Positions 1 through 64,000 of a stretch of DNA of 64,000 bases are shown here, one piece after another. The notes under the pieces are model-generated. The model was not told the origin of the DNA. It ran no database searches and saw only the letters and a program-made list of their open reading frames with translations. Numbering within the stretch: position 1 is the stretch's first letter; the number at the start of each line of letters is the position of its first letter. The DNA comes from Sphingobium subterraneum (lineage in GTDB: Bacteria; Pseudomonadota; Alphaproteobacteria; Sphingomonadales; Sphingomonadaceae). The position numbers and the translations under genes were made by a program. The stretch spans positions 248,001 through 312,000 of the forward strand of contig NZ_JACIJP010000002.1 of the NCBI RefSeq assembly GCF_014199435.1, in the 5' to 3' direction.

Positions 1-437
1 TCCATCTCGGGCGTGATGATGCCGCGGCGGGCGTAATGCATCTGGCTGACGTTGGCGCCGGGCCTGGCGCGCAGGGGACGCTGCACGACGTGGGGGAAGG
101 GGCGCACGCCGCCGGACCGGTCGGGACCGAGCTGGCCGTTGTCTTCGGGCTTGAGGCCCCGGCCCTGATAGTCCTCGACATCGCCGCGCGCGAGGATCCA
201 CTCGCGGCGCAGCTGGGGCAGGCCGGCCATGATGTCGATCTGCGCTTCCGGATCGGTATAGGGGCCGGAGGTGTCGTAGACGCGCACCGGCGCTTCGCCG
301 CAGCCGGGTTCCAGCGTGATCTCGCGCATCGCGACCTTGACCGCCGGGTTGCTCGCGGTGGGGACGTGGATCTTGCGGCTGCCGCGAATGGGGCCGGTGG
401 TCACGCCGATTTCGGTGCGCGCGGGTAGATCTGCCAT
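1..437 (-). CDS. thiC: ThiC, phosphomethylpyrimidine synthase (N-terminal part, gene runs off the window)
   Basis: The first 145 codons are visible; the gene continues beyond base 1. ThiC is a radical-SAM enzyme that converts aminoimidazole ribotide to the hydroxymethylpyrimidine phosphate precursor of thiamine in the cytoplasm. The N-terminal domain is recognisable from the segments GPIRGSRKIHV, VRVYDTSGPYTDP and LPQLRREWILARGDVE and from the C-terminal visible part ending MHYARRGIITPEM. The radical-SAM cysteine motif lies outside the window. The start at 437 follows a thiamine pyrophosphate riboswitch directly upstream on the same strand, so expression should fall when thiamine is plentiful. 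Assignment is firm even though only the 5' portion is present. Confidence 0.96.
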   Translation of the reverse strand, partial: MADLPARTEIGVTTGPIRGSRKIHVPTASNPAVKVAMREITLEPGCGEAPVRVYDTSGPYTDPEAQIDIMAGLPQLRREWILARGDVEDYQGRGLKPEDNGQLGPDRSGGVRPFPHVVQRPLRARPGANVSQMHYARRGIITPEM

Positions 438-482
438 GGTCTCGTTCCTTTGCATGACGGAACGAGGGCGGGTCGAGACCGC

Positions 483-566
483 TCCCTCCCTCCGCCAGTG
501 TTAGCTGGATCAGGTTCGGCGGGTCGTATGGCGCTACCCATACCTCTCAGTCGCGTGACTCCCCGG
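483..566 (-). promoter_or_regulatory. TPP (THI box) riboswitch upstream of thiC
   Basis: Read on the minus strand the segment contains the two diagnostic conserved blocks of the thiamine pyrophosphate aptamer: CTGAGAGGTATGGG followed by GACCCGCCGAACCTGATC, then AGCTAACACTGGCGGAGGGA. It lies 46 bases before the thiC start, the usual place for this riboswitch in proteobacteria, where it usually blocks translation start or terminates transcription on TPP binding. Confidence 0.93.
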
Positions 567-622
567 GGATGGCGGGACGATAGGCGCGCGCGTCGTGCAG
601 GTCCAGCGCCAATGTCGCGGGA

Positions 623-1468
623 TCAGACAAGGCGTTCCGCGTGCCAGCGGATGTGATCGTCCATGAAGGTGGAGATGAAATAATAGCTGTGGTCATAGCC
701 GGGCTGCATGCGCAGCATGAGCGGGATCCCGGCCTTCGCGCAGGCATCCACCAGCAACTGCGGGCGGAGCTGCTCTTCAAGGAAATTGTCGGCCGCGCCC
801 TGATCGACGAGGATCTCGGGCACGCGTGCGCCATCCTCGATCAGCGCGCAGGCGTCATAGCGGCGCCCGGCCTGCTGCCAGTCGTTTCCCAGATATCCGG
901 CGAGCGCCTTGTGCCCCCAGGGGCATTGCAGCGGCGCGACGATCGGGGCGAAGGCGGAGACCGACCGGAACAGTTCGGGATGCTTGAGGGCGAGCGTGAG
1001 CGCCCCATGCCCGCCCATCGAATGGCCGGTGATCCCCATACGCGACCGGTCCACCGGGAAGTGGTCGGCGATCAGGCCCGGCAATTCGTGCGCAACATAG
1101 CTGCCCATGCGGTAATGCCGGTCGAACGGGGCGTTTGTCGCGTCACAATAGAAGCCCGCGCCCAGCCCGAAATCATAGGCTCCGTCCGCATCGTCCGGGA
1201 CGCCTTCGCCGCGCGGAGAGGTGTCCGGGCAGACGATGATCAGGCCGTGCTCGGCCGCAGCGCGACGGAATTCGCCCTTCTCCGTCACATTGGCGTGCGT
1301 GCAGGTCAGACCCGAGAGATAAAAGAGCACCGGCAGACGCGCGCCGTCGGCGTGGTCGGGCACGAAGACCGAAAAGGTCATGTCGGTGCCGGTCTCCCGG
1401 GACCGGTGCCGGTAGACGCCCTGGGTGCCGCCATGCGAGCGGTTAGCGGAAACGGTTTCCAGTGCCAT
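623..1468 (-). CDS. fghA: S-formylglutathione hydrolase
   Basis: This 281-residue alpha/beta-hydrolase fold esterase (esterase D family) hydrolyses S-formylglutathione to formate and glutathione, the second step of glutathione-dependent formaldehyde detoxification. The nucleophile motif GHSMGGHG places the catalytic serine at residue 150; the probable acid is D227 in VDQGAADNF and the base H260 in GYDHSYYF. Length matches the family (about 280). The gene begins 3 bases after the stop codon of a collapsed VOC-family gene, the gene that often sits between formaldehyde dehydrogenase (adhI) and fghA. No adhI is seen here, so the hydrolase is separated from its usual partner. Confidence 0.95.
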   Translation of the reverse strand: MALETVSANRSHGGTQGVYRHRSRETGTDMTFSVFVPDHADGARLPVLFYLSGLTCTHANVTEKGEFRRAAAEHGLIIVCPDTSPRGEGVPDDADGAYDFGLGAGFYCDATNAPFDRHYRMGSYVAHELPGLIADHFPVDRSRMGITGHSMGGHGALTLALKHPELFRSVSAFAPIVAPLQCPWGHKALAGYLGNDWQQAGRRYDACALIEDGARVPEILVDQGAADNFLEEQLRPQLLVDACAKAGIPLMLRMQPGYDHSYYFISTFMDDHIRWHAERLV

Positions 1469-1471
1469 CGG

Positions 1472-1591
1472 TCAGCCCATCATGCCCGTAAAGGCGCAGA
1501 TCTTGTTCCCGGTCGGATCGCGCAGATAGGCGCCATAGGCGTTGTTCGGTGCAGCAACATCGTCGCACTCGAACAGGATATGGGTCAGCAT
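1472..1591 (-). pseudogene. VOC/glyoxalase-family gene remnant with internal in-frame deletion
   Basis: The 39-codon frame starts MLTHILFECDDV, which resembles the first beta strand of VOC proteins that accompany fghA, and jumps directly to YGAYLRDPTGNKICAF, the characteristic C-terminal strand of the same family. The roughly 80-90 residues normally between these parts are missing while the reading frame is intact. It retains a GGAG ribosome binding site ahead of the ATG at 1591 and its TGA lies 3 bases before fghA. I infer a deletion derivative of a full VOC gene, now perhaps serving only as a translated leader for fghA. It could not form a VOC fold. Confidence 0.65.
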
Positions 1592-1700
1592 GTCAGTCTC
1601 CGTGGAAAGGATCAATGCCGAACCATAAGGGCGTTTCTTCCCCGGCGAAAGAGGATCGACGCCCGATTGCCACAGATCCCCAGCGCCGTCCCCCATGCAA

Positions 1701-1725
1701 AAAGCGCGGGCGTTACCCCGCGCTT
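1701..1725 (-). terminator. Rho-independent terminator of the petABC operon
   Basis: A 10-bp GC-rich stem (AAGCGCGGGG pairing with CCCGCGCTT) is followed on the minus strand by a run of T residues. It lies about 40 bases after the cytochrome c1 stop codon, where the operon should end. Confidence 0.75.
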
Positions 1726-1765
1726 TCGCATTTTCCGATGGGGCATCAGCCCGTTTAGGCGTCGA

Positions 1766-2608
1766 TCAGTGCTTCGTGTTCGCCCAGATGTTGCGATAGG
1801 ACATATAGGCAAGGCCCGTCGCGATCAGCAGGAAGAACAGCGCCGCAACACCGGCCCGCTTGCGGTTTTCGAGCTTGGGTTCGGCCGTCCAGGTCAGGAA
1901 CGCCGAAACGTCCTTCGCCATCTGGTCGACCGTCGGCTTGGTGCCATCGCCATAGGTCACCTGACCTTCGGCGGTCAGCGGAGGTGCCATCGCCAGGTTG
2001 AGGTTGGCGAAATAGGGGTTGTAGTGCAGCCCCGTTGGCGTCTTAGCATCCGGGAACTCCTTGAGAAGTTCGGCGGGCTGATCCTGGAAGCCGGTCAGCA
2101 GCGAATAGACGTATGCACTGCCGTCATGCCGGGCCTTGGTCATCAGCGACAAGTCTGGCGGAATGGCGTTGTTGTTCGCCGCCGCCGCCGCAACATTGTT
2201 GGCGAACGGCTTGGGGAAGTGATCGGACGGAACCGGTGCGCGGCCCGCCATTTCGCCCGTCTTGGGGTCGACGTCCGGCGTCTTGATCGCCCAGTTCTTG
2301 GCGATCGCCTTCACTTCGGCCTCGTTATAGCCCAACGCTTCCAGATCGCGGAACGCGACAAACTTCAGGCTGTGGCAGGCCGAGCAGACTTCCTTGAACA
2401 CCTGGAAGCCACGCTGCAACTGTGCCTTGTCATAATGACCGAGCGGACCGTTGAAGGAATAGGAGACCTCCTTGGGGTGGAGGTGGAATTCATGCTCCGC
2501 CGTGGGAGCCGGTGGCTCCGACACGAACGAGACCGCACCCACCAGAAAGGTTACGAGCAGCCAGCCAGAAAAGAACAGGCCGACGAAGAATGCACCAATG
2601 CGAACCAT
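1766..2608 (-). CDS. petC: Cytochrome c1 subunit of the cytochrome bc1 complex
   Basis: This 280-residue protein carries electrons from the Rieske centre to soluble cytochrome c in the respiratory bc1 complex. An N-terminal hydrophobic segment (about residues 5-28) exports the heme domain to the periplasm. The heme c attachment motif is CSACH (C75, C78, H79) and the likely sixth ligand is M207 in NLAMAPPL. A C-terminal transmembrane anchor spans about 252-270. It is the last gene of petA-petB-petC, 14 bases after petB, and is followed by a clear terminator. It is a separate gene, not fused to cytochrome b as in some alphaproteobacteria. Confidence 0.97.
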   Translation of the reverse strand: MVRIGAFFVGLFFSGWLLVTFLVGAVSFVSEPPAPTAEHEFHLHPKEVSYSFNGPLGHYDKAQLQRGFQVFKEVCSACHSLKFVAFRDLEALGYNEAEVKAIAKNWAIKTPDVDPKTGEMAGRAPVPSDHFPKPFANNVAAAAANNNAIPPDLSLMTKARHDGSAYVYSLLTGFQDQPAELLKEFPDAKTPTGLHYNPYFANLNLAMAPPLTAEGQVTYGDGTKPTVDQMAKDVSAFLTWTAEPKLENRKRAGVAALFFLLIATGLAYMSYRNIWANTKH

Positions 2609-2622
2609 CTATCTGGCCCCCC

Positions 2623-3909
2623 TTATTCGGCCGGAACAACGGCGGCGCCGTGTTCCCCATGTTTGGCCAGCACGGCTTCGGTGATCGAGCCCGGCAACGG
2701 CAGCGGCTTCTCGAACATCGCGATCAGCGGCAGGATGATAAGGAAGTGCGCGAAATAATAGGCCGCAGCCACCTGGCTGATCATCACGAAGGGTTCCGCC
2801 GCCGGAGCGCCACCGCAATAACCGAGCACCAGCACGTCTGCCACGAGGATCCAGAAGAACTTCTTGAACACCGGCCGATAGTTGCCCGAGCGCACCGGCG
2901 AGGTATCGAGCCAGGGCAGGAAGAAGAGCAGCAGGATCGATGCGAACATCGCGAGCACGCCAAGCAGCTTCGCCGGAATGAAGAAGAAGTCGAACGTGAA
3001 GGCGCGCAGAATCGCGTAGAAGGGCCAGAAATACCATTCCGGCACGATGTGCGCAGGCGTCGAAAGCGGGTTCGCCTCGATATAGTTATCGGGGTGGCCC
3101 AGGAAGTTCGGCGCGAAATAGAGCAGGATAGCGAACAGGATCAGGAACACGCCCGCTCCGAAGCCGTCCTTCGCGGTGTAATAGGGGTGGAACGGCACGG
3201 TGTCCTGCGGACCCTTGACCTCGACGCCCGTCGGGTTGCTCGAACCGGGAATGTGCAGCGCCCAGATGTGCAGGATGATGACACCCGCGATCACGAACGG
3301 CAGCAGATAGTGCAGCGAGAAGAAGCGGTTCAGTGCGGCGTTGCCGGGAGCGAAACCGCCCAGCAGCCACGTCTGGATCGGCTCACCCACCAGCGGGATC
3401 GCGCCGAACAGGCCGGTGATGACCTTTGCGCCCCAATAGCTCATCTGGCCCCAGGGAAGCACATAGCCCATGAACGCAGTCGCCATCATCAGAAGGAAGA
3501 TGACCAGGCCGAGCAGCCAGACCATTTCGCGCGGCGCCTTGTAGGAACTGAAATACAGGCCGCGGAAGATGTGGAGATAGACCACGATGAAGAAGAAGCT
3601 TGCCCCGTTGGCGTGGGCGTAGCGCATCAGCCAGCCACCGTTCACGTCGCGCATGGTGTGCTCGATCGAGCTGAAGGCGACGAGCTCGTTCGCGCCGTAA
3701 TGCATCGCCATGATGATGCCGGTCACGATCTGGATCATCAAGGCGAGGCCCGAAAGCACGCCGAAGTTCCAGAAATAGTTGAGGTTGCGCGGAACCGGAT
3801 AGCCGGCGCCGACCGCGTTATAGACCAGACGCGGCAGCGGAAGACGCTGGTCGATCCACTGCATCAGCGGCGCTTTGGGGGTGTAATGCTGTGCCCAGGG
3901 AAAACTCAT
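2623..3909 (-). CDS. petB: Cytochrome b subunit of the cytochrome bc1 complex
   Basis: This 428-residue integral membrane protein binds two b hemes and both quinone sites of complex III. The heme ligands are visible as two pairs spaced by 14 residues: H99/H113 and H200/H214. The quinol-oxidation motif PEWY occurs in [18 protein letters not shown] in the second half, and [14 protein letters not shown] marks the Qo-site helix. About eight hydrophobic helices are apparent. It lies 11 bases after petA and 14 before petC in one operon. Confidence 0.98.
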
Positions 3910-3920
3910 CGATTGCTTCC

Positions 3921-4493
3921 TCAGCCTACGAGAATGGCGGTGTCGGACGTGAACTTGTAGGCCGGAACCTCCAGGTTCTTGGGAGCCGGACCCTTGCGGA
4001 TGCGGGCGGCGGTATCATAGGACGAACCGTGGCAGGGGCAGAAATAGCCGCCGAACTCGCCCCGGTTTTCACCCTCGCCCGCGCCCAGCGGAACGCAGCC
4101 CAGATGGGTGCAGACACCCATGGTGATGAGCCACTGCTTCTTGCCGTCGACGGTGCGTTCTTCCAGCGACTGCGGATCGCGCAGCGTAGAAGGATCGACC
4201 TTGTCGGCCTCGGCGATTTCCTTGGGGGTCAGCTGCCGCACGAACAGCGGTTGCGACCGGAATGTGGTCTTGATCGCCTGCCCCGGCTGGATCCCGGAAA
4301 GGTCCACTTCGGTGGTCGCCATCGCCAGAACGTCGGCGCTGGGGTTCATCTGGTTGATCAGCGGGAGAACGGCGACGACGCCGCCGACCCCGGCAAAGCT
4401 CACGGCCGCGATATTGATGAAATCACGGCGACGAACGCCCTCTTCACCGCTGGCCCCCGCATCGCTGGTTCCCGTCTCTTCTAGCGTCGCCAT
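3921..4493 (-). CDS. petA: Rieske iron-sulfur subunit of the cytochrome bc1 complex
   Basis: This 190-residue protein transfers electrons from ubiquinol to cytochrome c1 through a 2Fe-2S cluster. Both cluster-binding loops are present: CTHLGC (C128, H130, C133) and CPCHGS (C152, C154, H155), with the disulfide cysteines included. Near the N-terminus [10 protein letters not shown] precedes a hydrophobic helix (about 27-47), consistent with twin-arginine export of the folded cluster domain and its use as a membrane anchor. It is the promoter-proximal gene of petABC; the 204 bases separating it from the divergent trmL presumably hold both promoters. Confidence 0.98.
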
Positions 4494-4697
4494 TCACATA
4501 CCCTTGTCGTTCAGGACCACTACGCGCCGCCTTGCCCGCATCCCTTCGGTTTTACAAGAGATTCGACGGCCGTTGGACACGGCTCGCCTTAACCCCCCGG
4601 CGCTTTCGCGGGCCTGATAGCGCTCAAACCCCCGTTTTGCCAACATCAATTTGAAGGGGATGTGACAAAGATTGCATGGGCCATTATGGAGCGCGCG

Positions 4698-5156
4698 ATG
4701 CGGCTCGCTCTCTATCAACCCGATATCGCCGGAAATGTCGGCACGATCATGCGGTTATGCGCCTGTTTCGCGGTGCCGCTCGACATCGTGATGCCGTGCG
4801 GCTTTCCCTTTTCCGACCGCCAGCTGAAGCGCGCGGCGATGGACTATGAGGGCCAGGCGGACGTGACGCGCCACGCCAATGCGGCGGAATTCTTCGATTC
4901 CCGCGCGGCCGCGCACAGCCGCATCGTGCTGCTGACCTCGCGCGGGACGATCACCCTGTCGGACGCGGCGCTGCGCGCGGACGACACGCTGCTGCTGGGA
5001 TCGGAAAGCGCGGGCGTGCCGGACGATGTGCACAGCCGCGCCGATCTGGCGCTGCGCATTCCGATGGCGGCGGGCTTTCGATCCTTGAATATTGCCGTCG
5101 CGGCGGGCATCGCGCTGCACGAAGCGCTCCGCCAGACGGGCCAGACACCCAGCTAG
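4698..5156 (+). CDS. trmL: tRNA (cytidine(34)-2'-O)-methyltransferase TrmL
   Basis: This 152-residue SPOUT-family enzyme 2'-O-methylates the wobble base of certain tRNA-Leu isoacceptors. The start MRLALYQPDIAGNVG is a hallmark of TrmL; the knot motifs appear as LLLGSESAGVP and the C-terminal FRSLNIAVAAGIALHEALRQ. I chose the ATG at 4698 over earlier in-frame starts because a GGAG lies 6 bases upstream and because this is the canonical N-terminus. It is divergent from petA and is followed 7 bases later by hemF. Confidence 0.93.
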   Translation: MRLALYQPDIAGNVGTIMRLCACFAVPLDIVMPCGFPFSDRQLKRAAMDYEGQADVTRHANAAEFFDSRAAAHSRIVLLTSRGTITLSDAALRADDTLLLGSESAGVPDDVHSRADLALRIPMAAGFRSLNIAVAAGIALHEALRQTGQTPS

Positions 5157-5163
5157 GAACCTC

Positions 5164-6015
5164 ATGATGATCGCCCTCGACCCGCAACAAGCCGCCGCCC
5201 GGACCTGGTTCGAATCGCTGCGCGACCGCATCTGCGCGGAATTCACCGCGATCGAGCGGGAGGCGGGCAGCGACGCGAATTTCGTTTACACGCCCTGGGA
5301 GCGCGAGGCCGAGGGGCTGGCGCCGGGCGAAGGCGGCGGCGGCGTGCGCGGCGTGATGAAGGGCAAGGTGTTCGAGAAGGTCGGCGTCAATGTCTCGACG
5401 GTCGGCGGGGCGTTCGCGCCCGAATTCGCCAAGACGATCCATGGCGCGGACGAAAATCCGCAGTTCTTTGCGACGGGCATCAGCCTTGTCGCGCATATGG
5501 CCAACCCGCATGTCCCGGCCGTCCACATGAACACCCGCTTCCTCGTCACCACCAAGCGCTGGTTCGGCGGCGGGGCGGACCTCAACCCGCCGCTCCCCTA
5601 CGAAGAGGACACCGCGCAGTTTCACGACACGCTGAAAAGCGCGTGCGACGCGCATGACCCGGAGCATTACCCCCGGTTCAAGGCGTGGGCGGACGAGTAT
5701 TTCTATATTCCCCATCGGCAGGTGCACCGGGGCGTCGGCGGCATTTTCTACGACCATCTGGAGGGCGACTTCGACGCGAATTTCGCCTTCACCCGGGCGG
5801 TCGGCGACACGTTTCTGGCCGCCTATCCGCCGATCGTGCGGCGGCGCATGGGCATGCCGTTTACAGAGGCCGACACCGCGCGGATGCTGGAATGGCGCGG
5901 GCGCTATGCCGAGTTCAACCTGGTGTATGACCGGGGCACATTGTTCGGGCTGAAGACCGGCGGCAATATCGACGCGATTCTGATGAGCCTGCCGCCGCTC
6001 GCGACATGGTCGTAA
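5164..6015 (+). CDS. hemF: Oxygen-dependent coproporphyrinogen III oxidase
   Basis: This 283-residue enzyme uses oxygen to decarboxylate two propionates of coproporphyrinogen III in heme synthesis. The signature PHVPAVHMNTRF (residues 115-126, with H121 and R125) and FGGGADLNPP (134-143) are intact, as is the C-terminal EFNLVYDRGTLFGLKTGGNIDAILMSLPP. Length is normal for the family. The start at 5164 (or the adjacent ATG at 5167) fits the family; an upstream in-frame start lies inside trmL. Close spacing suggests co-transcription with trmL. Confidence 0.96.
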   Translation: MMIALDPQQAAARTWFESLRDRICAEFTAIEREAGSDANFVYTPWEREAEGLAPGEGGGGVRGVMKGKVFEKVGVNVSTVGGAFAPEFAKTIHGADENPQFFATGISLVAHMANPHVPAVHMNTRFLVTTKRWFGGGADLNPPLPYEEDTAQFHDTLKSACDAHDPEHYPRFKAWADEYFYIPHRQVHRGVGGIFYDHLEGDFDANFAFTRAVGDTFLAAYPPIVRRRMGMPFTEADTARMLEWRGRYAEFNLVYDRGTLFGLKTGGNIDAILMSLPPLATWS

Positions 6016-6031
6016 TGCGCCGCCGCCCGGC

Positions 6032-6652
6032 ATGAGCATCCAGCCCGTTCCGCCCGGACACCTCGCCGCCGTCGTCACGACGCTGGAGATGACGCAGCGC
6101 CCGGCGCCCGCGCCCTTGCCCTTTTCACCGCTGCGGCTGGTGCGGTGGAAGGCGCCGGAGCTGGAGAAATACCGCACCCTGTTCCGCCGGGTCGGGGCGC
6201 CGTGGCTGTGGTTTTCCCGTCTGGTGATGGACGACGCTGCGGTCCGGGCGATCATCGAAGATCCGGCGGTCGAGATCTACGCCATTACCGATCCGCACGG
6301 GATCGAGATCGGCCTGCTGGAACTCGATTTTCGGACGGAGGGGATCTGCATGATCGCGTTCCTCGGACTGGTGCCGCAGCTTGCCGGGCAGGGTCATGGC
6401 GTGTGGCTGATGGCGCACACCAGGATGCTCGCCTGGCGCAAGGGCGTCGAACGGGTGCGGGTGCGCACCTGCTCGCTCGATCACCCGGCCGCCCTGCCCT
6501 TTTACCGCAAGGCCGATTTCGTCGCGACCGGGCGGGAAATCGAGACCTTCGCCGATCCGCGCCTCTCCGGCATCCTCCCGCGCGAGGCGGGAGCGCATAT
6601 TCCGTTATTGGAGACCTCTGAGAAGGATAACCCCGGAGCCCGTTCGCCCTGA
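6032..6652 (+). CDS. GNAT-family N-acetyltransferase
   Basis: This 206-residue protein has the acetyl-CoA pyrophosphate loop QLAGQGHG (residues 116-123) of GNAT enzymes, followed by a helix and the strand RVRVRTCSLDHPAALPFYRKADF typical of motif B. The substrate cannot be told from sequence. It lies 16 bases after hemF and is probably co-transcribed. The last codons (RSP and the TGA) lie inside a dispersed palindromic repeat that begins at 6640, so the repeat supplies the stop codon and the native C-terminus may have been altered. Confidence 0.85.
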   Translation: MSIQPVPPGHLAAVVTTLEMTQRPAPAPLPFSPLRLVRWKAPELEKYRTLFRRVGAPWLWFSRLVMDDAAVRAIIEDPAVEIYAITDPHGIEIGLLELDFRTEGICMIAFLGLVPQLAGQGHGVWLMAHTRMLAWRKGVERVRVRTCSLDHPAALPFYRKADFVATGREIETFADPRLSGILPREAGAHIPLLETSEKDNPGARSP

Positions 6653-6739
6653 GTGGAGACTGAGCTTGCCGAAGTCCCGTATCGAAGGGTGCTTCGATAC
6701 GTCGTTTCGACTTCGCTCAACGACACTCAGCACGAACGG
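6640..6739 (+). repeat. Family A palindromic repeat, copy A1
   Basis: A 100-base imperfect palindrome begins CCGTTCGCCCTGAGTGGAGA and ends ACTCAGCACGAACGG, with a central hairpin GTATCGAAGGGTGCTTCGATAC. The same ends and centre recur at 18391, 47552 and 49570; shorter relatives are at 28197, 38718 and 60356. It contains the stop codon of the GNAT gene and lies between converging genes. Confidence 0.85.
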
Positions 6740-6769
6740 AACGGAAATGCCGACGGAGTTCTGTGCGCC

Positions 6770-7510
6770 CTAACTCACCTGCCGGTAAAATCGGGCGACC
6801 ATCACGATGGTCAGCAACTGCACGCTCGCCATCACCAGTGCGACCGCGACATCGGCAAGGCCCCTCCCCAGCTCCGCGCCGCCGATAACGAAGCCCACTG
6901 TTCCGAACAGCATCTGGGCGACCACCTGCGCGAGGATGGCCGGAACCGCAATCATCACCAGAAACAGCGCCAGCCGCCAGAAATGACCCTTCGCGAGCCG
7001 CCAGCTTTCCACCAGCGCGCGAAAGGGGCCGACCGGACGTTCGACGATGACGGCGTTGATGAGCATCAGGCGCACGGACAGAAAAACGCCCGCGAGCCCG
7101 AGAAGGGTGCGGCCCAGCGCGGGGACCGCCAGTTCGACCGCCAGCAGCGGGATCGACAGACCGAACGCCATCAGCAGCGTTGCCGCAACGCTGATCGGCA
7201 TGCGCCGCAGGCCGAGCTGGATCGCTTCGCCCACGCTGATCCCCGGGCGCAGCGCCAGCGCGTAGAGGGCCAGAGATCCCGCGATCGTGATCAGAACGCC
7301 GAGCAGGATGCCGAACAGATTACCGGCGGGAAGCACCGGCGGGTTCGTGGCCATATTCTGTGGCATCGAACGAAGGCTGGCGGGAATCAGCTGGAAAATC
7401 AGCGCCAACGGCACGCCGATCAGCAGCAGCGCGACGGGAAGAAGCAACACCCGCTCGCGCGCGATGAACGCCCGCGCCTCTTCCCAAGCCTTGCCGATCG
7501 ACAGTGTCAT
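6770..7510 (-). CDS. Polytopic membrane protein of unknown function
   Basis: This 246-residue protein has about six hydrophobic helices in long Ala/Leu/Val-rich stretches and few charged residues. The layout resembles the membrane domain found with glycerophosphodiester phosphodiesterases and in YciC-like proteins, but no catalytic domain is attached and I cannot name a function. The ATG at 7510 was chosen because the sequence [16 protein letters not shown] makes a plausible cytoplasmic amphipathic N-terminus, whereas the 11 extra residues of a longer frame do not. It is divergent from lipB, 82 bases apart. Confidence 0.75.
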
Positions 7511-7592
7511 GAAATGGTCGCCTATCCCGAAACCGCGGCACATCCGCCTTTTGACACTTGATCGCTGGCTTTCCCCAAGTCAAGGATCGGAC

Positions 7593-8285
7593 ATGGATGA
7601 AAAGCCGCACGACGGGGCGTCGCCCGCCGAAATCGAATGGCGGATCGAGCCGGATCCCCTGCCCTATCCGCAGGCGCTCGCCGATATGGAAGCGCGCGCC
7701 GCCGCCGTGGCCGCGGGGGAGGCGGGCGAGCGCGTCTGGCTGATCGAGCACCCGCCGCTCTACACGGCCGGTACGAGCGCCGACACGGCGGAGCTGCTCG
7801 ACCCCCGTTTTCCGGTTTATGATGCCGGGCGTGGCGGGCGCTACACCTATCACGGGCCGGGGCAGCGGGTCGGCTATCTCACCATCGATCTGGCGCGGCG
7901 GGGCAAGGACATTCGCAATTTCGTGCACGGGCTGGAAGGCTGGGTCATCGCGACGCTGGGCGACTTCGGCGTGGAAGCGCGCCGGGCGGAAGGGCGCATC
8001 GGCATCTGGACCGACGATCGAAACGGGCGCGAGGCGAAAATCGGGGCGATCGGCGTGCGGGTCCGCCGCTGGGTGACGCTGCACGGGTTTTCGGTCAATA
8101 TCGACCCCGACCTGACACATTTTTCGGGCATCGTGCCGTGCGGCATCAGCGAATTTCCCGTCACCAGCCTGGCGGCATTGGGCAAGACTGTGACGATGGC
8201 CGATTTCGACAATGCGCTGCGCGCGCGTTTTCCAGCGTTCATCGCCGGATTGCGCCGCTGCCCGCCAGCCGACTGTGCCGTCTGA
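7593..8285 (+). CDS. lipB: Octanoyl-[ACP]:protein N-octanoyltransferase
   Basis: This 230-residue enzyme moves the octanoyl chain from acyl carrier protein to lipoyl domains of 2-oxoacid dehydrogenases and the glycine cleavage H protein. The signature [16 protein letters not shown] (residues 81-96), the catalytic lysine K149 in AKIGAIG and the acyl-accepting cysteine C183 in VPCGI are all present. Length is usual. Start chosen at 7593, the ATG directly before the conserved part; a longer frame overlaps the divergent gene. Confidence 0.95.
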
Positions 8286-8403
8286 TGGAGGCGCGCCTAT
8301 CCCCTTGATTATTCTTGAGCAGCACCACAGCCGACGATAAGGTCGCCCCCAATTGCCGCGCCGGAACGTTACTGGCGGGTTCGGTCGCCCAAAGGAGATG
8401 CCT

Positions 8404-8709
8404 ATGCCGCTAGCCCGTTCCGTCCTTCGCCCCAGCATCGCCCTTGCGGTTTCGCTGGTCGCCTTGTCGCTCTCCGGCTGCGGAGACAAGGGCAGCGGGA
8501 CATCCGGGACCGTCAAGATGAAGGACATGGACGTGGTCGACGGCACGATCAACGACGCGATGACCGACCTGGACGGCGTACAATCCGAAGCGGTGGCCAT
8601 TGCCGACAGCGGCAACGCCACCGGCCCGGCGTCGAACAGCAGCGTACCCGCCCCCAAACCCCAGGATGCCGCGGTCGGCAACAGCGCCGAAACCGTGGCG
8701 GAGCAATGA
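8404..8709 (+). CDS. Small lipoprotein of unknown function
   Basis: The 101-residue product has a signal peptide with lipobox LSGC (predicted lipidated C26) and a mature part of about 75 residues rich in Asp, Ser and Ala (MKDMDVVDGTINDAMTDLDGVQSEAV). A strong AAAGGAG lies 6 bases before the ATG at 8404. It is followed after 1 base by a secreted-protein gene, so the two are probably one operon. No family recognised. Confidence 0.8.
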   Translation: MPLARSVLRPSIALAVSLVALSLSGCGDKGSGTSGTVKMKDMDVVDGTINDAMTDLDGVQSEAVAIADSGNATGPASNSSVPAPKPQDAAVGNSAETVAEQ

Positions 8710-8710
8710 C

Positions 8711-9418
8711 ATGATGACCTTCCGTATCTCCGGCCCTGCCCGTTTCCGTCGCGCGCTGAGTGTTGCTCTGCTCGGCGGGCTTGCCTGCATCGCGGCGCCC
8801 GCATCGGCGCAGTTTTTCTGGTCGCCGCCCAATCTCTCCACGCCGCCGGTGACCGGGGCGGAACCCGAACTGGGCCTCAACCTGCCCGGCGCCAATCCGA
8901 GCGAGCTGCGCTCGGCGCTGGTGTGGCATATGCGCTCGGCACTGAACGTCGCGGCGCTCCAGTGCGATTTCGAGCCGACGCTGCTGACCGTCAGCAATTA
9001 CAACGCGATGCTCGCCCATCACAAATCGGAACTGGGCGCCGCGTTTGATGGCGTATCGGCCTATTTCAAGCGCACGCGCGGCAAGACCTGGCAGAAGGAA
9101 CTCGACCAGTACGGGACGCGGATCTATTCGGGCTATTCGACGGTGCAGGCGCAGCGCGGTTTCTGCCAGACCATGGGATCGGTCGGTCGCGACGCGATCT
9201 TTGCGGAACGCGGGACGCTCTATCAACTGGCGCAGCGGCGCATGGGCGAGGTCCGCAAGTCCCTGGTGCTGAGCGGCGAGCAATATTTCAGCAACCCGGC
9301 CTACAGCTATCGCTCCGCCGTGCCCTCGATGGCGAAGCAGTGCTGGAAGAAAAACCAGCTGAGCGCCGCGTGCCGGGAGAGCTGGGAAAAGGATGTCGTC
9401 GCCCGGTCGGGAAGCTGA
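8711..9418 (+). CDS. Secreted protein of unknown function
   Basis: This 235-residue protein has a classical signal peptide ending ASA-Q (cleavage after about residue 33). The mature part is soluble in character and has four or five cysteines (for example ALQCDF, GFCQTM, KQCWKK and AACRE) that could form periplasmic disulfides. It resembles sphingomonad-specific hypothetical proteins but I know no function. It follows the lipoprotein gene by 1 base. Confidence 0.8.
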   Translation: MMTFRISGPARFRRALSVALLGGLACIAAPASAQFFWSPPNLSTPPVTGAEPELGLNLPGANPSELRSALVWHMRSALNVAALQCDFEPTLLTVSNYNAMLAHHKSELGAAFDGVSAYFKRTRGKTWQKELDQYGTRIYSGYSTVQAQRGFCQTMGSVGRDAIFAERGTLYQLAQRRMGEVRKSLVLSGEQYFSNPAYSYRSAVPSMAKQCWKKNQLSAACRESWEKDVVARSGS

Positions 9419-9447
9419 CCAAGAGCGCGGAACAGGGACCGGAATGA

Positions 9448-9481
9448 CGTCCGGGCGGGCCGTGGGTGGCCCGCCCGGACG
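9448..9481. terminator. Perfect 14-bp GC hairpin between converging genes
   Basis: CGTCCGGGCGGGCC and GGCCCGCCCGGACG form a perfect 14-bp stem with a 6-base loop. No T run follows on either strand, so intrinsic termination is uncertain, but the position between converging genes fits a bidirectional stop. Confidence 0.5.
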
Positions 9482-9495
9482 GTGGTCGCTGTGGC

Positions 9496-9981
9496 CTATT
9501 CCTGATGTTCCTTTTCAGGGGTGATTTCCGCCTCGTCCTTCTCGATGGCCTTGCGGCGTTCGAACACGCTGCGCATATGACGCTCGTCCTCCTCCGACAG
9601 CACCTCCGTAGCGGCCGGGAAGACATCTTCTTCTTCCTCGTCGATATGGTGCAGATACTGGTGGCGCAGCTCGGCGTAGCTGTCCTCCCATTCGTCGGAT
9701 TTCGGATCGGTCGCCGCAAGTTCGTTCAGCAGATCCTCGATCTCCTTGTGCTCGGACACCGAATGCCGCGTTTCCTCCGTCAGGGTCGGTTTGCGCATGA
9801 TGGTCGAGTAGAACGCCTGCTCCTCGGCAGCCGCATGGGCTTTCACTTCGAGCGTGAATTCCTCGAACAACGCACGGTGGTGCGTCGATCCCGCCTCGGC
9901 CGCGTCGATCTGTTCGAGCAACGCGCGGTGCTTGCGGTGATCGGCGATGAGGGAATCGAAGATGGTATTGGCGTGCGCCAT
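9496..9981 (-). CDS. Hemerythrin HHE-domain protein
   Basis: This 161-residue, very acidic helical protein has the histidine/acid spacing of a bacterial hemerythrin-like domain: an early IADHRKHR, then KAHAAAEEQAFY, HSVSEHKEIEDLL and HQYLHHIDEEEEDVFP. These would bind a di-iron centre in a four-helix bundle. Roles proposed for the family include oxygen, NO or iron handling and stress protection. The C-terminal 40 residues are charged (DEAEITPEKEHQE) and probably disordered. It is monocistronic, about 100 bases downstream of the rimM-linked gene. Confidence 0.88.
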   Translation of the reverse strand: MAHANTIFDSLIADHRKHRALLEQIDAAEAGSTHHRALFEEFTLEVKAHAAAEEQAFYSTIMRKPTLTEETRHSVSEHKEIEDLLNELAATDPKSDEWEDSYAELRHQYLHHIDEEEEDVFPAATEVLSEEDERHMRSVFERRKAIEKDEAEITPEKEHQE

Positions 9982-10083
9982 ATTACGTCCTTCTGTGTCA
10001 GAGGGCCGCAGCGGGAGCCGCAGCGGCCCGGATGCAGATCGAACGGACGGATAAAGCAGATGGTTCCGCCGCGAGGCGTCCCG

Positions 10084-10371
10084 TTAGCGGCGCGTGCGGT
10101 CGCGCAGGCGGCGTAGCCAGACGGACCCGCCCCAGCCGAGCGCCACCGCCACCACGCCCCATACCAAGGCGGTGATCCCCACCGCGCGTTGCAGGCTGGC
10201 AAATTCATTGCCCGGATGAGTCAGCGTCGGAATAATGAACAGGGCGGGCACGCCCAGTACGCTGCCGATGGCGGCGAGCCATTTGCGCTCGCGCTTCCAG
10301 CGCACGAGCGACAGCACCCAGCCGAACAAGGTCAGCACCAGAATATAGAGAAACGGCAGAATCTCGGTCAT
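10084..10371 (-). CDS. Small membrane protein downstream of rimM
   Basis: This 95-residue protein has three predicted transmembrane helices (about residues 5-22, 31-48 and 63-82) and a basic C-terminus RRLRDRTRR. Its ATG overlaps the rimM stop by 4 bases, so translation is probably coupled to rimM. The position is where trmD commonly sits in the rpsP-rimM-trmD-rplS order. Function unknown. Confidence 0.7.
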   Translation of the reverse strand: MTEILPFLYILVLTLFGWVLSLVRWKRERKWLAAIGSVLGVPALFIIPTLTHPGNEFASLQRAVGITALVWGVVAVALGWGGSVWLRRLRDRTRR

Positions 10372-10847
10372 TCGACGAACGCCCCATCTATCACGGCGCG
10401 GTCGTCGCCGATCTCCGCCGCCTTGATCGGCACCATGAAGCGCTTGCCGGTCGGCCGCGCGATCTCAAGAATGTCGCCCGCGCCGAAATTTTCCACCGCG
10501 ACGATCCGGCCCAGATCCTCGCCGGTATCCGACACGCAGGGCAGGTCGATGATGTCGACATGATAATATTCGCCCTCGCCCAGCGGTGGCAGGGCAGAGC
10601 GGGGCACGGTGAGCGGCGTTCCGCGCAGAGCTTCGGCCGCGTTACGGTCCGTCACCTCGGCAAAGCGGGCGACCGCGCCATTGGGACCGGGACGCACCGA
10701 CTTGAGCGTCAGCGTGCGTCCGGCCCCATCGAAGCTCTTATAGTGCTTCAGGCTATCCGGCCCTTCGCCGAACAGCTTCAGCCGGACCTCCCCCGTCACT
10801 CCGTGCGCACCGATGATGGCGGCCAGCGTGACGGGGCGGTCTTCCAA
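10368..10847 (-). CDS. rimM: 16S rRNA processing protein RimM
   Basis: This 159-residue assembly factor acts in maturation of the 30S head and binds ribosomal protein S19. The N-terminal barrel motif IGAHGVTGEVRLKLF and the C-terminal PRC-barrel part (DIIDLPCVSDTGEDLGRIVAVENFGAGDILEI and FMVPIK) are clear. It starts 2 bases after the rpsP stop, the normal order. Confidence 0.95.
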   Translation of the reverse strand: MEDRPVTLAAIIGAHGVTGEVRLKLFGEGPDSLKHYKSFDGAGRTLTLKSVRPGPNGAVARFAEVTDRNAAEALRGTPLTVPRSALPPLGEGEYYHVDIIDLPCVSDTGEDLGRIVAVENFGAGDILEIARPTGKRFMVPIKAAEIGDDRAVIDGAFVE

Positions 10848-10849
10848 GA

Positions 10850-11374
10850 TCAGCCCTCGGCCTGTTCCGGAGCGGCATCGCCTTCCGGGGCAGCAGCTTC
10901 TTCAGCAGGAGCCGCTTCTTCGACAGCAGGCGCTTCCTCGGCGACAACGTCCTCAGCGGGCGCTTCTTCGGCCGGAGCAGGCGCAGCGGCCGCTTCCGCA
11001 GCGGCGGCTTCAGCGGCGGCCTTCGCCTCTTCGGCCTCGGCGATCTTCGCGGCCTTGTCCTCGGCGCGATCCTTGGCCTTCTGGCCCGGCTCTGCCTTGT
11101 TGGGGTTGTTGCGGGCTGCGCGTTCCTTCACGCCCGCGGCGTCGAGGAAGCGGGCGACGCGATCGGTCGGCTGCGCGCCCACCGAAACCCAGTGCTTCGC
11201 ACGCTCGACATCGAGCACGATGCGCTTCTCGTCACCCTTGGCGAGCAGCGGGTTGTAGCTGCCGATCCGCTCAATGAAGCGGCCGTCGCGCGGCGAACGG
11301 CTGTCCGACACCACGATCTTGTAATAGGGACGCTTTTTCGAGCCGCCACGCGACAGACGAATGGATGTTGCCAT
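10850..11374 (-). CDS. rpsP: 30S ribosomal protein S16 with a long acidic Ala-rich C-terminal extension
   Basis: Residues 1-82 are the complete S16 fold ([30 protein letters not shown] and [14 protein letters not shown]). A further roughly 90 residues follow, first basic (about 83-110), then almost entirely Ala, Glu and Pro. Most bacteria have S16 of 80-90 residues; long low-complexity tails occur in alphaproteobacteria. The tail is probably disordered. It follows ffh after 54 bases and precedes rimM. Confidence 0.96.
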
Positions 11375-11428
11375 AGACCGAAACCTTACCTTTCTTGCAT
11401 ATTCAGATATTTGAAACGAAACCGAAAA

Positions 11429-12913
11429 TCACTTCTTGAACTTGTCGAACCCGGGAGGAAGACCCCCGCCGCCGCCGGGAAGACCGGGCAGGCCACCGCC
11501 GCCCCCGCCGCCGAGCAAGCCGCCCAGACCACCGAGCGCGCCGCCACCGCCGCCGCCCAGACCCCCCAGGCCACCACCGGCGCCGAACATCTTTGCGAGG
11601 CCGCCCAATCCGCCCATCTTGCGGATCTTCTTCATCGCGCCTTCCATTTCCTGGTGCATCTTCAAGAGGCGGTTGACTTCCTGCACCGTGGTGCCCGATC
11701 CCTTGGCGATGCGGATCTTGCGCTTGGCGTTGATGATCGCGGGGCGCTCGCGCTCCTTGGCGGTCATCGATCCGATGATCGCGTCGAGATGGACCAGCGC
11801 CTTGTCGTTGGCGCCGCTCTGCGCCATCGCCTGTTGCGCCTTCTTGAGGCCGGGGATCATTCCGGCCAGCGCGCCGAGGCCGCCCATCTTCTGCATCTGG
11901 CGCAACTGCATGCGCAGGTCGTTGAGATCGAACTGGCCCTTCGCCATCTTCTTGGCGAGCTTGTCGGCTTCCTCGACATCGATCGCTTCGGCGGCGCGCT
12001 CGACCAGCGATACGACATCGCCCATACCCAGAATGCGCTGCGCGACGCGCTGCGGATGGAAGGGTTCGATCGCATCAAGCTTTTCGCCGGTCCCCGCAAA
12101 CTTGATCGGCGATCCGGTGACCGCGCGCATCGACAGCGCCGCGCCGCCGCGCGCGTCGCCATCCATACGGGTGAGGACGACGCCGGTGAGCGGCACCTGC
12201 TCGGTGAAGTTCTTCGCGACGTTGACCGCGTCCTGCCCGGTCAGCGCGTCGACGACGAGAAGGATTTCCTGCGGGACAGAGGCGGCCGCGACAGCCTTCA
12301 TCTCGTCCATCAGCGCCTGATCGACATGGAGGCGACCGGCGGTGTCGAGCATCACCACGTCGAAGCCCTGCAGCTTCGCGGACTGTAGGGCGCGGCGTGC
12401 GATGTCCACCGGCTGTTGCCCCGCGACGATCGGCAGGGTGGCAACGTCGATCTGCGTGCCGAGGATGGCGAGCTGTTCCTGCGCCGCCGGGCGGTTGACG
12501 TCGAGCGACGCCATCATCACCTTCTTGCGCTCTTTTTCCTTCAGCCGCTTGGCGATCTTGGCGGTGGTCGTCGTCTTGCCCGAGCCCTGCAGGCCGACCA
12601 TCATGATGACGGCGGGCGGCGTGACATCGAGCAGCAGCTCGGACGAGTCCGCGCCGAGAAACTCAGTCAGCGTGTCGCTGACGATCTTGACCACCATCTG
12701 GCCCGGCGTGACCGAACGCAATACGTCCGATCCGACCGCGCGCTCGGTCGCCTTGTCGACGAATTCGCGCACCACGGGGAGGGCAACGTCGGCTTCGAGC
12801 AGCGCGACTCGCACCTCGCGCATCGCGGTGCGCACGTCGTCCTCGGTCAGCGCACCGCGCCCCCGAAGCTTGTCGAACACACCACTCAGGCGATCGCTCA
12901 ATGACTCGAACAT
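11429..12913 (-). CDS. ffh: Signal recognition particle GTPase Ffh with a glycine-rich tail
   Basis: This 494-residue protein binds 4.5S RNA and signal sequences and targets nascent inner-membrane proteins to FtsY. The N-domain is followed by the G domain with P-loop GLQGSGKTT (residues 107-115), LDTAGR and TRMDGDARGG. The methionine-rich M domain ends at about residue 430 with the RNA-binding segment RIAKGSGTTVQEVNRLLK. After it come about 60 residues made mostly of glycine (runs of five to seven Gly) ending LPPGFDKFKK. The 4.5S RNA gene is not in the window as far as I can see. Confidence 0.97.
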   Translation of the reverse strand: MFESLSDRLSGVFDKLRGRGALTEDDVRTAMREVRVALLEADVALPVVREFVDKATERAVGSDVLRSVTPGQMVVKIVSDTLTEFLGADSSELLLDVTPPAVIMMVGLQGSGKTTTTAKIAKRLKEKERKKVMMASLDVNRPAAQEQLAILGTQIDVATLPIVAGQQPVDIARRALQSAKLQGFDVVMLDTAGRLHVDQALMDEMKAVAAASVPQEILLVVDALTGQDAVNVAKNFTEQVPLTGVVLTRMDGDARGGAALSMRAVTGSPIKFAGTGEKLDAIEPFHPQRVAQRILGMGDVVSLVERAAEAIDVEEADKLAKKMAKGQFDLNDLRMQLRQMQKMGGLGALAGMIPGLKKAQQAMAQSGANDKALVHLDAIIGSMTAKERERPAIINAKRKIRIAKGSGTTVQEVNRLLKMHQEMEGAMKKIRKMGGLGGLAKMFGAGGGLGGLGGGGGGALGGLGGLLGGGGGGGLPGLPGGGGGLPPGFDKFKK

Positions 12914-13178
12914 GCCAACCTCAATTGCGGAAACCCGCGGAAAACCGTGTCATCCCCAAACGACAAACACGCCGGTGGGCGAAACCTCGCCGACCAGCGT
13001 CGATCCTTGGACCCATTGGCTCCGTGGATGTCGTCAGGGGTCACGCACCTTGCGAGCGCGCGATATGGTGGGGTCACTAGCGGAAGTGGGGCGAGTTGGC
13101 AAGGTGGTGGGAGGGATCCCCGCTGTGCCAGTCAGTATTGGCTAAATTTGTGATCGCATTTTGAAAGGCCGACGATAC

Positions 13179-13868
13179 TTACAAAATTTTTGAATTCATT
13201 GCCAAGGAACGCAAAATTTCGGGGTCTCCCGTCGCCCAAAGCTGAATGATCGCTAGTGCCGGTAATCCATGTTTGCGTCTCGCAACATTACGCATTTGAC
13301 CAAGGTCATCCGTTTCCAACAACCCAAGTACCATATCACTGTCGAGGTTTGGATTATGCGCGACCTTGTATCGCACCTGCAGAACGGGATCTTTTGACAG
13401 CCGTTTTACAATTGATGGAGAGTAACGGACAATGCCAGCCAATCGCTTACGCCCTTTTTTTCCCAGTCGATCCACCAAGGACTCCATAATTATGGCCGGT
13501 GTATTCGGATTTTGCGCCAAGCCAAGATGAACTCCAGGATAAATATCGTTTACTAGCGCCTGTAACGAAAAAATCGGTGTATTTGGATTCATTGCCACTG
13601 CCCGGCGTACAAGATCGTGATGGTCGCTAGCCAGAAATTGCAATATCCATGCTGGAGTGTGCGATGCCATCGCAACTGCCATTCGAACCCCCGATCTCTT
13701 GTTCCGCGCAAAATCCGCCAATGTGTCTTCTGGGATACGGAAGTTAGAAATAATCGCTCTTTGCAGCCAAAAATTATGGCTTTTAGCTAGTTCGCGCAAA
13801 ATTTCTGGCGACGTAGTCTCAGCCTGCGCCAACGCAAGCTTGACAGCAAGTGTTGTCCTTTTGACCAT
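13179..13868 (-). CDS. LRV/HEAT-like repeat protein on a lower-GC segment
   Basis: The 229-residue product is built of roughly 24-residue repeats with the core VRRAVAMNPNTP...LQALV, VHLGLAQNPNTP...MESLV and VRYKVAHNPN...VLGLL, the pattern of leucine-rich repeat variant (LRV) proteins. The N-terminal cysteine cluster of classical LRV proteins is absent. Codons are much more A/T-rich than in the flanking ffh and rpoC, and the 160 bases upstream are AT-rich too. I chose the ATG at 13868 over a TTG at 13877; neither has a clear ribosome binding site. The function is unknown; a protein-binding scaffold is a reasonable inference, as is recent acquisition. Confidence 0.75.
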   Translation of the reverse strand: MVKRTTLAVKLALAQAETTSPEILRELAKSHNFWLQRAIISNFRIPEDTLADFARNKRSGVRMAVAMASHTPAWILQFLASDHHDLVRRAVAMNPNTPIFSLQALVNDIYPGVHLGLAQNPNTPAIIMESLVDRLGKKGRKRLAGIVRYSPSIVKRLSKDPVLQVRYKVAHNPNLDSDMVLGLLETDDLGQMRNVARRKHGLPALAIIQLWATGDPEILRSLAMNSKIL

Positions 13869-14029
13869 GACGCGCAACCTAATTTTTAGGGCGTTAATAT
13901 TTTGTTGCCCCCAATATAATCCAACAAATTGTTGAATTATATTCTACTTACTTCTGAATATAACGATATTGCAAGCTATAACTACGCATGAGCAAGTATG
14001 ATCGACGAGCTGTGATTACAACACCCAAC
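13869..14029. other. AT-rich intergenic segment between rpoC and the LRV gene
   Basis: About 160 bases of markedly AT-rich DNA (for example AATTGTTGAATTATATTC around 13926) contrast with the surrounding high-GC sequence. It probably includes the promoter of the LRV-type gene. I see no tRNA end, direct repeat pair or transposase that would identify the element that brought it. Confidence 0.5.
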
Positions 14030-14065
14030 AAAAAAGCCCCGCCGAACTTGCATCCGGCGGGGCTT
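14030..14065 (-). terminator. Rho-independent terminator after rpoC
   Basis: On the minus strand AGCCCCGCC and GGCGGGGCT form a 9-bp stem with a 12-base loop followed by six T residues. It lies about 32 bases after the rpoC stop codon and should end the rpoBC transcript. Confidence 0.88.
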
Positions 14066-14096
14066 CCAATTTCTGCGTAACTTGCGCCCTAAGCGA

Positions 14097-18347
<4,251 letters not shown>

Positions 18348-18390
18348 GTCGTATGCTCCTAAGCACGTGGCTTCAGGGATAAATCTACTT

Positions 18391-18490
18391 CCGTTCGCCC
18401 TGAGTGGGACCGAGCTTGTCGAGGGTCTGTATCGAAGGGCCCTTCGATACGCCGCTTCGGCTTCGCTCAGCGGCTACTCAGGACGAACGG
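18391..18490 (+). repeat. Family A palindromic repeat, copy A2, between rpoB and rpoC
   Basis: This 100-base copy begins CCGTTCGCCCTGAGTGGGAC, has the central hairpin GTATCGAAGGGCCCTTCGATAC and ends CTACTCAGGACGAACGG. It fills two thirds of the gap between the rpoB stop and the rpoC start, so it is transcribed as part of the rpoBC message and should fold into a long hairpin. Confidence 0.85.
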
Positions 18491-18500
18491 CAATGGCATG

Positions 18501-22658
<4,158 letters not shown>

Positions 22659-23001
22659 AGTCATCTGCCTTCCGGGCTGTGAGCCGAAATAAATCACATT
22701 TTTTCCGCATCGCAGCAGAATTTCAGCCGATTCGCGTGAGGGCAACCCACGCAAAAAAGTGCGGGCCGGGGCTGTCCGATCCGCACTGTCAGCGTATGAA
22801 AATCCTCTGCAAAAGCCCCATTCGTCGCGGTTCGATCGCCATCAAACCCGGTCCCGGACAGTCGAGAGGAGGGCAGCATCACGCGTGTATTGCCCGCATC
22901 ATGCCGTCCGTCGAGGTCGCTATATAGTCATGCTGTTGGATCTTGAGAAGGGCAAAACGGCTGGTGCCGGTGTTTTGCGACGAGCAGACCCGAAAAGATC
23001 G
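22659..23001. other. Intergenic region upstream of rpoB, no gene seen
   Basis: These 343 bases separate the end of the chemoreceptor gene from rpoB on the same strand. They presumably contain the rpoB promoter and leader. A 62-codon frame inside it has no family resemblance or ribosome binding site, and I see no terminator-like hairpin or RNA gene. Confidence 0.5.
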
Positions 23002-24699
23002 TTACGCGGCGCGGGACTGTGCGCCGGAACCCGCCGCGCGATCGACCCCAGCCCGTCCCTGTCGCAGAAACGCAAGGAATTCGTCGCTGGATTGCCGCAG
23101 AGTGTCCGAGCGGGTGCGCAGCGACTGGACGATACCGCGCATATCCTCCGCAAGCGCGTCGGCCTGACGCGCGTCGAGCACCACGGCCTGCGCGTTTTCC
23201 TGCACGCGATGGGCGGCGTCGGCGGTCCGCGTGGCGGCGTCGACAATGTCTTCGGTCGCTTCGCGCTGCCCCACGGCGGCTTCGGCGATGCTGGCGGCGT
23301 GGGTCGAGACGAGGCCGATGGTCTCGGCGACCGAGCGCATCGCGCCTTCGGTCTGGACCATGCGGGCGTGCGTTTCGGTGATGATGGCGCCGATCCGCGA
23401 CACGGCGTTCTGGGTCTGGTTGGCGAGCTGCTTCACTTCATTGGCGACGATCGCGAAGCCGCGACCCGATTCCCCGGCACGCGCGGCCTCGATCGTGGCG
23501 TTGAGCGAGAGCAGCGAGGTCTGGCTCGCCAGATCCTGGATCAGCGCGACGATGTCGCCGATGCTGCCGGTCTGCGACCCCAGCGCGGTCAGACTGTGGA
23601 GCCCCGTCTCGCCTGCTCCCTGGGCTGCGGCGCCGCTCGCGACCTGCTTGTCCGCTTCGGCGGAGATGCTGGCGGCGGAGATATTAAGGGCTTCGGTCGA
23701 TTCGGCCACGGATTGGATCGCGTGGGTGGTGCTGCTGGCGAGGTCGAGCACATGTTGCGCCTTGGTGCGGGCGCGGGCGTTGATACCGCTGATATCGTCC
23801 GTGGCCAGCGCCAGCGCGTTGAGCGCCTCGTCGAGCTGCTCGGCGACCGCCGCGACGGATTGTTCGTACTGGTGGGCAAGGGTCAGCATCGCCGCCTGCT
23901 GGGCGGCCTCGGCGCTTTGCCGGTCGCGTTCCCGCTGCCGCTGCGCTTCGGCCCGCGCCTGTTCCGCGCGCTCGATCTCCGCGCGTTCGTTTTCCGCCAT
24001 CTGGCGTATATTCTCCGCCATCCGCCGCTCGCTTTCCAGCAGATCCGCATCGGCGCGCATCCGCTGAACGAACTGCCCAGACATCTGCAGATAGGCCTGC
24101 GCCAGCATCACCGCGAAGAGCACGACGGCGGCATACAACAGCCAGGAAATCGGGTTCTGCTGCACGGCGATGTTCAGTTCGCACAGCAGGGTGAGGTTGA
24201 AGATATAGAGCAAGGACGCCGCCGGGATCATCGCAAAGGTCAGACCGCCCACGCAGATCACGCCGATATGGATGCCGAGCAGCATCGTCTGGCTCGCCGG
24301 GTCGGACCCCGCCGCCGCTGAGACCATCAGCCCGCCCCAGCCCAGCGAAATGGCGCCGGTGTAAAGGATCGTCACCCGGTGGCAGGCCGCCACGCTGTCG
24401 TAGTTCACGCGGCAGAAGCGCGTAAAGGGCATGAAGAACTGGGCGAGCACCGCCACGGCGATCTGCCACGCGGTAAACAGCAGCACGAGACCGCCATGCG
24501 GCGCGTTGCGGAACGTGAAGCCGATCGTCAGGGCCAGGATCATCACCGGAATGCAGGTACGCATGACGCCCCGCCCGACCCGCCGGGCCTGTTCCATCCC
24601 GATCTGCTTCAGAAGAGGGTCGCTGTCCGCTTCAAGCGCAAGCGCGACCCGCGCCCGTCGCCGCACGGCATCCACGATCGGTCCACCGGAATTCGTCAT
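23002..24699 (-). CDS. Methyl-accepting chemotaxis protein with a polytopic sensor and no HAMP
   Basis: The 565-residue protein begins with about five or six transmembrane helices (about residues 45-205) rather than the usual pair flanking a periplasmic domain. A charged coiled coil (about 210-265, rich in Glu, Arg, Ala and Gln) follows, then the MCP signalling domain with the conserved hairpin tip [27 protein letters not shown]. No HAMP domain and no C-terminal methyltransferase-docking pentapeptide are evident. It should signal to CheA/CheW; the ligand is unknown. No che genes are nearby. Confidence 0.9.
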
Positions 24700-24891
24700 T
24701 TTTTCTGTCGCAAACCCATAACATCCAACTGCCCCACTTTAGGACTGCATCCTTAACGAACGTTTACGATGCAGGCGCAGGGGCGTTTAATCGTCCACAT
24801 TCGCGTCGCGTGTCTTTTTCAGACAATCTATACCTCTTCATGCGATAGCGGGCGGCGCGCAGGGGGCGCGGCAGCAAGAATGACAGGTGCC

Positions 24892-26004
24892 ATGAAGATA
24901 TTGCTGGTGTTCGGGACGCGGCCGGAGGCGATCAAGCTGTTTCCCGTGGTGCATGCGTTGCGCGCGCATCCCCATATCGACACGCGCGTGTGCGTGACGG
25001 CGCAGCATCGCGGCCTGCTCGACCAGGTGCTGGAGATCAGCGGGATCGTGCCCGACATCGACCTCGACGTGATGCAGGAGAACCAGACGCTCGACGGGCT
25101 GACGGCGCGGCTGATCGTCGAGCTGGGCAAGACCTTCGACGTCGAGAAACCCGACCGGGTCATCGTGCATGGCGATACGCTGACGACGATGGTCGCGAGC
25201 CTTGCCGCCTATTACCGCAAGATCCCGGTCGCCCATGTCGAGGCGGGGCTACGCAGCGGCGACATCCACCACCCCTGGCCCGAAGAGGTCAACCGGCGGG
25301 TGGTCGCGTGCATCGCCGACATGAACTTCGCGCCGACGCAGGCAGCCGCCGACGCTCTGCACGCCGAGAACCGCGACGCGCGGGGCATTCATATCACGGG
25401 CAACACGGTGATCGACGCGCTGTTGGCCACCAAAAAGCGCATTGATGCCGATCCCGCGCTGGCGGCGGGACTGGACGGGCTGGCGGCGCGCTTCGCGGGC
25501 AAGCGGATCGTCGCCGTCACATCCCACCGGCGCGAGAATTTCGGCGGGGGGATGGAGGCGATCGCGGGCGCGATCCGCGACATCGCCGCGCGCGACGACG
25601 TGGCGCTGATCTTCCCCGTTCACCCCAATCCCAATGTGCGCAGCGTGATGGACGCCCAGCTCGCTGGCCTTAATAATGTCGCGATGATCGATCCGCTCGA
25701 CTATCCGCATTTCGTGCGGCTTCTCGCCATGAGCACGCTGGTGCTGACCGACAGCGGCGGGGTGCAAGAAGAAGCCCCCTCGCTCGGCAAGCCGGTGCTG
25801 GTGATGCGCGAGACCACCGAGCGCCCCGAAGGCGTCACGGCTGGCACGGCGCGGCTGGTCGGCACCGACCGGGCACGGATCGTAAGCGCAGTGTGCGGGT
25901 TGCTGGATGATGCAGAGGCGTACGCCGCCATGGCGCGGGCGCATAATCCGTTCGGCGATGGCAAGGCGGCGGAGCGGATCGCCGGAGTGATTGCCGCGGG
26001 CTGA
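24892..26004 (+). CDS. wecB: UDP-N-acetylglucosamine 2-epimerase (non-hydrolysing)
   Basis: This 370-residue cytoplasmic enzyme converts UDP-GlcNAc to UDP-ManNAc. The N-terminus MKILLVFGTRPEAIK, VHGDTLTTMV, HVEAGLRSGD and the C-terminal LTDSGGVQEEAPSLGKPVLVMRETTERPE are family signatures. I chose the ATG at 24892 for the canonical start and an AGG just upstream; an ATG at 24880 would add MTGA. The next gene is wecC, so the pair makes UDP-ManNAcA for a surface polysaccharide. Confidence 0.95.
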   Translation: MKILLVFGTRPEAIKLFPVVHALRAHPHIDTRVCVTAQHRGLLDQVLEISGIVPDIDLDVMQENQTLDGLTARLIVELGKTFDVEKPDRVIVHGDTLTTMVASLAAYYRKIPVAHVEAGLRSGDIHHPWPEEVNRRVVACIADMNFAPTQAAADALHAENRDARGIHITGNTVIDALLATKKRIDADPALAAGLDGLAARFAGKRIVAVTSHRRENFGGGMEAIAGAIRDIAARDDVALIFPVHPNPNVRSVMDAQLAGLNNVAMIDPLDYPHFVRLLAMSTLVLTDSGGVQEEAPSLGKPVLVMRETTERPEGVTAGTARLVGTDRARIVSAVCGLLDDAEAYAAMARAHNPFGDGKAAERIAGVIAAG

Positions 26005-26079
26005 CACCCGCTACTCACCAAATCTTCAGCTTTCTGCGCGACAAGCGACCCTGAAGTTTCGCCATCAGGATTGTCGTGC

Positions 26080-27378
26080 ATGCCCATGGATGTTGAGCAA
26101 CAGGTTTCCGTTATCGGCCTTGGTTATATCGGCCTGCCCACCGCCGCCCTGATCGCGCGGTCGGGGGCGAAGGTGCTGGGCATCGATGTGTCCGCCCATG
26201 TCGTCGACACGGTTAACAGCGGCAGGGTGCATATCGAGGAGGTCGATCTCGACGGGCTGGTACAGGGCGTCGTGTCGCGCGGGCTGCTGCGCGCGTCGCT
26301 CACCGTCGAGCCGAGCGACGTGTTCGTCATCGCCGTGCCGACGCCGGTGTCGGAGGACAATGCGCCGGACATTTCCTATGTGCTGAACGCCGCGCGGACG
26401 ATCGCGCCGGTGCTGAAGGCGGGCGACACGGTGATCCTCGAATCGACGTCGCCGGTCGGCACGACCGATGCGATGCGCGACCTACTGCGCACGCTGCGGC
26501 CGGACCTGAAAATGCCCGGAGCGGGGGTCGGAAGCGCGGACATCGCGATCGCCTATTGCCCGGAACGGGTGCTTCCGGGGCGCATCCTTGTCGAGCTGAT
26601 CGACAATGACCGCTGCATCGGCGGGATCACGCCGCGCTGCGCCCGCAAGGCGCTGGGCTTTTACCGCCAGTTCGTGCGCGGCGCGTGCATCACGACGAGC
26701 GCGCGGGCGGCGGAGATGGTGAAGCTGGTCGAGAACAGCTTCCGCGATGTCAACATCGCCTTCGCCAACGAGCTTTCGGTGATCGCCGAGCGCGCCGGGA
26801 TCGACGTGTGGGAGGTCATTCGCCTCGCCAACCGGCATCCGCGCGTCAACATCCTGCAGCCCGGCCCGGGCGTCGGCGGGCATTGCATCGCGGTCGACCC
26901 GTGGTTCATCGTGCACAGCGACCCGGAAAACGCGCGCCTGATCCGCACCGCGCGGGAGGTCAACGATCACAAGACCGATCATGTCGTCGCCAAGGCATCC
27001 GACCTGATCGACCTGTTCCCAGGCGAGGACGTCGCCTGCCTCGGCCTGGCGTTCAAGGCGAATATCGACGATTTCCGCGAAAGCCCGGCGGTGAAGGTCG
27101 CGGCGCGGCTGGCACGCCGCTATGGCCGCCGCATCAAGCTGGTCGAGCCTTATGCGCGCGAACTGCCGGTGGATTTTGTCGGCACCGGCGCGGAGCTGAT
27201 CGACCTCGACAGCGCGCTGGAGCGGTGCGGGGTGTTCGTGCTGCTGGTCGACCATGACATGTTCAAGTCCGTCCCCGCCGACGAGCGGGTCGGCAAGGCG
27301 GTCTATGACACGCGCGGTATCTGGCCCGACCAGCCGGTGCGCGTGCCGGAGAGTGGATTGCGAGCGGTGGGGGGGTAG
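26080..27378 (+). CDS. wecC: UDP-N-acetyl-D-mannosamine dehydrogenase
   Basis: This 432-residue NAD-dependent enzyme oxidises UDP-ManNAc to UDP-ManNAcA. The Rossmann motif GLGYIGLP is near the N-terminus, ESTSPVGTT and YCPERVLPG follow, and the catalytic cysteine lies in PGPGVGGHCIAVDPWF. It follows wecB by 75 bases. The start at 26080 has GGA 9 bases upstream; a TTG at 26071 and an ATG at 26086 are alternatives. Confidence 0.94.
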   Translation: MPMDVEQQVSVIGLGYIGLPTAALIARSGAKVLGIDVSAHVVDTVNSGRVHIEEVDLDGLVQGVVSRGLLRASLTVEPSDVFVIAVPTPVSEDNAPDISYVLNAARTIAPVLKAGDTVILESTSPVGTTDAMRDLLRTLRPDLKMPGAGVGSADIAIAYCPERVLPGRILVELIDNDRCIGGITPRCARKALGFYRQFVRGACITTSARAAEMVKLVENSFRDVNIAFANELSVIAERAGIDVWEVIRLANRHPRVNILQPGPGVGGHCIAVDPWFIVHSDPENARLIRTAREVNDHKTDHVVAKASDLIDLFPGEDVACLGLAFKANIDDFRESPAVKVAARLARRYGRRIKLVEPYARELPVDFVGTGAELIDLDSALERCGVFVLLVDHDMFKSVPADERVGKAVYDTRGIWPDQPVRVPESGLRAVGG

Positions 27379-27398
27379 GCTCGCCTCCTCCCTTAACC

Positions 27399-27440
27399 GT
27401 CACCCCAGCGAAGGCTGGGGTCTCGTGCGGTGGCATGACG
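27399..27440. repeat. Family B short palindromic repeat, copy B1
   Basis: CGTCACCCCAGCGAAGGCTGGGGTCTCG forms a 7-bp CCCCAGC/GCTGGGG hairpin followed by a CATGACG box. A related copy is at 61091. Such CCCAGC...GCTGGG elements are common between genes in sphingomonads. Confidence 0.65.
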
Positions 27441-27485
27441 ATAAGGGAGATTGGCCCATAGCGCGCGCGCTGCTACATAGCCGCC

Positions 27486-28190
27486 ATGGCCCTGCGTTTC
27501 GTCCTTGTCCTCTTTGCCCTGTCGCTTGCCGTGAATATCGCGCTGGTGGTGGCGGACCCGAGCTGGTGGATCATCCCCGCGCTGTTCGTCGGGTGGTTCG
27601 CGGCGGACGCGCTGTCGGGCGTCGTGCATATGGTGATGGACTATCACCCGTGCCGCCCCGGAATGGGGCTGGACCGCATCTATTTCTACACCGGGTCGCG
27701 CGAATCGGAGGAGTATCAGGCGCTGTTCCGCGCGGCGATGGCGCGGCTCAATCCGCTCGAACGGCTGGTCTACGACTTCAAGAACCACCATCCGCGTCCC
27801 GATGCGCTGGGACGTCGCACGATGCTGCGGCAGATCGGATCGAGCGTGGTGGCGGGTTCGCTGCCGCTCTCGCTGATGCTTAACCTCGCGGCGCTGCTCC
27901 TTCCCGTGCCGGGATGGGCGATGGCAGCGATGGTATCGCTGCTGATCGGCGGGACCTTCGCGCAATATTTCCATGGCTCGCTGCACCGGGCCGACAATCC
28001 GTGGATCATCACCGCGATGCGGCGTGTCGGCCTGCTGATGACTCCGGCGGCGCACCAGTTGCACCATGACAGCCTGCGCCGCGATTTCAGCACCAATTGC
28101 GGGTGGAGCAATGGCGTGCTTAACCGGGTGTTCGCGCTGGCGTATCGGCGCGGTTGGCTGACGGATGCGGGGCTGGAGCCTGCGGGGTAA
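27486..28190 (+). CDS. CarF/PEDS1-family lipid desaturase
   Basis: The 234-residue protein has about four transmembrane helices and the histidine boxes of the Kua/CarF/TMEM189 lipid desaturase domain: GVVHMVMDYH (H48, H54), FKNHHPRPD (H101, H102), FHGSLHR (H163, H167) and HQLHHD (H190, H193, H194), enough to bind two irons. Characterised members (Myxococcus CarF, animal PEDS1) introduce the vinyl-ether bond of plasmalogens. Whether this protein acts on ether lipids or another membrane lipid cannot be told. It stands alone between wecC and a divergent gene. Confidence 0.85.
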   Translation: MALRFVLVLFALSLAVNIALVVADPSWWIIPALFVGWFAADALSGVVHMVMDYHPCRPGMGLDRIYFYTGSRESEEYQALFRAAMARLNPLERLVYDFKNHHPRPDALGRRTMLRQIGSSVVAGSLPLSLMLNLAALLLPVPGWAMAAMVSLLIGGTFAQYFHGSLHRADNPWIITAMRRVGLLMTPAAHQLHHDSLRRDFSTNCGWSNGVLNRVFALAYRRGWLTDAGLEPAG

Positions 28191-28196
28191 ATAGCT

Positions 28197-28264
28197 CCGC
28201 TCGCCCTGAGCGTGTCGAAAGGCCGTGGAGAAGAACGGGGCTTCGACAGGCCCAGCCCGAACGG
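28197..28264 (+). repeat. Family A repeat, short variant A3
   Basis: This 68-base relative begins CCGCTCGCCCTGAGCGTGTCG and ends CAGCCCGAACGG; the central part differs from the 100-base copies but retains CTTCGACAGG. It lies between converging genes. Confidence 0.7.
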
Positions 28265-28270
28265 ATTTAC

Positions 28271-28588
28271 CTATTCCTTCACCATCAAACAGCCATAGCC
28301 CGCCTTGTACTGCGCCGAGGCCCGGCCGAGCAGCGGCACGCGGCCGACGATCGTCTGATGTTCCGGAATTTCCGTCAGGCTGACCGCGCCCGCATCCAGC
28401 GCGACATCGCCCTGGCAGCTGTCCATCGTGCGTCCCTCGACATAACGGCAGGAGCAGGTGATCCGCGCGGCATAGGCCGATCCAGCCTGCGCCTTCGCCC
28501 GCCACGCGCCCCAGTTCCAGGCCACGAACGCCGCCAGGATGACAAGGATCACGCCTGCGCCCTTGATCAGGGTCTGCCGCTTTGCCAT
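28271..28588 (-). CDS. Membrane-anchored small protein divergent from the serine hydrolase
   Basis: The 105-residue protein has one N-terminal transmembrane helix (about residues 8-25) and a short periplasmic domain with the cysteine motif ITCSCRYVEGRTMDSCQGD and a further cysteine near the C-terminus (YGCLMVKE). The four cysteines may form disulfides or bind metal. Its start is 73 bases from the divergently transcribed serine hydrolase gene. The function is unknown. The ATG at 28588 fits the membrane helix; a longer frame adds 28 unlikely residues. Confidence 0.75.
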   Translation of the reverse strand: MAKRQTLIKGAGVILVILAAFVAWNWGAWRAKAQAGSAYAARITCSCRYVEGRTMDSCQGDVALDAGAVSLTEIPEHQTIVGRVPLLGRASAQYKAGYGCLMVKE

Positions 28589-28661
28589 GACTGCCTTTCC
28601 GCCGAACCGTAAGTCTGTAACAGGCTGGCCACGGCTCTGCCGCCATGACCAAGAGGGCCTC

Positions 28662-29795
28662 ATGAATAGCAAAAGACCCCAAGTTGCAAGCGTCAGACGC
28701 TGGCTGTTGCCGCTCGTCGCGCTGGGCGCGCTCGGTACGGCGCAGCCGGGGCCAGCCGTGCCGGGGGACGCGGACGCCGACTATACGGTGATCAGCGGCA
28801 GTGGAAATGTCAGTGCACAGACGCTGCGCACCGCGATCGCGCCGCTGTTCACCGACGAGGCACTGGGTACGACGCAGTCGCTGCTGGTGATGCGCGACGG
28901 GGCGGTGATCGCGGAACGCTATGGCGAGGGGATTGCGCCCGGCACACCGCTGCTGTCGCGCTCGGTCGGCAAGTGCGTGACGGCGGCGCTCGTCGGGCTG
29001 ATGGTGTCCGATGGGCGGCTGGCGCTCGATTCGCCGGTGCCGGTGGGCGCGTGGGACCAGCCGGGCGATCCGCGCGGCGGCATCACGCTGCGCCACCTGC
29101 TGACGATGACGTCGGGTCTGGAGCATCGTGAGGCGGGCGATCCGCTCGCGTCTTCCGACACGGTACGGATGCTGTTCACCGACGGCGCACACGACATGGC
29201 GGCCTTTGCCGAAGCCAAGCCGATCGCCGCGAAGCCTGGGACGCAGTTCAACTACAGCACCGCCGACACACAGATATTGTCGGACCTCCTCACGCGCATG
29301 CTGACCGACAGCACCGATCCCGATGTGCGCCGCGCGGCGATGATGGACTTCGTGCGCGGGCGACTGATCGAGCCGGTGGGCCTCAAGAGCCTGACGCCGG
29401 AATTCGACGCGCGCGGGACGATGATCGGCGGGGCGATGCTGCACATGACGACGCGCGATTATGGCAGGCTGGGCGAGTTTCTGCGCCAGAAGGGCCGCGC
29501 GGGCGGGCGGCAGATCCTGTCGGCGCGCTGGGTCGATTTCATGACCCATGCGTCCGCGCGCAACCCGGCTTATGGCGGGCATCTGTGGGTGAACCGCGAG
29601 GGGACCGGCAACCCGCTATTCCCGGGGCGCGGATCGCGCGGGCTGTTCGCCTGCGTCGGCCATCATGGGCAATATGTGATCGTATCCCCGGCGCAGCGGC
29701 TGGTGGTGGTGCGCATGGGCCTGACCGCCGAGGAGCAGATGGGCGCGTTGCGCGGGGCGCTGGCGGGGTTGGTCGAGCAGTTCCCGGCAGGTTAG
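28662..29795 (+). CDS. Serine hydrolase of the class C beta-lactamase/penicillin-binding protein family
   Basis: This 377-residue exported protein has an N-terminal signal segment and the catalytic S-x-x-K motif SVGK (S101, K104), the second motif YST (Y198) in FNYSTADTQ, and the third-motif region CVGHHGQYV near the C-terminus. The family includes esterases, D-amino-acid peptidases and 6-aminohexanoate-dimer hydrolases; the LSRSVGKCVTAALVG and YGGHLWVN patterns are closest to the last group. No known resistance enzyme is implied. Its TAG stop is the first base pair set of a long palindromic element. Confidence 0.88.
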   Translation: MNSKRPQVASVRRWLLPLVALGALGTAQPGPAVPGDADADYTVISGSGNVSAQTLRTAIAPLFTDEALGTTQSLLVMRDGAVIAERYGEGIAPGTPLLSRSVGKCVTAALVGLMVSDGRLALDSPVPVGAWDQPGDPRGGITLRHLLTMTSGLEHREAGDPLASSDTVRMLFTDGAHDMAAFAEAKPIAAKPGTQFNYSTADTQILSDLLTRMLTDSTDPDVRRAAMMDFVRGRLIEPVGLKSLTPEFDARGTMIGGAMLHMTTRDYGRLGEFLRQKGRAGGRQILSARWVDFMTHASARNPAYGGHLWVNREGTGNPLFPGRGSRGLFACVGHHGQYVIVSPAQRLVVVRMGLTAEEQMGALRGALAGLVEQFPAG

Positions 29796-29938
29796 GCCGG
29801 ATCGACATTCAGCCCTGATGGCCTGCAAATGGCAACTTTCCGTGCTTCCGGTGCTCACGTACTGTAAGTACGCTGCGCTCCGGGTCACGAAAACTTGCCA
29901 TTTTCGACACATCATCATCTGAATGTCGATCCGGCCTA
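29793..29938. repeat. Family C long palindromic element, copy C1
   Basis: This 146-base element is bounded by a perfect 20-bp inverted repeat, TAGGCCGGATCGACATTCAG at the left and its complement at the right. Inside, AAATGGCAA...CGTGCTTCCGG pairs imperfectly with CTCCGGGTCACG...TTGCCATTT around a small CACGTACTGTAAGTACG centre. Its left end provides the stop codon of the serine hydrolase and its right end abuts the stop of the converging glycosyltransferase. The core recurs at 51139-51277. Confidence 0.85.
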
Positions 29939-29940
29939 GC

Positions 29941-31053
29941 TCAACCCGCCCGCCCCTTCGCGGTCGCCGCGTCGCAGAGCGCCTGCCACAATCGGGCGAG
30001 GCCTTCGTCCGCCTCGTCCGCCATGTCGGAGGGCACGCGCGAGACCAAATTGCACCCGCCATCGGCAAGCGCGCGCAGCATCGCTTTCATGCCGTCCAAT
30101 GTCGGTTCGAACGCATGGCCCAGCCCGCCGCCCGCCTCGACCATCGAGGCATGGTTGCCGTGGAGCACGGGCGCGCCGCACATCTGCGCTTCGAGGATCG
30201 GCATGCCGAAGCCTTCGTAGATCGACGGCATGCAGAAGGCGGTACACGCGCCGTAGAGGGGGGGCAGATCCTCCGACGGGACATAGCCCAGCCGCCGGAG
30301 CATGCCCGAGGCTTCCCCCTCGGCAACGACCTGCTCGATCTCCGCGCTGAGCCAGCCGGTGCCGCCCGCATGGACGATCAGCGGCAGATCCACCCCGGCC
30401 TTGCGCACCTCCGCCGCGGCCTGCAGGAAGAGCGGGATGTTCTTGCGCGGCTCCAGCGTGCCGACCACGAGGAGGAAATCGTCCGGCAGGGCATAGGCGT
30501 CCCGCACCCGAGCGACATCCTGCGCATCGGGCAGGTGGTAGCGGGGCGGAACGCGCGGGCGGACGGTGTAGCGCGACGGCACGCGATAATAACGCTCGAC
30601 ATCCCGCGCGGTGGCGTCGGAATTGCTGGTGACGACATCGGACCGGCGCGCCGAGAGCGGCTGGAACAGGCGGCGGCTCCAGCGCACCATGCCGACCTGC
30701 GTTTCCGGCGCGAAGCGGTAGACGAGATCGTGGAAGGTGACGACCCGCGCCATCGCGCCAAGCGGCCCGATCGGTACGAACCCGTTCGTCCCCCAATAGA
30801 TGTCGCAACCGTCCGCGCGCAGCGGCCCGGGAAGCTGGAGGTTCTGCCAGAAGACGCCGCGCCATCCGCCCAGATTGGGCCGAAGCTCGACATTGGGAAG
30901 GTCCGGGAAATGGATGTCGGTGTTGCTGTAGAGGATCCAGCGCACTTCGGGGTGCTGCTGGCACAAGGGCAGCAGCAGGTCGTAGACATAATTGCCGACG
31001 CCGGTCCTGTGCCGGGTCAGGCAGCATGCATCCACGCCTATTGTGCTGATCAC
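29941..31053 (-). CDS. Glycosyltransferase family 4
   Basis: This 370-residue protein has the GT-B fold layout of GT4 enzymes: VGVGNYVYDLL-like acceptor site (TGVGNYVYDLL) near the N-terminus, VVGTLEPRKNI as the nucleotide-binding strand, and the E-x7-E motif in PSIYEGFGMPILEAQ. It should transfer a sugar from a nucleotide donor to a lipid-linked or polysaccharide acceptor at the inner membrane. I chose the GTG at 31053 because GGAGG lies 8 bases upstream; a TTG at 31080 has no such site. Confidence 0.9.
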   Translation of the reverse strand: MISTIGVDACCLTRHRTGVGNYVYDLLLPLCQQHPEVRWILYSNTDIHFPDLPNVELRPNLGGWRGVFWQNLQLPGPLRADGCDIYWGTNGFVPIGPLGAMARVVTFHDLVYRFAPETQVGMVRWSRRLFQPLSARRSDVVTSNSDATARDVERYYRVPSRYTVRPRVPPRYHLPDAQDVARVRDAYALPDDFLLVVGTLEPRKNIPLFLQAAAEVRKAGVDLPLIVHAGGTGWLSAEIEQVVAEGEASGMLRRLGYVPSEDLPPLYGACTAFCMPSIYEGFGMPILEAQMCGAPVLHGNHASMVEAGGGLGHAFEPTLDGMKAMLRALADGGCNLVSRVPSDMADEADEGLARLWQALCDAATAKGRAG

Positions 31054-31122
31054 GCTGTTCGCCTCCGTCGTGTGTGTCAAAGCGGATCCCGGTCGGGATG
31101 CCTCCAGTGTCTGCCGGTTCGA

Positions 31123-32100
31123 TCAGGCCTGCTGGTCGTCGCCCTCGCCCATTTCCTCGGCCAGCACCTCGAACGCGTCACGCCCGCGCAGCGCGCCGGG
31201 ATCCTTCCGTTCGACATGGCCGTCCGGATCGGGATGAATAAGGATCTCGACGCCGGGAAAGGCGGCGTGCAGCTGTTCCTCGACATCGTCCATCACGTCG
31301 TGAACGCGGCGCACGGTCATATCGGGATCGACCCAGACGTGAAACTGCGCAAAGCGGTGCGATCCGCTGGTCCGCGTGCGCATGTCATGCAATCCCCGCA
31401 CCTCGGGGTGCGCCGAGGCGATGGCAATCAGGCGTTCGCGATCTTCGATCGGCCATTCCTGATCCATCAGATGCTCCATCGCCGACTGGCCGGACCGCCA
31501 CGCTCCCCAGCCGAGCCACAGCGCGATCCCAAAGCCGAACAGCGTATCCGCGCCCTGAATGCCCATGACATGATCGAGCACCAGCGCCACGATGACAGAC
31601 AGGTTCAGGAAGAAGTCGGACTTGTAATGCAGGCTGTCCGTGCTGATCGCGAGCGAACCGGTCTGCGCGATGACCCGGCGCTGATAGGCGATCAACACGA
31701 AGCTCAGCAGGATCGCGGCGATCGACACGCCGATGCCCAGCGTAGCGGACTCGACCGGATGCGGGTTGCCGATCCGGCGGAAGGACTCGACGGCAAGGCC
31801 CACGGCGGCGAGCGTGATGAGCGTGACCTGGAACAAGGCGGCGAGCGCCTCGGCCTTCCCATGGCCGAAGCGGTGCTGGGTATCGGCCGGTGTCGCCGCG
31901 ACGTGCACCCCGCACAGGGTGACGAGGCTGGCGACGAGATCGAGCGCCGTGTCCGCCACCGACCCGAGCATCGCGACCGAGCGCGTGCTCCAAAGCGCAG
32001 CGATCTTCAAACCCAGCAGGATGACCGCGACCGCGACGCTGGCCAGCGCGGCCTTGCGGGTCAGCGCGCCCTGGGCAAGCGCGTGCGCATCGGCGTTCAT
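31123..32100 (-). CDS. Cation diffusion facilitator (CDF) metal exporter
   Basis: This 325-residue protein has six transmembrane helices and the metal site residues ADTALDLVAS (TM2) and HRFGHGKAE, with the second pair in STDSLHYKSD (TM5). The C-terminal cytoplasmic domain (about 215-310; LHDMRTRTSGSHRFAQFHVWVDPDM) is the CDF dimerisation domain. It is of the FieF type and exports zinc, iron or similar divalent metals by proton antiport. The start overlaps the pdxH stop by 4 bases. Confidence 0.92.
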   Translation of the reverse strand: MNADAHALAQGALTRKAALASVAVAVILLGLKIAALWSTRSVAMLGSVADTALDLVASLVTLCGVHVAATPADTQHRFGHGKAEALAALFQVTLITLAAVGLAVESFRRIGNPHPVESATLGIGVSIAAILLSFVLIAYQRRVIAQTGSLAISTDSLHYKSDFFLNLSVIVALVLDHVMGIQGADTLFGFGIALWLGWGAWRSGQSAMEHLMDQEWPIEDRERLIAIASAHPEVRGLHDMRTRTSGSHRFAQFHVWVDPDMTVRRVHDVMDDVEEQLHAAFPGVEILIHPDPDGHVERKDPGALRGRDAFEVLAEEMGEGDDQQA

Positions 32101-32678
32101 GGATAGAGCATCCCTTCATCCCAGCCCCCATCGGCGGCGGGCGTGAAGAGGCGGCGCTCGTGCAGGCGATGCTCGCGATCCTGCCAGAACTCGATGCGGT
32201 CCGGGCGCAGGCGAAAGCCCGACCAGTGCGGCGGGCGGGGCACATCCTGCCCATCGAACCGGGCGCGCATTTCCTCGTACCGCTGCATGAACACATCGCG
32301 CGAGGCGAGCGGGCGGGACTGGTCCGACGCCCAGGCGCCGAGCTGCGAATCCCGGCTGCGCGTCGCGAAATAAGCATCCGCCGTGGCATCGTCGACGCGG
32401 CCCACGACGCCTTCGATCCGGATCTGGCGGCGCAGCGACTTCCAGTGGAACAGCAGGGCGGCGTTGGGGTTGGCGAGCAGGTCGCTGGCCTTGCGCCCCT
32501 CGAAATTGGTGTAGAAGATGAACCCGTCCGGGCCATGCCCCTTCAGCAGGACCATCCGCACGGACGGACGCCCGTCCCCATCCACCGTGGCCAGCGCCAT
32601 GGCGTTGCTGTCGTTGACTTCACTGGTGCGGGCCTGCGCGAACCAGTCGTCGAAAAGCAGGAAGGGGTCTGTGCGCAT
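32097..32678 (-). CDS. pdxH: Pyridoxamine 5'-phosphate oxidase
   Basis: This 193-residue FMN enzyme makes pyridoxal phosphate from PNP or PMP. FMN and substrate contacts are in RPSVRMVLLKG, GFIFYTNFEGRKA, WKSLRRQIRIEG and the C-terminal WSGFRLRPDRIEFWQDREHRLHER. It is slightly shorter than E. coli PdxH at the N-terminus. It is followed by the CDF gene with a 4-base overlap and is divergent from the J-protein gene. Confidence 0.95.
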   Translation of the reverse strand: MRTDPFLLFDDWFAQARTSEVNDSNAMALATVDGDGRPSVRMVLLKGHGPDGFIFYTNFEGRKASDLLANPNAALLFHWKSLRRQIRIEGVVGRVDDATADAYFATRSRDSQLGAWASDQSRPLASRDVFMQRYEEMRARFDGQDVPRPPHWSGFRLRPDRIEFWQDREHRLHERRLFTPAADGGWDEGMLYP

Positions 32679-32790
32679 ATAATGCTATGCTGTAGACGGC
32701 TTGTGGCTGTACCTCAACAGCAGGGTTGAACGCACGGCTTTCCCGCGCCACATGGGTGCGCGTTGAACGTCTAGAGTGATCAGGAGCAGA

Positions 32791-33735
32791 ATGGCCGATC
32801 CGTACAGCGTATTGGGGGTACAGCGCGGGGCAACCGACGCGGAGATCAAGTCCGCCTATCGCAAGCTTGCCAAGGAACTGCACCCCGACAAGAACAAGGA
32901 CAACCCGAAAGCCAGCGAACGCTTCGCGCAGGCAACGAACGCCTATGACCTGCTGAGCGACAAGGACAAGCGCGGGCGGTTCGACCGGGGCGAGATCGAC
33001 GGAGACGGCAATCCCACGGCGCCGTTCGGCTTTGGCGGGGGGCATCCTGGCGGGGGCGGCGGCTTCCGCGGCGGGCACCCGGGCGGCCAGGGCGGCGGCT
33101 TCGACTTCGGGGGCGGTGGCGGCGGCGATTTCAGCGACATTTTCGAGGGACTGTTCGGTGGGCGTCAGGCGGGTGGCGGCGGACCGTTCGGGCGCGGGCA
33201 GCGGGCAGCGCCGCCCAAGGGCGCGAACGTCAATTACCGGCTGGCGGTCGATTTTGCCGATGCCGCGACCCGCGCGCCGCAGCGTATCACCCTGCAGGAC
33301 GGCAAGCCGCTCGACGTCAAGCTTCCCGCCGGGGTCGAGCATGGCATGCAGATGCGCCTGTCGGGCAAGGGACAGCCCGGCCCGGGCGGGGCGGGCGACG
33401 CGATCATCACGATCGAGATCCGGTCGCATCCCTTTTTCGTGCGCGACGGCGACGCGGTCCGCATCGACCTGCCCATCACGCTCGCCGAAGCGGTGGCGGG
33501 CGCCAAGGTCCGCGTGCCGACCGTCGACGGGCCGGTGATGCTCGCCATTCCGCCGGGCAGCAGTTCGGGCAAGACGCTGCGCCTCAAGGGCAAGGGATTC
33601 ACGACCAAGTCCGGCGAGCGCGGCGACCAGTATGTCCGGCTGATGGTCGAGGTGCCGGCCGACGACGCCGCGCTGAAGGCATTTGTGGAAAATTGGCACG
33701 ACGATCGATCCGTACGCGGACACATGGGCGTCTGA
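32791..33735 (+). CDS. DnaJ-class co-chaperone of the CbpA type
   Basis: This 314-residue protein has a J domain (residues 1-68) with the HPD tripeptide in ELHPDKNK, then a long Gly/Phe-rich region (about 75-145) with Gly runs, then two beta-barrel client-binding domains. The cysteine-rich zinc domain of DnaJ is absent, so it is CbpA-like. It should stimulate a DnaK ATPase. A CAGGAG site precedes the ATG at 32791. Confidence 0.93.
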   Translation: MADPYSVLGVQRGATDAEIKSAYRKLAKELHPDKNKDNPKASERFAQATNAYDLLSDKDKRGRFDRGEIDGDGNPTAPFGFGGGHPGGGGGFRGGHPGGQGGGFDFGGGGGGDFSDIFEGLFGGRQAGGGGPFGRGQRAAPPKGANVNYRLAVDFADAATRAPQRITLQDGKPLDVKLPAGVEHGMQMRLSGKGQPGPGGAGDAIITIEIRSHPFFVRDGDAVRIDLPITLAEAVAGAKVRVPTVDGPVMLAIPPGSSSGKTLRLKGKGFTTKSGERGDQYVRLMVEVPADDAALKAFVENWHDDRSVRGHMGV

Positions 33736-33751
33736 CCCGCGTTTCGCCGCT

Positions 33752-34726
33752 ATGCAGGACGTCTCCCCCCAATCTCCCGAGCAGCGGCGCAAACGATCCA
33801 CCCTCCAGCGCTTTTCCGGCCGGGAACGCGATGCGAACGGGCGGCTGCTGTCGGCGACCTATGCGATGGAGGTCGGCAAACGGGTCGCGATCGGCGTCTA
33901 TAACGACGGCTTCATCCATGCGGGCAACCTTGCCTATCTCTCGCTGGTCGCGCTGTTTCCCTTCTTCATCGTGGCGGCGACGATCGCCAGCATCTTCGGG
34001 CGAACGCAGGACGGGGTGGCGGCGGTCAACGCCTTCCTGCTCGCCGTGCCGCCCGATGTCGCCGATGTGCTGCGCGCTCCGATCGAGGGCGTTCTCAACG
34101 CGCGGGCGGCGAGTGGCGTGCTCTGGCTGGGCGCGATCGTCGGGCTGTGGACAACCGGGAGCCTGATCGAGACGATCCGCGATATCCTGCGCCGCGCCTA
34201 TGGCACGAAGGGCGGTCTGCCGTTCTGGCAGTACAGGCTGCGGGCGATCGGCATCATCGTATTGAGCGTCATCGCCACGATGTTCGCCTTCTCCGCGCAG
34301 GTGGCGATGACCGGCGCGGATGAATTTCTCCATCGCCTGCTGCCCTTTGCGGACGAGGCGATCCAGATCGTGTCGGCCACGAAGCTGGTGCCGCTGCTCG
34401 TGCTGATGGCCGCGCTCTATGCCCTGTTCTATTCGCTGACGCCGGGGCGCTATCGGGACCGGCGCTTTCCCAAATGGCCCGGCGCGGTGCTGACGGCCCT
34501 GTGGTGGTACGGCACGCTGGTGCTGCTACCCTGGGCGCTGTCGCATCTGGCGAGTTACGATCTGACCTATGGCAGCCTCGCCGGTGTGATGATTACGCTC
34601 ATTTTTTTCTTTCTCGTCGGGCTGGGCGTGGTAATTGGCGCCGAACTGAATGCGGCTCTGGCGGAATTTCCCGACGACGCAGCGCCGCCGATCGAAGAAC
34701 CAAAGCGGGAGGGTGCTGGCTTATGA
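33752..34726 (+). CDS. YihY/UPF0761 family membrane protein
   Basis: This 324-residue protein has about six transmembrane helices. The family features are [20 protein letters not shown], the conserved [21 protein letters not shown] and the final helices [31 protein letters not shown]. The name ribonuclease BN given to some relatives is historical and not supported for this family. The start at 33752 lies 16 bases after the J-protein stop. Its TGA overlaps the ATG of fabI. Confidence 0.9.
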
Positions 34727-35529
34727 CGGGTTTGATGGCAGGCAAGCGGGGGCTGATCATGGGCCTTGCCAACGACAAGTCGCTGGCCTGGGGCATATCG
34801 AAGGCGCTGTACGCGCAGGGCGCGGAACTTGCCTTTTCCTATCAGGGCGAGGCACTCGAAAAACGCGTCCGTCCGCTGGCCGCCGAAGTGGGGTCCGACT
34901 TCCTGATCCCGTGCGACGTGACCGACATGGCCTTGCTCGACGCGACCTTCGATGCGGTGAAGGAGCGCTGGGGCGGGCTGGATTTCGTTGTTCACGCCAT
35001 CGGCTTTTCCGACAAGAACGAACTGCGCGGCGGCTATGTCGACACCACGCTGGAGAATTTCCTGCTGACGATGAACGTGTCCGCCTACAGCTTCGTCGCG
35101 GTGGCCAAGCGCGCCCGTCCGCTGATGCCCGAGGGCGGATCGCTGCTGACGCTGAGCTATTATGGCGCGGAAAAGGTCATCCCGCATTACAATGTGATGG
35201 GCGTGGCCAAGGCGGCACTGGAAACGAGCGTCAAATATCTCGCTATGGATCTGGGGCCGGAGAATATCCGGGTAAACGCGATCTCCGCCGGGCCGATCAA
35301 GACGCTGGCGGCGAGCGGGATCGGCGATTTCCGCTACATCCTCAAGTGGAACGAGCTGAACTCGCCGCTGCGCCGCAACGTCACGATCGAGGATGTCGGC
35401 GGGGCTGGCCTCTATTTGCTGTCCGACCTGGCGAGCGGCGTGACCGGCGAGATCCACCATGTCGACGCAGGCTACAACGTCATCGGCATGAAAGCAGAGG
35501 ACGCGCCCGACATCGCGCTGGAGAAATGA
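34723..35529 (+). CDS. fabI: Enoyl-[acyl-carrier-protein] reductase (NADH)
   Basis: This 268-residue SDR enzyme catalyses the last reduction of each fatty acid elongation cycle. The catalytic pair Y156 and K163 (YNVMGVAK) and the cofactor region [16 protein letters not shown] match E. coli FabI even in numbering. It overlaps the YihY-family gene by 4 bases and is overlapped by aroC by 4 bases, so the three are translationally coupled. Confidence 0.97.
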
Positions 35530-36596
35530 GCTTCAACAGCTTCGGCCGCGTTTTTCGTTTCTCCACCTGGGGGGAAAGTCACGGTCCGGCAATCGGGGCG
35601 ATGGTCGACGGCTGTCCTCCGGGACTGGCGCTGTCGGAAGCCGATGTGCAGCCGTTCCTCGACAAGCGCCGTCCGGGCACATCCAAATTCACGACGCAGC
35701 GGCAGGAGCCGGATCAGGTCCGTATCCTCTCTGGCGTATTCGAAGGCAAGACGACCGGCACGCCGATCAGCCTGATGATCGAGAATGTCGACCAGCGATC
35801 GAAGGATTATGGCGACGTCGCCAAGGCCTATCGCCCCGGCCATGCCGATTACGCCTACGACGCGAAATACGGGTTCCGCGATTATCGGGGCGGCGGGCGG
35901 TCGTCAGCGCGGGAAACCGCGTCGCGCGTGGCGGCGGGCGCGGTGGCGCGGCTGGTGATCCCGGAGGTCACCATCCTCGGCTATGTCAGCGCGATCGGCG
36001 GCGACGCGATCGACCCCGCGCACTTCGATGCAGCGGAGATCGGCAACAATCCGTTCTTCTGCCCGGATGCCAAGGCAGCGGCGCGCTGGGAGAAACTGGT
36101 TGATGACGCGCGGCTCGCCGGATCGTCGCTGGGTGCAGTGGTGGAATGCGTCGCGACCGGCGTTCCCGCAGGCTGGGGCGCCCCGCTCTACGCCAAGCTC
36201 GACGCCGAACTCGCCAGCGCGATGATGAGCATCAACGCGGTCAAGGGCGTGGAAATCGGCGACGGCTTTGCCGCGGCCGCCCTGCGCGGCGAGGAAAATG
36301 CCGATCCGATGCGACCGGGTGACGCGGGAGCGCCGGCATTTCTGGCAAACCACGCGGGTGGAATTGCGGGTGGCATTTCCACCGGCCAGCCGGTGCGCGT
36401 GCGCGTGGCGTTCAAGCCGACCAGCTCGATCCTCATCCCGGTCGAGACGGTGACCCGCGAGGGGCAGGCGAGCGACATCATCACCAAGGGCCGCCACGAC
36501 CCCTGTGTCGGTATTCGCGGCGTTCCGGTCGTCGAGGCGATGATGGCGCTGGTTTTGGCCGATCACAAACTGCTGCATCGCGCGCAATGCGGCTGA
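35526..36596 (+). CDS. aroC: Chorismate synthase
   Basis: This 356-residue enzyme converts EPSP to chorismate with reduced FMN. Signatures are [18 protein letters not shown] near the N-terminus, [25 protein letters not shown] and the C-terminal [17 protein letters not shown]. The ATG overlaps the end of fabI. Confidence 0.98.
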
Positions 36597-36730
36597 GCAT
36601 GCCCTAAACGCCTTTTGTAAGCTGAGGTTCATCCTGCTGCGGTGAACGGCCTCCTGATCCGGTCGAACACCGGAACAAGCGGAGCGGCGGCTGGTTCTCT
36701 TCCCGACAGAATATGTCGAGGAGAAAGAAC

Positions 36731-37246
36731 ATGTTGAAAACAACCATTTCGCTGGCAGCGCTCGCGCTCGCCCTTCCCGCAGCGCATGCCCAGTTGGGCG
36801 GTGGCGTCGGCGGAACCGTTGGCGGTACGGTCGGCGGCGCAGGCAGCACGGTCAATGGGACGCTGGGCGGAACGGGCGGCGTGGCCGCTGACACCGGCGT
36901 GGTCGATCAGACCACCGACACGGCACAGCATACGACCGGTCATGTGAAGCACAAAGCCGACGCTACGGGTGACACCGTACGCACCACGGCCGAGAAAAAC
37001 GCCGAACGGGCCAAGGAGCGCGGCGCAGCCGTGTCCGAACAGGCGCGTAACAAGACGACCAATACGGGCAATGCCGTGGCGGACACCGCCAAGGATGCGA
37101 CCACATCCAGTGCGAGCGGTTCGGCCGGGACGACCGGATCGGTCGGGTCTGACGGCGCTAGCGTCGGCGCTTCGGGTTCCGGTAGCGGATCGGTTGGCGG
37201 CACATCGACCAGCGGTTCGATGAGCGGCGGCGCTACCGCCCGCTAA
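36731..37246 (+). CDS. Secreted low-complexity protein
   Basis: The 171-residue product has a cleavable signal peptide (ending AHA-Q at about residue 20), then Gly/Thr/Val repeats (GGTVGG and similar), a charged helical segment (about 75-120, KNAERAKERGAAVSEQ) and a C-terminus of Gly, Ser, Thr and Ala. The charged part resembles LEA-like or stress proteins in composition only. A GAGGAG precedes the ATG at 36731 and a strong terminator follows, so it is probably a monocistronic, well-expressed gene. Function unknown. Confidence 0.75.
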   Translation: MLKTTISLAALALALPAAHAQLGGGVGGTVGGTVGGAGSTVNGTLGGTGGVAADTGVVDQTTDTAQHTTGHVKHKADATGDTVRTTAEKNAERAKERGAAVSEQARNKTTNTGNAVADTAKDATTSSASGSAGTTGSVGSDGASVGASGSGSGSVGGTSTSGSMSGGATAR

Positions 37247-37271
37247 TCGACCTGTATCGTTACCAAGGAGA

Positions 37272-37308
37272 GAGGACCGGAGGCTTGGCTTCCGGTCCTC
37301 TTTTCTTT
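37272..37308 (+). terminator. Rho-independent terminator after the low-complexity secreted protein
   Basis: GAGGACCGGA and TCCGGTCCTC form a 10-bp stem with a 9-base loop, followed by TTTTCTTT. Confidence 0.9.
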
Positions 37309-37365
37309 GGCAAAGGGCACGCAGCTATGCCAGTGTCGGCATCTCAACCCTGATGTGGAGTGCGC

Positions 37366-38697
37366 ATGGCACAGGTGAAGACCCGGCGGCTGACCCAGTT
37401 TATCCTGTTCGGAATGGTTGCCGGGCTGATCACCGGCACGGTGGCGAACCAGATGATCGGCGGCGATGCCGAGCAGGCCAAGAATGTCGCGGATTATTTC
37501 CACCTGCTCGCCGATATCTTCCTGCATCTCATCAAGATGATTATCGCGCCCCTGGTGTTCGGCACGCTGGTGACCGGCATCGCGCATATGGGCGACAGCG
37601 CGGCGCTGGGGCGGATCGGCGGCCGGGCGATCGGCTGGTTCGTCATCGCCAGCCTGATCTCGCTCAGTATCGGGCTGATCTTCGTCAACCTGTTCCAGCC
37701 CGGCGTCGGCCTCAACATGGCCCTGGCGACACCGGACGCGGCGGTGGATACCAAGGCGCTCAATTTCCGGGACTTCGTGCTGCACATCTTCCCGACGTCG
37801 ATCATCGACGCGATGGCGAGCAATTCCATTCTGCAGATCGTGGTGTTTGCGGTGTTCGCCGGGGTGGCGTTGACCGCCATTGGCGAGCGCGGCAAGCCGC
37901 TGGTGACGGCGACCGAGGCGCTGGTCGAGCTGATGCTGCAGATCACCGCCTATGTGATGCGCTTTGCGCCGGTGGCGGTGTTCGGGGCAATCGCGGCGGT
38001 GATTACCAAGCAGGGGCTCGGCGTCCTCAAGACCTTTGGCGCGCTGGTGGGCGAATTCTACCTCGCGCTGTCGACGTTGTGGCTGCTGCTTGGGATCGCC
38101 GGATTTCTGGTTCTGGGGCGGCGCATCTTCCGCCTTGCGCGCTATATCCGCGAGCCGTTGCTGATCGCCTTTTCGACCGCGTCTTCGGAAAGCGCCTATC
38201 CCAAGATGCTCGAACAGCTCGACCGTTTCGGCGTGCCGCGCCGGATTTCGAGCTTCGTGCTGCCGCTGGGGTATAGTTTCAACCTCGACGGGTCGATGAT
38301 GTCGGCGGCGTTCGCGACGATCTTCATTGCGCAGGCCTATGGCATCGACGTGCCGATCGGCACGCAGATCACCATCCTGCTTGTCCTGATGGTGACGAGC
38401 AAGGGCATTGCGGCGGTGCCGCGCGCGTCCCTGGTGGTGGTCGCGGCGACACTGGCGCAGTTCAATCTGCCGGTCGAAGGCGTGGCGCTGGTGCTGGCGG
38501 TCGATCATTTCATGGATATGGGCCGTACCGCGACCAATGTGCTGGGCAACGCGATCGCGACCAGTGTCATCACCAAATGGGAAGGCATGCTGGAAGTCGA
38601 GGAGCCGGACACTATCGAACCGCCCCGTGCGCCCGCCCATACGGCGGCCGGGGGCCTTGCCGGGCTGGAACTGGACGAGGATATGCTGCGGAAATAG
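37366..38697 (+). CDS. Dicarboxylate/amino acid:cation symporter (DAACS family)
   Basis: This 443-residue transporter takes up C4-dicarboxylates or glutamate/aspartate with sodium or protons. The family is shown by the serine-rich hairpin STASSESAYPKMLEQLDRFGVP, LPLGYSFNLDGSMM (the NMDGT-like cation site) and MVTSKGIAAVPRASLVVVAATL. About eight transmembrane helices plus two re-entrant loops are expected. Start at 37366 chosen for the GGAG 5 bases upstream; a GTG at 37360 is possible. Confidence 0.92.
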   Translation: MAQVKTRRLTQFILFGMVAGLITGTVANQMIGGDAEQAKNVADYFHLLADIFLHLIKMIIAPLVFGTLVTGIAHMGDSAALGRIGGRAIGWFVIASLISLSIGLIFVNLFQPGVGLNMALATPDAAVDTKALNFRDFVLHIFPTSIIDAMASNSILQIVVFAVFAGVALTAIGERGKPLVTATEALVELMLQITAYVMRFAPVAVFGAIAAVITKQGLGVLKTFGALVGEFYLALSTLWLLLGIAGFLVLGRRIFRLARYIREPLLIAFSTASSESAYPKMLEQLDRFGVPRRISSFVLPLGYSFNLDGSMMSAAFATIFIAQAYGIDVPIGTQITILLVLMVTSKGIAAVPRASLVVVAATLAQFNLPVEGVALVLAVDHFMDMGRTATNVLGNAIATSVITKWEGMLEVEEPDTIEPPRAPAHTAAGGLAGLELDEDMLRK

Positions 38698-38717
38698 GGT
38701 GAGGCTCTCCCGCGGCG

Positions 38718-38773
38718 CCGTTGGCCCCGAGTGGGAACTGAGCGAAGTCGAAATAGCTCCTCAGCACGAACGG
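38718..38773 (+). repeat. Family A repeat, short variant A4
   Basis: A 56-base copy, CCGTTGGCCCCGAGTGGGAA to CCTCAGCACGAACGG, lacks the central hairpin of the 100-base form. It lies between converging genes. Confidence 0.7.
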
Positions 38774-38791
38774 AGCGTGGATAAGCGATCC

Positions 38792-39541
38792 TTATTTCCG
38801 CTTTAGCCGGATCTCGTACAGCTTCGGCCAGTATTTCCCGGTGACGAACAGCCGGTCGGCCGCCTTGTCATAGGCGATGCCGTTGAGCACGGCGTCGAAG
38901 TTGCTGAGTTTCAGCGTGCGGGTGAGCGGACCAAGGTCGATCCAGTCGATGACTTTGCCCGTCGCCGGGTCGATGCGCGCGATGCGGTCGGTCATCCAGA
39001 CATTCGCCAGCACCTCGCCCTTCACATATTCCAGCTCGTTGAGCATCGGCACGGGCTTGCCGTTCCATGTGACCGTCACCGCGCCCGCCGGTGCGAAGGT
39101 GACCGGGTCGAAGAAGCGCAGCTGGGCGGTGCCGTCGCTCATGATGAGGCGTTTGCCGTCCTGCGTCAGGCCCCAGCCTTCGCCCTCGTAATGAAAGGTC
39201 GTGGTGGGGCGGAAGGTCGCGCGGTCCCAGCGGAAGCCGGTGCGGTGCCGCCAGGTGAGCGAGATCAGCTCGCCGTTCCAGTCGGTCAGTCCTTCCCCGA
39301 AATAACGCGCATCAATGGGCGCGCGGCGGAGCACCTGCCCGTCCTTTAGACGCACTTCGCGAATCTGCGACACGCCGAACTGGCCGACGCTTTCGTAGAG
39401 CGACCCGTCGAGGAAGATCAGCCCTTCGGTGAAGGCGTCGGTAGCGTGGGGAAAAGCACGCACGACTTTCCATGCCGTGTCGGCGAAAGCAGGCGGCGCG
39501 ACGAGGCACAGAAGCGCGAGAAGCAGTCGAACGCGCTTCAT
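38792..39541 (-). CDS. Glutaminyl-peptide cyclotransferase (plant type)
   Basis: This 249-residue exported protein (signal peptide about residues 1-20) belongs to the five-bladed beta-propeller glutamine cyclotransferases that convert N-terminal Gln to pyroglutamate. Family features are FPHATDAFTEGLIFLDGSLYESVGQFG, GEGWGLTQDGKRLIMSDG, LNELEYVKGEVLANVW and LNGIAYDKAADRLFVTGKYWPKLYEI. The ATG overlaps the ygfZ stop by 4 bases, so the two are co-translated. Confidence 0.92.
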   Translation of the reverse strand: MKRVRLLLALLCLVAPPAFADTAWKVVRAFPHATDAFTEGLIFLDGSLYESVGQFGVSQIREVRLKDGQVLRRAPIDARYFGEGLTDWNGELISLTWRHRTGFRWDRATFRPTTTFHYEGEGWGLTQDGKRLIMSDGTAQLRFFDPVTFAPAGAVTVTWNGKPVPMLNELEYVKGEVLANVWMTDRIARIDPATGKVIDWIDLGPLTRTLKLSNFDAVLNGIAYDKAADRLFVTGKYWPKLYEIRLKRK

Positions 39542-40278
39542 GCCGAGGCATTCTCCGCGACGGCGTGCGCCAGCCAGGGGGCCAGCGGCAGATCGCCCAG
39601 ATCCTCTACCCGCCGATGGTCGATCGCAAGGCCGAGATCCGGCAGGGCAAGGCGTTGCCGTGCGGGATCGGACGCCCCGAGCGGCACGACGATGAGCCGT
39701 CGGTTGACCTTCGCGCGGTAATGCATGCGGGCGGTGTTTTCCTGCCCGACATAGCAGCCCTTGGCGTAATCGACGCCGTTCAGTTCCCCGGCATTGGCTT
39801 CGAGCCAGAGCGTCTGGTCGCTGCCGAGTTCGGCGATACCCTCGGTCACGCCGAGCGAGAGGCGGTGGGCGCGAAAAGCCGGCGCTGCGTCACCGTCCCC
39901 GGCGGGCGCAAGCCAGCGGACGCCGAGTTCGGCAAGGCGCGGGTCGGGTGCCCTGCCCTCGCCGCTTTCGGGCGACCAGTGGACCGCAAGGCTGTCGTCG
40001 CGGGCGATGTCGACCTTGCGCCGCAGCCGGTAGAGCGTGAGGCGGCGGGCGAGCGCGTCGGCCTGCGCGGCTTCACAGTCGATCAGCACAGCGTCGCCAT
40101 CGGCCCAGAGCAGGAAGTCGAACAGCGCCTTGCCCTGCGGCGTGAGCAGACCGCCCCAGCGCGGCGCGCCGTCGGCCAGCCCCAGGACATCCTGCGTGAT
40201 CAGCCCCTGAAGGAAGGGGCGGGCTTCCTCGCCGGAAATTCGGATGAGCGCGCGGTCTTTGAGGGTGGTGCTGGCCAT
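39538..40278 (-). CDS. ygfZ: YgfZ/GcvT-like folate-binding protein (Fe-S cluster repair)
   Basis: This 246-residue protein is a tetrahydrofolate-binding relative of GcvT that supports assembly or repair of certain iron-sulfur proteins. The diagnostic motif KGCYVGQE is at residues 173-180 with the reactive cysteine at C175. I chose the ATG at 40278 (MASTTLKDR); an ATG at 40284 would add two residues. It is divergent from the dihydroorotase gene, 49 bases away. Confidence 0.92.
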   Translation of the reverse strand: MASTTLKDRALIRISGEEARPFLQGLITQDVLGLADGAPRWGGLLTPQGKALFDFLLWADGDAVLIDCEAAQADALARRLTLYRLRRKVDIARDDSLAVHWSPESGEGRAPDPRLAELGVRWLAPAGDGDAAPAFRAHRLSLGVTEGIAELGSDQTLWLEANAGELNGVDYAKGCYVGQENTARMHYRAKVNRRLIVVPLGASDPARQRLALPDLGLAIDHRRVEDLGDLPLAPWLAHAVAENASA

Positions 40279-40327
40279 GCGCATTAGGTAGGACGAGTCC
40301 CATCCCCCGCCAAGGACCAATAGCGCC

Positions 40328-41662
40328 ATGCCCCAGACTTTCGACATGATCCTCGCCCACGGCAATGTGCATACGCCGAGTGGCCCGGTGAGCGCCGACA
40401 TCGGTGTGCGGGGCGGACGGATTGCGGCGATCGGCACCGGCGCGGCGGATGCGGGCGAGCGGATCGACTGCACCGGCCTCGACATCCTGCCCGGCGTCAT
40501 CGACAGCCAGGTGCATTTCCGCGAGCCGGGGCTGGAGCACAAGGAGGACCTCGAATCGGGCAGCCGCGCGGCGGTGCTCGGCGGGGTGACGGCGGTGTTC
40601 GAAATGCCCAACACGTCGCCCAACACCGACAGCGCGGATCGCGTGACCGACAAGCTCGCCCGCGCGCATCACCGCATGTGGTGCGACCATGCGTTTTATG
40701 TCGGCGCGACGGCGGACAACGCCGAGCAACTGGGCGAGCTGGAACGGATGCCAGGGACGGCGGGCGTCAAGATCTTCATGGGCGCATCGACCGGAAGCCT
40801 GCTGGTGGATGATGACAATGCCCTCGCCCGCGTGCTGGCGCATGGCAACCGGCGCGTCGCGATCCATGCCGAGGACGAGACGCGGATGAACGCGCGCAAG
40901 GATTATCGGGTCGAGGGCGATCCCGCTTCGCACCCGGTCTGGCGCGACGATGAAAGCGCGATGATCGCCACCCGGCGGATTATCGGGCTGGCGCGGGCGG
41001 CCAAGCGGGGCATCCACATCCTCCACATCACCACGCCCGCCGAACTGGACGTCATCGGCCAGAACAAGGATATCGCGACCTGCGAGGTGACGCCGCAGCA
41101 CCTGACCTTGGGCGGGGAAGACGCCTATGCGCGGCTGGGCACCTATGCGCAGATGAACCCGCCGATCCGCAGCGCCGCGCACCGCGACGGGCTGTGGCAC
41201 TGGCTCAACCAGGGCGTGCCCGACGTGCTCGGGTCCGACCATGCGCCGCACACGATCGAGGAAAAGGCCAAGACCTATCCCGCAAGCCCAAGCGGTATGC
41301 CGGGGGTGCAGACGCTGGTGCCGTTGCTGCTCAACCATGTGGCGGAAGGGCGTTTGACGCTGCAACGCTTCATTGACCTGACGAGCGCCGGGCCGCAGCG
41401 GGTGTTCGGGCTGGTCGGCAAGGGACGGATCGCGGTCGGCTATGACGCGGATTTTACGGTCGTCGACCTCAAGAAGCAGTGGACGGTCGGCGCGGACTGG
41501 CTCGCCTCACGCTGCGGCTGGTCGCCGTTCGAGGGCGATCAACTCACCGGCAAGGCGATCGGCACGATCATCCGCGGCCACCGCGTGATGTGGGACGACA
41601 CGCTCGCCAACGACGCGATCGGCGAACCGGTGCGGTTCGAGAGCACGACGTTCCGATCATAA
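40328..41662 (+). CDS. pyrC: Dihydroorotase-family amidohydrolase with a substituted metal ligand
   Basis: This 444-residue TIM-barrel enzyme should cyclise carbamoyl aspartate to dihydroorotate in pyrimidine synthesis. The motif normally D-x-H-x-H reads DSQVHFREPG (residues 59-68), so the first metal-binding histidine is Gln61. The bridging lysine (GVKIFMGAST), the later histidines (IHAEDE and HILHIT) and the catalytic aspartate (GSDHAPH) are intact. It may be a true dihydroorotase with altered metal binding or a related amidohydrolase such as an allantoinase-like enzyme. No pyrB is adjacent. Confidence 0.8.
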   Translation: MPQTFDMILAHGNVHTPSGPVSADIGVRGGRIAAIGTGAADAGERIDCTGLDILPGVIDSQVHFREPGLEHKEDLESGSRAAVLGGVTAVFEMPNTSPNTDSADRVTDKLARAHHRMWCDHAFYVGATADNAEQLGELERMPGTAGVKIFMGASTGSLLVDDDNALARVLAHGNRRVAIHAEDETRMNARKDYRVEGDPASHPVWRDDESAMIATRRIIGLARAAKRGIHILHITTPAELDVIGQNKDIATCEVTPQHLTLGGEDAYARLGTYAQMNPPIRSAAHRDGLWHWLNQGVPDVLGSDHAPHTIEEKAKTYPASPSGMPGVQTLVPLLLNHVAEGRLTLQRFIDLTSAGPQRVFGLVGKGRIAVGYDADFTVVDLKKQWTVGADWLASRCGWSPFEGDQLTGKAIGTIIRGHRVMWDDTLANDAIGEPVRFESTTFRS

Positions 41663-42571
41663 GGGAGCGGGAATATCCTCTGCGCTTTTCTGCCGGGCGG
41701 CGCGCACCGTATCCAGCGTGTAGAGCGCCAGTGCGCTCCAGATGATGCCGAAACTTGCCAGTTGCTGCGCGCTGAGCGTCTCGTCGAACAGGGTGATGCC
41801 CAGGATGAACACCAGCGTGGGCGCGATGTACTGGATCAGCCCCAGCGTCGCGAGCGGGAGCGAACGCGCTGCGACCGAGAAGAGCAGCAGCGGAATCGTC
41901 GTCATGATACCAAGCGCGCATGTCGCAAGGCTTGGCACCAGTGCCTGCCCGAACTGTTCGGTGCCGTGGATGACGAGGCTGATCATAGAGACCACGGCCA
42001 CCGGGGCCAGCAGCAGCGTTTCCAGCGTCAGGCCATCGAGCGGCCCGACCGGCGCGGTCTTGCGGATGAGACCGTAGAGCGCGAAGCTCGCCCCCAGCAG
42101 CAGGCTGATCCACAAGGTGGTGACTGCCGCGACCGCCATCACCGCCACGCCGACGCAGGCCAGACCGACCGCCGCCTTCTGCGCCGGGCGCAGGCGTTCG
42201 CCTAGCACAACTATGCCCAGCGCGACGTTCATCAGCGGGTTGAGGAAATAGCCGAGGCTGCCCGCGAGCACATGCCCGTTCAGCACCGCCCAGGTGTAAA
42301 GCAGCCAGTTCGACAGGATCAGGCCGCCGCTCATCATCAACGCGCGCAGGATGCGCTGGTCGCGCAACAGGAGCAGCGTACGCCCCCAGTCGCGTCGTAT
42401 GCCCACGATGATGGCGAGCAGCGCCATCGACCAGAGGATCCGCAGCGTTATGATCTCCAGCGCGGAAAATCCGCGCGCGAACCAGAAGAACACCGGCATG
42501 GTGCCCCAGAGGCTATAGGCGCAGACGGCGGCGGTGACGGCGCGACGGGCGGGAAGCGGGGCGGAGGCCAT
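41657..42571 (-). CDS. rarD: EamA-family transporter RarD
   Basis: This 304-residue protein has ten transmembrane helices in two EamA repeats. RarD-type features are the N-terminal CAYSLWGTMPVFFWF, SNWLLYTWAVLNGHVLAGSLGYFLNPL and LGLIQYIAPTLVFILGI. Start at 42571 chosen because AAGGGAG lies 4 bases upstream; the longer frame to 42625 lacks one. Its 3' end overlaps that of the converging dihydroorotase gene by 6 bases. Substrate unknown. Confidence 0.9.
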   Translation of the reverse strand: MASAPLPARRAVTAAVCAYSLWGTMPVFFWFARGFSALEIITLRILWSMALLAIIVGIRRDWGRTLLLLRDQRILRALMMSGGLILSNWLLYTWAVLNGHVLAGSLGYFLNPLMNVALGIVVLGERLRPAQKAAVGLACVGVAVMAVAAVTTLWISLLLGASFALYGLIRKTAPVGPLDGLTLETLLLAPVAVVSMISLVIHGTEQFGQALVPSLATCALGIMTTIPLLLFSVAARSLPLATLGLIQYIAPTLVFILGITLFDETLSAQQLASFGIIWSALALYTLDTVRAARQKSAEDIPAPL

Positions 42572-42743
42572 CGCGCTCCCTTGCGCCATGCTGCGCTGCA
42601 GCGCAAGCGCGTAACGCCTAAACATGCGCCGAATGGAGACAGGGGGCGGTTAACAAATTCTTACTGTTTAACCGTCTTTCCTAACAGATTATTAACGATC
42701 ATCCCGCTAGTGCGGGACCAACGCTCCACTGGGGAAAGCCGTC

Positions 42744-43499
42744 ATGAACCGTGCCCGCCTGTCCTGCCTGACCGCGACCGCCATGCTGTCCCTGCTGCTG
42801 GCCGGATGCGGGAAGAAGAGCAACGAGAACAATCTCGCGACGCTCGACGCGCAGCTGACCAACAATACATCCGACCCGGCGCTGCGCGAGGCGCTGGAAT
42901 CGCCGGTGACGGTGGACCCGGACCTGACCAGCCAGTCCAACCGGCACAGCGTCCGCCCGTCCGACACGCCGCTCGACGGCGCGGTGCCGGTCGAGCTGGG
43001 TGCGCGGCCGACGGTGGCGCAACTGGAGAAGGCTGCCGGAGGCAAGCTGATGTCGGCTCCCGCCGCCACCAAGGCAGACAGCGAGGAGCTGGTGCCGGTC
43101 ACGCTTGGCGCGCTCGCCAAGCAGCAGCGGAGCGGCAGCCAGACCAAGCGCGACTGCCCTGCCTCGCGCCTCAGCTATGCAATGGAATGGGCGCAGCGGC
43201 TTCCCGCCGCCTTCCCGATCTATCCCGGCGGGCAGCTTCAGGAAGCGGCGGGCGCGGACAACGGCCCGTGCGGCATCCGCGCGGTGAGCTTCACGACGAA
43301 GGCGCCGGTGCAGGATGTCCTCGATTTCTATTATACCACCGCGACCCGCGCGCGTTTCAACGCCGAACGGCAGATCCGCGACGGTCAGGATGTGCTGGGC
43401 GGCACGCGAACAAGCGACGACGGCGCGTATCTGGTGATGGTCCAGCCGGTGCGCGGCGGGGGAGCTTCGGTCGATATCATTGTGAACGGCGGGTTGTAA
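42744..43499 (+). CDS. Lipoprotein of unknown function
   Basis: The 251-residue product has a lipobox LLAGC (lipidated C22), a long low-complexity linker (about 25-125) and a folded C-terminal domain (about 130-251) with CPASRLSYAMEWAQRLPAAFPIYPGG, GPCGIRAVSFTT and VQDVLDFYYTTATRARF. I know no function. It is monocistronic and followed by a strong hairpin. Confidence 0.8.
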   Translation: MNRARLSCLTATAMLSLLLAGCGKKSNENNLATLDAQLTNNTSDPALREALESPVTVDPDLTSQSNRHSVRPSDTPLDGAVPVELGARPTVAQLEKAAGGKLMSAPAATKADSEELVPVTLGALAKQQRSGSQTKRDCPASRLSYAMEWAQRLPAAFPIYPGGQLQEAAGADNGPCGIRAVSFTTKAPVQDVLDFYYTTATRARFNAERQIRDGQDVLGGTRTSDDGAYLVMVQPVRGGGASVDIIVNGGL

Positions 43500-43520
43500 C
43501 GGCGGGATGACATTAAGAAG

Positions 43521-43553
43521 CCCCTCCCGCTGAACTCAGCTCAGCGGGAGGGG
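43521..43553 (+). terminator. GC-rich hairpin after the lipoprotein gene
   Basis: CCCCTCCCGCTGA and TCAGCGGGAGGGG form a perfect 13-bp stem with a 7-base loop about 20 bases after the stop codon. No T run follows on this strand, so strength as an intrinsic terminator is uncertain. Confidence 0.55.
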
Positions 43554-43618
43554 TGAGATAGGAGCTCCTGCAACAACACACGTTCCCTTTCGGCCCGAAT
43601 CCCTCTAGGGCTTCCCCT

Positions 43619-43996
43619 ATGAACAGCCTGCTCGTCATGCTGGGCGGCGCGGTGGGGGCGCTGGCCCGTTACCAGTTCGGTCGCCTGGCGCTGGCGGGCT
43701 TCGGACCCGGCTTCCCGTGGGGGACACTGGGCGTCAACCTGATCGGCGGGCTGGCGATGGGTTTGCTGGCCGGGTCGCTGGCGCGCTTTTCCACCGGAAG
43801 TGGGGAAAGCCTGCGCCTGCTCCTGGGCGTCGGGGTGCTCGGCGGGTTCACGACCTTTTCTGCCTTCAGCCTCGACACGATGCTGATGCTGGAGCGTGGC
43901 GAAATCGCGTCCGCTCTGTTCTATGTCGCCGTTTCGGTCGGGGGGTCGGTCCTCGCCCTGTTCTGCGGTCTCTTCCTGATAAGGACAATCGCATGA
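43619..43996 (+). CDS. crcB: Fluoride ion channel CrcB/Fluc
   Basis: This 125-residue four-helix membrane protein forms a dual-topology dimer that exports fluoride. The pore signature GVGVLGGFTTFSAFSLDTMLML and the N-terminal GGAVGALARYQFGRL and NLIGGLAMGLLAG are diagnostic. I see no fluoride riboswitch upstream. Its TGA overlaps the ATG of the next gene by 4 bases. Confidence 0.95.
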   Translation: MNSLLVMLGGAVGALARYQFGRLALAGFGPGFPWGTLGVNLIGGLAMGLLAGSLARFSTGSGESLRLLLGVGVLGGFTTFSAFSLDTMLMLERGEIASALFYVAVSVGGSVLALFCGLFLIRTIA

Positions 43997-45309
43997 GCAA
44001 GCCCCCTTCCTCCAAGAACTCCGGCCCGCCCTCGCGGTCGCGCAATCCGGGCAAGTTTGAAGCGCCCAAGAAGCGCGGCGCGAAGCATGGCAAGGGCAGC
44101 AAGGTCGCGCCCAAGCCGCCCCGCCCGCCGGTGGCGAAGAAGCCGCCCAAGGCCGCCAGTGCGCCGGTCGAAGCCACGCCCAAGCCCGCCAAGGCGCTGA
44201 AACCGGCGAGCACGGCCGTGCTGACCTTTCCGGTGGCGGGGGATGATGATGGCATCCGCCTCGACCGCTGGTTCAAGCGGCATATGCCGGAGGTGAGCTT
44301 TGCGCTGGTGTCGCGCTGGGCGCGTACCGGGCAGTTGCGCGTCGATGGCGCGCGGGCGACGCCGGGTGACCGGCTGGCCGAGGGGCAAGTCATCCGCGTT
44401 CCCCCCGCCGACACGCGCGCGATGGCGGAAGCTGCGCCCAAGGCGAAGGCCAAGGCGCCCCGCCCCGTCCTCTCCGACGAGGAGACCGACTTCGCGCAGG
44501 ACATGGTGATCCATCGCGACGAGCAGGCGATCGTGCTCAACAAGCCGCCCGGCCTTGCGACGCAGGGTGGGACCAAGACGATCGAGCATGTCGACGGGCT
44601 GCTCGATGCGCTGCGCTTCGAGCGGGACGACCGGCCCAAGCTGGTCCACCGGCTCGACAAGGATACGTCGGGCGCGCTGCTGGTGGCGCGGTCGGCACGA
44701 TCGGCGGGTTTCTTCGCTAAGGCGTTTTCGAGCCGCACCGCACGCAAGGTCTATTGGGCGATCGTCGTCGGCGTTCCCTCCATCAACGACGGGTTCATCG
44801 ACCTGCCGCTCGCCAAGCAGCCGGGGACGGGCGGCGAGAAGATGCATGTCGACGAGGCGGAGGGCCTGCCCGCGCGCACCCGCTACCGCGTGATCGAGCG
44901 GGCGGGCAACCGCGCGGCGTGGGTCGAGCTGCAACCCTATACCGGGCGTACCCACCAGTTGCGCGTGCACCTCGCCGCGATCGGCTTTCCGATTGTGGGC
45001 GACGGCAAATATGGCGGCAAGGACGCGTTCCTGACCGGCACGATCAGCCGCAAGATGCACCTGCACGCGCGGCGCATCCGCATTGATCATCCCGACGGCG
45101 GCAAGGTCGACGTGATGGCGGAACTGCCCCCGCATTTTGCCGAGAGCCTTGTCGATCTGGGCTTTGACCTCTCACTGGGCGACATGCCGCTCGACGAGGA
45201 AATCGACACCGGGCCGACGAAGGAAGACCAGAAGAAATTCGCGCGCCAGCACGCCAAGACGGTGCGCAAGGAGCGGCGGGGCGAACGGCGCGGGCGGGGC
45301 GCGCATTAG
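43993..45309 (+). CDS. RluA-family 23S rRNA pseudouridine synthase (RluC-like) with a basic N-terminal extension
   Basis: The 438-residue enzyme has an S4 RNA-binding domain (about 87-135) and an RluA catalytic domain with HRLDKDTSG (219-227, catalytic D222) and YTGRTHQLRVHLA. It carries about 75 extra N-terminal residues rich in Lys, Pro and Ser and a C-terminal basic tail (KTVRKERRGERRGRG), both probably disordered RNA-binding segments. The arrangement is RluC/RluD-like; the exact target uridines cannot be told. It is translationally coupled to crcB. Confidence 0.93.
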   Translation: MSKPPSSKNSGPPSRSRNPGKFEAPKKRGAKHGKGSKVAPKPPRPPVAKKPPKAASAPVEATPKPAKALKPASTAVLTFPVAGDDDGIRLDRWFKRHMPEVSFALVSRWARTGQLRVDGARATPGDRLAEGQVIRVPPADTRAMAEAAPKAKAKAPRPVLSDEETDFAQDMVIHRDEQAIVLNKPPGLATQGGTKTIEHVDGLLDALRFERDDRPKLVHRLDKDTSGALLVARSARSAGFFAKAFSSRTARKVYWAIVVGVPSINDGFIDLPLAKQPGTGGEKMHVDEAEGLPARTRYRVIERAGNRAAWVELQPYTGRTHQLRVHLAAIGFPIVGDGKYGGKDAFLTGTISRKMHLHARRIRIDHPDGGKVDVMAELPPHFAESLVDLGFDLSLGDMPLDEEIDTGPTKEDQKKFARQHAKTVRKERRGERRGRGAH

Positions 45310-45312
45310 CCT

Positions 45313-45924
45313 ATGCATCCGGATGCGGCCTTTCGCTGGGACGACTTGGCATCCCTGACGGATTTCGTCAGCGTCCATTCGTTCGGCATGCTGTTCGCAT
45401 CGACGCCCGAGGGACCGAGGGTTGCGCACGTGCCCGTGACGTGGCTGGACGAGAGACGGGACGAAATGCGGCTCGGCTTTCACCTGTCCCGCAACAATGG
45501 TCTCGTCCGGCATCTGGAGGGATCAAGAGCGCTGTTCGTCGCCAATGGTCCCCATGGCTATGTGAGTCCCGACTGGTACAATGCCGCCGATCAGGTGCCG
45601 ACATGGAACTATGTGTCGGTCGAGCTGGAGGGATCGGTTTCGACGCTGCCGCCGGATGATCTGCCGCTGCTGCTCGATCGCCTGTCCGGGGAGAACGAAG
45701 CCCGTCTGGCTCCCAAGCCGTCCTGGACGCGCGCCAGGATGGATACCGAAAAATTCACGCGGATGCTGGGCGGGATCGTCGGCTATGAACTGCGGGTGGA
45801 CCAATGGAGGGGCACCCGAAAGCTTGGCCAGAACAAGCCCGTTGCCCTGCGGACATCCGTCGCCGACGCTCTGGAAGCCGTGGGCAACGATGCACTGGCG
45901 GCGCTGATGCGAGAGGGCCCATGA
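45313..45924 (+). CDS. PaiB-family FMN-binding split-barrel protein
   Basis: This 203-residue protein matches the Bacillus PaiB family, named as negative transcriptional regulators but having an FMN-binding split-barrel fold: HPDAAFRWDD at the N-terminus, LGFHLSRNNGLVRHLEGSRALFVANGPHGYVSPDWY and VPTWNYVSVELEG, and the C-terminal KLGQNKP. Such proteins may be flavoenzymes. It starts 3 bases after the pseudouridine synthase stop and overlaps the next ATG by 4 bases, so it is embedded in a coupled operon to which it has no obvious functional link. Confidence 0.9.
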   Translation: MHPDAAFRWDDLASLTDFVSVHSFGMLFASTPEGPRVAHVPVTWLDERRDEMRLGFHLSRNNGLVRHLEGSRALFVANGPHGYVSPDWYNAADQVPTWNYVSVELEGSVSTLPPDDLPLLLDRLSGENEARLAPKPSWTRARMDTEKFTRMLGGIVGYELRVDQWRGTRKLGQNKPVALRTSVADALEAVGNDALAALMREGP

Positions 45925-46583
45925 TGAGCAACCGCCTCGCGTTGTTCGATTGCGACGGCACTCTGGTCGACAGCCAGCATGATATCGTCGAGGCGATGAA
46001 CCGCGCGTTTGCCGCCGTGAAGCTGGCGCCACCGCCACGGCCGGAGATCCTCTCGGTCATCGGCCTGTCGCTGCCGCTCGCCATGGCGCGGCTGGTGCCC
46101 GATGCGGAGGAGCGGTTCCACGATCATCTGGCCGAGCAGTACAAGGCGGCGTTCCGCGCGATGCGGCACGCGGACGGCGTGTCGGAGCCGCTCTATCCCG
46201 GTATCGCCGAGCTGGTGGTGAAGCTTGCCGAAGACGGATGGATGCTGGGCGTGGCGACGGGCAAGTCCGACCGGGGCCTGCAGATCTGCCTCACCACCCA
46301 TGGCATCATCGACCATTTCGTGACGTTGCAGACCGCCGACCGGCATCCGTCCAAGCCGCATCCGTCGATGGCGCATCTGGCGATGAGCGAGGCGGGCGCG
46401 CGGCCCGAAACGACGGTGATGATCGGCGATACGAGCTATGACATGGAGATGGCGGTCAACGCGGGCGTGCGCGGGATTGGCGTCAACTGGGGCTATCACA
46501 GCCCGCAGGAGCTGATGGCGGCGGGCGCGCACGCCGTGGCGGTGGACATGGACGATCTGGCGCGCCATATCGCCGACCTATGA
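45921..46583 (+). CDS. HAD-IA family phosphatase (phosphoglycolate phosphatase-like)
   Basis: The 220-residue hydrolase has the nucleophile motif DCDGTLVDS (D10, D12), the second-motif threonine in GVATGKSDRG, the lysine in HPSKPHPSM and the acidic motif IGDTSYDMEMA. The substrate may be phosphoglycolate or another small phosphoester. The ATG overlaps the PaiB-like stop and its own stop overlaps the next start, each by 4 bases. Confidence 0.9.
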   Translation: MMSNRLALFDCDGTLVDSQHDIVEAMNRAFAAVKLAPPPRPEILSVIGLSLPLAMARLVPDAEERFHDHLAEQYKAAFRAMRHADGVSEPLYPGIAELVVKLAEDGWMLGVATGKSDRGLQICLTTHGIIDHFVTLQTADRHPSKPHPSMAHLAMSEAGARPETTVMIGDTSYDMEMAVNAGVRGIGVNWGYHSPQELMAAGAHAVAVDMDDLARHIADL

Positions 46584-46852
46584 CCGATCCTGACTTTCCC
46601 CCGGCACCGGAACCGACCGCTGCCCAACGCGAAGCCGCCGCGAAGCAGCGTTTCATTGCGCTCAACCTCTTCCGCCTGTCGGGCGTAGCGATCGTGATGT
46701 TCGGCTTTCTCATCATGATGGAGCGTTTCGGCTTCGTGGCCGGGCAGAAAGCGAAGATCATGGGCGCGATCATCGCGACGGTTGGCCTGTTCCAGACGAT
46801 CGTGGTGCCGCGCATCCTCGTGCGGGCGTGGCGTACGCCGAGGGAAGAGTGA
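46580..46852 (+). CDS. Small two-helix membrane protein upstream of the ATP12-family gene
   Basis: The 90-residue protein has a cytoplasmic N-terminus (about 30 residues) and two transmembrane helices (about 33-49 and 57-75) with KQRFIALNLFRLSGVAIVMFG. Its stop overlaps the GTG start of the ATP12-family gene. The position is consistent with a role near ATP synthase assembly, but that is inference from context only. Confidence 0.78.
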   Translation: MTDPDFPPAPEPTAAQREAAAKQRFIALNLFRLSGVAIVMFGFLIMMERFGFVAGQKAKIMGAIIATVGLFQTIVVPRILVRAWRTPREE

Positions 46853-47544
46853 AGCGGTTCTACAAGGAGGTTGCGCTCGCGCCCGGCGCGGATGGCTATG
46901 GCATCGCGCTGGACGGCCGTCCCGTGCGTACCCCGGCGCGGGCGTTGCTCGCTTTGCCGACGCAGGCGCTTGGCCATGCGGTGGCGGAGGAATGGCGCGC
47001 GCAGGTGGAGGAGATCGACCCGGCGTCGATGGTGATGACCGGCCTTGCCAACGCCGCGATCGACCAGATCGCGCCCAACCACGCATCCTTTGCCGCCGGT
47101 GTCGCCGCCTATGGCGAGACCGACCTGCTCTGTTATCGCGCGGAGGCCCCCGCCCCGCTGGTGGCGCGGCAGGCGGGCGAGTGGCAGCCGTTGCTCGACT
47201 GGGCCGGGCAGCGCTACGACGTGGCCTTTGCCGTCACGCAGGGGATCGTCCATGTCGCGCAGCCACAAGCGACGGTGAAGCGGCTCAGTCAGGCGGTGGC
47301 GGCGTGCGATGCGTTCACGCTCGCGGGCCTGTCGACGCTGGTGAGCATCAGCGGATCGCTGGTGATCGGGCTGGCGGCGATCGAGGATGCGTTCGCGCCC
47401 GATGCGCTGTGGCTGGCGTCCGAACTGGACGAGCGCTGGCAGGCGGAACTGTGGGGCGAGGATGCCGAGGCGCTCGGCCGGCGGGAGCGGCGCGGCGCGG
47501 AATTCACGCGCGCGGCGGCGTTTTGCGCGCTGGTGCGGGGGTAA
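46849..47544 (+). CDS. ATP12-family F1-ATPase assembly chaperone
   Basis: The 231-residue protein belongs to the ATP12 family that chaperones the F1 alpha subunit, present in mitochondria and alphaproteobacteria. Features are KRFYKEVALAPGADGYGIALDGRPVRTPAR, AHAVAEEWRAQ-type helix (GHAVAEEWRAQVEEIDPASM), DLLCYRAEAPAPLVARQ and the C-terminal DAFAPDALWLASELDERWQAELWGED. I chose the GTG at 46849, which has AGGGA just upstream and overlaps the previous stop by 4 bases; a GTG at 46828 is possible. Confidence 0.93.
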   Translation: MKRFYKEVALAPGADGYGIALDGRPVRTPARALLALPTQALGHAVAEEWRAQVEEIDPASMVMTGLANAAIDQIAPNHASFAAGVAAYGETDLLCYRAEAPAPLVARQAGEWQPLLDWAGQRYDVAFAVTQGIVHVAQPQATVKRLSQAVAACDAFTLAGLSTLVSISGSLVIGLAAIEDAFAPDALWLASELDERWQAELWGEDAEALGRRERRGAEFTRAAAFCALVRG

Positions 47545-47551
47545 TCCTGTT

Positions 47552-47650
47552 CCGTTCGCCCTGAGTAGGGGCTGAGTGTATCGAAGTCCTGTATCGAAGG
47601 GTGCTTCGATACGTCGTTTCGACAGGCTCAACGACACTCAGCACGAACGG
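47552..47650 (+). repeat. Family A palindromic repeat, copy A5
   Basis: A 99-base copy, CCGTTCGCCCTGAGTAGGGG to CACTCAGCACGAACGG, with the centre GTATCGAAGGGTGCTTCGATAC identical to copy A1. It lies between the converging ATP12-family and gmk genes. Confidence 0.85.
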
Positions 47651-47664
47651 GTCTAGAGCCGTTC

Positions 47665-48327
47665 CTACGCCTCCGCCGCCCGTTCCAGCTTGCGGATAAA
47701 GCCGATGATGCCGGTCTGGCGGCTGCGCTTCAGGCGCTCGGCCTCTAGGATGGTCTGCACCTTGGCGAAGCAGGCGTCGGCATCGTCATTGACGAGCACA
47801 TAGTCATAGCCGTCCCAGTGGGCGATTTCGTTGGCGGCACGGGCCATGCGGCCGGTGATGACGTCCTCGCTGTCCGTCCCGCGTCCGCGCAGGCGGCGTT
47901 CCAGCTCGTCCATCGAGGGCGGCAGGATGAAGACGCGCACGACATCGCCCCCGGCGATCTGGTGCAATTGCTGCGCGCCCTGCCAGTCGATATCGAACAG
48001 CACGTCACGCCCAGCGGCGAGCATCGCCTCCACCGGTGCGCGCGGCGTGCCGTAGCGGTTGCCGAAGACGTGCGCCCATTCGAGAAATTCGTGGTTCGCG
48101 ACCATCGCCCGGAAGCGTTCCAGATCGACGAAATGATAATCCTTGCCGTCGACCTCGCCGGGGCGGATCGGGCGGGTGGTGGCGGACACCGACATCTGCA
48201 ACCCGTTATCGGCGGCGAGCAATTTGCGCGCGATGGTCGATTTCCCCGCGCCGGAGGGGGACGAAAGAACGAACAGGACGCCGCGACGCTTGAAGCCATG
48301 CGGGTCGGTCTGGTTGCTGTGGGCCAT
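47665..48327 (-). CDS. gmk: Guanylate kinase
   Basis: This 220-residue kinase phosphorylates GMP. The P-loop PSGAGKST is at residues 24-31, and the GMP-binding region includes SVSATTRPIRPGEVDGKDYHFVD and FLEWAHVFGNRYGTP; FDIDWQGAQQL is also conserved. Length is normal. It is transcribed toward the repeat at 47552. Confidence 0.97.
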   Translation of the reverse strand: MAHSNQTDPHGFKRRGVLFVLSSPSGAGKSTIARKLLAADNGLQMSVSATTRPIRPGEVDGKDYHFVDLERFRAMVANHEFLEWAHVFGNRYGTPRAPVEAMLAAGRDVLFDIDWQGAQQLHQIAGGDVVRVFILPPSMDELERRLRGRGTDSEDVITGRMARAANEIAHWDGYDYVLVNDDADACFAKVQTILEAERLKRSRQTGIIGFIRKLERAAEA

Positions 48328-48393
48328 GCCTGCTAGTGACGGGAAGCGCGCGGCTCGTCAATATCGCGATGAACCGAGCGGGGGGAGAGAGGC

Positions 48394-48999
48394 ATGATCG
48401 AGGTGGCGGGGGTGAAGGTGCGGCGGCGCACGGCGATGACGATCCTGATACTGATCGCGGGCGCGGCGGCGCTGCTGCTCGCGATGGGACGGCCGGCGAT
48501 CTGCACCTGCGGCACGGTGAAGCTGTGGGAGGGCGCGGTCAATTCCGCCGGGAACAGCCAGCATATCGCCGACTGGTACAGCTTCAGCCATATCATCCAC
48601 GGCTTTCTATTCTACGCGGGGACGTGGTGGCTGCTCGGGCGCAAGCGGCGGGATGGCACGCCGCCGCTGCTGCGCCGGGACGCACGGCTGGCCGTGGCGG
48701 TGGCGATCGAGGCGGGGTGGGAGCTGCTGGAAAACTCGCCGATCATCATCGACCGCTACCGCACCGCCACGATCGCGCTCGGCTATACCGGCGATTCGGT
48801 GCTCAACAGCCTGAGCGACATCGGCATGATGATGGCGGGCTTCCTGTTCGCCGCGCGCATGCCGGTACGGGTGACGGTGCTGGTCGCAGTGGGGTTCGAG
48901 CTGCTAACGCTCTGGACGATCCGCGACAACCTGACGCTCAATGTGCTGATGCTGACCTGGCCGGTGGAGGCGGTGAAGCTATGGCAGGCTGGGGGGTAG
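48394..48999 (+). CDS. DUF2585-family membrane protein
   Basis: This 201-residue polytopic protein has about five transmembrane helices and the conserved DUF2585 stretches [57 protein letters not shown] and [13 protein letters not shown]. The many His, Glu and Asp residues at helix ends suggest a metal or catalytic site, but no activity is established. The last 103 bases are duplicated at 49440-49542. Confidence 0.9.
48897..48999 (+). repeat. Parent copy of a 103-base duplication (3' end of the DUF2585 gene)
   Basis: This stretch, from CGAGCTGCTAACGCTCTGGA to the TAG stop, reappears at 49440-49542 with 8 substitutions and no gaps (about 92% identity). Similarity stops at the stop codon and just before the first base. 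Confidence 0.92.
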
Positions 49000-49080
49000 G
49001 GAACTTTCGGATGCTGTAGTAACAACCCAAGTCGCAAATTTTGAGTCGCCAGCTAGGTCCTTCTGTTCTAGAATTTCGCT

Positions 49081-49368
49081 ATGCATCATACAGGCGCTGA
49101 TGGAGAATATTACAGGAGACAACGGGCAAAACTTGACCCTGATGATGGAAATCGTTGGTATCTTCTTATCAAAGAATTACGTGCCGAGCACGGCTGCACC
49201 CTTGACGAAGCCCACCGCATTGCTCTCGCGGACCCGACATGGCGGCGCTGGTTGGAAAGCCGGATCAATCACCACCCAAAATGCCGTAAGTCCGCGTTAT
49301 GGCATATACGCAATTATGGCGACGCATCGTTAATTCGCCAGGTGGGAAATAGGCTTAAAATCCGCTAA
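49081..49368 (+). CDS. Small basic protein of unknown function (cargo module A)
   Basis: This 95-residue product is basic and mostly helical (EYYRRQRAKLDPDDGNRWYLLIKELRAE and WRRWLESRINHHPKCRKSALWHIRNYGD are the richest parts; two cysteines). Codon use is more A/T-rich than in neighbours. No strong ribosome binding site precedes the ATG. It lies between the DUF2585 gene and a chimera of flanking-gene remnants. I recognise no family; a small nucleic-acid-binding protein is possible but unproven. Confidence 0.55.
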   Translation: MHHTGADGEYYRRQRAKLDPDDGNRWYLLIKELRAEHGCTLDEAHRIALADPTWRRWLESRINHHPKCRKSALWHIRNYGDASLIRQVGNRLKIR

Positions 49369-49377
49369 ACCAAACAG

Positions 49378-49437
49378 CCGTCCGCTACCCTGCGCGACCG
49401 AGTTCAGTGGCTCCGCCTCAACGTGGTTGTGCTCGAC
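49378..49437 (-). pseudogene. Remnant of the 3' end of the small gene now at 50149-50475
   Basis: Read on the minus strand these bases encode AEPLNSVAQG followed by a short tail and stop, closely matching ADPLNSVAQG at the C-terminus of the intact 108-residue gene. DNA similarity is clear over roughly 40 bases (shared ACCGAGTTCAG). Nothing of the rest of the gene is present. It abuts the DUF2585 remnant. Confidence 0.7.
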
Positions 49438-49439
49438 AT

Positions 49440-49542
49440 CGAGCTGCTAACGCTCTGGACGATCCGCGACAATTTGTCGCTCAATGTGCTGATGCTGACC
49501 TGGCCGGTTGAGGCGGTGCGGGTGTGGCAGGCTGGGGGGTAG
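49440..49542 (+). pseudogene. Duplicated 3' end of the DUF2585 gene
   Basis: This 103-base fragment encodes the last 34 residues of the DUF2585 protein ([21 protein letters not shown] and onward) up to the TAG stop, with three amino acid changes. No start or upstream part is present. The level of divergence suggests origin from another strain rather than a very recent local copy. Confidence 0.85.
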
Positions 49543-49569
49543 GAGGTGGTTCTGAACCGACTGACACCA

Positions 49570-49669
49570 CCGTTCGTGCTGAGTAGCCATTGAGCCTGTC
49601 GAAATGGCATATCGAAGCACCCTTCGATACGGGCCTTCGCCAAGCTCAGTCCCTACTCAGGGCGAACGG
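49570..49669 (-). repeat. Family A palindromic repeat, copy A6 (inverted)
   Basis: A 100-base copy in the opposite orientation to A1, ending CCCTACTCAGGGCGAACGG on the plus strand, with the centre GTATCGAAGGGTGCTTCGATAT on the minus strand. It supplies the last codons (LPFALSRD) and stop of the minus-strand gene at 49646. Confidence 0.85.
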
Positions 49670-50065
49670 AAGTTGGGATGGCAGGGGACAGGAAATCCGC
49701 ACCGCCGCCAGGATTCTTTTTGAATAGTTCGGTGATAGGCCAGCGATCTGGAAAGAGCCGCCTGTAATGGGTTCGTGGACGCGCACGTTCATGATTACCT
49801 GACCGCCGAGCCGTAACGCGAGATCTTTACCAACATGCTTGGCCGTTTCGATTGCGACAACCTGACGCCCTGCGTCTGTCAGCAACAGGGACAAAGCATC
49901 ACCAGACGACGAGACTTTCGCCACTTTGCCCCTACAGAGAACAACGTCTCCTAATTGCAAATATTGATTGGCGAAGAATAGCTTAGGCTCCGCCAACAGT
50001 ACTGACGGGAAAGTCAACATCGCTATAAAGCACAAAGGTACCGCTCGGAATAATGTTCGTCTCAT
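49646..50065 (-). CDS. Exported protein resembling the SecDF P1-head domain (cargo module B)
   Basis: This 139-residue product has a signal peptide (about residues 1-26, ending LLAE) and a small domain whose pattern VLLTDAGRQVV...TAKHVGKDLALRLGGQV...VHEPITGGSFQIAGLS looks like the P1-head subdomain of the translocase subunit SecD, without its membrane channel. Two cysteines are present (VVLCRG and RISCPL). Codon use is A/T-richer than flanks. The start at 50065 is the first ATG; a GTG at 50071 is possible. The final eight codons come from repeat A6. Similarity is by eye and moderate. Confidence 0.6.
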   Translation of the reverse strand: MRRTLFRAVPLCFIAMLTFPSVLLAEPKLFFANQYLQLGDVVLCRGKVAKVSSSGDALSLLLTDAGRQVVAIETAKHVGKDLALRLGGQVIMNVRVHEPITGGSFQIAGLSPNYSKRILAAVRISCPLPSQLPFALSRD

Positions 50066-50148
50066 AAACACAATGTGTCATTAAATTCCGATGCTCGCAA
50101 ATAGTGAGGTCCTAACGGCCATACATGACCAGACAGCACATCAAAACA

Positions 50149-50475
50149 TTACAACCGCGTCCCGCCCTGCGCCACCGAGTTCAGCGGGTCCGCGTCGAAG
50201 GTCGTGGTACTCGGCTGCACCGCCGCTTCCGTAACGGCCGGGCCGACGGGCTTGGCGTTCAGGGCGGCGAGGGTTTCGCGGCGTTCGTCGCGTTCTTTCT
50301 TGCGCTGCCACAGCTTGTGGGCGACCCACACGCCGCCGATGGTGGCTGCGCCCAGCGGCGAGCGGGTGATGACGCGGGATGCGATGACGCCGACGGCGGC
50401 ACCGAGCACGCCCGAGCGGCCGACTTCATCCGCGACGCGCGCGCCCACAAAGCCCGAAATGAATTTACCCAGCAT
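50149..50475 (-). CDS. Small conserved membrane-associated protein of unknown function
   Basis: The 108-residue protein has a hydrophobic, Gly/Ala-rich first half (MLGKFISGFVGARVADEVGRSGVLGAAVGVIASRVITRSPLGAATIGGVWVAHKLW) that may hold two short helices, then a charged segment KKERDERRETL and a polar tail ending DADPLNSVAQGG. GGGAG lies 10 bases before the ATG at 50475. A remnant of its 3' end is at 49378. Function unknown. Confidence 0.7.
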   Translation of the reverse strand: MLGKFISGFVGARVADEVGRSGVLGAAVGVIASRVITRSPLGAATIGGVWVAHKLWQRKKERDERRETLAALNAKPVGPAVTEAAVQPSTTTFDADPLNSVAQGGTRL

Positions 50476-50559
50476 GTTGACGGCGCTCCCTGAAGACTGT
50501 GTGTCCTCAACCCCTTTGCGCCCGCGCCGGTTCCTCATGCTGTGGCTTAAACCCCGCCG

Positions 50560-51060
50560 CTATTTCTTTTTGCCGAAATCGACGGTGACGACGTTCGATC
50601 CGTCCTCGGCCGCCGTGGCGGAGCCGCCCTGCGAGCTGCCGACGCCGTCATTCTCGGCCGCTTCGTGGGGTTCCGGGCCATCGTCGTTCGCTTCGACCTG
50701 GAATTGCAGGGCGAAGTTGACCGCCGGATCGACGAAGGCGGTGATCGCGGCATAGGGAATGATGAGCTGCGCCGGGATCTGGTTAAAGGTCAGGCTGACG
50801 CGAAAGAGATCGTCCTCCACCTTCAGGTCCCAGAACTTGTTCTGGAGCACGACGGTCATTTCATCGGGGAAGCGCTCGGCCAGGTGCGTCGGGATGGAGA
50901 CACCGGGCGCGCGGGTCTTGAAGGTAATGTAGAAATGATGCTCGCCGGGGAGCAGGCCGTTATGCTCGATCTGCCCCAGCACGCGGCCGACCACGGCCCG
51001 CAGCGCTTCCTGCACGATTTCATCATAGGGAATCAGGCTGTCGGGCAAATTTTCGCTCAT
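50560..51060 (-). CDS. sspB: ClpXP adaptor SspB (alphaproteobacterial type)
   Basis: This 166-residue adaptor delivers ssrA-tagged and other substrates to ClpXP. The substrate-binding domain (residues 1-115; [47 protein letters not shown] and [23 protein letters not shown]) is followed by an acidic flexible linker and the ClpX-binding C-terminus [10 protein letters not shown]. The length and tail match the alpha-type SspB. Monocistronic. Confidence 0.92.
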
Positions 51061-51099
51061 GCGCCCTTCCTAGCGCAGGGCCGGGGCCGGTCAAGCCTT

Positions 51100-51289
51100 C
51101 CCGGGCGGATCATATTGCCCTTCGGTCGTCTTCGACTCCAGCCCTGATGGCCTGCAAATGGCGATCTTTCGCGCTTCCGGTGCTCACGTACCTTAAGCAC
51201 GCTGCGCTCCGGGTCACGAAAGACCAGCATTTTGCCCTACGGTCGTCTGCGACTCCGTCACATCATCATCTGAATGTGACCCGCCCGGG
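51100..51289. repeat. Family C long palindromic element, copy C2
   Basis: The 190-base element has inverted ends CCCGGGCGGATCAT and GTGACCCGCCCGGG. Its core (about 51139-51277) shares with C1 the blocks AGCCCTGATGGCCTGCAAAT, TTCCGGTGCTCACGTA, GCGCTCCGGGTCACGAAA and ACATCATCATCTGAATGT. Between core and ends it carries two near-identical direct repeats containing GGTCGTCTTCGACTCC and GGTCGTCTGCGACTCC. It lies between divergent genes sspB and hisB, so it is not simply a terminator. Confidence 0.8.
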
Positions 51290-51353
51290 GGGCAAGCTAC
51301 AGCGAATCGCCCGCAACCGTTGCACCGCTGCAAATCCGCGCTATAGGGGCGGC

Positions 51354-51947
51354 ATGCGCCAAGCGGAAATCCAGCGGACCACCGGCGAAACGTCGGTTTT
51401 TGTCTCCCTCACCCTCGACGGGACGGGGCGGTACGAGGTGTCGACCGGGATCGGCTTCCTCGATCACATGCTGGAGCAGCTCTCGCGCCACTCGCTGATC
51501 GACCTGAAAGTCGAGGCCAAGGGCGATCTGCACATCGACCAGCACCACACGACCGAGGACACCGGCATCGCGATCGGCGAGGCGCTGGCCAAGGCGCTGG
51601 GCGACAAGCGCGGCATCACGCGCTTCGGCAGCGCCTATTCGCCGATGGACGAGACCCTCTCGCGCGTGGCGATGGACATTTCGGGTCGTCCTTTCCTCGT
51701 CTGGAAGGCGGAATTTTCCATGCCCCGGCTGGGCGAAATGGACACCGAGCTGTTCCAGCACTGGTTCCACAGCTTTGCCGATGCGGCGGGGATCACGCTG
51801 CACGTCGAGAATCTCTACGGACAGAACAACCACCACATCATCGAGAGCATCTTCAAGGGGCTGGCGCGCGCGTTGCGGCAGGCGGTCGAAATCGACCCGC
51901 GCAAGGCGGACAGCATCCCCTCCACAAAGGGTACGCTGGGAGGATGA
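51354..51947 (+). CDS. hisB: Imidazoleglycerol-phosphate dehydratase
   Basis: This 197-residue monofunctional enzyme catalyses the sixth step of histidine synthesis. Metal-binding motifs [36 protein letters not shown] and [20 protein letters not shown] are intact. No phosphatase domain is fused. It starts the cluster hisB-hisH-hisA-orf-hisF-hisE; the start at 51354 gives the normal N-terminus. The stop overlaps hisH by 4 bases. Confidence 0.97.
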
Positions 51948-52558
51948 CCGTCGCGCTGATCGACTATGGCGCGGGCAATCTTCATTCGGTTCACAACGCA
52001 CTGGTGAAGGCGGGGGCGACCGACGTCGTCATTACCGCCGACGCGGATGTGGTGGCGAAGGCGGACCGGATCGTGCTGCCGGGCGTCGGCGCGTTCCGCG
52101 CGTGCCGCGATGCGCTCGCCGCCGTGCCGGGGATGATCGACGCGATGCGCGACGCCGCGCTGGTGCGGGGCGCACCCTTCCTCGGTGTGTGCGTGGGCAT
52201 GCAGTTGCTCGCCGACGCGGGTGAGGAATTCGGGCGGCATGCGGGGCTGGGCTGGATCGGCGGGACGGTGCGGCTGATCGAGCCGGCGAGCGATGATATC
52301 AAGGTGCCGCATATGGGCTGGAACGATGTGCGCCCGACGCGCGACCATCCGCTGATCGTGCCGGGCGAGGCCTATTTTCTGCACAGCTATCATTTCGACG
52401 CCGCTGACCCTGAAGACGTGCTGGCGGTGAGCACCCATGGCGCGCATTTGGTCGCGGCGGTGGGGCGCGGCAACATCGTCGGCGTGCAGTTTCACCCGGA
52501 AAAGAGCCAGAGCTACGGCCTTTCCTTCCTCTCCCGCTTTCTGGAATGGCAGCCATGA
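51944..52558 (+). CDS. hisH: Imidazole glycerol phosphate synthase glutaminase subunit
   Basis: This 204-residue class I glutamine amidotransferase supplies ammonia to HisF. The nucleophile is in [13 protein letters not shown] and the His-Glu pair in [12 protein letters not shown]. It is coupled by 4-base overlaps to hisB upstream and hisA downstream. Confidence 0.97.
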
Positions 52559-53289
52559 GCCTGATCGTTTTTCCCGCCATCGACCTCAAAGGGGGGCAGG
52601 TCGTGCGCCTCGCCGAAGGGGATATGGGCCGCGCGACCGTCTATGGCGACGATCCGGCGGCGCAGGCGTCCCTGTTCGCGCAGGCGGGCGCGCAGCATCT
52701 GCATGTGGTCGATCTCGATGGCAGCTTTGCAGGCCATGCGGTCAACGCAGAGGCGGTCGAGGGGATCGTGCGCACCTTCCCCGGCCATGTGCAACTGGGT
52801 GGCGGGATCCGCAACCGCGAGGCGGTGGAGCGCTGGTTTGACCTGGGCGTATCGCGCATCGTCATCGGCACGGCGGCGCTGAAAGACCCGGAGTTCGTCA
52901 AGGAAGTGGCGCGCGACTTTCCCGGCGGGATCGTCGTCGCGGTCGATGCGCGCGACGGCTTTGTCGCGACCGACGGCTGGGCGGAAAAATCCGACATGGA
53001 GGTCATTGACCTCGCCCGCCGGTTCGAGGACGCCGGGGTCGCCGCCCTGCTCTTCACCGATGTGGGTCGCGACGGGATGCTCAAGGGCTGCAACATCGAC
53101 GCGACCGTCGATCTGGCACTCGCGGTCGACATTCCGGTGATCGCGAGCGGCGGTGTCGCGGGCATTTCCGACATCCGCGTGCTGAGCCTGCATGTGAACG
53201 ACGGGATCGAGGGCGTGATTACGGGGCGCGCGCTGTACGACGGGCGGCTGGATCTGGCGACCGCGCTGGCGCTGGCGGCGGCGGGGTAA
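52555..53289 (+). CDS. hisA: 1-(5-phosphoribosyl)-5-[(5-phosphoribosylamino)methylideneamino]imidazole-4-carboxamide isomerase
   Basis: This 244-residue TIM-barrel isomerase acts before HisF/HisH. FPAIDLKGGQVVRLAEG holds the first catalytic aspartate, VQLGGGIRNREAVERW and LLFTDVGRDGMLKGCNIDATVDLA hold the phosphate site and the second aspartate. The start at 52555 overlaps hisH. Its TAA shares a base with the ATG of an unexpected small gene placed before hisF. Confidence 0.97.
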   Translation: MSLIVFPAIDLKGGQVVRLAEGDMGRATVYGDDPAAQASLFAQAGAQHLHVVDLDGSFAGHAVNAEAVEGIVRTFPGHVQLGGGIRNREAVERWFDLGVSRIVIGTAALKDPEFVKEVARDFPGGIVVAVDARDGFVATDGWAEKSDMEVIDLARRFEDAGVAALLFTDVGRDGMLKGCNIDATVDLALAVDIPVIASGGVAGISDIRVLSLHVNDGIEGVITGRALYDGRLDLATALALAAAG

Positions 53290-53495
53290 TGGCGCTACTT
53301 TGGATAATGGGCATCACCATGTCGGGCTGGTTCATCATCAACGGACTTAAAACGGGACAAGTGTCAGGCATAGGTCAGGTGTACGCTCAAGCCCAACGAG
53401 ATAAGCAGCCAGTACGATTTTGGCTCTTTACGGGTTTCAACGTTCTCATTTTGGCGGCTGGTGTTTTGCTTCTTTGGAGTGAGTTACACAAATGA
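53289..53495 (+). CDS. Small two-helix membrane protein inserted between hisA and hisF
   Basis: The 68-residue product has two hydrophobic helices (about 2-20 and 44-63) separated by a polar loop, [24 protein letters not shown]. It is A/T-richer than the his genes. The start overlaps the hisA stop (TAATG) and the stop overlaps the hisF start (ATGA), so it is placed to preserve coupling on both sides. It has no known role in histidine synthesis. I recognise no family. Confidence 0.7.
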
Positions 53496-54265
53496 CCGTC
53501 CGCACCCGCGTCATTCCCTGTCTCGATGTCGCCAATGGCCGGGTGGTCAAGGGCGTGAACTTTGTCGATCTGGCCGACGCGGGCGATCCGGTCGAGCAGG
53601 CGCGGCTCTATGATGCGGCCGGGGCGGACGAGCTGTGTTTCCTCGACATTACGGCGAGCCATGAGGCGCGCGGGACGTTGCTCGACATCGTGCGGCGGAC
53701 GGCGGAGGTGTGCTTCATGCCGCTGACCGTGGGCGGCGGGGTGCGATCGCCCGAGGATGCGCGCGCGCTGCTGCTCGCCGGGGCGGACAAGGTGGCGGTC
53801 AACAGCGCGGCGGTGGCGCGGCCCGAGCTGGTCGCGGACATCGCCGATCGTTTCGGCAGCCAGTGCGTCGTCGCGAGCGTCGATGCGCGGCGGGTCGGTG
53901 ACGGGCAGTGGGAGATCTTCACCCATGGCGGGCGGCGCGCGACGGGGATCGACGCGGTGGCCCATGCGCAGCGGCTTGCCGAGCTGGGCGCGGGCGAACT
54001 GCTCGTCACGTCGATGGACGGCGACGGGACGAAGGCGGGCTACGATCTGGCGCTGACCCGCACGATCGCGGACCGGGTGTCCGTGCCGGTGATCGCGAGC
54101 GGGGGCGTCGGTACGCTGGAGCATCTGGTCGAGGGCGTGACCAAGGGCCATGCCAGCGCGGTGCTCGCCGCATCGATCTTCCACTTTGGCCAGCATACGA
54201 TTGGCGAGGCCCATGCGGCGCTGGCCGCTGCGGGAATAGCCGTGCGCGCGCCGGTCGCGGCGTAA
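53492..54265 (+). CDS. hisF: Imidazole glycerol phosphate synthase cyclase subunit
   Basis: This 257-residue TIM-barrel subunit forms IGP and AICAR with ammonia from His[23 protein letters not shown] carries the first catalytic aspartate, [17 protein letters not shown] and [18 protein letters not shown] the phosphate site and second aspartate. Length is normal. Confidence 0.97.
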
Positions 54266-54307
54266 TCCCCCTTGACGGGACGGCGTCGCTGCCCCCAAGG
54301 ATCAGCG

Positions 54308-54628
54308 ATGCGCGAAGCCCTGGAACAACTGGAAGCCACCATCGCCCGGCGCCGCAGCGCGGACCCGGAAACATCCTATGTCGCCCGGCTGCTGGGCAAA
54401 GGGCGGCCCAAGATCGCGCAGAAGGTCGGCGAGGAAGCGGTCGAGATCGTCATCGCGGCGATATCCGGCGACAAAAAGGGCGTGGTGATGGAGGGCGCGG
54501 ACCTGCTCTTTCACCTGGGCGTGCTGCTCGCCGAAATGGGCCTGAGCTTCGACGACATCGGCGCGGAGCTGGAACGGCGCGACGGGATTTCCGGCATCGC
54601 GGAAAAGGCCGCGCGGTCCAAAGGCTGA
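54308..54628 (+). CDS. hisE: Phosphoribosyl-ATP pyrophosphatase
   Basis: This 106-residue all-alpha enzyme hydrolyses PR-ATP to PR-AMP. The MazG-like metal motif is KVGEEAVEIVIAAISGDKKGVVMEGADLLFHLGVLL. It is separate from HisI, which is not in the window. It begins 42 bases after hisF. Confidence 0.95.
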   Translation: MREALEQLEATIARRRSADPETSYVARLLGKGRPKIAQKVGEEAVEIVIAAISGDKKGVVMEGADLLFHLGVLLAEMGLSFDDIGAELERRDGISGIAEKAARSKG

Positions 54629-54644
54629 AAACGAAGGACAGACC

Positions 54645-55022
54645 ATGCCGATCGATGCCACCCTGCCCTATGACGACAGCAATATTTTCGCGAAAATCCT
54701 GCGCGGCGAGATTCCGTGCAACCGGGTGTATGAGGACGACTTCGCCCTCGCCTTTCACGACATCGCCCCACAGGCGCCGACGCATATCCTGGTGATCCCC
54801 AAGGGCCGCTATGTGAGCTGGGACGATTTTTCCGCTACGGCGCCGGATGTGGAGATCGCGGGTTTCGTGCGCGCGGTCGGCATTGTGGCGCGGGACGCGG
54901 GGCATGTCGAGCCGGGATACCGCTTGCTCGCCAACATCGGCGCGCATGGCGGACAGGAAGTCCCGCACCTGCACGTGCATCTGTTCGCGGGCAAGTCCAT
55001 GGGGCCGATGCTGGGGCGCTGA
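54645..55022 (+). CDS. hinT: HIT-family nucleotide hydrolase (HinT-like)
   Basis: The 125-residue protein has the histidine triad HLHVHLF near the C-terminus and the N-terminal FAKILRGEIPCNRVYEDDFALAFHDI. HinT enzymes hydrolyse AMP-lysine and related phosphoramidates. It follows hisE by 16 bases, a common arrangement in sphingomonads. Confidence 0.95.
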   Translation: MPIDATLPYDDSNIFAKILRGEIPCNRVYEDDFALAFHDIAPQAPTHILVIPKGRYVSWDDFSATAPDVEIAGFVRAVGIVARDAGHVEPGYRLLANIGAHGGQEVPHLHVHLFAGKSMGPMLGR

Positions 55023-55117
55023 CGGGCGGGCGGACATGCGCTTCGTCCCGCGGGGCTTGCGCGGGGCGAATTAGCCGATAGGTTGCTGACCATTCGTTTT
55101 GAGAGGACAGCCTCCCC

Positions 55118-56671
55118 ATGATCTTTGGTCGCATTAAATCGCTGGACGCCATTCTGGCGACAGCGGAAAAGAAATCGCTGCATCGTTCACTCGGCGCGTT
55201 TCAGCTGACGATGCTCGGCATCGGCGCGGTGATCGGCACCGGCATTTTCGTCCTGACCGCCGAAGCGGCGCAAAAAGCCGGTCCGGGCATGATGCTCGCA
55301 TTCGTCATCGCGGGCTTTGTCTGCGCGGTGGCGGCGCTGTGCTACGCGGAAATGGCGGCGATGGTGCCGGTGTCCGGATCGGCCTACACCTATAGCTATG
55401 CCGTGATGGGCGAGCTGATCGCGTGGATGGTCGGCTGGGCCCTGATCCTCGAATATGCGGTTGCGGCCGGGGCGGTGTCGGTCGGCTGGTCGGGCTATGT
55501 CGTGGGCTTGATCGAAAATGCGTTCCATATCGATATTCCCGATCTGCTGGTGCGCGGCCCCTATGATGGCGGCGTGGTCAATCTGCCCGCAATGCTGATC
55601 GCAGGGCTTGTGACATGGTTGCTGGTGATCGGCACGAAAGAGAGCGCGGCGGTCAACGCCGTTCTGGTCGGCATCAAGGTGACGGCGCTCACCCTCTTCA
55701 TCATCCTGGCGCTGCCGGTGATGCAGATGGAGAATTTCACGCCCTTCTCGCCGCTCGGTTTTGCGGGCGTATCGGCCGCCGCGGCGTCGATCTTCTTCGC
55801 CTATGTGGGGTTCGACGCGGTGTCGACCGCTGCCGAGGAAACCAAGAACCCGCAACGCAACATGCCGATCGGCCTGATCGGCTCGCTCGCCATCTGCACC
55901 ATTTTCTATCTGCTCGTGGCGGCGGGCGTGATCGGCAGCGTCGGGGCGCAGCCGGTGTCCGGCCCATCGGGCCAAGCGCTCGCTCCGGGCAGCGTCGAAC
56001 TGGCGAAGCAGTGCGCGGCACTCGGCGATCAGGCGGTGGTGTGCTCGAAGGAAGCGCTGGCGTGGACGTTGCGCGAAATCGGCTGGCCGCAGATCGGCAA
56101 CCTGATCGGCCTCGCAGCCGGGCTGGCCTTGCCGTCGGTCATCCTGATGATGATGTTCGGCCAGACGCGCATCTTCTTCGTCATGAGCCGTGACGGACTG
56201 TTGCCCGCGGTGTTCTCCAAGATCCACCCGCGTTTCCACACGCCCTATGTCGTCACCATCCTGACCGGCATTTTCGTTGCGCTGTTTGCGGCCTTCTTCC
56301 CGGTCGGCAAGCTCGCCGACATTTCCAACAGCGGGACATTGTTCGCGTTTGCGGCGGTTTCGATTGCCGTTATCATGCTGCGCAAGACCGACCCGTCCCG
56401 CCGCCGTCCGTTTCGCACGCCCGCCATCGCGATCACGGCGCCGCTGGCCATTGCGGGCTGCGTCTACCTGTTCTGGAGCCTTGGCGTGGAGACCAAGATG
56501 ATGTTCGTGGGATGGGCGACCATCGGGCTGTTCGTCTATTTCCTCTACAGCCGGAGACACAGCCATGTCGGCCGGGGGCTTAACGAAACGCATGAGGACG
56601 ACAGCGATACGCCGCCGCTGCCCGTGCCGCCCCTGCCAGGTATCCACACGCCGGGCGGCAAGGACGCCTGA
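55118..56671 (+). CDS. APC-superfamily amino acid permease
   Basis: This 517-residue transporter has twelve transmembrane helices and APC signatures LTMLGIGAVIGTGIFVLTAEAAQKAGPG in helix 1 and FFAYVGFDAVSTAAEETKNPQRNMP in helix 6. The closest group is the cationic amino acid transporter/YfnA type. The C-terminus (about 480-517) is a polar tail. A bidirectional terminator follows. Confidence 0.93.
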   Translation: MIFGRIKSLDAILATAEKKSLHRSLGAFQLTMLGIGAVIGTGIFVLTAEAAQKAGPGMMLAFVIAGFVCAVAALCYAEMAAMVPVSGSAYTYSYAVMGELIAWMVGWALILEYAVAAGAVSVGWSGYVVGLIENAFHIDIPDLLVRGPYDGGVVNLPAMLIAGLVTWLLVIGTKESAAVNAVLVGIKVTALTLFIILALPVMQMENFTPFSPLGFAGVSAAAASIFFAYVGFDAVSTAAEETKNPQRNMPIGLIGSLAICTIFYLLVAAGVIGSVGAQPVSGPSGQALAPGSVELAKQCAALGDQAVVCSKEALAWTLREIGWPQIGNLIGLAAGLALPSVILMMMFGQTRIFFVMSRDGLLPAVFSKIHPRFHTPYVVTILTGIFVALFAAFFPVGKLADISNSGTLFAFAAVSIAVIMLRKTDPSRRRPFRTPAIAITAPLAIAGCVYLFWSLGVETKMMFVGWATIGLFVYFLYSRRHSHVGRGLNETHEDDSDTPPLPVPPLPGIHTPGGKDA

Positions 56672-56698
56672 GCGCGGTCCCTGCGGCACCGACACAGA

Positions 56699-56733
56699 AA
56701 AGGCCGCCGGGGCGATCCGGCGGCCTTTCTCTT
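56699..56733. terminator. Bidirectional terminator between the permease and Bcr/CflA genes
   Basis: AAAGGCCGCCGG and CCGGCGGCCTTT form a perfect 12-bp stem with a 6-base loop; T-rich sequence follows on both strands (TTTCTCTT on plus, TTTTCTGT on minus). It serves both converging genes. Confidence 0.85.
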
Positions 56734-56746
56734 ATCCGGGTGAGCG

Positions 56747-58033
56747 TCAGCGCGGTGGCGGGGCAGGATTGTCGCAGCGCAAGCCGTGGAGGCCCGGGCG
56801 GGTGAACAATCGGCCCCGTTCCGCCCACCAGACGATGATGAGCGAGCACAGGCCGAACACCATGAAGCCCAGTGCGAGCGGCAAGGTAGTGCCGTTGAAG
56901 GCCTGACCCACGATGCTGCCCAGGACGGTCGAGATCAGCGTGGTCAGCGACGCCTGGATCGATGAAGCCAGCCCCGCCCCCTGCGCGAAGGGTTCGAGCG
57001 CGATCGAGCTGAAATTGGACCCGGCGAAGGCGAAGCACAGCATCGTCATGGCCTGGAAGACGATGAAGCTCGGCAGGGTTTCCCAGTGCATCAGCGCGAA
57101 GACCGAATGGACCATGGCGAACAGGATCATGATGATCAATGCGCTCTGGCTGAGGCGGCGCGCGCCCAGGCGCTCGACCAACCGGCTGTTGAAGAAGCTG
57201 CCGACCGCCATCCACACCGCCATCCCCGCAAAGGCCAGCGGAAAGACGTCCGGCGCGTGGAAGATATCGTAGAAGATCTGTTGCACCGAGGTGATGAAGC
57301 CGACCAGCCCGCCCATCACGACGCCGCTGGCGGTCATATAGCCCATCGAGCTGCGGTTGGTGACGATCCGCAGGAATGTCACCCACAGATCGGCGGGTCG
57401 GATGTTCGAGCGATTTTCCGGCGCAAGGGTCTCGGGCAGCCGCGCAATGATCCAGACGATCAGCCCGGCGTTGAGGACAACCAGCGCGCCGAAGATCCAG
57501 CGCCACTCGGCAAAGAGCAGGATCAGCTGCCCGAAGCTGGGCGCGAGGATCGGCACCACCATGAAGATGATGAAGATCAGCGACATGACTTTCGCCATCT
57601 GATCGCCGCGAAAGCAGTCGCGTACGGTGCTGACCGCGATGACGCGGCACGCCGCCGCACAAAAGCCCGCACAGGCGCGACCGATGAGCAGCACCGTGAA
57701 ACTGGGCGCGAGCGCGCACACCAGCGTCGACACCAGCATCATGCTAAGCGCGCCGAGCATTACGGCCTTGCGCCCGAACCGGTCGGACAGGGGACCGTAG
57801 ATCAGCGATCCCACGGCAATCCCAATAAAGAACACGGAAATAACAAGCTGGCGGTCGTTCGCGACGAGCACGCCGAGATCCGCGCCGATGCTCGGCAAGG
57901 CGGGCAGCATCGGGTCGATCGACAGCGCGTTGATGCCCATGATCGACGCCATCAGCGCGACAAATTCCGCAAAACGCACGCGCGCGTGGGCGGGAAGGCT
58001 GGAAAGCGAGAGGGAAGGCATTTTATCGTGCAT
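56747..58033 (-). CDS. Bcr/CflA-family MFS multidrug transporter
   Basis: This 428-residue protein has twelve transmembrane helices and the family motifs MGINALSIDPMLPALPSIGADLG, GPLSDRFGRKAVMLGALSMML (motif A) and RACAGFCAAACRVIAVSTVRDCFRGDQMAKVMSL (motif C region). It is a proton-driven exporter; drugs or sulfonamides are typical substrates of the family but the actual one is unknown. Confidence 0.92.
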   Translation of the reverse strand: MHDKMPSLSLSSLPAHARVRFAEFVALMASIMGINALSIDPMLPALPSIGADLGVLVANDRQLVISVFFIGIAVGSLIYGPLSDRFGRKAVMLGALSMMLVSTLVCALAPSFTVLLIGRACAGFCAAACRVIAVSTVRDCFRGDQMAKVMSLIFIIFMVVPILAPSFGQLILLFAEWRWIFGALVVLNAGLIVWIIARLPETLAPENRSNIRPADLWVTFLRIVTNRSSMGYMTASGVVMGGLVGFITSVQQIFYDIFHAPDVFPLAFAGMAVWMAVGSFFNSRLVERLGARRLSQSALIIMILFAMVHSVFALMHWETLPSFIVFQAMTMLCFAFAGSNFSSIALEPFAQGAGLASSIQASLTTLISTVLGSIVGQAFNGTTLPLALGFMVFGLCSLIIVWWAERGRLFTRPGLHGLRCDNPAPPPR

Positions 58034-58145
58034 GGGCGGTCCTATGGCCCGTAACGCACCATGACGCCACCCAGACGCCGCAAAAACTTTCCCTTTTTGG
58101 CTCTCACACGCGAATCCGTGGCGAAAGGGCTGGCGCGGCTCGAAT

Positions 58146-58164
58146 GTTATTGATAATCACTCGC
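58146..58164 (+). promoter_or_regulatory. Probable Fur box upstream of feoAB
   Basis: GTTATTGATAATCACTCGC matches the 19-bp Fur consensus (GATAATGATAATCATTATC) at about 14 positions, including the central TGATAATCA. It lies 20 bases before the feoA start. Fur or a related iron regulator is expected to repress feoAB when iron is sufficient. Confidence 0.7.
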
Positions 58165-58183
58165 AGAACTCTAGGCGGGAATC

Positions 58184-58486
58184 ATGCCGTTGCAGCTTAA
58201 CCAGCTTCCCTTGCGCCAGCCAGCGTGGGTCGACCGGATCGACTGGGATGCCCTGTCTCTGGCAGAGGGGCAGCGGCTGCGCGAATTCGGTCTGTGCGAA
58301 GGCGCAAGCGTGGAAGCCCTGCACCGTGCCGGGTTTTTGAGCGGCGGCGCGCTGGCGTGCCGGGTGGGCCGCATGACCATCGCCATGCGGCGGAGCCACG
58401 CCTGCGCCATCATGGTCCGCACCGAGGACCGGGCGATCGACGAGCCGGCGGTGCCGGATTCCGGCGGACAGAGCGCCGCAGCATGA
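58184..58486 (+). CDS. feoA: FeoA, ferrous iron transport accessory protein
   Basis: The 100-residue protein has the SH3-like FeoA fold: LSLAEGQRLREFGLCEGASVEALHRAGF followed by GGALACRVGRMTIAMRRSHACAIMV. A C-terminal tail of about 20 polar residues is extra. The stop overlaps the feoB start by 4 bases. Confidence 0.93.
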   Translation: MPLQLNQLPLRQPAWVDRIDWDALSLAEGQRLREFGLCEGASVEALHRAGFLSGGALACRVGRMTIAMRRSHACAIMVRTEDRAIDEPAVPDSGGQSAAA

Positions 58487-60342
58487 CCGTGTCGCCGCTG
58501 ATCGCCCTGGTGGGCAACCCCAATGCGGGCAAGAGCGCGCTGTTCAACGCGCTGACCGGCGCGCGGCAAAAGCTTGGCAATTATCCGGGTGTGACGGTCG
58601 AACGGAAATCCGGGCGGCTGATGCTGAACGACGGACGGCCGGTGGAACTGGTCGACCTGCCCGGCACCTACAGCCTGACGCCGACCAGCCCGGACGAGCA
58701 GGTGACCCGCGATGTGGTGCTGGGCAAGCAGGCGGGCGAGCGCCTGCCCGACGCGCTGGTCATCGTGATCGACGCGTCGAACCTCGAAAATCATCTGCGC
58801 TTCGTGCTGGAGCTGCTCGACCTGGGCCTGCCGACGGTGGTGGCGCTCAACATGGTCGACCTGGCGACGCGCGACGGGCTGGAACTGGACGCGGGCGTGC
58901 TGTCGACCAAGCTCGGCGTGCCGGTGATCCCGACCGTCGCCGTGCGCAAGCGCGGCCTCGACCATCTGATCCAGGCGATCGAGCCGCTGATCGGCGACGG
59001 CGCGGTGCCGCTGCGCGAGAAACAGCCGGAGCGCGACTTCGCGGCGCGGCAGGTGCGCGCGCGGGAACTGGCGCGGGCGGCGATCGTCTCCGAAACGCCC
59101 TCGCGCCGCCTGACGCAGGCAGTCGACAGCGTCGCGCTGCACCCGGTGGCCGGGCCGCTGCTGCTGCTTGCGCTGCTGTTCCTGATGTTTCAGGCGGTCT
59201 ATGCCTGGTCCGAAGCGCCCATCGCGATGATCGAGGGATGGGCGGCGGCGCTGGGCGATTTCGCGACCAGCCAGACGCCGCCGGGCCTGCTGCGCTCCTT
59301 CCTTGTTGACGGGGTGATCAACGGGGTAGGATCGGTGGTCGTGTTCCTGCCGCAGATCCTGATCCTGTTCTTCTTCATCCTGATGCTGGAAGCGACGGGC
59401 TATATGACGCGTGCGGCATTCCTGATGGACGGGCTGATGGCGCGGGTCGGCCTGTCGGGCCGGGCGTTCATTCCGCTGCTGTCCTCCTTCGCCTGCGCGG
59501 TGCCGGGCATCATGGCGACGCGGTCAATCAGCGATCCCAAGGACCGGCTGACGACGATCCTGATCGCGCCGATGATGACCTGTTCCGCGCGCCTGCCCGT
59601 TTATGCGGTGATCATCGGGGCGTTCATTCCGGCGCGCGATGTGGGCGGCGGCGTGGGGTTGCAGGGGCTGGTGCTGTTCTCGCTCTATCTGGGCGGGATC
59701 GTCGGCGCGATGGTCGTCGCGCTGGTGCTGCGCCGCACGGTCGCCAAGGGGACAAGCAGCGGGTTCCTGATGGAAATGCCGAAATATCAGTGGCCGCAGC
59801 CGCAGGACATCCTGCTTGGCCTGTGGCAGCGCGCGGTGATTTTCCTCAAGCGCGCCGGGACGATCATCTTTGCCTCGACCGTCATCCTGTGGCTGCTGCT
59901 CAGCTTCCCGAAGCCACCCGCCGGATCGGACATCTCGCCGGTCAGTTACAGCGCGGCGGGGCGGATCGCGGGCGTGCTCAACGTCGTGATGGAGCCGATC
60001 GGCTTCAACCGCGACATTTCGCTCGCGCTCATCCCGGCGATGGCGGCGCGCGAGGTGGCCGTGTCGGCGCTCGCCACCACCTACAGCATCGATGCGGGGG
60101 ACGACGAGGCGGCGCTCGACCGCTCGCTGGGCGAACGGCTGAGCCATGCGTGGAGCCTGCCGACCGCCCTCGCCTTCCTCGCCTGGTTCGTGTTCGCGCC
60201 GCAATGCATATCGACCATTGCCGTCACCCGGCGGGAAACCAACGGCTGGCGCTGGCCCGCGTTCATGGTCGCCTATTTGTTTGCGCTGGCCTATGTCGCG
60301 GCGGGCGTCACATACTGGACGGCGGTCGCGGCCGGACTCTGA
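58483..60342 (+). CDS. feoB: FeoB, ferrous iron transporter
   Basis: The 619-residue protein has an N-terminal G domain with G1 GNPNAGKS (residues 11-18), G3 DLPG and G4 NMVD, then the membrane domain with the GATE repeats GYMTRAAFLMDGLM and the second gate in RAGTIIFASTVILWLL, and the conserved FACAVPGIMATRSI cysteine. It imports Fe2+ across the inner membrane. It is shorter than E. coli FeoB (about 770). No feoC follows. Confidence 0.96.
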   Translation: MTVSPLIALVGNPNAGKSALFNALTGARQKLGNYPGVTVERKSGRLMLNDGRPVELVDLPGTYSLTPTSPDEQVTRDVVLGKQAGERLPDALVIVIDASNLENHLRFVLELLDLGLPTVVALNMVDLATRDGLELDAGVLSTKLGVPVIPTVAVRKRGLDHLIQAIEPLIGDGAVPLREKQPERDFAARQVRARELARAAIVSETPSRRLTQAVDSVALHPVAGPLLLLALLFLMFQAVYAWSEAPIAMIEGWAAALGDFATSQTPPGLLRSFLVDGVINGVGSVVVFLPQILILFFFILMLEATGYMTRAAFLMDGLMARVGLSGRAFIPLLSSFACAVPGIMATRSISDPKDRLTTILIAPMMTCSARLPVYAVIIGAFIPARDVGGGVGLQGLVLFSLYLGGIVGAMVVALVLRRTVAKGTSSGFLMEMPKYQWPQPQDILLGLWQRAVIFLKRAGTIIFASTVILWLLLSFPKPPAGSDISPVSYSAAGRIAGVLNVVMEPIGFNRDISLALIPAMAAREVAVSALATTYSIDAGDDEAALDRSLGERLSHAWSLPTALAFLAWFVFAPQCISTIAVTRRETNGWRWPAFMVAYLFALAYVAAGVTYWTAVAAGL

Positions 60343-60355
60343 TATTCCACAGCCG

Positions 60356-60418
60356 CCGTTCGTGTCGAGCGCAGTCGAGACACACGCACTGCCTCTCGAC
60401 TGCGCTCGAGGCGAACGG
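60356..60418. repeat. Family A repeat, short variant A7
   Basis: A 63-base element begins CCGTTCGTGTCGAGCGCAGTCGAGA and ends GCTCGAGGCGAACGG. It shares the CCGTTCG/CGAACGG ends but the interior is a different hairpin (CGAGCGCAGTCGAGA with TCTCGACTGCGCTCG). It is upstream of ssb. Confidence 0.65.
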
Positions 60419-60494
60419 AGGTTGGGTAGGCGCGCTGTAGACGAATGGCGCAACCCGGCTATAAGAACCGCCAGATCGTTTTTTGGAGATTCCC

Positions 60495-61058
60495 ATGGCA
60501 GGCAGCGTCAACAAGGTCATCATCGTCGGCAATCTGGGCGCCGACCCGGAAGTGAAGAGCTTCCAGAATGGCGGCAAGGTCTGCAACCTGCGCATCGCGA
60601 CGTCGGAAAGCTGGAAAGACCGCACATCGGGCGAGAAGAAAGAGCGCACCGAATGGCACAGCGTGTCGATCTTCTCCGAAGGACTGGCCGGGGTGGCCGA
60701 GCGGTTCCTGCGCAAGGGATCGAAAGTCTATATCGAGGGCCAATTGCGCACCCGCAAATGGCAGGACCAGCAGGGCAATGACCGCTACACCACCGAAGTG
60801 GTGCTGCAGGGGCCGGGCGCGGTGCTGACCATGCTCGATGGCGCGCCGGGCGCGGGCGGTGGCCAGGGTGGCGGTTCGGGCGGCGGCTATGGCGGCGGGC
60901 GCTCATCCGGCGGCGGTGGAGGCAACGACTGGGGGTCGTCGGGCGGCTATGACGACGACTTCGGCGGCGGTGGTGCAGCGCGCGGAGGCGGCAGCAGCAA
61001 CGTCCGCTCCCCCGCGCCGAGCTTCGACAATGATCTGGATGACGAAGTGCCGTTTTGA
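60495..61058 (+). CDS. ssb: Single-stranded DNA-binding protein
   Basis: The 187-residue protein has an OB fold (residues 1-110; [38 protein letters not shown] and [18 protein letters not shown]), a Gly-rich linker (about 118-170) and the acidic protein-interaction tip DLDDEVPF. The ATG at 60495 has TTGGAG upstream; an in-frame TTG at 60483 is less likely. Confidence 0.97.
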
Positions 61059-61090
61059 ATAAGGCGGCGCACGGTCAATCCATCCGAGCC

Positions 61091-61119
61091 GTCATGCCAG
61101 CGCAGGCTGGCACCTCGGG
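61091..61119. repeat. Family B short palindromic repeat, copy B2
   Basis: GTCATGCCAGCGCAGGCTGGCACCTCG has a GCCAGC/GCTGGC hairpin and aligns with copy B1 at 27399. Confidence 0.6.
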
Positions 61120-61176
61120 CGGCTGTACCGTTTAATCGAACAGATTGTCGGCCTGCTTTTGCATTGGAGGGTCTTT

Positions 61177-61581
61177 GTGCTGCGGTTTTCACACAAATCC
61201 TTCATTGCGTTGATGTGTTTGATTTTAGCATATCTTACCTACGGCCTACTTGACCATTACCAGGTGCCGCGCGTCATTGGCCTCTATTGGGGACATGACA
61301 CTTTGGAACGATGTATCGCAAAGAATGCATTAAGGCAGGTTAATGGAAGCCCGTTTGCGATCTGTCGATCATGGTCGGACGGAGATGGAGAGTTCGTACA
61401 TGCGCTCGTCTATGACGGAACCGATAGAATCGGACGAGGGTCCATTTCGTTTCAACATAATTGGCAAGCCGAAATCGGTGCTTGTACGGCCCAGTCAAAA
61501 GTTGCTTTGTTTTGCCGTTCAAAGTTTATTGCCCGGCCCCTGATGAACCATCTCTTCGTAGTCGACTTTATGCGTTCCTAG
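61177..61581 (+). CDS. Membrane-anchored small protein of unknown function
   Basis: The 134-residue product has one N-terminal transmembrane helix (about residues 8-26, FIALMCLILAYLTYGLL) and a soluble domain with cysteines in ERCIAKN, FAICRSW, GACTAQ and FCRSKF. Codons are A/T-rich relative to ssb and galU. The GTG at 61177 has GGAGGG 5 bases upstream, which decides the start over an in-frame TTG at 61159. Probable acquired gene; no family recognised. Confidence 0.65.
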   Translation: MLRFSHKSFIALMCLILAYLTYGLLDHYQVPRVIGLYWGHDTLERCIAKNALRQVNGSPFAICRSWSDGDGEFVHALVYDGTDRIGRGSISFQHNWQAEIGACTAQSKVALFCRSKFIARPLMNHLFVVDFMRS

Positions 61582-61622
61582 TCGTGCGACTTATTACGCG
61601 CAACTACTGGGTCCGCAGCCCC

Positions 61623-62492
61623 CTACCCCACCAGCTTCCTTGCAAATTCGCGGATGTGCGCGCCGATGTCGTTGCGCTGGAGGGCGAGGGCGAGGTTCGC
61701 CTCGATATAGCCCGCTTTTGATCCGCAGTCGTAACGATCACCCGCAAAGGTGACGCCGTGGAAGGGCTGGGTGCCGATCATCGCGGCCATGGCGTCGGTC
61801 AATTGGATTTCGCCGCCCGCGCCCTTTTCCTGCGTTTCGAGGATTTTCATCACCTGCGGCTGGAGGATGTAGCGCCCGGCGATGATGAGGTTGGACGGAG
61901 CGGTGCCCGCAGCGGGCTTTTCGACCAAACCCTTCACCTCGGTCAGCGCCCCATCGCGCGCGCCGGGATCGAGCACGCCGTAGCTCGGCGTCTGTTCCAT
62001 CGGCACTTCCAACGCGCAGATCAGGTTGCCGCCGGTCTGTTCATAGGCGTCGACCATCTGCTTGAGACAGCCGGGTTTGCCGTGCATGAATTCGTCGGGA
62101 AGCAGGATGGCGAAGGGTTCGTCGCCGACGATGTCGCGCGCGCACCAGATGGCGTGGCCGAGGCCCAAAGGTTCCTGCTGGCGCACGAACACGGCGTTGC
62201 CGGGTTTGAGGCGCGTGCCTTCGAGTGCGGAGAGATCCTTGCCGCGTGCGGCCTGAGTCGATTCGAGTTCGAACGCGATGTCGAAATGATCCTCGATCGC
62301 GCCCTTGCCGCGCCCGGTGACGAAGATCATCTGCTCGATCCCGGCTTCCAGCGCTTCATCGACGGCGTACTGGATCAGCGGGCGATCGACGACGGGCAGC
62401 AGTTCCTTCGCCACCGCCTTGGTCGCGGGGAGGAAACGGGTGCCCAGACCTGCGACGGGGAAGACGGCCTTGCGGATGCGGGTGTTCGGCAT
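61623..62492 (-). CDS. galU: UTP--glucose-1-phosphate uridylyltransferase
   Basis: This 289-residue enzyme makes UDP-glucose for polysaccharides and envelope sugars. FPVAGLGTRFLPATKAVAKELLPVVDRPLIQYAVDEAL is the nucleotidyltransferase motif; LGHAIWCARDIVGDEPFAILLPDEF and KPAAGTAPSNLIIAGRYIL also fit. Length normal. Confidence 0.97.
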   Translation of the reverse strand: MPNTRIRKAVFPVAGLGTRFLPATKAVAKELLPVVDRPLIQYAVDEALEAGIEQMIFVTGRGKGAIEDHFDIAFELESTQAARGKDLSALEGTRLKPGNAVFVRQQEPLGLGHAIWCARDIVGDEPFAILLPDEFMHGKPGCLKQMVDAYEQTGGNLICALEVPMEQTPSYGVLDPGARDGALTEVKGLVEKPAAGTAPSNLIIAGRYILQPQVMKILETQEKGAGGEIQLTDAMAAMIGTQPFHGVTFAGDRYDCGSKAGYIEANLALALQRNDIGAHIREFARKLVG

Positions 62493-62573
62493 GAGTGACT
62501 TTCGAAAAGGGACGCACGAAAGGCGCGAAGGTAGCGGATGGACGTTGCAACTCGATTAAGGCGGTCGCGCGAA

Positions 62574-62735
62574 TCAGAAATCGACGGCGATGCCCTTGTA
62601 CTCCCAGTCGCCATAGCGGGTCGGGCTGCGTTCTTCCGTGATCTTCGGCACAGCGTCGATCGGATCGGGCTGGGGCACCGGCGGGCTCTTGCTGAGATAG
62701 GCGGGCGGCTTCACATGATCGGGGCGCTTGCCCAT
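62574..62735 (-). CDS. DUF1674/SdhAF4-family protein
   Basis: The 53-residue product ends with the family signature RYGDWEYKGIAVDF, as in the mitochondrial succinate dehydrogenase assembly factor SDHAF4 and its alphaproteobacterial relatives, which bind the flavoprotein subunit SdhA. AAGGAG lies 5 bases before the ATG at 62735. An in-frame longer version to 62798 lacks a ribosome site. Confidence 0.85.
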   Translation of the reverse strand: MGKRPDHVKPPAYLSKSPPVPQPDPIDAVPKITEERSPTRYGDWEYKGIAVDF

Positions 62736-62880
62736 GGGGACTCCTTCAACGGATTTCCGACTGCATAATCCGGATCGCACAGGGCGACAATCGCTCATGC
62801 CGCAGTTGCAGCAAAAGTGCGACGGACAGAAGACGGACTCGGCGCTAGGATCGTTCCACCAAATCGTCTAGGGGCAGGCC

Positions 62881-64000
62881 ATGTCCCGCTATCCCGCCCG
62901 TCCCGCCGGCTCCGCCCGCCCCGCCCGTCGCCCCAACCGGGGCGAGGATGCGCCGGGCGTGGCTGCGCGCCGCGCGGCGCTCCGCCTGCTCGATGCGGTG
63001 CTGCGGCGGGGCGATCCGCTGGAAACGGCGCTGCACGCCGCGACGCAGGGGTTGAGCGACCGGGCCGACCGGGCGCTCGCCCACGCGATTGCCGCCGACG
63101 TGCTGCGGCGCATGGGCGATCTCGACACATTGATCGACAGCGCTACGAGCGAGCCGTTGCCGGAGGACGCGAAGGCGCGGATGGTGCTGCGCATCGCGCT
63201 GGTGCAGTTGCTCATCCTCGGTACGCCGCCGCATGCCGCCATCGCGACGGCGCTTCCCCTGCTCGACGGCGGACCGCGCCGACTGGTCCACGGCATATTG
63301 GGCACGCTGATCCGCAACGAGGCGCGCCTGCCCGACGTGCCGAGCCTGCCGGAAGCCGTGGCGGCGCGGTGGGCGGCGCAATGGGACGAAGCGACCGTGG
63401 ATGCGGCGGCGCGCTCGCTGGGCGGACGCGCGCCGATCGACATCACGCTCGCCGATCCGGCGCAGACCGCGCATTTCGCAGAGGTTCTGGGGGGCGAGAG
63501 CCTCGCGTCCGGGCATGTGCGGGTCGACCATGCGGTGTCGGTGCCGACGCTGGCGGGTTTCGACGAGGGGCAATGGTGGGTGCAGGATCTCGCCGCGAGC
63601 CTGCCCGCACGGCTGGCGGGTGCGGGCGAAGGGCGCCGAGCGATCGACCTGTGCGCCGCGCCCGGCGGCAAGACGATGCAGCTTGCCACACAGGGCTGGC
63701 GCGTGACGGCGCTCGACAAGTCGGCCAAGCGGCTGGAGCGGATGACGCAGAATATGGCGCGCAGCGGCCTCGACGCCGATGTCGTGCAGAGCGATGCGCT
63801 GGGCTGGGCGCCGGATGAGCCCGCCGACCTCATCCTGCTCGACGCGCCGTGCAGCGCGACCGGGATTTTCCGGCGGCACCCCGATGTGCTGTACCGCGCC
63901 GGACCGAGACAGATTGCCGAGCTGGCCGAACAGCAGGCGGCGATGCTCGACCGCGCAGCAGACTGGGTCGTGCCGGGGGGTATGCTGATCTACGCGACCT
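62881..64000 (+). CDS. rsmB: 16S rRNA m5C967 methyltransferase RsmB (partial, runs off the window)
   Basis: About 373 codons are visible, without a stop. An N-terminal NusB-like RNA-binding domain (about 27-150; RRAALRLLDAVLRRG and ALAHAIAADVLRRMGDLD) precedes the SAM-binding Rossmann domain with DLCAAPGGKTMQLA and the cysteine motif LLDAPCSATGIFRRHPD; the second catalytic cysteine region is beginning at the window end. An N-terminal tail of Arg, Pro and Ala precedes the fold. Confidence 0.93.
   Translation, partial: MSRYPARPAGSARPARRPNRGEDAPGVAARRAALRLLDAVLRRGDPLETALHAATQGLSDRADRALAHAIAADVLRRMGDLDTLIDSATSEPLPEDAKARMVLRIALVQLLILGTPPHAAIATALPLLDGGPRRLVHGILGTLIRNEARLPDVPSLPEAVAARWAAQWDEATVDAAARSLGGRAPIDITLADPAQTAHFAEVLGGESLASGHVRVDHAVSVPTLAGFDEGQWWVQDLAASLPARLAGAGEGRRAIDLCAAPGGKTMQLATQGWRVTALDKSAKRLERMTQNMARSGLDADVVQSDALGWAPDEPADLILLDAPCSATGIFRRHPDVLYRAGPRQIAELAEQQAAMLDRAADWVVPGGMLIYAT

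Follow-up and report, generated by a model that had tools for sequence, protein, structure and literature searches.

Two stacked small genes and a scar of both flanking gene ends in Sphingobium subterraneum suggest a botched merge of two versions of one locus

A close published counterpart of the locus described here comes from conjugation in Escherichia coli. According to the accessible part of the report (PMC3240628), linear DNA loses an end, re-joins as a circle and recombines by a single crossover, which leaves partial duplications. Within one class of recombinants, 56 of 60 clones gave the junction product, and the 14 that were sequenced had duplications of 109-950 bp; the other four clones apparently arose by homology-facilitated illegitimate recombination. 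The latter process, in which one end of the incoming DNA is homologous and the other is joined illegitimately, is recorded for Acinetobacter, Pseudomonas stutzeri, and Streptococcus pneumoniae in the available sections of PMC3240628 and PMC5361080. A mechanism akin to it has been proposed, in those same sections of PMC5361080, for the type VI effector-immunity arrays of Vibrio cholerae, where modules pile up by successive insertion between conserved surroundings, at times with the displaced 3' end of an older gene left behind. Small variable segments are the subject of a further paper (PMC2884548), on which we do not draw as evidence. The literature matches listed for natural transformation in Sphingomonas, or for cargo exchange between core genes, included nothing on point.

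We describe a structure with similarities to these systems in the genome of Sphingobium subterraneum, within a stretch of 64,000 nucleotides that we call the window. Two small cargo modules, A and B, lie in tandem between a DUF2585 gene and a converging gene (C129), and between the modules there is a scar made of the 3' ends of both flanking genes (Table 1). As in the E. coli system, part of a homologous locus is duplicated, but the published case, as presented in the accessible text, concerns a laboratory plasmid with one cloned homology, whereas ours is a natural locus with two flanks and two cargo genes. The resemblance to homology-facilitated illegitimate recombination lies in the combination of one homologous and one illegitimate join. 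However, that process usually deletes a similar amount of recipient DNA (PMC3240628, same portion), whereas here the cargo and the flanks were apparently kept. The V. cholerae modules are effector-immunity pairs set in arrays, as the consulted sections of PMC5361080 describe them, unlike the two unrelated, uncharacterised small genes and the single scar of the window. The scar is a well-preserved example of a known process and not a new system; both candidate routes to it are already published. In this locus, two parental versions can be inferred from one genome by considering which gene ends are present, how they are ordered, and how the codons of one remnant have changed, and this yields a simple prediction about sister strains. 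Two foreign-looking small genes are stacked in one gap, and neither the list of open reading frames (ORFs) nor Pfam revealed an integrase or transposase gene between the flanks. Scars of this kind are, to our knowledge, seldom readable in natural genomes.

Table 1. Features between and including the two convergent flanking genes, in window coordinates.
Feature	Position	Strand	Remarks
DUF2585 gene, left flank	48394..48999	+	PF10755, E 2.1e-82; NCBIfam NF002099 above cut-off
Module A, DNA with a 95-aa ORF (49081-49368)	49000..49372	+	GC 0.50; GC3 of the ORF 0.495
Left half of the scar, remnant of the C129 3' end	49373..49435	-	1-nt deletion, ragged end, stop lost
Right half of the scar, second DUF2585 3' end with stop	49439..49542	+	92% identical
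Module B, palindromic repeat and SecDF P1-head-like ORF	49543..50148	.	GC 0.52
Dispersed palindromic repeat copy	49570..49673	.	matches elsewhere in the same genome
ORF of module B, 141 aa (GTG) or 139 aa (ATG at 50065)	49646..50071	-	PF22599, E 5.3e-7
C129, intact converging gene, right flank	50149..50538	-	longest ORF, 129 aa

In the window, the convergent genes DUF2585 and C129 enclose 1149 bases. The original prediction had already recognised a two-module interval at this place, and every element that it named was found within a few bases of where it had been put. It described the converging gene as one of 108 residues: the gene is there, but its longest ORF is the one in Table 1, and the 108-residue form corresponds to an internal start. 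DUF2585 has been placed among the families of the lipocone superfamily, according to the portion of that literature that we could consult. C129 adjoins SspB (window positions 50538-50560) in the window and in the genomes G024, G050, and G065; the distance is 1.4-3.1 kb in the other 19 of the 23 genomes with both genes in the stretch fetched.

The duplications of both gene ends are real. The last 103-104 bases of DUF2585 recur in the right half of the scar: positions 48896-49000 and 49439-49543 are 92% identical over 105 nt (blastn: 92.3% over 104 nt, E 3.8e-40). We counted eight differences across the last 102 nt of the gene, in good agreement with the eight changes in 103 bases first reported, and the first 32 of these 102 positions are identical. 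The best local alignment of the C129 end covers the left half, with a one-base deletion and additional indels towards its ragged 3' end. It scores 30; the highest score among 2000 shuffles was 16, and the highest when 1448 actual 85-base segments of the window were compared was 19.4. For this tail blastn gives 81.6% identity over 49 nt (E 1.7e-7). Given these E-values and controls, both tails are above chance, and the chimera of two 3' ends proposed between the modules is confirmed with slightly corrected coordinates. The tail of C129 precedes that of DUF2585, each in the orientation of its parent gene. Searching up to 3 kb downstream of DUF2585 in 139 sequences, we found a second tail of the gene in one, the window itself.

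The two halves of the scar meet with three bases (49436-49438) that belong to neither, and no long word shared by C129 and DUF2585 is visible at the joint. The locus has the partial direct duplication of flanking homologous sequence that both candidate routes would leave. It also has a novel joint, between sequences that are not adjacent in this order in the relatives, and without long homology; short shared words at the joint would have to be judged against the parental sequences. One may ask if such a joint was created by the assembly of a mixture of strains in the sequenced sample, since the genome is available as 34 contigs. We regard this as very improbable indeed: the three unassigned bases and the lack of a long shared word are atypical of a mis-join, the tract is inside a 787-kb contig of an assembly with an estimated contamination of 0.25%, and the C129 remnant has a frameshift of its own.

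The substitutions in the C129 remnant have the pattern of coding sequence. Sixteen codons can be aligned, in a block that includes the one-base deletion and stops short of the ragged final codons, where indels break the frame. All nine substitutions between C129 and the remnant in this block are at third codon positions. If the three positions were equal, this would have a probability of 5e-5, or of 1.5e-4 when the last, alignment-dependent substitution is set aside (8 of 8), for a test that was chosen only after the alignment had been inspected. Such a pattern arises between diverging working genes and not in a decaying dead copy. With substitutions confined to third positions, the remnant probably came from a C129 gene that had evolved separately while working. 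The copy of the DUF2585 tail has kept frame and stop, with three amino-acid changes among the eight base changes where 5.3-5.6 are expected (p 0.04-0.08, according to which mutation model is used). We tried to polarise the eight differences using the majority or plurality state of 58 genomes of the genus, and the outcome was mixed: the copy agrees with the relatives at four sites, the intact gene at two, and neither at two. As regards a possible arm of donor origin, the C129 remnant resembles a separately evolved gene, and the eight DUF2585 sites point both ways.

The two halves also differ in how far they have diverged. Third positions have changed in 9 of the 16 codons of the C129 half and in 3 of the 33 codons of the DUF2585 half (Fisher p 7e-4), and the contrast persists when restricted to the last 23 codons of DUF2585 (p 0.006). 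It is weaker when all substitutions are counted (9/47 against 8/99, p 0.09). The event was therefore not simple: a single exchange between equally diverged parents would yield similar values in the two halves. The difference could be explained by gene conversion acting on the two tails of DUF2585, by a previous recombination in which one cargo arrived together with a foreign C129, or by a crossover within DUF2585, whose last 102 bases begin with the 32 identical positions noted above.

These patterns bear on the idea that the junction of DUF2585 and C129 was first duplicated in tandem in an empty slot, and that A and B were inserted later, one on each side. Short tandem duplications are common, and one would leave the same joint, with the C129 tail followed by the DUF2585 tail. 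Free decay of the duplicated C129 tail is however unlikely to yield substitutions at third positions only, with the probabilities given above, and the halves would be of one age and yet differ at third positions (p 7e-4, or 0.09 for all substitutions). Both insertions would moreover have needed to spare the dead tails and to fall at gene ends. Direct reading of the sequence places each module a few bases from the ends of the flanking genes, with neither interrupting a tail, which is what one expects of modules that entered between flanking genes still in working order. We find a duplication in the empty slot quite unlikely.

The coding type of divergence in C129 favours instead the merging of two versions of the slot, with one homologous and one illegitimate join. 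We think it fairly likely, with some reserve, that the interval results from a botched exchange between a DUF2585-A-C129 and a DUF2585-B-C129 version of the same locus. Each version would first have gained one foreign AT-rich small gene between the convergent genes. DNA of one version, from a related strain, would then have entered a cell carrying the other, recombined homologously at one place, and been joined illegitimately at another end, with one side of this join lying within C129 and the opposite side within DUF2585. The product would have one intact copy of each flanking gene and both cargoes in tandem, with a scar of broken tails between them. Several observations weigh against such a merge: the scar retains only short homology to the flanks (63 and 104 bases), none of the slots in the relatives contained just A or just B, and the halves differ at third positions.

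If a single event merged two parental versions, its route would have been either a circle closed by end joining and integrated by one crossover, or a linear donor using homology-facilitated illegitimate recombination; both would fit the sequence. The circle had been put forward from the order of the tails, and this order is indeed the expected product of a circle and a single crossover, comparable to the E. coli outcome in the accessible part of PMC3240628. As re-joined DNA followed by a single crossover is reported there, the circle is a respectable model. The genome encodes Ku, which is compatible with end joining (1 of the 14 control genomes was also positive). It also encodes ComEC, but this says little on DNA uptake because the same search was positive in 10 of the 14 controls. 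A gene transfer agent was considered as the vector and rejected, its marker GTA_TIM being absent from the genome (one of the 14 controls, Caulobacter, was positive).

A variant with a full-length intermediate would yield the same joint. A larger circle or duplication would leave two complete DUF2585-cargo-C129 sets, and one later deletion would make the scar by removing the front of the inner C129, the intervening DNA, and the front of the inner DUF2585. It would permit the inner C129 to diverge as a coding gene, matching the third-position pattern. There is also a precedent in S. pneumoniae, where transformation produces merodiploids with duplications of about 100-900 kb, according to the available part of PMC3784515. 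This variant needs two steps, and with third positions changed in only 3 of 33 codons, the DUF2585 copy has diverged too little for a long coexistence of the two sets, unless gene conversion homogenised it. We consider it unlikely, if worth keeping in mind, and retain the direct merge of two versions as the preferred reading.

Modules A and B both look acquired, to judge from their AT-rich composition and low GC3. Their GC contents are 0.50 (A) and 0.52 (B), compared with 0.65 for the window, and GC3 is 0.50 in the ORF of A and 0.57 in that of B, versus 0.82-0.91 in three neighbouring genes. The protein of module A had homologues in 6 other genomes of the genus (94 searched) and in 14 others of the family (397 searched), two of the latter being short, weak matches; elsewhere in the family the homologues are 31-60% identical. 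It is a patchily distributed small protein with varied neighbours (loci L120-L131 and L164-L169). We found nothing significant for it in Pfam, PHROGs, NCBIfam, or PADLOC, and the best match of its profile to solved structures had an E-value of 0.33. Folding of the single sequence predicts an all-helical protein (mean pLDDT 77.5), whose best match in the PDB has an E-value of 1.8.

The ORF of module B matches the P1 head of SecDF weakly (PF22599, E 5.3e-7, 30 bits for a cut-off of 27) and, read by eye, has a hydrophobic N-terminus that is a putative signal peptide; its predicted fold (pLDDT 37) is too poor for use. The element previously noted in this module as repeat A6 belongs to a dispersed palindromic repeat of the same genome. 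Outside the query region there are at least 34 matches, each of which overlaps positions 49570-49673 of the query; some are partial, others are a single copy detected in both orientations, and the count comes from the 40 candidates scored out of 113. The interval had no DNA match among plasmid records. In the same records the protein of A has one weak match, on a Rhizobium plasmid, and that of B has none; the protein of B had no match in viral contigs either. Among the 63 loci with homologues of A or B that we scanned for the flanking genes, none had DUF2585 or C129, and one had a weak GMK match (L144, 31%, E 2e-4).

We then compared the gap between DUF2585 and C129 across the genus. DUF2585 was matched in 60 of the 94 genomes, including that of S. 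subterraneum, and we examined 58 relatives after leaving out this genome and G049, whose DUF2585 copy (G049:C1:175839-176312) has three in-frame stops. C129 was found near DUF2585 in 48 of the 58, and was not found in the stretch fetched for the other 10, two of which ended 1.5 kb downstream. The stops of the two genes overlap or are at most 18 bp apart in 43 of these 48 relatives; the gap is of 122 bases in one and of about 1.2 kb in four. The slot is thus usually empty, and A and B are additions to it. In the tree of the 63 stretches holding both GMK and DUF2585, the sisters of the window (G024, G050, and G065; support 0.96) have gaps of 7, 122, and 18 bp. The four gaps of about 1.2 kb (G008, G013, G017, and G089) form one clade (support 0.98), and their inserts are 82-91% alike. 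The one insert of the four that we scanned, in G008, consists of an acyltransferase-3 gene (PF01757; L219:2049-3116). Outside the genus, in Sphingomonas colocasiae, a cation-efflux gene (L061:5592-6572) lies between DUF2585 and a C129 homologue. DNA similar to this insert also occurs in L068 and L075, where the interval is longer.

The original prediction expected strains with module A only or module B only between the two genes. There were none among 138 other slot sequences, in which the proteins of both modules were absent at E 1e-3; these comprise the 58 genomes of the genus and 80 named loci (L039-L118), partly from the same genomes, so that the 139 sequences including the window are not independent. 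Neither of the two parental arrangements was found in the 138, which come from collections with one genome per species, none of them this close to the window. The same prediction had considered that all relatives might share the order of A, chimera, and B; this order was found in the window only.

The last part of that prediction was an exchange slot that works without an integrase. Different lineages do have different cargo in the gap: A and B in the window, the acyltransferase gene in the clade of four, and the cation-efflux gene in L061. The turnover is however not above that of the neighbouring gap. In a comparison with one control gap and approximate gene starts, two relatives out of 55, belonging to two lineages, have more than 300 bp between GMK and DUF2585, and the DUF2585-C129 gap is enlarged in this way in 4 of 48, from one clade. 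The control gap is enlarged about as often, and we find no sign of a slot dedicated to exchange. A standing slot in which Sphingobium strains would swap small foreign genes through conserved flanks without an integrase, with a failed swap in the window, seems to us decidedly improbable.

The window holds other repeated sequences outside this interval. An 83-base direct repeat, 90% identical, occurs at positions 29810-29892 and 51139-51221, 21 kb apart, and the second copy is flanked on either side by a 29-base repeat (51111 and 51228).
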